21,144 bases of DNA from positions 1 through 21,144 of the IMG/VR virus record IMGVR_UViG_3300036766_001638. One strand, written 5' to 3'. Within the stretch, counting starts at the first letter, position 1. Each line of letters opens with the position of its first letter. Positions 1-21,144 of this stretch are shown one piece after another. The DNA is from a virus. The position numbers and the translations under genes are program-made. The notes below the pieces were generated by a model. The model was not told where the DNA came from, ran no database searches, and worked only from the letters and a program-made list of their open reading frames with translations.

Positions 1-195
1 AGCTACTACTTGAGCTACTACTTGAGCTACTACTTGAGCTACTACTTGAGCTACTACTTGAGCTACTACTTGAGCTACTTGAGCTACTACTTGAACTACT
101 ACTTGAGCTACTACTTGAACTACTACTTGAGCTACTACTTGAACTACTACTTGAACTACTACTACTTGAACTACTACTACTTGAACTACTACTAC
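1..195. repeat. 12-bp tandem repeat encoding poly-Ser (array 1)
   Basis: About 16 units of AGCTACTACTTG on the plus strand, with 9-bp and 15-bp variants and AGCT/AACT alternation. On the minus strand each unit reads TCA AGT AGT AGC or AGT, four serines. All length variants are multiples of three, so the frame is kept. The array reaches base 1, so its true length is unknown. Confidence 0.9.
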
Positions 196-1348
196 AAAGT
201 AAAAACCTCCATTCTACTTTCGGACAACAATCTGGAGGACAGCACTTACAACAGCATACTTTTTTACCTCTTTTAAATGGTCCATGACATTTCTTATTTC
301 CAGTCAAAACTAAAGTTACAACTACTTCACAATGGCAAGACGTAGTACTACTTGAGCTACTACTACTTGAACTACTACTTGAGCTACTACTACTTGAACT
401 ACTACTTGAGCTACTACTTGAGCTACTACTTGAGCTACTACTTGAGCTACTACTTGAGCTACTACTTGAGCTACTACTTGAGCTACTACTTGAGCTACTA
501 CTTGAGCTACTACTTGAACTACTACTTGAACTACTAAAACTAGATAAAGAAGAACTAGATGAGCTAGAACTATCGCTAGAACTAGAACTAGAACTAGAAC
601 TAGAACTATCGCTAGAACTAGATGAGCTAGAACTAGAATCGCTAGAACTAGAATCGCTAGAACTAGAACTAGAACTACTAGATGAAGAACTAGATGAGCT
701 AGAGCTACTTGAATAAGTTAAACGAACTAAGCCATCAGCACCAGTGTTACCCGTGCCGCCAACAGCACCATCCCAAGCACCACCACCTCCACCACCGCCA
801 TAATTATTGCCCGAAACTCCTGCACTCTGGCCTGACCCGCCATTACCACCAGCACCACCAGGAGCCGTACTTGTCCCTCCAGCGCCACCCGTACCGCCGC
901 CGCCACCATTTCCACCATCTGTCCCATCTGCTGAAGTTCTTGCCGCACCACCTCCACCACCTCCACCACTAGGCGTGAGAACCGAACCATTGCCGCCTCT
1001 TCCACCAGTATGAAAAACATCACCTGTTCCTGGACCGCCATTGCCACCAGAACCAGCAACGGCACCTTTTCCTCCACCGCCATTAGCCGGACCAGGACCG
1101 TCGAAATTAGAATCTTCTCCATCAATGCCCGATGCACCACCACTGCCTACTGTAACTGCATATATATTCCCAGGTATAACACTGTAAGAATTTGCTTTAC
1201 CATAACCGCCACCACCGCCACCGCCACCAGCACCACCAAAATTTCCAAGTACGCCGCCGCCGCCGCCACCCCAGCATTCAATAGTAACAATTGTAACGCC
1301 ATCGGGTGCGGTCCATGACCCAGAAGATGTAAATGTATCAGTTGGCAT
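1..1348 (-). CDS. Glycine-rich / poly-serine / Cys-rich tail fibre-like protein (partial, open at left edge)
   Basis: At least 448 codons are read on the minus strand from ATG at 1348 with no stop down to base 1. An in-frame TAA at 1360-1358 fixes the 5' limit. Residues 1-26 (SSGSWTAPDGVTIVTIECWG) match the opening of the glycine-rich domain common at the ends of phage tail fibres. Residues 27-205 are Gly/Ala/Asn rich, ending near GLVRLTY. From about residue 212 the protein is almost pure serine. At residues 336-385 an island with 11 Cys and 2 His (CHC, CCCKCC and DCC motifs) interrupts it, then serine resumes to the window edge. No clear Shine-Dalgarno is seen; a late-promoter-like CTAAATA lies 6 bases before the ATG. 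Inference: a virion appendage, perhaps an adhesive fibre. The glycine-rich family assignment is fairly firm, the role less so. Confidence 0.75.
   Translation of the reverse strand, partial: MPTDTFTSSGSWTAPDGVTIVTIECWGGGGGGVLGNFGGAGGGGGGGGYGKANSYSVIPGNIYAVTVGSGGASGIDGEDSNFDGPGPANGGGGKGAVAGSGGNGGPGTGDVFHTGGRGGNGSVLTPSGGGGGGGAARTSADGTDGGNGGGGGTGGAGGTSTAPGGAGGNGGSGQSAGVSGNNYGGGGGGGAWDGAVGGTGNTGADGLVRLTYSSSSSSSSSSSSSSSSSSSDSSSSDSSSSSSSSSDSSSSSSSSSSSDSSSSSSSSLSSFSSSSSSSSSSSSSSSSSSSSSSSSSSSSSSSSSSSSSSSSSSSSSSSSSSSSSSSSSSSSSSSTTSCHCEVVVTLVLTGNKKCHGPFKRGKKVCCCKCCPPDCCPKVEWRFLLCSSSSSSSSSSSSSSSSSSSSSSSSSSSSSSSSSSSSSSSSSSSSSSSSSSSSSSSSSSSSSSSS
350..535. repeat. 12-bp tandem repeat encoding poly-Ser (array 2)
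   Basis: A second block of the same 12-bp unit as at 1-195, including nine perfect consecutive copies at about 409-516 and 15-bp variants near its start. It encodes serine on the minus strand. It is separated from array 1 by the Cys-rich island at 194-343, which is not repetitive at DNA level. Confidence 0.9.
538..713. repeat. 6-bp AGAACT-type repeat encoding Ser with occasional Asp
   Basis: Repeats built from AGAACT, with AGCTAGATG and ATCGCT interruptions. On the minus strand they read TCT AGT pairs with interspersed GAT (Asp) and TCA. The amino acid bias matches the neighbouring arrays but the codons differ (TCT/AGT rather than TCA/AGT/AGC), so this tract arose by a separate expansion. 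Confidence 0.85.
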
Positions 1349-1436
1349 GTGCAGTATTTAGGTATGCGCAATTAAGAATTGAGCTTACTAAGCCAGGGTA
1401 GTACTTAATTAAATATTTTATTAGTAAACCGTGCTA

Positions 1437-1444
1437 TATAAATA
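1437..1444 (+). promoter_or_regulatory. T4-type late promoter octamer TATAAATA
   Basis: Exact match to the T4 late consensus TATAAATA, the box read by the gp55 sigma subunit. It ends 4 bases before the ATG at 1449. In T4 the start point lies about 5-6 bases past the box, so transcription would begin at or beside the start codon and give a leaderless or nearly leaderless mRNA. Confidence 0.55.
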
Positions 1445-1448
1445 AAGC

Positions 1449-1736
1449 ATGATAAACTTTAAAAATTGGCTTAGAAATAAAGAAATGAATGAGTTAGGAC
1501 AAACTCCAGCACAAATATTTAACTCTGCACTTGCGAATTTACCACCTAACGCTAGAGTGACTGACGTTATCAAAAATGTAATTCAAAAAAATCCACAATT
1601 TCAAGGTGAATTGCAATCTTTAGCAGCAGATTATATGAAGGCTCAAACCCAAAAAACTGCGACACCTACAGTGGCACCTACGACTATAGCCACACAAACT
1701 GTCACGCCTGCTACTACTATTAGTCCATACAGATAA
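1449..1736 (+). CDS. Small phage protein of unknown function
   Basis: 95 residues, not recognised. The N-terminal part (MINFKNWLRNKEMNELGQTP) is charged; the middle looks helical (SALANLPPNARVTDVIKNVI). The last 28 residues are a low-complexity Thr/Pro/Ala tail (TPTVAPTTIATQ) and probably disordered. No Shine-Dalgarno precedes the ATG; instead TATAAATA sits 4 bases upstream. A downstream ATG at 1485 is an alternative start. The stop codon abuts the stop of the convergent gp13-like gene with no bases between. Its place among neck and tail genes suggests a minor virion or assembly protein, as an inference only. Confidence 0.6.
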   Translation: MINFKNWLRNKEMNELGQTPAQIFNSALANLPPNARVTDVIKNVIQKNPQFQGELQSLAADYMKAQTQKTATPTVAPTTIATQTVTPATTISPYR

Positions 1737-2618
1737 CTAATTCATCGTAATATAAGGAAGATCGCCCCACCTAGTAATAAGATCGGCTTTCCATTCTTTT
1801 AATTCTTCTCTGCCTTCTTGAACCAAAGCTTGCCCATCTAATTGAGTACCTCCACTTGGCCCTGGAATGTTAGTCCACTTCCCACGTATCCTACCTAACA
1901 TAATTTTAAGATGAGCTAATGATCCAACTAGCATTGCTACAGTAATTTGCTTAAAATCTGGTCTTTTTTGTAAATAATGTACTATTACCTGATTGCACCT
2001 ACAGGGAATTGGATATAATTTAATATTACAAAAACCATCCACCCACTCCCACCCGCCTAATTGACTACTCAATCTATTATACATCTGCTCGTATTGCTTA
2101 TATAAAGTCCATTCTCCAGCACGTCCATAAATAGGAGTATTGGGGTCCATAAGTCCGCCTTGTATACTAGCATAGGCTCCGCCTGGGTAATAATATTCAA
2201 TGGGAAGTGCTCCACCTAAATCAGAGGCATTAAAAGCTAATCCAGGTTGTTCTCTATAAAAAACATTTCTTACAAAGCCTACATCTGGAGGAAGAGTATA
2301 AACACTTTTACCTGGAGTAGTATTAAAAGTGTAATAAGTAAAATACTCACGCCCTGCATATTCTTCAAATTCTAATAAAGCTAAATCTACAGCAGCATTT
2401 ACATGTTGATCGTTTATTTCAAGACGAACAGCAGTAGCGCCCAATTGAAGAAGGATTAAATCTTTAATTTGTTCTCTAACTTTTTCACGGCAAGGTCTTT
2501 TCCCTATTTTGCCACAACAGACAGGAGCTATGAAATCTGTACATCCTCCATTACAACATTGCTGTGCTGCGTTTTGACTTGGCCTACTAACAAATAAAGT
2601 ATTTGGACTACATGACAT
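1737..2618 (-). CDS. Putative neck protein, T4 gp13-like
   Basis: 293 residues from ATG at 2618. Residues about 50-90 (KDLILLQLGATAVRLEINDQ, then AVDLALLEFEEY) resemble the N-terminal pattern of gp13 neck proteins from T4-like and cyanophage genomes: LGAP-V-IE, then Q, then alternating acidic/hydrophobic residues. An aromatic segment follows (FTYYTFNTTPGKSVYTLPPD). gp13 closes the portal vertex before the tail docks. The length is close to T4 gp13 (about 309). The N-terminus has three Cys clusters (QQCCNGGC, PVCCGK, RPCREK) that I do not know from gp13 and could be metal-binding. A longer reading from ATG 2669 adds a hydrophobic leader but is really the AT-rich promoter region and overlaps the divergent gene; I reject it. 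No Shine-Dalgarno; TATTAT touches the ATG. Resemblance is from memory of the family pattern, so it is moderate. Confidence 0.6.
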   Translation of the reverse strand: MSCSPNTLFVSRPSQNAAQQCCNGGCTDFIAPVCCGKIGKRPCREKVREQIKDLILLQLGATAVRLEINDQHVNAAVDLALLEFEEYAGREYFTYYTFNTTPGKSVYTLPPDVGFVRNVFYREQPGLAFNASDLGGALPIEYYYPGGAYASIQGGLMDPNTPIYGRAGEWTLYKQYEQMYNRLSSQLGGWEWVDGFCNIKLYPIPCRCNQVIVHYLQKRPDFKQITVAMLVGSLAHLKIMLGRIRGKWTNIPGPSGGTQLDGQALVQEGREELKEWKADLITRWGDLPYITMN

Positions 2619-2636
2619 ATAATATATATATGAAAG

Positions 2637-2644
2637 GATAAATA
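2637..2644 (+). promoter_or_regulatory. Possible late promoter variant GATAAATA
   Basis: One mismatch from TATAAATA, 8 bases before the ATG at 2653. Cyanophage late promoters tolerate variation at the first base. Transcription would start within a few bases of the ATG. Confidence 0.35.
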
Positions 2645-2652
2645 AAACAGGT

Positions 2653-5600
2653 ATGACTAAATTGCACATTAAACCATTTGATTTTGTTGATTATTTTGAT
2701 AAAACTTGGACAGAATATAAAACCAAAAATTTCCAACAAATAATTTTTAATGAAATGGCAGCATTTGCTGGAAATATATCTAAAGTTCCTATTACATGGG
2801 ATGAAGATGACTGGCGATTTTTATCACAATTTCCACCTAGATTTTGGTCTAAAGCTTTATTATGGAGATACAACGAAGGACTAAGAGAAATAGCAAGACA
2901 AAGAGATAAAGACCCAGAGAAAAAAATACCAGACTGGAATTATAAAGATAAAATGGAATTTAAAGATCATGCCAAACTTGCTGTCTTTAAAAGACAAGAA
3001 GGAACTCCAGGAATTTATACTGGTCTAAAAAATCTTTTGGAAAAACTAGAAAAGCCTGTCCAGGATGACACGGATGAAACAGGCTCTCCAGGGTTAAGAA
3101 ACATTGATCCATTTCAACATGATCCTGCTCATGAAAAGTATCGTGGCAAATATAAAGGCGGAAAATACGATTATGACTTTAGTGGAGTAAAAGATATTCC
3201 TGATGAATATTTTGATTATGCAATACCTGACGAAGAAATAGAAGTTGCTCCTAATCTTCGGGATTTGCCGACAGGTCATCCAGAAAGACAAAAAGCTATT
3301 GCAGCAATCAGAGAAGATATGAAAAAGCGTGCGCATCATACATTTGCAGGCGGGTCTGTGCTTAAACCAAATACAGTATCAGATTCTCTTACTAAATGGA
3401 TTAAGGCACAAGCTTTAGGATTACTTGGAAAACACAGCGACAACATTACTGATCCCAATACAGGGCAACAAATACCTACAGGAGTTACTCAAAATCCTGA
3501 AGATGTAAAAAGCATGTACGAGCATTGGACTTTGAAAGGAGAAAGAGCTTCCGCTGCATACACTGGAAAAGATGATAGTCACGTTATAACTATGCCAGAT
3601 GGAACTCAAAAAACAGTACAAGGCAAAAAAGAACTACTAAAAATACCTTATTTTAATAAAAATATAAAATATGAAGAAGTTGAACCTAATGGGCACACAA
3701 GAGAAATATCTGGAAATTATAAGATTCCAGTATTAAATCCTGGAAAATTACTCCCAATAGTAAATCCAACTTTAGATCAACGATTAATTTTAGCAAAACG
3801 TAGAGGACATGATGTTGAAGAAATTAAAAATGTATTAACAAACCCAAGAGCTAACAGAGATGAAATTGCAAAAGCTAAATTGCAAACTCAATGGGGAGAT
3901 ATTCAAGAAATACTTAAAAATTGGGATATTTTAACAGACGAACAAAAAAATCATCTTAAAGAAAACCAAAGGGATGTTTTGCACGTTGCAGCACAAGGCA
4001 GAGGCTTAATTTCTGATCCTCATTCAAGACAAGGTAAAGGTGGAGGTTATTATACTATTGGCTGGCAACCTAATAAAGTCAAACGTGGACTTGCTAGAAT
4101 GGATATCCCAGATGATAAAAAGCAAGCAATCATAGACAAATACTTACCTCAAATGCGACAAGAAGCAGACGTTGCACTTGGAAGATTTCTTAAATGGGCT
4201 TGTCCGTCTTGCTGGGTTTCTCAAGACCCAGAAAAGAGACGAGCAACAGGCTCTAATAAAATGCCAAGATATGTCTGGGATGTACTAGATGGAATGCGAG
4301 CAGAACTGGCCTTGATTGGTTCATATATCTTAGTTTTAAACTTAAATGATCCAACAATGGGAGTTAGAGATGAGGAATTAGGATTAACAGCAGTTCAGGG
4401 AGAGGCTACATTAACAGAATTGAAAGAAGCTAGAAAACAAGAGGTGTTTAACTTAGTTAAAGATATTTCTCAAGCAGCAATTGGTTCTATTCCATCAAGA
4501 AGACAAAGAACATTTCTTCACACTAGGTCAGACGTATCAGCAAGTGCAACCAATCCTTCAGGAGAAGGATCGACTTCTGATTTAATCACTGCACGATCAG
4601 AAGACCCAAATGATGCAAGAAGGCAAGGAACAATCTCTGGAGCTTTAGAAGATGCACCAGAATGGAGAACAAGAAGACAGCAATTACGTTCCGATCCTCA
4701 GCATTTGGGCAGAGCTATTTGGCAAACTCCAGAATTAGGCCATGCTGTAGATAAAGAATTCCAAACTTTAAGAAATTTAATTAGTTTAAAACTTGGCGGA
4801 AAATATGGAGAAGATGTTGAAAAAGCAAGAAGAAAACTCAAATTAGAATTAGAACTATCTCAAGGTTTGTATGATGAAATTGAACAACAATTAGCAGGAC
4901 AAAACTTGACATGGGAAGAAAAAGAAAACAAGGCACACCAATACGTATCTGAAAAACTTCCTGAGGAACTTAAAAGATTGTATCCAGACATCTATGGAAA
5001 TTTCACTACTCCTGAAGAGTGGGCAGAAATTGCACGTAAAGTAAAACGTGATTATCGTCAAAGTGGCGGACATGCTCAACCACCAACTAATGATCCAGCA
5101 GCAGATAGAGCATGGGATAAATCAATAAGCGAATTGATAAGAAATGGTGAAAGTCACTTACCAAATCCTGTAAATTCTGAAGACCCAGGCCCAAGGCTCC
5201 GTATTTCTCAGTTTCCAGAAGCAGATGCCACTAAAGTTGCAAAAGCTTTAAAATATCTTAAGAATCCAGAAGGAGATAAGGATGAAAGAATATTTGTTAG
5301 CAAATGGGCCGTTCCTTTATTAATGGCAATAGCCGCTAATAACCATGAGCCTATGAGCAAACAAGATGCTATTCATGCAGTTCAAGCAGCAGGGATACAG
5401 CCTATTGAATCGCATGACTTGCCAGAAGTTCCATCAAGTCACCAAACACCAACACAAGTATCAGCACCAACTCCAATAAGAACAGCAGCTAGAGAGATAC
5501 CTGAACTTTTAGAAGATTTACCAGGTAACTATAATGAATTAAGAGAAAGAATGCCTGAATTACTTCAAAGACCAAATACCGTAAAAGCTGCTTTGAGGGA

Positions 5601-5703
5601 ATTAAAAGCTAAAATGTTAGAAAAAATAAGATCAGGACAACGTGTGAGTCAGCAAGAAACAAATGCTCTAACTCAATTTATGAGATTATTTCCATTAACT
5701 TAA
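2653..5703 (+). CDS. Large unrecognised phage protein (1016 aa), probable virion component
   Basis: 1016 residues, the largest gene here. I do not recognise a family. It is hydrophilic and highly charged, with no signal peptide or clear transmembrane segment. Landmarks: a Trp-rich N-terminal region (ITWDEDDWRFLSQFPPRFWS, residues about 47-66); acidic/proline linkers about 130-210; a lone CPSC pair at 517-520; a long charged, probably coiled segment about 700-800 (VEKARRKLKLELELSQGLY); a Pro/Thr/Ser linker about 930-945; and a helical C-terminus. It lies between gp13-like and gp14-like genes, where T4 has no gene. Size and position suggest an internal head protein, an ejected protein or a tape/decoration protein, but nothing in the sequence decides. 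The start has only a weak AGG before ATG. Confidence 0.8.
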   Translation: MTKLHIKPFDFVDYFDKTWTEYKTKNFQQIIFNEMAAFAGNISKVPITWDEDDWRFLSQFPPRFWSKALLWRYNEGLREIARQRDKDPEKKIPDWNYKDKMEFKDHAKLAVFKRQEGTPGIYTGLKNLLEKLEKPVQDDTDETGSPGLRNIDPFQHDPAHEKYRGKYKGGKYDYDFSGVKDIPDEYFDYAIPDEEIEVAPNLRDLPTGHPERQKAIAAIREDMKKRAHHTFAGGSVLKPNTVSDSLTKWIKAQALGLLGKHSDNITDPNTGQQIPTGVTQNPEDVKSMYEHWTLKGERASAAYTGKDDSHVITMPDGTQKTVQGKKELLKIPYFNKNIKYEEVEPNGHTREISGNYKIPVLNPGKLLPIVNPTLDQRLILAKRRGHDVEEIKNVLTNPRANRDEIAKAKLQTQWGDIQEILKNWDILTDEQKNHLKENQRDVLHVAAQGRGLISDPHSRQGKGGGYYTIGWQPNKVKRGLARMDIPDDKKQAIIDKYLPQMRQEADVALGRFLKWACPSCWVSQDPEKRRATGSNKMPRYVWDVLDGMRAELALIGSYILVLNLNDPTMGVRDEELGLTAVQGEATLTELKEARKQEVFNLVKDISQAAIGSIPSRRQRTFLHTRSDVSASATNPSGEGSTSDLITARSEDPNDARRQGTISGALEDAPEWRTRRQQLRSDPQHLGRAIWQTPELGHAVDKEFQTLRNLISLKLGGKYGEDVEKARRKLKLELELSQGLYDEIEQQLAGQNLTWEEKENKAHQYVSEKLPEELKRLYPDIYGNFTTPEEWAEIARKVKRDYRQSGGHAQPPTNDPAADRAWDKSISELIRNGESHLPNPVNSEDPGPRLRISQFPEADATKVAKALKYLKNPEGDKDERIFVSKWAVPLLMAIAANNHEPMSKQDAIHAVQAAGIQPIESHDLPEVPSSHQTPTQVSAPTPIRTAAREIPELLEDLPGNYNELRERMPELLQRPNTVKAALRELKAKMLEKIRSGQRVSQQETNALTQFMRLFPLT

Positions 5704-5722
5704 AGTAAGGTTATGTTCTTCT

Positions 5723-6004
5723 ATGAGTAAAGAAGCAAACTGGTTAGAATATTTACAAAATCCTAAAGGATTAATATTAAAAAAGTTCATGGCTCAAATA
5801 TTAATCCAAAAATATCCCCCTTACGATGATTTATTATCTAGAGTAGCAGCATCTCTAGTCACAGAAAAAGACTTAACTTCTTTTGCCAATCTAGTTAATG
5901 ATCTATATGAATTAGGATATACTAAGGCAGTAGAAGATTATAAAGAACAATTAACCAAATTAGGAATAACAGTTAAAGTTAAATCTCAAGAAAAATCTGG
6001 ATAG
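5723..6004 (+). CDS. Small phage protein of unknown function
   Basis: 93 residues, not recognised. It begins MSKEANWLEYLQNPKGLILK and is mostly amphipathic helix (DLTSFANLVNDLYELGYTKA), ending in a Lys-rich tail. No transmembrane segment or metal-binding motif. AAGG lies about 11 bases before the ATG, a usable but distant Shine-Dalgarno. It follows the 1016-residue gene by 19 bases, so the two are probably one transcript. Its 3' end overlaps the convergent minus-strand gene by 19 bases. Confidence 0.65.
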   Translation: MSKEANWLEYLQNPKGLILKKFMAQILIQKYPPYDDLLSRVAASLVTEKDLTSFANLVNDLYELGYTKAVEDYKEQLTKLGITVKVKSQEKSG

Positions 6005-6531
6005 TAATCTGAAGACTCTGCTGTTAACAAGTACATTTCTTTCTCTTTAACTATACTTTTAACTCTCCACCATCTCTTCTCGCTAATTCTTGGATAAAGT
6101 ATAGAGCCTACAGTAACAGATTTTGTATTAATCCACATTTTAATGTACAAATCATTGTGGTCTTGTAAAATTGCTTCAAATACAAATTTTTTACCATAAC
6201 TAACTTTTTTGTATTTTTCTCCATACAGAGGGTCAGTTATTTCAGTATAAAATCCAGGCAAACACCAAACTTGAATTTTGTTTTCAATTTCAGCAACGGT
6301 TGGAACTTTAATAGCTTCTACAATTTTTGGCTCTATTGGTTTATTAAAAACAGCTTCACGGATTATTTCTCTAGTTATCAACTCCTTGGTAACTTCCACA
6401 TTCTGTTCATCTTCAACCCATTTGCCAAATTTATTGTGAAGAACATAATCATACCAAATTTCTTGAGAAATCATAACAGGATTAGGTTTAGAAATCATGA
6501 ATTCACTTCCGTCATTATTTATAAGTGTCAT
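5986..6531 (-). CDS. Conserved-looking hypothetical phage protein
   Basis: 181 residues from ATG at 6531. Not firmly recognised, but the C-terminus (KRWWRVKSIVKEKEMYLLTA, then SSDYYPDF) has a beta-rich RWW-V ending like that of small proteins near neck genes in T4-like genomes. Segment 95-160 is aromatic-rich and probably beta-structured; the N-terminal half is charged and helical. Three starts compete. 6549 overlaps the divergent gene. 6531 has TATTATA against the ATG, like the gene at 2618. 6498 has GGAAG about 8 bases upstream and TATAAATA at 6516-6523. I chose 6531 because the residues after it (NNDGSEFMISKPNPVMIS) read like protein. Confidence 0.6.
   Translation of the reverse strand: MTLINNDGSEFMISKPNPVMISQEIWYDYVLHNKFGKWVEDEQNVEVTKELITREIIREAVFNKPIEPKIVEAIKVPTVAEIENKIQVWCLPGFYTEITDPLYGEKYKKVSYGKKFVFEAILQDHNDLYIKMWINTKSVTVGSILYPRISEKRWWRVKSIVKEKEMYLLTAESSDYYPDFS
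6516..6523 (-). promoter_or_regulatory. TATAAATA late-promoter box, minus strand
   Basis: The plus strand reads TATTTATA, an exact minus-strand TATAAATA. It would give a leader of about 10 bases containing GGAAG before ATG 6498. If active it favours 6498 as the start of the minus-strand gene. It lies within the longer reading frame from 6531, so it may be chance. Confidence 0.35.
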
Positions 6532-6547
6532 TATAATATATATTTTC

Positions 6548-7141
6548 ATGCTACGTAATTGTGATGGACAGCCACTAAAATTGGGATGCGGGGGAGGAGA
6601 AAGTCCTTTATCTCAGTTTGATCCAGAAAATCCTGACTTAAATCTTTTTAATTCTTTCGATGCAGAACTTATAAATATTGCAGGAACTCCGATATTCTAC
6701 TATGAACTTTTTATACAAAAGAACACTATAGACCCACTATATAGAGAGGATCGTGGCAAGATATGGGCCATTACGCCAATAGAGCTTAGAGGTTACTATG
6801 AGCCTATACCATCTCAAAATTATGTAAATATGTTCGGCACAGATGCTCCTGATGAAATGAAATTTGAATTTAATTATAGGGAAGTACTTAAAAAATTAGG
6901 ACATCCACCAAAATTAGGATCGAGATTGTTTACGCCTCACAAGAGAGAAAATTGGGTTATTGTTCAGCGTAATGTAGGTGAATTTAGGCTGTGGGGTGAA
7001 TTAAGGTTATTAATTATAGCCCAAAGATTCCAAGAATCTGTTACTACAAAAGAAGGAGCGGTCACACAAGGACAAGTTACACCACCAATTCATTTAAATG
7101 ATGGAGCATTATTTACTAATCCAGACTCTTCTAAATGTTAA
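6548..7141 (+). CDS. Putative neck / head-completion protein, T4 gp14-like
   Basis: 197 residues from ATG at 6548. After a Cys/Gly-rich N-terminus (MLRNCDGQPLKLGCGGG) comes a segment typical of neck proteins: YYELFIQKNTIDPLYREDRG (about 52-71), then PDEMKFEFNYREVLKKLG, GSRLFTPHKRENWVIVQRN and WGELRLLIIAQRFQES. This order (Y-L/F with D-x-LY-E, a GS/GD turn, then W-I/V strands) is what I associate with the gp14 family, which sits between portal and tail with gp13. Location between gp13-like and gp15 genes supports it. No Shine-Dalgarno; an AT-rich box (TATAATATA) lies 8-16 bases upstream. The 3' end overlaps the convergent nuclease-like gene by 11 bases. The family match is by pattern, not alignment. 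Confidence 0.55.
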   Translation: MLRNCDGQPLKLGCGGGESPLSQFDPENPDLNLFNSFDAELINIAGTPIFYYELFIQKNTIDPLYREDRGKIWAITPIELRGYYEPIPSQNYVNMFGTDAPDEMKFEFNYREVLKKLGHPPKLGSRLFTPHKRENWVIVQRNVGEFRLWGELRLLIIAQRFQESVTTKEGAVTQGQVTPPIHLNDGALFTNPDSSKC

Positions 7142-8459
7142 AAATCTGTCTAAAATAAGGTAAGCCGCCAAAACTTCTAATAGCTCTAAATAAAGTTGTA
7201 TTTTTTATTTCAGATTGCCTGGGGAAATGGCCTACGTCTGAAATCAGTTTTTTCAATTCCAACTCTACTTTATCAAAAGTCCAATATCCATTCCTATGCC
7301 TGCTAATATTAATATTCAATCTATCTTGAAAATGATAAATTCCACCAAACTGTCTTATTCCGTTAATCAATGGGTATTCATTTAATTTTTCAAGATCACT
7401 GAAAGAAGGGAATTTATTCAAATTTACAGTTATTAATTTAAGTTTATTTAAAACTTTTTCTTCAGTCCAAAAACCATCTTTAGTTTTATTTGGCGTACAC
7501 TCAAATTTATTAATAAAATATTCAGTTCCACCATATCTTCTTACGCCATTATAGAGTGAAATTTCATATCTCATCATTTCTTTTATTGTAGGAAATCTTC
7601 CTAGCTTGTTTATTAATTTATTTAAACTGTCTTCTACTTTAGCTTTCGACCAAAGTATAAATGAAGCTACACCTGTTTCAACCATTTTAATAAAATTGCC
7701 TTTTCTAGAAACATCAATACCATAAGAAGATAATGTTTCATCAAATATTTTTTCCATTTCGAGTAAAGGCTTAGTAAAAACATTATATTCAAAAGGCATT
7801 AAAATTAAACTATGTTCTTTGTAAAATAACTCTTTCTTTGCCCTTCTTAATGCATAAGAAACATTTCTATTATTTTGGCTGTTAGGATTAAATCCCCAAA
7901 TCTCTACAAATATACTACCTATTTTAAAATCATATTTCAGTCTTGTTTTATTTGGAATAATAATTTTATTTACCTCATGATTTATTCCTCTAGAACTAAG
8001 ATATTCATCAAAAAAATATTCATTAATACTATGTAAAAAATGCCCATCCGAAGCTTTAATATATTTAGAGCCAGAATCATATCCCATAATTCTCGATAGT
8101 TCTTTTATACCTCCTAGCCTAAATATAGGCTTAGAAATAGACTGTCCTAATTTTGCTTGTATTTCTTTTAAGGAAGGAAACCTATTGCCCGTTATTATAG
8201 ATTTAACAGCAGAAATTACATTATTTAAATCATTCCAATAATTGCGGGACTTTCTTTCAGTAGTTAAACTAAGCTTGGTAGCTATTTTTGCGGTTCCACC
8301 AAATTTCTTGTCAATTGCAGTTGCGGCGGATGGTCCTAATTTTTCTCTTATCACTTTCCTGGAAGGAAGAATATTATTTTCGCAAATAGACAGTAACTCT
8401 CTAGATAAGTTAGACCAATTATACCAATATAAATAAGAATTTTTATCACAATTGCTCAT
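7131..8459 (-). CDS. PD-(D/E)XK nuclease-like protein with five flanking W...P...GG repeats (putative free-standing homing endonuclease)
   Basis: 442 residues from ATG 8459. Five copies of a 45-55 residue repeat share an aromatic/Trp start, an FP or LP, a basic/acidic helix and GG followed by a helix. Two lie N-terminal (about 10-64 and 74-127; e.g. RFPSLKEIQAKLG, then FRLGG). Three lie C-terminal (about 269-320, 330-383, 392-442; e.g. GFWTEEKV, KFPSFSDL, IRQFGG). Between them, residues 138-248 carry a PD-(D/E)XK-like core: E147 in SINEYFF, D177 in YDF, E186 in VEIWG, and K208/K209 in RRAKKELFY. Similar repeats occur in algal and phage nucleic-acid-binding proteins. Inference: repeats bind DNA and the core cuts it, as in homing endonucleases. 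It runs against the tail genes on both sides, consistent with a mobile insertion. No Shine-Dalgarno is present. Confidence 0.6.
   Translation of the reverse strand: MSNCDKNSYLYWYNWSNLSRELLSICENNILPSRKVIREKLGPSAATAIDKKFGGTAKIATKLSLTTERKSRNYWNDLNNVISAVKSIITGNRFPSLKEIQAKLGQSISKPIFRLGGIKELSRIMGYDSGSKYIKASDGHFLHSINEYFFDEYLSSRGINHEVNKIIIPNKTRLKYDFKIGSIFVEIWGFNPNSQNNRNVSYALRRAKKELFYKEHSLILMPFEYNVFTKPLLEMEKIFDETLSSYGIDVSRKGNFIKMVETGVASFILWSKAKVEDSLNKLINKLGRFPTIKEMMRYEISLYNGVRRYGGTEYFINKFECTPNKTKDGFWTEEKVLNKLKLITVNLNKFPSFSDLEKLNEYPLINGIRQFGGIYHFQDRLNINISRHRNGYWTFDKVELELKKLISDVGHFPRQSEIKNTTLFRAIRSFGGLPYFRQIFNI
8428..8435 (+). promoter_or_regulatory. T4-type late promoter for the gp15-sheath-tube operon
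   Basis: Exact TATAAATA on the plus strand, 53 bases before the gp15-like ATG at 8489, giving a leader of about 48 bases with AAAGGA before the ATG. It lies inside the 5' coding end of the divergent nuclease-like gene. Its position at the head of the core tail operon makes it the most convincing late promoter in the window. Confidence 0.6.
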
Positions 8460-8488
8460 ATAGATAAAATAGTAATTTAAAGGAAACA

Positions 8489-9517
8489 ATGAATTCTAAG
8501 GAATCAAATCTTGAAAAATCTCTAGTAGATTGTGAAACCAAAGAGTTAACCAATTCTATAAATATAGACCCTGTGCCCAAGGAATGTGCAGATGATGGAT
8601 GGCCTAGTCAGAAGAGAGTAGCACAAAGACCATCTACGGATTGGAAACTTAAGCCTACTAGAAGAAAACTAGGAGTGGGACAGTCAGGAATTTGTGATCC
8701 CCTTATGACGGGACAAATTCTAAATGACCTTGATACCCCTAATAGAGAAGTAGTCTATCGTTACACAAGAGCTTTAAGAGGTGCAGATGAAGCAATGCTT
8801 GATTTATTTAGAAATACAGTAGTTTTAGATGAAGAAGGCAAAAGTCACGTAGTTCCTATTTTATGGGCAAGTCAAGAAAAAGCTGTATCTGCTATACTTC
8901 AAGATAATGTTCGCAAAGACAACAGCCTAGTGGTCGATAGAATAAGATTACCTATTATGGCAATATGGGCTAATCAATTAACTTTAGATCAAACAAGATT
9001 TACATATCAAAAAGCTTTATCTTTAATGGAGTGGTTAGACCCAGAAGGGGTAGCTGGTTTTACTTTACAAGAAAAGTTTCAAAAAGACACGATATTTGGT
9101 GTTACTAGAGGTTTGCCAATCAATATAAATTACACTTTGTATGTGTGGACACTCTACATTGAAGACATGAATCAGATTGTAGAACAGGTAATGTTAAAAT
9201 TTTCACCAGTTGCATACATACGAGTTAGAGGAGTATGGTGGGAAGTTATAGTTACGATGGACGGAACAGCTAATAATTTGGATGTAGAGCCTGGAGATGC
9301 TAAGTTAAGAGTTATCAAATATCAGTTTAATATGACAGCCAAAACATACATTCCTCAGCCGATTACTCGACTTAAACCTCCTCTGCCTGTACCTTGCGAG
9401 AATCCTTGTCCAAATACAGAAGAAACGCCATTAGCTGATATGCCTCCAGAGGAATTTGACCAAACATTAAAGGAAATAGAAAAACAAGTTAAGAATCTAA
9501 AACAATGGGAATTTTAA
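8489..9517 (+). CDS. Tail sheath stabilisation / completion protein, T4 gp15-like
   Basis: 342 residues; T4 gp15 is about 272. gp15 forms the hexameric ring that caps the finished tail and joins it to the neck. Family features in order: YRYTRALRGADEAMLDLFRN (about 91-110), the strand VVPILWASQEKAVSAIL, the run VVDRIRLPIMAIWANQLTLD, then LPININYTLYVWTLYIEDMN followed by QIVEQVMLKFSP, which is the most diagnostic (gp15 has a Y-L-I-T-Y-EDM-QIVEQIL-F-P pattern). The N-terminal 85 residues and the C-terminal acidic tail with PCENPCP are additions. AAAGGA precedes ATG by 5 bases. Its last 13 bases overlap the sheath start, suggesting translational coupling. Confidence 0.8.
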   Translation: MNSKESNLEKSLVDCETKELTNSINIDPVPKECADDGWPSQKRVAQRPSTDWKLKPTRRKLGVGQSGICDPLMTGQILNDLDTPNREVVYRYTRALRGADEAMLDLFRNTVVLDEEGKSHVVPILWASQEKAVSAILQDNVRKDNSLVVDRIRLPIMAIWANQLTLDQTRFTYQKALSLMEWLDPEGVAGFTLQEKFQKDTIFGVTRGLPININYTLYVWTLYIEDMNQIVEQVMLKFSPVAYIRVRGVWWEVIVTMDGTANNLDVEPGDAKLRVIKYQFNMTAKTYIPQPITRLKPPLPVPCENPCPNTEETPLADMPPEEFDQTLKEIEKQVKNLKQWEF

Positions 9518-10755
9518 GTGAAAATTATCTTATTGATGAGTTAAAAACAAGTAAAGAATCATCATTAAAATTAGCTTTAATAGGATTTTCAAGCAAAGGA
9601 CCACTCAATTTACCTGTTTGTATTAAGAACGTCAAAGAATTACATCATAATTTTGGAACATATCATCCAAATAAAAACACATATTTAATTCATGTAGCAG
9701 AAGAAATTCTTAAAACAGAATCAGAAGTATTAATTATTCGTGCCAATTTTAATCCTGTTACCGCACAAAACGATAAAATAAAATCTATTACGCCTGGTGC
9801 TGAAGGTAATCTTACTCATGTAAAAGTAGAAAAAGACAAATTAGAAGTTTATTATGATAGCAAGCTAGTTGAAAGTTGGTGTTCTCTCAATATTACAAAA
9901 ATTAACAATAACTCAGACTGGATTCAACTTGACGACAAAATAACAGACGGATTTTATGAACTTTCAGGAGGCAGTGATGGAGAATTTAATGAAAACAATA
10001 TATTAGAATGCCTTAAATCCTTAGAAGATTATGATATAGATATAATTTCTATACCAGGAATAACCTCAATAAATATAATTAATAATTTGTTGGATTTTTG
10101 TGAGAAAAAAAATTATTTTTCAATCATAGATACTCCAGAAAATCTTTCATTTCTGGAGTCATATCGCTGGAAGAATGAATTGAATAAATCAGATTACGGG
10201 GCTGTATTCTGGCCTTGGTTGGGAATATGGGATAAAGGATACGTGCCGCCATGCAGTTTAGTGCTAAACAAATTTTTAGGACTAGAACCTTGGTTAAATG
10301 TTATAAGAGGAAGTAATACTTGTGTCTTAGACTTACAAAAAAGACCATCTAAAGAAGAAAAAATGATAGCTTGTGATAAAGAAAATGTAATTAATATGAT
10401 TAGTTTTATGTGGAGATCAGGAATATTCATTTTGAACAACAGTAAAACTTTAGCTGGTAATGGGATTAACACAAGAAGAATGCTAAATTATTTACGGAAA
10501 AAAATTCAAAGTCACACTACAAAAATAAATATTAAAAGCGCATTTTTTGAAGAAAAGTTCTTAAAAACAAGTAAATATTATTTAGACCAATTAAAAAATG
10601 GTAGGTGTATAGATAACTATACTATCCAGATTGGAGATGGCTTATATTCACCTTCTGAGATAATTAGTAAGTTTAAGGCCAGAATTGGTGTGCAGCCAGT
10701 AGAGACTACAGACTACATCTATTTGGATTTTAAATTAGACTCTGGCTTAAAGTAG
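9505..10755 (+). CDS. Tail sheath protein, T4 gp18-like (compact form)
   Basis: 416 residues. Sheath subunits surround the tube and contract to drive it through the host envelope. Family signatures: N-terminal ALIGFSSKGPLNLP (about 25-38) followed by KNVKELHHNFG; a central ELSGGSDGEF loop; DYGAVFWPWLGIWD then VPPCSLVLN (about 230-255); and the C-terminal beta strand RIGVQPVETTDYIYLDFKLD that forms the inter-subunit mesh. T4 gp18 has 659 residues; the shortfall fits loss of the surface domains, leaving the conserved core. The ATG lies inside the gp15-like gene (13-base overlap), so the two are coupled. It is followed by the tube gene after 23 bases, the usual 15-18-19 order. Confidence 0.9.
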   Translation: MGILSENYLIDELKTSKESSLKLALIGFSSKGPLNLPVCIKNVKELHHNFGTYHPNKNTYLIHVAEEILKTESEVLIIRANFNPVTAQNDKIKSITPGAEGNLTHVKVEKDKLEVYYDSKLVESWCSLNITKINNNSDWIQLDDKITDGFYELSGGSDGEFNENNILECLKSLEDYDIDIISIPGITSINIINNLLDFCEKKNYFSIIDTPENLSFLESYRWKNELNKSDYGAVFWPWLGIWDKGYVPPCSLVLNKFLGLEPWLNVIRGSNTCVLDLQKRPSKEEKMIACDKENVINMISFMWRSGIFILNNSKTLAGNGINTRRMLNYLRKKIQSHTTKINIKSAFFEEKFLKTSKYYLDQLKNGRCIDNYTIQIGDGLYSPSEIISKFKARIGVQPVETTDYIYLDFKLDSGLK

Positions 10756-10778
10756 GAATTTAAAAGGAGATTAATAAT

Positions 10779-11414
10779 ATGGCATGTGATGGTCCTCTTC
10801 AATCGTGTACAGGCGATGTTTGTTCGGCTGATGCCTCTGGCTTTAGAGAAATGGGTTTGGGATTACTTGGTGATCCGTCTATAGTTTTCAAACGAAAATT
10901 TAGATGGACGCTAATAATTTGTTTTTGTAGTGGAAGTAAATTTGTTCCAGAATCTTTCGTTAAGATGGGTGCTAGACCTAATTTAGACATAGAAGAAACA
11001 CAGATTGACTTTTTGCATGGTAGATTTTGGCTACCAGGCAAGGTTACTTTCAATGAAATGCAAGTAACTTATTATGACGTTGCAGGAACAGTAGCAGGAC
11101 AGCCAAGTACAGCTTCTATTTTCGATTGGATAGCTACTGTATATGATATTACCGATCCTACCTGCTTAAAAATGGGTAACAGAGCAGACTATGAAGGCAC
11201 GGGCATTATGAGATTATATGATGGATGCGGTCAAACAATCGAAGCATGGACAATTGAAGGGATGTGGCCGAAGAGTGTAGATTTCGGAGAACTTGATATG
11301 ACAAGTTCTGACGAATGTACAATTCAGTTAACATTAAGATATAGAAACTTACAATACAATAGCTGCTGTCCAACTAGCGCTATTACTCGCTGTGAATGTA
11401 CTCCTTGTGCGTAA
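10779..11414 (+). CDS. Tail tube protein, T4 gp19-like
   Basis: 211 residues (T4 gp19 has 163). The tube forms the inner channel inside the sheath. Tube-fold hallmarks: FKRKFRWTLIICFC (about 36-49), the strand KVTFNEMQVTYYD, SIFDWIATVYD, the loop MRLYDGCGQTIEAWTIEGMW, and FGELDMTSSDECTIQLTLRY near the C-terminus. The gene sits directly after the sheath with AAAGGAG before the ATG, and ends in a strong terminator at 11429-11461, as expected for a highly expressed late gene. It is unusually cysteine-rich: about 13 Cys, clustered at both ends (MACDGPLQSCTGDVC; CCPTSAITRCECTPCA). Confidence 0.9.
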   Translation: MACDGPLQSCTGDVCSADASGFREMGLGLLGDPSIVFKRKFRWTLIICFCSGSKFVPESFVKMGARPNLDIEETQIDFLHGRFWLPGKVTFNEMQVTYYDVAGTVAGQPSTASIFDWIATVYDITDPTCLKMGNRADYEGTGIMRLYDGCGQTIEAWTIEGMWPKSVDFGELDMTSSDECTIQLTLRYRNLQYNSCCPTSAITRCECTPCA

Positions 11415-11428
11415 TAAAGTTTATTTTG

Positions 11429-11461
11429 AAAAAAGGCAGCGAGTTTTTCGCTGCCTTTTTT
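11429..11461 (+). terminator. Rho-independent terminator after tail tube gene
   Basis: Perfect 8-bp stem GGCAGCGA (11435-11442) and TCGCTGCC (11448-11455), loop GTTTT, followed by six T and preceded by six A, so it can also act on the minus strand. It separates the two tube paralogues. Confidence 0.9.
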
Positions 11462-11485
11462 CTTATATATTAGAGGGTAAAAATT

Positions 11486-12163
11486 ATGGCTTGCGGTACT
11501 GATGAACCAATGGGATTTGATTTCCATGATGAATGGGGAGACATGTCCGCTGTTTGTTTTAAAAGGAAATTTAGATGGTTATTTGTAATACCAGATATTT
11601 CTGCAAACGGCACAGGAAGCTTGCCTCCATCTAAAGCAGCAAGACCAAATTTCAGTTTTAAAGAAATGGAAGCTCCGCACCTTAATGAAACTATATTTTT
11701 CCCATCCAAACCAGAATGGAAGCCAGTTAATTTAACATTATTTGATATTAAAAAAGAAACAGAAAATCCTATTTTTTCTTGGTTGAAACGAGCATATAAT
11801 CCTGCAAATTGTTCTAGATGGTATCCTGCCTTAGATACTCCCTCTTTAAAAGTAGGACAAGCTGAACTCTCTTTATTTGATGGTTGTGGACAAGTAATAG
11901 AAACATGGGTATTTGAACATGCATGGCCACAAACTGTAGAATTTGGTGATTTAGATATGTCCCAAAGTGAAGTTCTTACTTGTGATGTAACTTTGAGATA
12001 TGATAGAGCCTATATAGTCTACCCTACAAGTGCTGCTACTATATCATTTAGTCCAACGATATCTAATTGTGCTATTTCATCATCTCCAATTGTTTGTTCA
12101 AATATTCCATTAATGGAGGTTCCAGAATTAGAATTTGGTAAATTCTTTTTTACAGAAGATTAA
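11486..12163 (+). CDS. Second tail tube-like protein (gp19 paralogue)
   Basis: 225 residues, clearly paralogous to the upstream tube gene: VCFKRKFRWLFVIPD, VNLTLFDI, IFSWLKRAYN, AELSLFDGCGQVIETWVFEH, WPQTVEFGDLDMSQSE and VTLRYDRAY align with the first copy in the same order. It carries a C-terminal extension of about 45 residues rich in Ser, Ile and Cys, ending in acidic/aromatic residues. It has its own start signals after the terminator: a TATATATTA box at 11464-11472 and GAGGG 8 bases before ATG. So it is probably expressed separately and at a different level. Possible roles are tube initiator or terminator, a gp54-like cap, or a second tube ring type; the sequence does not decide. Confidence 0.8.
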   Translation: MACGTDEPMGFDFHDEWGDMSAVCFKRKFRWLFVIPDISANGTGSLPPSKAARPNFSFKEMEAPHLNETIFFPSKPEWKPVNLTLFDIKKETENPIFSWLKRAYNPANCSRWYPALDTPSLKVGQAELSLFDGCGQVIETWVFEHAWPQTVEFGDLDMSQSEVLTCDVTLRYDRAYIVYPTSAATISFSPTISNCAISSSPIVCSNIPLMEVPELEFGKFFFTED

Positions 12164-12166
12164 ATA

Positions 12167-12403
12167 TTATAATTCAAATACATCAAATCCTAGAATTTTT
12201 CTGCATTCCATAAAAGCTTCATCTAATTGTTTAGGTGTCCAATTAAGAGCACGACAAGCACCTGACTTATTAATACGGCCCTTCTTAGTATACACTTTAG
12301 ATTCATTAGTCAAAAGTACATCTACAAGTTTACCATAGCCTTTATCAATTAATTTCTGTATTATTTCTTGTTGTTCTAACAACTCTATTGAATTTTTGCC
12401 CAT
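12167..12403 (-). CDS. Small protein next to late sigma factor; possible gp33-like late co-activator
   Basis: 78 residues. The N-terminal half is a charged helix (IELLEQQEIIQKLIDKGYGK); then VYTKKGRINKSGACRALNWT, which looks like a helix-turn-helix-type segment; then KQLDEAFMECRKILGFDVFEL. The short hydrophobic/acidic C-terminus (FDVFEL) resembles the clamp-binding tails that T4 gp33 and gp55 use to contact the gp45 sliding clamp. It lies just downstream of the gp55-like gene on the same strand (29-base gap), so the two can share a transcript. T4 gp33 is longer (112) and I see no convincing full-length similarity. Function is therefore an inference from neighbourhood and tail motif. It ends 3 bases from the convergent tube paralogue. 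Confidence 0.45.
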   Translation of the reverse strand: MGKNSIELLEQQEIIQKLIDKGYGKLVDVLLTNESKVYTKKGRINKSGACRALNWTPKQLDEAFMECRKILGFDVFEL

Positions 12404-12432
12404 AATATGTATTTCTATATAAATTTAATAAT

Positions 12433-12960
12433 TTAGTCAACATTACTTTTGAAAAAATTATCTATATTATGATTTTTTATTCTGTATTTTGTATTATCGT
12501 GATTAGTAGAAAGTAAATGTTCAGAAAACTTCCTTTTTAATTCATTAAAGTTTCTTGCTGTACGGTAACTTTGTCGAAGTGTATTTAAGGTACATGTTGT
12601 AAAATAATTAAAAGCTTTTCCTCTTGCTGGGTCAAATCTATCTATTTTATCAAAACATATTAATACGCCTTCAGAAATGGCATCATCTACATCAATCAAG
12701 TTAAATTTAGCATATTCGGCTATATTTTTAGATAAAGTATAAAAAGCATAAGCTAATTGTTCTTTATATTCTTCATATTCTTTTAATATTGATTTATATT
12801 TTTCTAAAAATAAAATTAATTTACTGTTATCACCTCTTCTCTTACTTGATTCTTCTAAATCTTCTATTATAAATTCATATCTAATTTTAGCTCTTTTAGA
12901 TTCCTGGAATTTGCATATAATGATTTCAAAATTTTTATTATTCAGGTACTCGCTAGCCAA
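12433..12960 (-). CDS. Late-transcription RNA polymerase sigma factor, T4 gp55-like
   Basis: 175 residues (T4 gp55: 185). gp55 replaces host sigma on RNA polymerase and directs it to TATAAATA late promoters, with the sliding clamp as activator. The sigma region 2-like core is at residues about 86-147: NLIDVDDAISEGVLICFDKI, RFDPARGKAFNYFTTCTLNT and LRQSYRTARNFNELKRKF, matching the FDP...AFNYFT...N...R.AR pattern of the family. No sigma region 4 is present, as expected for gp55. The C-terminus (NIDNFF) could be a clamp-binding motif. The start is TTG at 12960 with GGAGAG just upstream; no ATG occurs before the core, so this non-ATG start is well supported. TATAAATA boxes elsewhere in this window fit its presence. 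Confidence 0.85.
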   Translation of the reverse strand: MASEYLNNKNFEIIICKFQESKRAKIRYEFIIEDLEESSKRRGDNSKLILFLEKYKSILKEYEEYKEQLAYAFYTLSKNIAEYAKFNLIDVDDAISEGVLICFDKIDRFDPARGKAFNYFTTCTLNTLRQSYRTARNFNELKRKFSEHLLSTNHDNTKYRIKNHNIDNFFKSNVD

Positions 12961-12973
12961 AACTCTCCGATCT

Positions 12974-12987
12974 TATGTTAAAACATA
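12974..12987. promoter_or_regulatory. Inverted repeat TATGTT-AA-AACATA upstream of gp55-like gene
   Basis: Perfect 6-bp arms with a 2-base centre, 13 bases upstream of the TTG start and Shine-Dalgarno of the gp55-like gene, in the divergent intergenic region. It could be an operator or a weak hairpin in the gp55 mRNA leader. Being AT-rich, it could also be chance. Confidence 0.3.
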
Positions 12988-13069
12988 GAAAGAACAACTT
13001 ATTTTCTCTGTCAGTTACTTCTTTCTTTGCTTTCGAGAGTTTCATTCATTCTTACTAAAGTAGTATATA

Positions 13070-13084
13070 ATAGATAATATCTAT
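13070..13084. promoter_or_regulatory. Inverted repeat ATAGATA-A-TATCTAT abutting a start codon
   Basis: Perfect 7-bp arms around one central base, ending exactly where the ATG at 13085 begins. TATAATAG just upstream (13065-13072) could be a -10 box. Location between a promoter-like box and a start codon suggests an operator, though AT-rich sequence makes palindromes common. Confidence 0.35.
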
Positions 13085-13261
13085 ATGTTATTGACTAAAA
13101 TTTTAACAAATATTGTGGAGAATCCTAATTCTATTAATTTCTACAGGACATTAAAAGCTAATTTTACCAAAGAAAGTCCTGAATTTATAGCAATTGACTA
13201 TTTAATTAAGCAAAAATTTGAAAATGTTACCTCTGACAAGCCTTTTATTAACGAAAAATAA
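13085..13261 (+). CDS. Small phage protein upstream of glycosyltransferase-like gene
   Basis: 58 residues: it begins MLLTKILTNIVENPNSINFY and contains ESPEFIAIDYLIKQKFENVT. Helical, with no known motif. Small proteins of this kind (a short helix, an NP-FY segment, a second helix) do occur before glycosyltransferase genes in T4-like phages as I remember them, but I cannot name a family. No Shine-Dalgarno is visible; the start touches the palindrome at 13070-13084. The 3' end overlaps the next gene by 38 bases, suggesting co-translation. Confidence 0.5.
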   Translation: MLLTKILTNIVENPNSINFYRTLKANFTKESPEFIAIDYLIKQKFENVTSDKPFINEK

Positions 13262-14153
13262 CGATTCAACAATTAAAAGTTGTTTAAATTCAATTTTATC
13301 TTTAAATTCAAATATTTGTGTTTTTGATCTTGGAAGCAAAGACAATACAATCGCTATTTGTGAGTCTCTAAAAGCAAAAATTACGAAGATATCAACTAAA
13401 TCTAGGATTGAAGCTTGTAATAGTGCTGTTTCACAAAATAAAAATAAATGGATTTTTTACATTCATCCTTGGGAACAGCTTTTGGAAGGAGAATGTAGAA
13501 TTACTGACTTAATTTTAGAAGATTGTAATAAAGCCATTTTATGCAATATTATTGAAGGCAATATAATTACAAAAGAAGTAAGATTGTGGTCAAAAGACAT
13601 GAATTTATCATTTACTGGAGAAGGATTGGAGGCAATAATAACAACAGTTCCAGAATATGAAGATATTTTTATTTTATCTAAAAAGCCAGAATTAAATTTA
13701 AATGTCAAGGGTAATGAGTTTCACTATTATGAAGCTTTCAAAGCTTTAAAAGAAAGAAACTACGAAAAGTTCTTAATATCTTCAGATTATTATTTATTTT
13801 ATCAAAAAAATAAAATTATTTCTTCTACAATGATGAGATATTATCAAGGAATAGTAAAATGCTTTATTAAAAAAGACTATCAAAAAGCAATTGAAATAGC
13901 TATAATTTGCTTAACAGAAAACGTATTAATGTCTGAATTTTGGTGTTTATTAGGTGATATATATTTCGAATTGAAAGAATTTAATAAAGCCATTTCATTT
14001 TATGAAAATGCTTTAATTCTAGGAAGTAAAAGACCTAAATCTGATCGTTGGCCTATTCATATAAACAAATATCACGAACATCCTCAAGAAATGATTTCTA
14101 AGTGTAAAGAGATGCTATCAACGGCAATTATGTTGCCTAATTTATCAACTTAA
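13224..14153 (+). CDS. Glycosyltransferase family 2-like protein with TPR-type C-terminus
   Basis: 309 residues from ATG 13224 (a TTG at 13218 is also possible). Residues 4-47 (LTSLLLTKNNDSTIKSCLNS, then CVFDLGSKDNTIAICES) are a GT2 N-terminal nucleotide-sugar binding half: strand, NN-D helix, then D-GS-DNT. The usual DXD metal site, expected near residue 78, reads FYIHPWEQL and lacks the aspartates, so activity is doubtful or altered. Residues about 200-270 (YYQGIVKCFIKKDYQKAIEI, FWCLLGDIYFELKEFNKAIS, FYENALILG) form TPR-like helical repeats. Such GT2-TPR proteins may glycosylate virion or host surface components. It overlaps the small upstream gene and ends 9 bases into the convergent gene. 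Confidence 0.65.
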   Translation: MLPLTSLLLTKNNDSTIKSCLNSILSLNSNICVFDLGSKDNTIAICESLKAKITKISTKSRIEACNSAVSQNKNKWIFYIHPWEQLLEGECRITDLILEDCNKAILCNIIEGNIITKEVRLWSKDMNLSFTGEGLEAIITTVPEYEDIFILSKKPELNLNVKGNEFHYYEAFKALKERNYEKFLISSDYYLFYQKNKIISSTMMRYYQGIVKCFIKKDYQKAIEIAIICLTENVLMSEFWCLLGDIYFELKEFNKAISFYENALILGSKRPKSDRWPIHINKYHEHPQEMISKCKEMLSTAIMLPNLST

Positions 14154-14525
14154 ATTATCAAGATTATTAATTATAACTGTAACTTCATCTTGATAACGAC
14201 AAACTGCAATTTGAACTCTTCCAGGGCCAAGGTCTTTTAATCGTTTTTCTAAATCATCCTTATTACAGTTAACCACAGTCCAATTATTTTGTATTATTGG
14301 AGGCATTTCTAAATCTGGATTCAAAACCTCTCTGCCTGGAAACCATTCCCTAAGTTCTTTGCTAGCATGTTTTAAAACTTTTACATAGATAGGCAAATTA
14401 CAAGCACAATTTGGGTTTTGGTCGTATTTTAAGAGATCATCTTTTAATTCAGAAGGCAATGTCTTCCTAAAAGATGGATTCTTGAGAGCCGTCTTCACGT
14501 CCTGGATCGTTATTTTGCTGCTCAT
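14145..14525 (-). CDS. Hypothetical phage protein with Cys pair
   Basis: 126 residues, not recognised with certainty. It begins with a helical region (KITIQDVKTALKNPSFRKTL), then PNCACNLPIYVKVLKHASKE with CxC, and ends in a compact alpha/beta half (NNWTVVNCNKDDLEKRLKDL, then GRVQIAVCRYQDEVTVIINN). It is the last of four minus-strand genes (15420 down to 14145) that overlap or nearly touch and look like one operon. It overlaps the zinc-ribbon gene by 59 bases. No clear Shine-Dalgarno. No enzyme motif is visible. Confidence 0.65.
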   Translation of the reverse strand: MSSKITIQDVKTALKNPSFRKTLPSELKDDLLKYDQNPNCACNLPIYVKVLKHASKELREWFPGREVLNPDLEMPPIIQNNWTVVNCNKDDLEKRLKDLGPGRVQIAVCRYQDEVTVIINNLDNLS

Positions 14526-14754
14526 TTTTTATTTTCTTTGGAGTTATTAATCTCCCACAAGTAGGACATTTAAATTGTTTTGGCAATATCCTAGGTTTAC
14601 CAACTTCTATTTTCTTAGTAACTGGATCATATTTAGGGATTTTTGTACTAACAGGCAATCTTTTTTGCTCAATAAATTCAGAAGTATCTTTGCTGTCAAT
14701 AATTTTACAGTAATTACATATTTCACAATACAGTCTATAATTATTTATCATCAT
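14467..14754 (-). CDS. Small zinc-ribbon protein
   Basis: 95 residues from ATG 14754 (GTG 14757 and ATG 14751 are also possible). Two cysteine knuckles flank a proline-rich middle: YCEICNYCK near the N-terminus and KFKCPTCGRLITPKK near residue 70, a typical four-Cys zinc ribbon with an insert (PKYDPVTKKIEVGKPRILPK). Similar small proteins occur in T4-like phages; a role in DNA or RNA binding or virion assembly is unknown. The C-terminus is polar and acidic. It overlaps the upstream membrane-protein gene by 14 bases and the downstream gene by 59 bases. Confidence 0.65.
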   Translation of the reverse strand: MMINNYRLYCEICNYCKIIDSKDTSEFIEQKRLPVSTKIPKYDPVTKKIEVGKPRILPKQFKCPTCGRLITPKKIKNEQQNNDPGREDGSQESIF

Positions 14755-15052
14755 CACTTAAACTAACTATAGTTCTAGCCTCTAAATAATTCAAAAATAC
14801 AGAAGCAAACATTGACGAAAAACTAGACGCACCTCCTGCATCGAGAAGCTGCCCCCAAGTTATAGTTTCAAAACATAACCATCCGCTCAAAAGACCAACC
14901 CAAAATCCCACGCACATATAACATAATATTAACTTTCCTAAAAAAGAAGGAGAATAAGTTACCAAAAAATTTCTTAACCATTCAAATATACTACCATCAA
15001 CTATAATATGGGTCAATCCAATACTACCAATAAAAAAAAGAAAAATTTCCAT
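14741..15052 (-). CDS. Small membrane protein, DUF1360-like
   Basis: 103 residues. Start ATG 15052 is chosen because GGAG lies 6 bases upstream; a TTG at 15064 would add only four residues. Three hydrophobic stretches: residues 2-16 (FLFFIGSIGLTHIIV), about 37-58 (FLGKLILCYMCVGFWVGLLS) and about 75-90. The central LGKLILCYMCVGFWVG matches the C-x-x-C-x-G-x-W motif of DUF1360 proteins, which are small membrane proteins of unknown function also found in phages. It follows the upstream gene by 2 bases in a four-gene minus-strand operon. A holin role is conceivable from topology but not supported by neighbours. Confidence 0.6.
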   Translation of the reverse strand: MEIFLFFIGSIGLTHIIVDGSIFEWLRNFLVTYSPSFLGKLILCYMCVGFWVGLLSGWLCFETITWGQLLDAGGASSFSSMFASVFLNYLEARTIVSLSDDDK

Positions 15053-15054
15053 AA

Positions 15055-15420
15055 TTATCTCCAAGAAGTCATATATAACTTATCAGCATCTCTAGATAAA
15101 GTCAAATATCCAAAATTATTAAAATCAGTCAGTTCCTTTAAATCTAGATTTAAATCTAAGGTTTTATTTTTAACTAGACTGTTATCAATACCGTTAATTA
15201 TAATAGTATCTTTAAAATGTTCTTCCAAAGAACTAATATGTTCACCAGTAAATTGCTTCAATAAATCTATGCAACATTGTTTTTTTTGCGATCTGAGAAA
15301 GGGAAATCTAACATTAAATCGCCATTGATCGAAAATATGTCTTAATTCAACCAACTTGATGTAGAGTTTGTTATCATTAAGTATTAAATCTTCGACGTTT
15401 TGTAAATTAATTATAATCAT
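15055..15420 (-). CDS. Hypothetical phage protein
   Basis: 121 residues, not recognised. It begins MIIINLQNVEDLILNDNKLY and has a basic/aromatic centre (LRHIFDQWRFNVRFPFLRSQ) before KKQCCIDLLKQF, then a beta-like C-terminus (NFGYLTLSRDADKLYMTSW). No transmembrane segment. It is the first gene of the minus-strand set 15420-14145 and is divergent from the gp26-like gene, with 37 bases between. No Shine-Dalgarno is apparent before its ATG. Confidence 0.65.
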   Translation of the reverse strand: MIIINLQNVEDLILNDNKLYIKLVELRHIFDQWRFNVRFPFLRSQKKQCCIDLLKQFTGEHISSLEEHFKDTIIINGIDNSLVKNKTLDLNLDLKELTDFNNFGYLTLSRDADKLYMTSWR

Positions 15421-15435
15421 TTTACTATTCTAAAT

Positions 15436-15443
15436 TAGAAATA
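15436..15443 (+). promoter_or_regulatory. Possible late promoter variant TAGAAATA
   Basis: One mismatch from TATAAATA, placed 14 bases before the gp26-like ATG so that the transcript would start near the Shine-Dalgarno AAGGAG (15443-15448). A similar TAGAAATA lies before the minus-strand gene at 12403. Variant boxes are weaker evidence than exact ones. Confidence 0.3.
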
Positions 15444-15457
15444 AGGAGAATTTTTTT

Positions 15458-16471
15458 ATGTCCGATGAAATAAAACACGAAGCTACAAAGGCCGATTTCA
15501 AGAAGCCAGATCATCCTATTAAATTTGGAGGTCATGTTCCTCAACAAATGCTTAAAGCTCTAAACAAAGTAAGAGCAGAAAAAGAAGGAGATAAACAATA
15601 TGCAGAAGAATCAAATATTGAACCAACTCCTCATATGACCCAAGCAAGAGTAACAGGAAGTCCACAATTAGAAGACTTAATAGCTGGATTACGGCCTACA
15701 TCTTTAATATTCGAAGAAATTACACTTCCATCTAAAGGTATATTTTACAATGGCAAAGATGGTCCTAAGGATGGCATACTGCATATTCGTCCTATGACTG
15801 GTGAGGAGGAACAAATTTTGGCTACTCCTCGTTACATTAGAAGAGGTCAAGCAATAAATATGATTTTCCAAAGATGTATACAAGAAGGACAACATAGACC
15901 TGAAGATTTCTTAGCAGCAGATAGACAATTTATTTTAATTTGGTTAAGAGGTATTTCGTATTCTCCAGAATATGATGTAGAAATTAAATGTCCCGAATGT
16001 GAAAGAAAATTTGAACATAAAATCAATTTATCTTTATTACGTGTAACTACATGTCCTAATGACTTTAATCCGCCCTTAATTGGAACTTTGCCTAAATCTG
16101 GTTATAAGTTCGAGTACAGATTACCTAGAGGGAAAGATGAAATAGCAATTCAAGAACATAGAGATCGTCACCAGAAAATGTTTGGAGATGCAGGTGGTGC
16201 TGACGATAGTTTAATCTACAGAAGTGCATTACTTTTAGATAATATTGAAGGATTAAAAGATAAGCGTGAATTATTAGAGCTTATAAAGAAATTGCCTATT
16301 CAAGATGTAGCACACATAAGAAATCTTACCAGTGAACCGCCATTTGGAGTAAACACAAAGAGTGAAGTTATGTGTCCATATGCATCTTGTTTAGCTGATT
16401 TTGACGCAGAATTACCTTTGGAGTCCGGTTTTTTCTTCCCACGACCCAAGAGAACGGAGAATTCAGCGTGA
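15458..16471 (+). CDS. Baseplate hub/assembly protein of T4 gp26 family
   Basis: 337 residues. After a polar 80-residue N-terminus comes the T4 baseplate family pattern (Pfam T4_baseplate): ITLPSKGIFY (88-97), GILHIRPMTGEEEQIL (106-121), a helical segment ending FQRCIQEG, then DRQFILIWLRGISYSPEYDV and a zinc-knuckle-like CPEC (178-181) with later CPND and CPYASC, so it probably binds zinc. These proteins help build the central hub of the contractile tail baseplate. AAGGAG precedes ATG by about 9 bases. It ends in a 4-base overlap (GTGA) with the next gene, a tight two-gene unit. Confidence 0.8.
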   Translation: MSDEIKHEATKADFKKPDHPIKFGGHVPQQMLKALNKVRAEKEGDKQYAEESNIEPTPHMTQARVTGSPQLEDLIAGLRPTSLIFEEITLPSKGIFYNGKDGPKDGILHIRPMTGEEEQILATPRYIRRGQAINMIFQRCIQEGQHRPEDFLAADRQFILIWLRGISYSPEYDVEIKCPECERKFEHKINLSLLRVTTCPNDFNPPLIGTLPKSGYKFEYRLPRGKDEIAIQEHRDRHQKMFGDAGGADDSLIYRSALLLDNIEGLKDKRELLELIKKLPIQDVAHIRNLTSEPPFGVNTKSEVMCPYASCLADFDAELPLESGFFFPRPKRTENSA

Positions 16472-16656
16472 ACGCCAGTCAAAAATTTAAAGAATACTTA
16501 TTAGAAGAAATGTTCTTTTTTAAATATTTTATGAAAATAGGTCGTGAAGAATTTCTTAAATATCCCATCACAGAAAGAAAATGGTTTATAGATCGCTTTA
16601 TTCGCCAAAAAGAAAAAGAACATGATGAATTACAGAAATCTAGAAAAAAACATTAA
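16468..16656 (+). CDS. Small protein coupled to gp26-like gene; possible tail/baseplate assembly chaperone
   Basis: 62 residues starting at GTG 16468, which overlaps the TGA of the gp26-like gene. GGAG lies 9 bases upstream inside that gene, so the non-ATG start is well supported. It is wholly helical and charged: FKEYLLEEMFFFKYFMKIGR, YPITERKWFIDRFIRQ, then Lys/Glu/His rich. The PITERKWFIDRFIRQKEKE segment is the kind seen in small tail-assembly proteins placed directly after gp26-type genes. Coupled translation suggests it acts with gp26, perhaps as a gp51-type hub chaperone; this is inference from context. Confidence 0.6.
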   Translation: MNASQKFKEYLLEEMFFFKYFMKIGREEFLKYPITERKWFIDRFIRQKEKEHDELQKSRKKH

Positions 16657-16683
16657 CAACTAAATAATCTAGAGGAAAAATAA

Positions 16684-17424
16684 ATGTTGAAGGATCGTTA
16701 TCAAAATCCAGTTATAAATGACACTGTTAAACTTAATATATTTGTTTATAATTCAAATCAGTTTGCAGAATTAAGTAGTGTAAACAAGGTAGAAATCTAT
16801 TATCTCGATCCTACAATGATGTTGCCCTCAAATCCAGACGGCAGAACTCTTGTGCAAACTATTCCTGGAGGAAGCGTAACCAATCCTGTTGATGGAGAAT
16901 ATACATTAGATTTATTCTTAGACCCCCTAATTTATACGCAAACAGGAAGATATTTAGATGTTTGGTATGTTAACTTTTCCGCAACCGATCCTGAAGCCAC
17001 TCTAGAACATTTATTTCAGATATTTCCTGACCTGTGGTTTACAACACCAATACCAGTGGTTTATGACTTTAATTTTTATTTCCAACCCAATAAATTTAGG
17101 AAAGGCACTAAAAAATTCATAGAAATTGAAATTATTCCTAATGTTCCTAGGGCTACTGATTTATGTCAATACTATGAGAACTTGGCTATTTCTGCAATTT
17201 TATTAGTGTCAATCTCACAACACTGTGGCGAATGTGTCCCTTGTGAACCAGACCTGCAACTTGTAGTTGATGAAGAGCCTACTAACTACAGAGAAAAAAA
17301 CAGAGCTTTTTATTATATAGATACAGATAAGTTCGACTGTGGAGTTTATGACATTTGGTTCAAATTAACTTTTGGAACCAACGTTTATGTTTCAGATAAA
17401 AATCAAATTGTAATTTACGAATAA
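16684..17424 (+). CDS. Putative virion structural protein, beta-rich
   Basis: 246 residues, family not recognised. Nearly all predicted beta strand: NDTVKLNIFVYNSNQFAEL, KVEIYYLDP, GEYTLDLFLD, RYLDVWYVNFSATDP, then PVVYDFNFYFQPNKFRKGTK and KFIEIEIIPNV; C-terminal YDIWFKLTFGTNVYVSDKN. This looks like two immunoglobulin-like or carrier domains, each with a YDV/YDIW strand. A Cys cluster (QHCGECVPCEP) sits at the junction around residue 180. GAGG precedes ATG by 8 bases. It lies between the gp26-like pair and a tube-fold gene, 7 bases before the latter, so a baseplate or tail-tip role is likely. Confidence 0.65.
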   Translation: MLKDRYQNPVINDTVKLNIFVYNSNQFAELSSVNKVEIYYLDPTMMLPSNPDGRTLVQTIPGGSVTNPVDGEYTLDLFLDPLIYTQTGRYLDVWYVNFSATDPEATLEHLFQIFPDLWFTTPIPVVYDFNFYFQPNKFRKGTKKFIEIEIIPNVPRATDLCQYYENLAISAILLVSISQHCGECVPCEPDLQLVVDEEPTNYREKNRAFYYIDTDKFDCGVYDIWFKLTFGTNVYVSDKNQIVIYE

Positions 17425-17431
17425 GGAAAAA

Positions 17432-17887
17432 ATGGATAAATTTAAGATTAAAGAAAGTAGAGTAAAGACAAAGAAAGAGATAGGAGTAATGCCACAATGG
17501 AGTCCAGAAGCTCCAATTCCTCGTACATTTAGATGGTTATTGTCATCTAAGCATTATCCAAATATTCAACTTTGGATGAAATCCGTTAAAACAGACTATT
17601 TAAACAAAACTATTGATATTCAAGTATACGATGATGCAGCAGGCGTAGTATTTAATTGGATACAATCTAGTCATGCTGATGATATTTTGACAATGGCCCA
17701 TCTTGACGCTGTAGAAATGCCATTTTGTGCCTGTGAATTCCATAATCTAATGCTAGTCGGCCATAACGCAGATTATGATTATTCTAAAAATGACGTACTT
17801 ACTCATTACGTCAAAATCAAGTATGAATCAATGACAAGACTAAATTTAGACCACAAATTTTGTCTGGATGAGATGATACCAGCTTGA
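17432..17887 (+). CDS. Third tube-fold protein, possible gp54/gp19-type baseplate-tube junction protein
   Basis: 151 residues, close to T4 gp19 (163). It shares order and spacing with the two tube genes at 10779 and 11486: PRTFRWLLSSKHYP (cf. FKRKFRWTL), NKTIDIQVYDDAAGVVFNWI (cf. strand then FDWI), a central EMPFCACEFHNLMLVGHNAD, then DVLTHYVKIKYESMTRLNLD (cf. LTLRYRNL). The middle differs and the DGCGQ loop is absent. In T4, gp54 has the tube fold and starts tube growth from the baseplate; the position after baseplate genes fits that role. AAGG lies 6 bases before the ATG. The TTGACA of the next promoter overlaps its stop codon. Confidence 0.65.
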   Translation: MDKFKIKESRVKTKKEIGVMPQWSPEAPIPRTFRWLLSSKHYPNIQLWMKSVKTDYLNKTIDIQVYDDAAGVVFNWIQSSHADDILTMAHLDAVEMPFCACEFHNLMLVGHNADYDYSKNDVLTHYVKIKYESMTRLNLDHKFCLDEMIPA

Positions 17888-17911
17888 CAATGCTGGTCAC
17901 GCAAGTACAAT
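17884..17911 (+). promoter_or_regulatory. Sigma70-type promoter for the DGQHR gene
   Basis: Perfect -35 TTGACA at 17884-17889, 16-base spacer, -10 TACAAT at 17906-17911. It lies at the end of the tube-fold gene and reads toward the gene at 18024, leaving a leader of about 105 bases. An inverted repeat ACCAGC/GCTGGT (17878-17897) overlaps the -35 box and could be an operator. Confidence 0.65.
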
Positions 17912-18023
17912 GATTACAGAGCGATGCAAAAATTGAAAAACTTTGAAAATTCTGCTTTACAATGTAAATTTACCAAGTAGAATCAACGATATAAACAAAA
18001 CTTCCACAAACTGGAGTATAACC

Positions 18024-19232
18024 ATGTCGAAAACGAAAACCGAAGAAAACGTCCGCACTTCACAGATCGCCTTCCTTTCCGAGAAAACTGGTGGCATCCA
18101 TCCAACGCTTGGTCAAATAGTTAACCAGCAGGTATTACAGAAGTTAGGTAAATTGGGCATCACCGATAGTAAGCCAGTAGTAAAGCTGGCTCCCGTCAGT
18201 GATGGGAAGCCATTGCCGGAAGCACCAAAATGGCCTGACCACTGGCCTGAATGCCCTGCCGAGTATGATGTTGAGGAATGGAAGCGTTCCTTGGAAAACA
18301 TGGAATATTACCTTCAAAAAACCAAAGATGATGGCAATACGAAGCCGTGGTTCCATTATCCCAAATTTACTCATCAGTATTCGGAACTCGTTTTTGTCAT
18401 GCCCGACATGGGTGTAAAGCTACTGGAATTCAATCCTATCAACCGTGGCAAGAAGATGCGGTGGGTAGAATCCCTCAAGCGAGATTTCCAGGCTGATCGT
18501 TGGCTGCAAACGCATGAATCCATTGCTATCAACAAGTTAGGCAACATGCATGATGGGCAACATCGTGCTGACGCCCTTGTACAAAGTGGCAAGGGCTGGC
18601 CTCTTTACATTACTTTCAATGTTCCTCCATCGGGTATTTATGCTACGGATTCTGGAGATCGTAGAAGTGTAAATGAAAAATTGGCACTTCTCTTCCCAGA
18701 CAGCAAAATCACTCAAAAAGCGGCAGCACTTTGTCGTTCTGCTATGAGCGGATTGAATGCTCGTGGACTCCGTTACACAGAATCGGAATTGGCTGATTTC
18801 GTCATCAAGTACAAAGATGCTGTAGATTGGGCCTCCGATGCCCTCAAGGGGCATCGCAGCGATACCCAGGCGGTAATTTTCAAGGCTTTGCTTTGGTGGG
18901 GACAAGAGAAGATTGAGCCATTCGTGGAAAGATTGGTGAAAGTTAAGTGGGAGAATGAAGGCGACCCTGCCCGTGCGCTTTATTTGTGGATTCAGAAAAG
19001 CAAAAATGACAATCGCAAGAAATCCTATGCAACTCCTCTAAGTTATTACAAGAAATCTCTTTGTGCTGTATATGCCTTTATTGAAGGTAAAGAAACTAAG
19101 AAGTTGCATGAAAAGAAGGAAGATGTCTTTGAATGGTTGCCAGGATGGGAAATTCCATCAGGAAGTCCATGTAATGGCAAAATTCTACTCCCTAAGCCAG
19201 AAGTCACGGAGCAGAATACTCAAACCAACTAA
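18024..19232 (+). CDS. DGQHR-domain (ParB/Srx-like fold) protein, independent GC-richer cassette
   Basis: 402 residues from ATG 18024, chosen because GGAG lies 9 bases upstream and the sequence from 17943 to 18023 looks non-coding. The core carries HDGQHRADALVQSG (176-189), then LYITFNVPPSGIYATDSGDR and RSVNEKLALLF (to about 223). This is the DGQHR motif of ParB/Srx-fold proteins, some nucleases or NTPases, with a conserved D-G-R patch 30 residues later. A helical C-terminus follows. The role is unknown; relatives include DndB-type and plasmid/phage proteins. Codons are visibly richer in G and C (CTC, GCC, CGT, GGC) than the AT-rich neighbours. The gene has its own sigma70 promoter and terminator, so it looks like a recently acquired, independently expressed unit. 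Confidence 0.7.
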   Translation: MSKTKTEENVRTSQIAFLSEKTGGIHPTLGQIVNQQVLQKLGKLGITDSKPVVKLAPVSDGKPLPEAPKWPDHWPECPAEYDVEEWKRSLENMEYYLQKTKDDGNTKPWFHYPKFTHQYSELVFVMPDMGVKLLEFNPINRGKKMRWVESLKRDFQADRWLQTHESIAINKLGNMHDGQHRADALVQSGKGWPLYITFNVPPSGIYATDSGDRRSVNEKLALLFPDSKITQKAAALCRSAMSGLNARGLRYTESELADFVIKYKDAVDWASDALKGHRSDTQAVIFKALLWWGQEKIEPFVERLVKVKWENEGDPARALYLWIQKSKNDNRKKSYATPLSYYKKSLCAVYAFIEGKETKKLHEKKEDVFEWLPGWEIPSGSPCNGKILLPKPEVTEQNTQTN

Positions 19233-19248
19233 AATTTTAAACAAATTG

Positions 19249-19280
19249 AAAAAAGGCGTTCTAAAAAGAACGCCTTTTTT
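19249..19280 (+). terminator. Rho-independent terminator after DGQHR gene
   Basis: Perfect 8-bp stem GGCGTTCT (19255-19262) and AGAACGCC (19267-19274) with AAAA loop, flanked by six A and six T. It closes the DGQHR unit and isolates it from the next gene. Confidence 0.92.
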
Positions 19281-19282
19281 CA

Positions 19283-19311
19283 TTTCCAATCATCCAGTAG
19301 CCAAGTATAAT
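19283..19311 (+). promoter_or_regulatory. Sigma70-type promoter for the ATPase-metallopeptidase pair
   Basis: -10 TATAAT at 19306-19311 with TTTCCA at 19283-19288 (4 of 6 matches to TTGACA, 17-base spacer). The -10 region shares CAAGTAYAATGA with the promoter at 17902-17913. It lies right after the terminator and before AAAGGAG of the gene at 19330. Confidence 0.55.
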
Positions 19312-19329
19312 GACATAAAGGAGACTGAA

Positions 19330-20820
19330 ATGGCATTAATGGAAAGAGAAATTCGGGATGAAAAACTGGATTTTTGGATTAAAAACGGCTGGAACGCTCT
19401 CTTTATTGGACGGCATGGGGCGGGCAAAACTGCAAGAGTTGTACAAGCTTTTGAAAGAAATAAGCTCAGTTGGAAATATTTTAGTGGTGCTACATTGGAC
19501 CCTTGGTGTGATTTTGTGGGGGTGCCAAAAGCAGTAACTAAAGAAGATGGCACGCAGTATCTTGATTTTGTATTGCCTAAAGATTTTCAAGATGATGCAA
19601 TTGAAGCTATATTTATTGATGAATATAATAGATCGCACAAGAAAATTAGAAATGCTATTATGGAATTAATCCAATTCCAAAGCATTAATGGAAGAAAATT
19701 TCACAAATTAAAAATTGTATGGGCAGCAATTAATCCAGAAGAAGAAAACGAATATCAAGTAGAGCCTTTGGATTTCGCACAAAAAGATCGTTTTCATGTT
19801 CATGTCAATGTTCCATATAAACCATCATTAGATTGGTTTATCAAAACTTTTGATGAAAAGACTGCCAAGGGAGCAATCGCTTGGTGGAATGAACTAGAAG
19901 AAGATCAAAAGAAACTGGTAAGTCCACGACGCCTAGAGTACGCTCTTAGAATATATCAAAAAGGCGGCGACATTAAGGACGTAGTGCCTCACAGTTGTAA
20001 TGCCAGCAAATTAATAGGTGTTTTAGCACATGGGCCAGTTAAAGATAAACTTAGAGATTTGTATGAAAGCAAAGCAACTGATGAAGCAACAAAGTTTTTG
20101 TTAGTTGAAAACAATTATGCTTCTTCCATCAAGTATATGTCATCAGTGCCTTCAGATGTTAAAGTTTCACTTAATGATTGGATGAAATTTTTCATTCCTT
20201 TACTCTCGCCGGAAAAATTATCATCACTAATAGTAGTAGATGGTATGATTTTAGATTTCACGGTAGAGCATATTGACCAGTATCCTCAATTTGCTAAAGT
20301 TATTCAGGAAATTGTAGCCGCTGACCAGCACCACAAATTAGTCAGGCGCATCAAAAAAGTCATTGGAACTAATAGAACTTTGGCAGGCCAATATGGTAGT
20401 TTAAATAATATAGCCGCTGATGCTCCGTTCTTTAGCAAGAAGCCCTCTAGTATGCCTTGGAGTCAAAAACTAGCAACTTTGATGGCAATGTCAATTAACA
20501 CAACTCCACAAAGAGTGGATATTTATTGCCAAGTTTCTAGTACTATTCCTCAAAATTTAAGTGAAGCCGAAGCCATTAATACTTTGACTCTTTTTGACAA
20601 CATTGCATCAAGATCATGGTCTAGGAGTTTGAAAGCCAAAATGCCTCATTTAGTAGGAGTTATTAATCATTGTATAAATTGTATTCATACTGCAAATGGA
20701 AATTCATGGGAAGAAATTCTTGTTAAGCATGGCGTCCACATTCAAAACTTGCTTTCCAAACTCAAGGAAGTAGAATTAGATAAGAGGCTATTGTGTCCAG
20801 CAAAGGTAGGTATTAAATGA
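19330..20820 (+). CDS. MoxR-type AAA+ ATPase
   Basis: 496 residues from ATG 19330, chosen because AAAGGAG precedes it and the upstream frame crosses a terminator. Walker A GRHGAGKT (27-34), Walker B AIFIDEYNR (93-101), then IRNAIMELIQFQSINGRKF, sensor 1 VWAAINPEEE (130-139) and the Arg finger region AQKDRFHVHV (150-159) are the standard MoxR/RavA/CobS-type order. The C-terminal 240 residues are helical. MoxR ATPases act as chaperones or metal-insertion motors with a VWA-domain partner; the overlapping next gene is such a partner. Phage MoxR/CobS genes are known in T4-like cyanophages, but their role here is not shown. ATG of the next gene overlaps its TGA. Confidence 0.88.
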   Translation: MALMEREIRDEKLDFWIKNGWNALFIGRHGAGKTARVVQAFERNKLSWKYFSGATLDPWCDFVGVPKAVTKEDGTQYLDFVLPKDFQDDAIEAIFIDEYNRSHKKIRNAIMELIQFQSINGRKFHKLKIVWAAINPEEENEYQVEPLDFAQKDRFHVHVNVPYKPSLDWFIKTFDEKTAKGAIAWWNELEEDQKKLVSPRRLEYALRIYQKGGDIKDVVPHSCNASKLIGVLAHGPVKDKLRDLYESKATDEATKFLLVENNYASSIKYMSSVPSDVKVSLNDWMKFFIPLLSPEKLSSLIVVDGMILDFTVEHIDQYPQFAKVIQEIVAADQHHKLVRRIKKVIGTNRTLAGQYGSLNNIAADAPFFSKKPSSMPWSQKLATLMAMSINTTPQRVDIYCQVSSTIPQNLSEAEAINTLTLFDNIASRSWSRSLKAKMPHLVGVINHCINCIHTANGNSWEEILVKHGVHIQNLLSKLKEVELDKRLLCPAKVGIK

Positions 20821-21144
20821 TTACAGCAGAACAATGGATGGACATTAGCAGCAATCTAGAGCATCACCACGCATTGTTCTATCAATGTTGGCAATTAGGC
20901 AAGCCGATTTTCACAGAAGAAATTCCTACAGCAGCGATCCGTTTTAGCGATGGGGAATGCATAGAATTCTTATTTAATCCAAAATTTTGGGAATCACTAG
21001 ATGATTACAGTAAATTATTCGTAATTTCCCACGAATGTCTACATGTGATTTTAAATCATGGCCTTAGAACACTTAATCAAAAATTACCAAAATTAACAAA
21101 TCAATGCTTGGACATTCCTATTAATCATATGTTAATTACCAGAT
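20817..21144 (+). CDS. DUF2201/VWA-like putative metallopeptidase (partial at right edge)
   Basis: 109 codons plus one base to the window edge. The reading frame begins at ATG 20817 in an ATGA overlap with the ATPase stop. The N-terminus is ITAEQWMDISSNLEHHHALF; a zinc-peptidase motif follows in FVISHECLHVILNHGLR (HExxH, residues about 73-77, then a further His), and LTNQCLDIPINHML matches the CD-x-x-IN segment of the DUF2201 N-terminal domain. Family members carry a VWA-like C-terminal domain that would lie beyond the edge. MoxR plus DUF2201/VWA pairs are common in bacteria and some phages. The unit may modify or activate another protein complex. Confidence 0.78.
   Translation, partial: MITAEQWMDISSNLEHHHALFYQCWQLGKPIFTEEIPTAAIRFSDGECIEFLFNPKFWESLDDYSKLFVISHECLHVILNHGLRTLNQKLPKLTNQCLDIPINHMLITR

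Follow-up and report, generated by a model that had tools for sequence, protein, structure and literature searches.

In phage homing enzymes such as those of T4 and ICP1, the DNA-binding domains and the nuclease generally sit at opposite ends of the protein (PMC10448857), while enzymes of the I-Ssp6803I family have a compact, multimeric form (PMC3943268). The T4 seg and mob genes and F-CphI of cyanophage S-PM2 are optional genes lying in spacers between conserved phage genes (PMC2988022, PMC6083498), and the gene described here, P0001, has a setting of the same kind. It lies in a 21,144-base virus record (IMGVR_UViG_3300036766_001638, the whole of which was analyzed and is called the window here), the closest named relative of which is the 595-kb phage LR756511.1. 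We consider it probable that P0001 is a free-standing (not intron-encoded) gene of the homing-endonuclease type in a huge T4-like phage, its product having a PD-(D/E)XK-type cutter in the middle and repeats that would bind DNA to either side of it. Computation supports this reading in that repeats are present, the predicted catalytic residues are conserved, a fitting fold is predicted, the gene is optional at its site, and other nuclease or mobile genes occur in the same spacer; what we infer is that the repeats contact DNA on each side, that the core cleaves a target, and that the gene homes.

The gp14-gp15 spacer and its occupants

P0001 occupies positions 7131 to 8459 on the minus strand as an uninterrupted open reading frame of 442 codons, with an ATG start at 8459. 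Just as originally noted, it runs antisense to the gp14-like gene, the two sharing 11 nt where their stop codons lie, and it is antisense to its other neighbor as well. To its left lies a gp14-like neck or head closure protein gene (6497-7141, plus strand), and to its right a gp15-like tail sheath stabilizer gene (8489-9517, plus strand), whose assignment by Pfam match (T4-gp15_tss, E=1.7e-17) is secure. Support for the predicted gp14 identity comes entirely through orthologues in relatives, as 4 of 11 match head closure Hc2 (phrog_679, best E=1.5e-4) and one matches the Pfam T4_neck-protein family (E=0.17). The P0001 product is basic (pI 9.7); for the products of its neighbors, gp14 through the tail tubes, pI values are 4.6-6.2.

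Gene order around the locus is much alike in LR756511. Directly after gp15 the window has a tail sheath gene (9505-10755, plus strand), followed by two adjacent tail tube paralogues (10779-11414 and 11486-12163, plus strand; both phrog_4542). In LR756511, where gp15 is kept, the tail tube gene follows it directly, and a search of the 595-kb genome at E <= 1e-3 revealed no relative of the tail sheath gene. The left end of the window (1-707) holds long tandem arrays with units of 12 bases (43.7 copies) and 15 bases (11.5 copies); they read as SYYL/NYYL-type frames and may be intergenic or an artefact of the record end. No Shine-Dalgarno-like sequence was evident before the P0001 start codon, and scans for sigma-70 promoters and terminators returned nothing above chance. 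A late-promoter-like TATAAATA at 8428-8435, 5' of gp15, was dropped as evidence, because its five occurrences across the window do not exceed chance (3.6 expected).

Among 83 related loci compared at gp14-gp15, which include near-identical contigs so that counts are not independent, P0001 is present in one. The two flanking genes are 8 bp apart in LR756511 and 3-27 bp apart in seven IMG/VR relatives, giving eight tight alleles, and a tree of gp14 and gp15 places the window inside a fully supported clade of 14 rows that holds all eight. P0001 is thus optional, lying between conserved genes at a site for which empty alleles exist, as is expected of a free-standing homing gene. Within the same clade, one relative (L014) carries a TnpB/OrfB gene in this spacer (L014:6859-7626, minus strand), and another (L015) an endonuclease-VII/HNH-like gene, whose motif is present in two copies (L015:5655-6659, minus strand). 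Adjoining the TnpB gene is a further frame (L014:6307-6771, minus strand), the C-terminal part of which resembles a head-tail adaptor fragment (DPNKPIYGKQGEWVTYKQIEQ).

A different, unrelated and conserved gene, always antisense, is resident in the spacer in 40 of the 83 rows, two of them in the clade (L006:4902-5762 and L016:7617-8492, both minus strand) and 38 outside of it; it carries the motif KYRTWYKG..PIKLQIPGWAG, and the one copy searched had no Pfam match. The original statement that gp14 and gp15 adjoin in T4-like phages holds for the eight near relatives, but not for the many distant ones that carry this other gene. Since the resident gene is so frequent, the empty state in near relatives may itself derive from its loss, and P0001 is optional at the site regardless of whether the empty alleles arose in this way. 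With TnpB and endonuclease-VII/HNH-like genes there in two relatives, the spacer looks like an insertion hotspot.

The occupancy of the spacer also bears on whether P0001 is instead a sequence-specific nuclease with a non-homing role, directed against competing phages, satellites or host DNA (as a domesticated, marker exclusion or anti-satellite enzyme). Phage nucleases of the homing type have been adapted to such roles (PMC10448857), SegB amplifies anti-defence genes (PMC13096335), and P0001 does sit among late structural genes; however, a spacer shared by unrelated nuclease and mobile genes, and empty in eight relatives, fits optional mobile genes, which makes a purely non-homing role unlikely. 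Homing and anti-competitor roles could also be combined in the same enzyme.

A predicted PD-(D/E)XK-type core

The nuclease core of P0001 spans aa 130-250 (7710-8072, minus strand), and the same domain occurs in bacteria, plasmids and a phage contig. Invariant in a 20-sequence alignment are D138, G139, H140, S144, E147, L154, H161, P169, D177, E186, G189 and K209, although the invariance of the first five is partly built in, because the other rows were found with a search pattern that includes the DGH...S..E stretch; D177, E186 and K209 lie outside the pattern. On the minus strand, the codons of the four predicted catalytic residues are at 8019-8021 (E147, the acid of helix A), 7929-7931 (D177), 7902-7904 (E186, within VEIWG) and 7833-7835 (K209, the helix lysine). 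The three acids and a lysine at 208 or 209 had been named in advance, and the acids are in place and invariant, as is K209, while K208 is not conserved.

An AlphaFold2 model of the core (pLDDT 86.6, pTM 0.80) has, by DSSP, helices at 21-32 and 74-91 and strands at 54-56, 59-64 and 95-100, and shows the alpha-beta-beta-beta-alpha-beta topology of the PD-(D/E)XK fold, with the acids expected on helix A and two strands present as E147, D177 and E186. Its best PDB match is the catalytic domain of I-Bth0305I (3r3p; E=0.027, probability 0.97), which is also the first PDB match of the full-length model (probability 1.0). Restriction-type nucleases are among the Foldseek matches of the core as well. 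With Foldseek E-values this weak (0.027 and 0.077), the case for the fold depends on the topology taken together with the conserved residues. The PD-(D/E)XK-like fold foreseen in the original prediction was thus recovered; both outcomes named there as counting against it, a model lacking this fold and an absence of empty-site alleles, were looked for, and neither was found. The canonical ExK motif is absent, as the last motif reads E186-I-W188 and the invariant lysine sits in the next helix (K209), and by its sequence the core is a shifted-lysine variant of the PD-(D/E)XK type. The core profile also matches nucleases of phages EFP01 and Eldridge, which themselves match homing endonuclease families. 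Assignment to the T7 endonuclease I family was rejected, as it had only a weak core-profile sequence match (E=0.05).

These residues are relevant to another reading, in which P0001 is a DNA-binding regulator of the tail genes, derived from a dead or dying nuclease and replacing the resident antisense gene of its relatives. That a different antisense gene occupies the spacer in so many loci indicates that such a gene can be tolerated or useful there, and intron-encoded homing enzymes of T4 double as repressors (PMC2988022). In P0001, however, the DGH motif and each of the four residues predicted to be catalytic are preserved, the frame is free of stop codons, and tblastn found no similarity between it and the resident gene, so that we think a replacement regulator quite improbable.

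Five repeats around the core

Five related repeats of about 55 aa, all with W, P and GG in common, are arranged in P0001 as two before the core and three after it. On the minus strand these are R1 (aa 12-66; 8262-8426) and R2 (aa 73-127; 8079-8243), each with a net charge of +5, followed beyond the core by R3 (aa 268-323; 7491-7658), R4 (aa 328-385; 7305-7478) and R5 (aa 389-442; 7134-7295). This 2 + core + 3 arrangement had been read from the sequence alone, and leave-one-out profiles bear it out, as each omitted repeat was recovered at 14.8-44.5 bits, a score reached by 0 of 1000 shuffles per repeat. In pairwise shuffle tests, R1 with R2 and R3 to R5 among themselves were significant, while R1 against R4 and R1 against R5 were not; R1 and R2 are the more divergent repeats. 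The full-length model (pLDDT 73), in which the repeats are modeled less well than the core, has a similar four-helix pattern in each repeat, for R2 at low confidence (mostly < 50).

One stretch only, at aa 277-303 within R3, matches Pfam PF18780 (HNH_repeat, "homing endonuclease associated repeat") at E=2.2e-5, its 25.1 bits falling a little short of the curated cut-off (26). A repeat of the P0001 type also ends a LAGLIDADG_2 protein (469 aa) encoded by a related 527-kb phage, and R5 is 45% identical to that repeat. In that phage (L069:13161-15322, plus strand) an HNH-like gene is followed by the LAGLIDADG_2 gene, which encodes two zinc-finger-like DUF4379 units in addition to the single C-terminal repeat. 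Searching phages with R3-R5 alone gave no match; one repeat alignment (A6) was too divergent for scanning, and scanning with another (A7) returned the LAGLIDADG gene of the 527-kb phage only. PF18780 found nothing in 16 related phage records at E <= 0.01, a search we judge insensitive because the LAGLIDADG-linked repeat is present there and was missed.

No close relative of the whole protein was found in phages, viral contigs or genome contigs by single-sequence search, nor was any relative found in 23 related phage records, except for the single repeat in the LAGLIDADG protein. Movement of P0001 is therefore deduced from presence and absence alone, no second copy having been found. By structure, an uncharacterized 437-aa protein in BFVD (A0A8S5SVB1, Siphoviridae sp. 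ctqPo10) aligns with P0001 over 420 columns (Foldseek E=3.6e-10, 17% identity), almost its whole length, so the architecture of P0001 may not be unique. A different nuclease (L163:1414-2385, minus strand; LR756511 near 63.7 kb) resembles phage endonuclease families, with three repeats at its N-terminus and VEIKG as a canonical motif, and these huge phages carry several homing-type genes.

The repeats also separate P0001 from an ordinary host-derived or restriction-type DGH...S..E nuclease acquired by chance. Bacteria and plasmids do have the same core, joined there to KilAC (ANT) or other domains, but none of the bacterial core proteins examined carries P0001 repeats by repeat profile, the repeats are of the homing-enzyme kind, and no methylase gene is evident in the 21,144-base window; we regard a chance acquisition as highly improbable.

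Proposed mechanism and comparison with known enzymes

For P0001 as a homing-type gene, we propose that the two N-terminal and three C-terminal helical units of the HNH_repeat type would bind DNA on either side of the core, which would cut with E147, D177, E186, K209 and Mg2+. The cut would fall in a phage genome free of the gene during mixed infection, with gp14 or gp15 as its probable, or at least possible, place. By recombinational repair, with the genome that carries P0001 as the template, the gene would then be copied into the cut genome. The pathway behind this proposal is homing as reviewed (PMC2988022, PMC6083498). The two blocks of repeats point to DNA contacts on either side of the cut, and holding the cutter between two repeat sets would, if true, be a natural way to read a long target from both sides. 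More tentatively, this two-sided homing enzyme may be one of a group of phage mobile genes that trade a repeat type between nuclease classes (PD-(D/E)XK here, LAGLIDADG in the 527-kb phage) and compete with TnpB and endonuclease-VII genes for the one spacer, a possibility that we would not put quite as high as even. Repeats common to P0001 and the LAGLIDADG enzyme of a related huge phage would show that DNA-reading modules pass from one nuclease class to an unrelated one. As a landing site, the gp14-gp15 spacer seems to have served three or more nuclease or transposon genes that are unrelated to one another, and insertion and homing in uncultured huge phages are therefore testable with cloned alleles.

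Among characterized enzymes, the best fold match to the core is I-Bth0305I (EDxHD or Vsr-like; 3r3p), also of phage origin. Of the EDxHD residues, placed via the EFP01 and Eldridge relatives, P0001 has the E and first D (E147, D177), whereas the H and second D are absent and it keeps E, D, E and a helix K. The EFP01 and Eldridge proteins have IEYNGxQH and IEFDGSHH, and further on a D that precedes the helix lysine; P0001 has VEIWGFNP and ALRRAKKE there. This motif comparison was made by eye and profile, from reviews and phage relatives rather than a solved complex. P0001 may work like an EDxHD enzyme, but is not classed as one because the motif H and D are absent, and, unlike I-Bth0305I, it has DNA-binding-type repeats flanking the core on both sides. 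I-Ssp6803I, the PD-(D/E)XK homing enzyme named originally, is the less close comparison: the core fold is nearer to I-Bth0305I, no I-Ssp6803I structure was among the top 50 fold matches, and I-Ssp6803I is a compact multimerizing core without separate DNA-binding repeats, whereas P0001 has five outside its core. Bacterial and plasmid DGH...S..E nucleases (e.g. Methylotuvimicrobium WP_014133139) share the core and its invariant E, D, E and K, and have KilAC/ANT or other domains in place of the repeats.

The T4 seg and mob enzymes and F-CphI, similar in genomic setting, are GIY-YIG, HNH or endonuclease-VII enzymes, whereas the P0001 core is of the PD-(D/E)XK type; an endonuclease-VII-like gene does lie in the spacer of a clade member (L015). 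The PF18780 family, matched just under its cut-off, is presumably named for HNH enzymes; in P0001 the core that such repeats surround is of the PD-(D/E)XK type, and the single repeat in the 527-kb phage comes after a LAGLIDADG core. The architecture had originally been put forward as one not recognized from described families, a claim weakened by the Pfam match to a known homing-enzyme repeat and by A0A8S5SVB1, which by structural alignment alone possibly has the same arrangement. What stands is that the sandwich is unusual: each part of P0001 is of an already known kind, but in comparison with the T4 and ICP1 enzymes the cutter is central, with repeats on both sides.

Follow-up and report, generated by a model that had tools for sequence, protein, structure and literature searches.

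DndB, a protein with a DGQHR motif, binds promoter palindromes (PMC4507180), and DpdB has been termed a ParB-like ATPase (PMC12839542). DndB and GmrS have a DGQHR-type loop in common, which PMC4619093 ties to the ParB/sulfiredoxin (Srx) fold, where sulfiredoxin carries the loop sequence GCHR, and which according to the same source includes Osa and GmrS as members with actual or predicted NTPase and nuclease activity. For group 2.2 jumbo phages, a chaperone pair consisting of MoxR and VWA proteins has been proposed to act in virion assembly (PMC7824862). Judged by their titles, none of the papers found on DGQHR concerns huge phages, and a literature search for LR756511, an accession examined below, found none. 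Here, we describe a DGQHR protein encoded in a virus record of 21,144 bases, which was analysed over its full length and is referred to as the window. The protein shares the DGQHR-type loop with DndB and GmrS; however, searches of Pfam and NCBIfam gave no match to the DndB/DGQHR domain (TIGR03187, PF14072), GmrS (DUF262) or DpdB at E up to 1, and in contrast to the loop described for sulfiredoxin the DGQHR loop is free of cysteine. In structure predictions, its N-domain resembles both the ParB, Noc and KorB CTPases and sulfiredoxin and the Srx-like kinases (SbnI, free serine kinase), but it differs from the former in giving no Pfam ParB_N match. The AAA and metallopeptidase-VWA genes that follow fit the description of the MoxR-VWA pair, whereas the DGQHR gene lies outside the pair as described, and the term 'ParB' does not occur in the main text of PMC7824862.

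Based on profile matches, the window encodes tail sheath, tail tube, baseplate-hub and late-sigma-like genes, and the features around the DGQHR gene are listed in Table 1. The first-pass annotation had described this gene, with its GGAG box, as a self-contained cassette of 402 codons that is richer in G/C-ending codons than its surroundings. Both the gene and the box were found as described, and so was the composition, since the gene has a GC content of 0.452 and a third-position GC content (GC3) of 0.449, compared to 0.294-0.395 and 0.177-0.269, respectively, for the seven structural genes of the window; the GC3 of the AAA gene on its 3' side is 0.278. An Rfam search gave no match. Elsewhere in the window, positions 10-537 contain dense short repeats of CTACTTGAGCTACT within open reading frames (ORFs) encoding SYYL/NYYL runs, and this 14-mer is present in 20 copies in the window. 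A 452-aa gene on the minus strand (7131-8489) sits amid the structural genes, shows a homing-endonuclease-associated repeat just under the Pfam cut-off, and has no match in the comparison with locus L001.

Table 1. Coordinates in the window of the DGQHR gene, its neighbours and its putative expression signals.
Feature	Position	Strand	Basis or remark
g246, 246-aa gene 5' of the DGQHR gene, conserved context	16684..17424	+	locus comparison
151-aa gene 5' of the DGQHR gene, weak tail-tube-like match (E 0.041)	17432..17887	+	
TTGACA-N16-TACAAT, promoter of the first-pass annotation, 11/12 consensus; possible secondary promoter	17884..17911	+	sequence pattern
TTTACA-N16-TAGAAT, preferred promoter, -68 from the DGQHR start	17956..17983	+	recurs in relatives
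GGAG ribosome-binding site of the DGQHR gene	18013..18016	+	sequence pattern
DGQHR gene, 402 aa, PHROG 5931	18024..19232	+	ATG at 18024
Intrinsic terminator of the DGQHR gene	19247..19282	+	16 uninterrupted pairs, 6 G-C, 4-nt loop
TTTCCA-N17-TATAAT, sigma70-like promoter of the AAA gene, 10/12	19283..19311	+	sequence pattern
MoxR/CobS-like AAA+ ATPase gene, phrog_1297, neighbour	19330..20820	+	AAA_3 Pfam match below cut-off
Start of metallopeptidase-VWA gene (DUF2201_N in relatives), truncated by the window end	20817..21144	+	

A homolog that is 51% identical was found in LR756511.1 (W01), a 595-kb uncultured phage, and further orthologs were obtained from IMG/VR contigs. The final set comprised ten loci: the window, L001, and eight loci kept from a listing of ten, from which L022 and L025 were dropped because their match figures equal those of L021 and L027, which they appear to duplicate; L003-L009 represent loci among L021-L027 in shorter form. 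In all nine relatives, the ortholog is located after the hub and g246 homologs, and in seven of them it is followed by the AAA and VWA genes, L027 being without the pair and the sequence of L091 stopping at the gene. L028 and L092 have additional sequence separating the DGQHR gene from g246, and so, less markedly, do L024 and L091. The DGQHR protein distances follow those of g246 (Mantel r 0.906) and of the hub protein (r 0.880; permutation p 0.0005), and the FastTree topologies disagree at some weakly supported splits. The first-pass annotation had read the cassette as a moron, a recently acquired gene of foreign composition. An own promoter and terminator are indeed recognizable as sequence patterns, and there is a GC contrast, as expected for a moron; however, the gene is not sporadic but occupies the same position in nine of nine relatives, an outcome that the first-pass annotation itself had named as contradicting its reading, it co-diverges with g246 and hub, and the GC3 excess, although real, is present in all ten loci. 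A recent import was therefore rejected, and we consider it extremely unlikely. The relatives were retrieved with the DGQHR gene as query, so members of the lineage that do not carry it could have been missed, and the claim is consequently that the gene is not recent, rather than that it is universal. Scans of genome contigs confirmed no bacterial relatives, one weak plasmid match was obtained, and a search of viral contigs with the AAA protein as query confirmed no match. Judged from these comparisons, the DGQHR gene is old and stably inherited in a lineage of huge tailed phages, and it may have been gained before this lineage split, as an ancient acquisition.

As regards transcription, the promoter of the first-pass annotation is present, with TTGACA at 17884-17889, a 16-nt spacer and TACAAT ending at 17911. 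It shares bases with the stop codon that ends the preceding 151-aa gene and lies at -140, 72 nt 5' of the TTTACA site. Counting both strands and spacers of 15-19 nt, the window contains one site with at least 11 of the 12 consensus bases, compared to 2.0 expected, and the probability of such a site by chance in a 156-nt stretch on the strand of the gene is 0.0065. This site has no recurring counterpart in the upstream regions of the relatives. What does recur there is a putative promoter of the form TTTACR-N16-TANNNT about 70 nt 5' of the start. Using the strict pattern TTTACN-N15 to N17-TANNN[T/C] within 150 nt 5' of the start, it was found in six of the ten loci, and was absent from L021, L023, L026 and L091; in random 150-nt stretches of the six positive loci the pattern has a frequency of 0.7-4.2%. 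In five of these six, including the window, its position ranges from -68 to -74 and its spacer is 16 nt long, and L001 differs with a position of -95 and a 17-nt spacer. A position weight matrix (PWM) based on promoter sites of the relatives picked by eye gave a best site with a score of 8.87, versus 8.02 for the TTGACA site, but this is weak evidence (p 0.052), with higher-scoring sites elsewhere in the window, and the argument thus rests on the recurrence of the strict pattern. We found no conserved operator-like palindrome upstream of the gene. The late boxes that had been ascribed to the flanking genes were not recovered: the upstream regions inspected by eye contain no recurring late box, and on the downstream side a separate sigma70-like promoter precedes the AAA gene.

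A terminator was found downstream as annotated previously, except that its stem is formed by 16 uninterrupted pairs instead of 8 bp. Among random stretches of the same loci, 16 of 2000 had a sum of stem and GC pairs of at least 16 together with at least 5 T. A downstream hairpin is present in eight of the nine loci where this can be judged, the sequence of L091 stopping 49 nt past the gene, and a strict terminator test was positive in six of the ten loci. L028 has an imperfect hairpin with a T tail that scored low in this test, L092 has a GC-rich hairpin without T tail, and L027 has no hairpin downstream of the gene. Since the stem sequences vary while the structure is kept, the comparison suggests that selection for termination acts on this hairpin.

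In all ten loci, including those of phages with 57% GC, the GC3 of the DGQHR gene exceeded that of every structural gene scored in the locus (Wilcoxon p 0.002; two structural genes scored in L091 and up to seven in the window). The difference is large in L021 (0.639 versus 0.435 for the highest structural gene) and L028 (0.922 versus 0.780), and less than 0.03 in L024 (0.498 versus 0.476) and L092 (0.873 versus 0.857). With proteins this diverged, one would expect synonymous sites to have adopted the local composition long ago, and it is therefore more likely that lasting selection, rather than foreign origin, accounts for the preference for G/C-ending codons. An overlapping antisense gene was set aside as cause of the high GC3, because the antisense ORFs vary in length from one locus to the next (122 aa in the window, 64 in L001, 239 in L003 and 245 in L008). 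Another possibility is that the gene encodes a highly expressed virion or injected protein, so that its codon bias would reflect abundance, in line with the location among tail genes and the strength of the bias. However, the major capsid genes of W01 and of G001, an IMG/VR record of 340,934 bp, prefer C-ending two-fold codons and use 7-8% G in four-fold boxes, compared to 23-31% G for the DGQHR genes of these two phages. The codon pattern is thus not that of an abundant late protein; translational selection of this type was rejected, and a virion role of this kind appears highly unlikely.

The codon pattern of the DGQHR gene was also compared with that of genome blocks. In G001, it came first among the 173 genes that lie outside the training blocks in codon likeness to the block at 276-300 kb, and in W01 it ranked 28 of 367 for early-class codons, with the AAA gene (31) and a small paralog (38) scoring almost as well. 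The early and late blocks were picked by position after inspection of the genomes, which makes this score exploratory, and the G001 gene was added to the codon tests by hand, as the ORF picker had discarded it as an overlapping ORF. The earlier suggestion of an early gene agrees with the host-type promoter and with the codon rank in G001, 'early' being a class that is defined here by a sequence block. Of the 54 exact copies of TTGCAATTGTACCA in G001, 52 are located on the minus strand of 275-337 kb (L072-L075), a GC3-rich block, many of them about 50 nt or less 5' of an ATG, and two lie elsewhere in the 340 kb examined. The element resembles a phage-specific promoter or binding box. TAAAGCTGTACT is apparently its counterpart in W01, where 24 of 26 copies are in the first 20 kb of LR756511.1 (L029), also the GC3-richest block, and these repeat-bearing blocks of the two phages look like early regions. 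A search for a T7-like RNA polymerase as reader of the G001 repeat gave no match, and neither did the control. Both phages also contain a tmRNA gene and large tRNA arrays (L040-L043 and L050 in LR756511.1, L064 in G001), a single 20-kb stretch holding 31 tRNA genes in the former and 16 in the latter.

To return to the protein, it matched PHROG 5931 with an E-value of 1.8e-25 (residues 122-363, profile positions 12-264 of 282). No Pfam family scored above cut-off, with ParB_N and PF14072 giving no match at E up to 1, nor was there an NCBIfam match, TIGR03187 included, at E up to 1; a below-cut-off Pfam match to an Rv2179c-like family (E 0.017) was set aside as chance, and PADLOC and PDB sequence searches gave no match. 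Structure models place a ParB/Srx-fold domain at about residues 114-213, with DGQHR at 177-181, and a helical C-terminal domain at about 230-355. In an alignment of nine sequences, eight contain DGQHR and L091 contains DGQNR, so that D177, G178, Q179 and R181 are invariant and H180 is not. The better of two AlphaFold2 models, based on this nine-sequence alignment, covers residues 62-390 with a pLDDT of 83.6 and a pTM of 0.77. Both models show a beta-alpha-alpha-beta-beta-alpha-beta core with a DGxxR-type loop before a helix. Among the best VIA matches, 26 of 27 for the first model and 24 of 25 for the better model were ParB, Noc, KorB, PadC, sulfiredoxin or Srx-like kinases, the odd one being the uncharacterised Atu1540, with Z-scores of 4-6, a range that is flagged by the tool. 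Foldseek gave no match to the PDB below E 0.001, its best match being ParB:CDP (E 0.018, probability 0.96), over about 230 columns reaching into the helical domain. Among the Foldseek matches to viral models, two are named 'helix-turn-helix DNA binding domain protein' and one 'ParB-like nuclease domain protein'. The ParB/Srx fold that was guessed before is therefore what nearly all top structural matches show, at modest scores; the models support this fold for the N-domain, and the DGQHR protein is probably a nucleotide-binding, DNA-associated protein.

PHROG 5931 was also matched by relatives in Vibrio, Mycobacterium, Moraxella, Microcystis, Brevundimonas and Pseudomonas phages. Compared to this family at large, the proteins of the window's lineage are extended at the N-terminus by about 115 residues, their gene keeps its place in the tail region, and half-paralogs occur as split copies. 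Directly after the family gene, the Vibrio and Microcystis phages encode a protein with a ParB_N domain, and Mycobacterium phage Mercurio encodes a RecB-like nuclease and a RecT-like protein; in the phages of Brevundimonas, Moraxella and Pseudomonas, the genes next to it are hypothetical. Nicotinate phosphoribosyltransferases can serve NAD+-based counter-defence, and Vibrio phage eugene has such a gene three genes upstream of its family member. This neighbour, together with the activities, known or predicted, of Osa and GmrS (PMC4619093), would fit a DNA nickase or nuclease, or a counter-defence protein that has host or modified DNA as its target. Yet, PADLOC gave no match, and apart from the eugene gene no annotated defence or counter-defence neighbour was found in the six phages, in which most genes are unnamed. 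We regard this explanation as rather unlikely, and the data neither support nor exclude the anti-defence role that had been proposed for the gene.

The main rival explanation, although still an unlikely one, is that the DGQHR protein is a partner or adaptor of the MoxR AAA+/metallopeptidase-VWA chaperone pair and would act in virion assembly or protein remodelling, which would agree with the role proposed for such pairs in PMC7824862. The pair adjoins the DGQHR gene in eight of the nine loci with continuing sequence, the window included, and in L001, L021, L023, L024 and L026 the VWA gene is closely followed by a short paralog of the C-terminal half, which in L028 is found farther away. However, L027 has both DGQHR-type genes without the pair, which weakens this explanation; there was no AAA match on its entire 85-kb record, which is possibly a fragment. 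Moreover, the DGQHR gene has a separate promoter and terminator, and the PHROG 5931 genes of the six other phages are found in other contexts. Stand-alone paralogs of the N- and C-terminal halves were observed in L028 (16386-16853 and 17620-18573) and LR756511.1 (106964-107347), and the stand-alone N-halves of W01 and L028 do not contain the DGQHR motif.

Taking the evidence together, we favour a reading in which the DGQHR gene forms an ancestral, insulated one-gene transcription unit within the tail/baseplate region that has been inherited vertically, as its position and codon preference are conserved, it co-diverges with its neighbours, and its promoter and terminator recur among relatives. 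Its transcription would depend on host sigma70 and precede the late sigma programme, and would probably be early, the window itself encoding a late-type sigma factor, and its mRNA would be translated with early-class codons. The DGQHR loop may then bind a nucleotide, and the protein may associate with DNA as a nucleotide-switched factor in the regulation, segregation or protection of phage DNA. That the gene is ancestral and its product both adopts the ParB/Srx fold and associates with DNA has, taken jointly, a probability that we put just above even. A bolder version, which we consider quite unlikely, would be that lasting selection maintains two codon dialects in these phages, with G/C-ending codons frequent in the early and scarce in the late dialect, and that the DGQHR gene uses the early dialect and serves as an insulated switch within the late block, encoding a nucleotide-gated ParB-like DNA clamp that couples the state of the phage DNA to the change from host to phage sigma factor.

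For the reading of phage genomes, this locus indicates that a cassette with promoter, terminator and GC contrast need not be a recent import, as all three look ancestral here. Provided that the codon contrast reflects the time of expression, the codon class of genes may serve to read the expression programmes of uncultured huge phages. PHROG 5931 stands out as an uncharacterised phage family with a predicted ParB fold.
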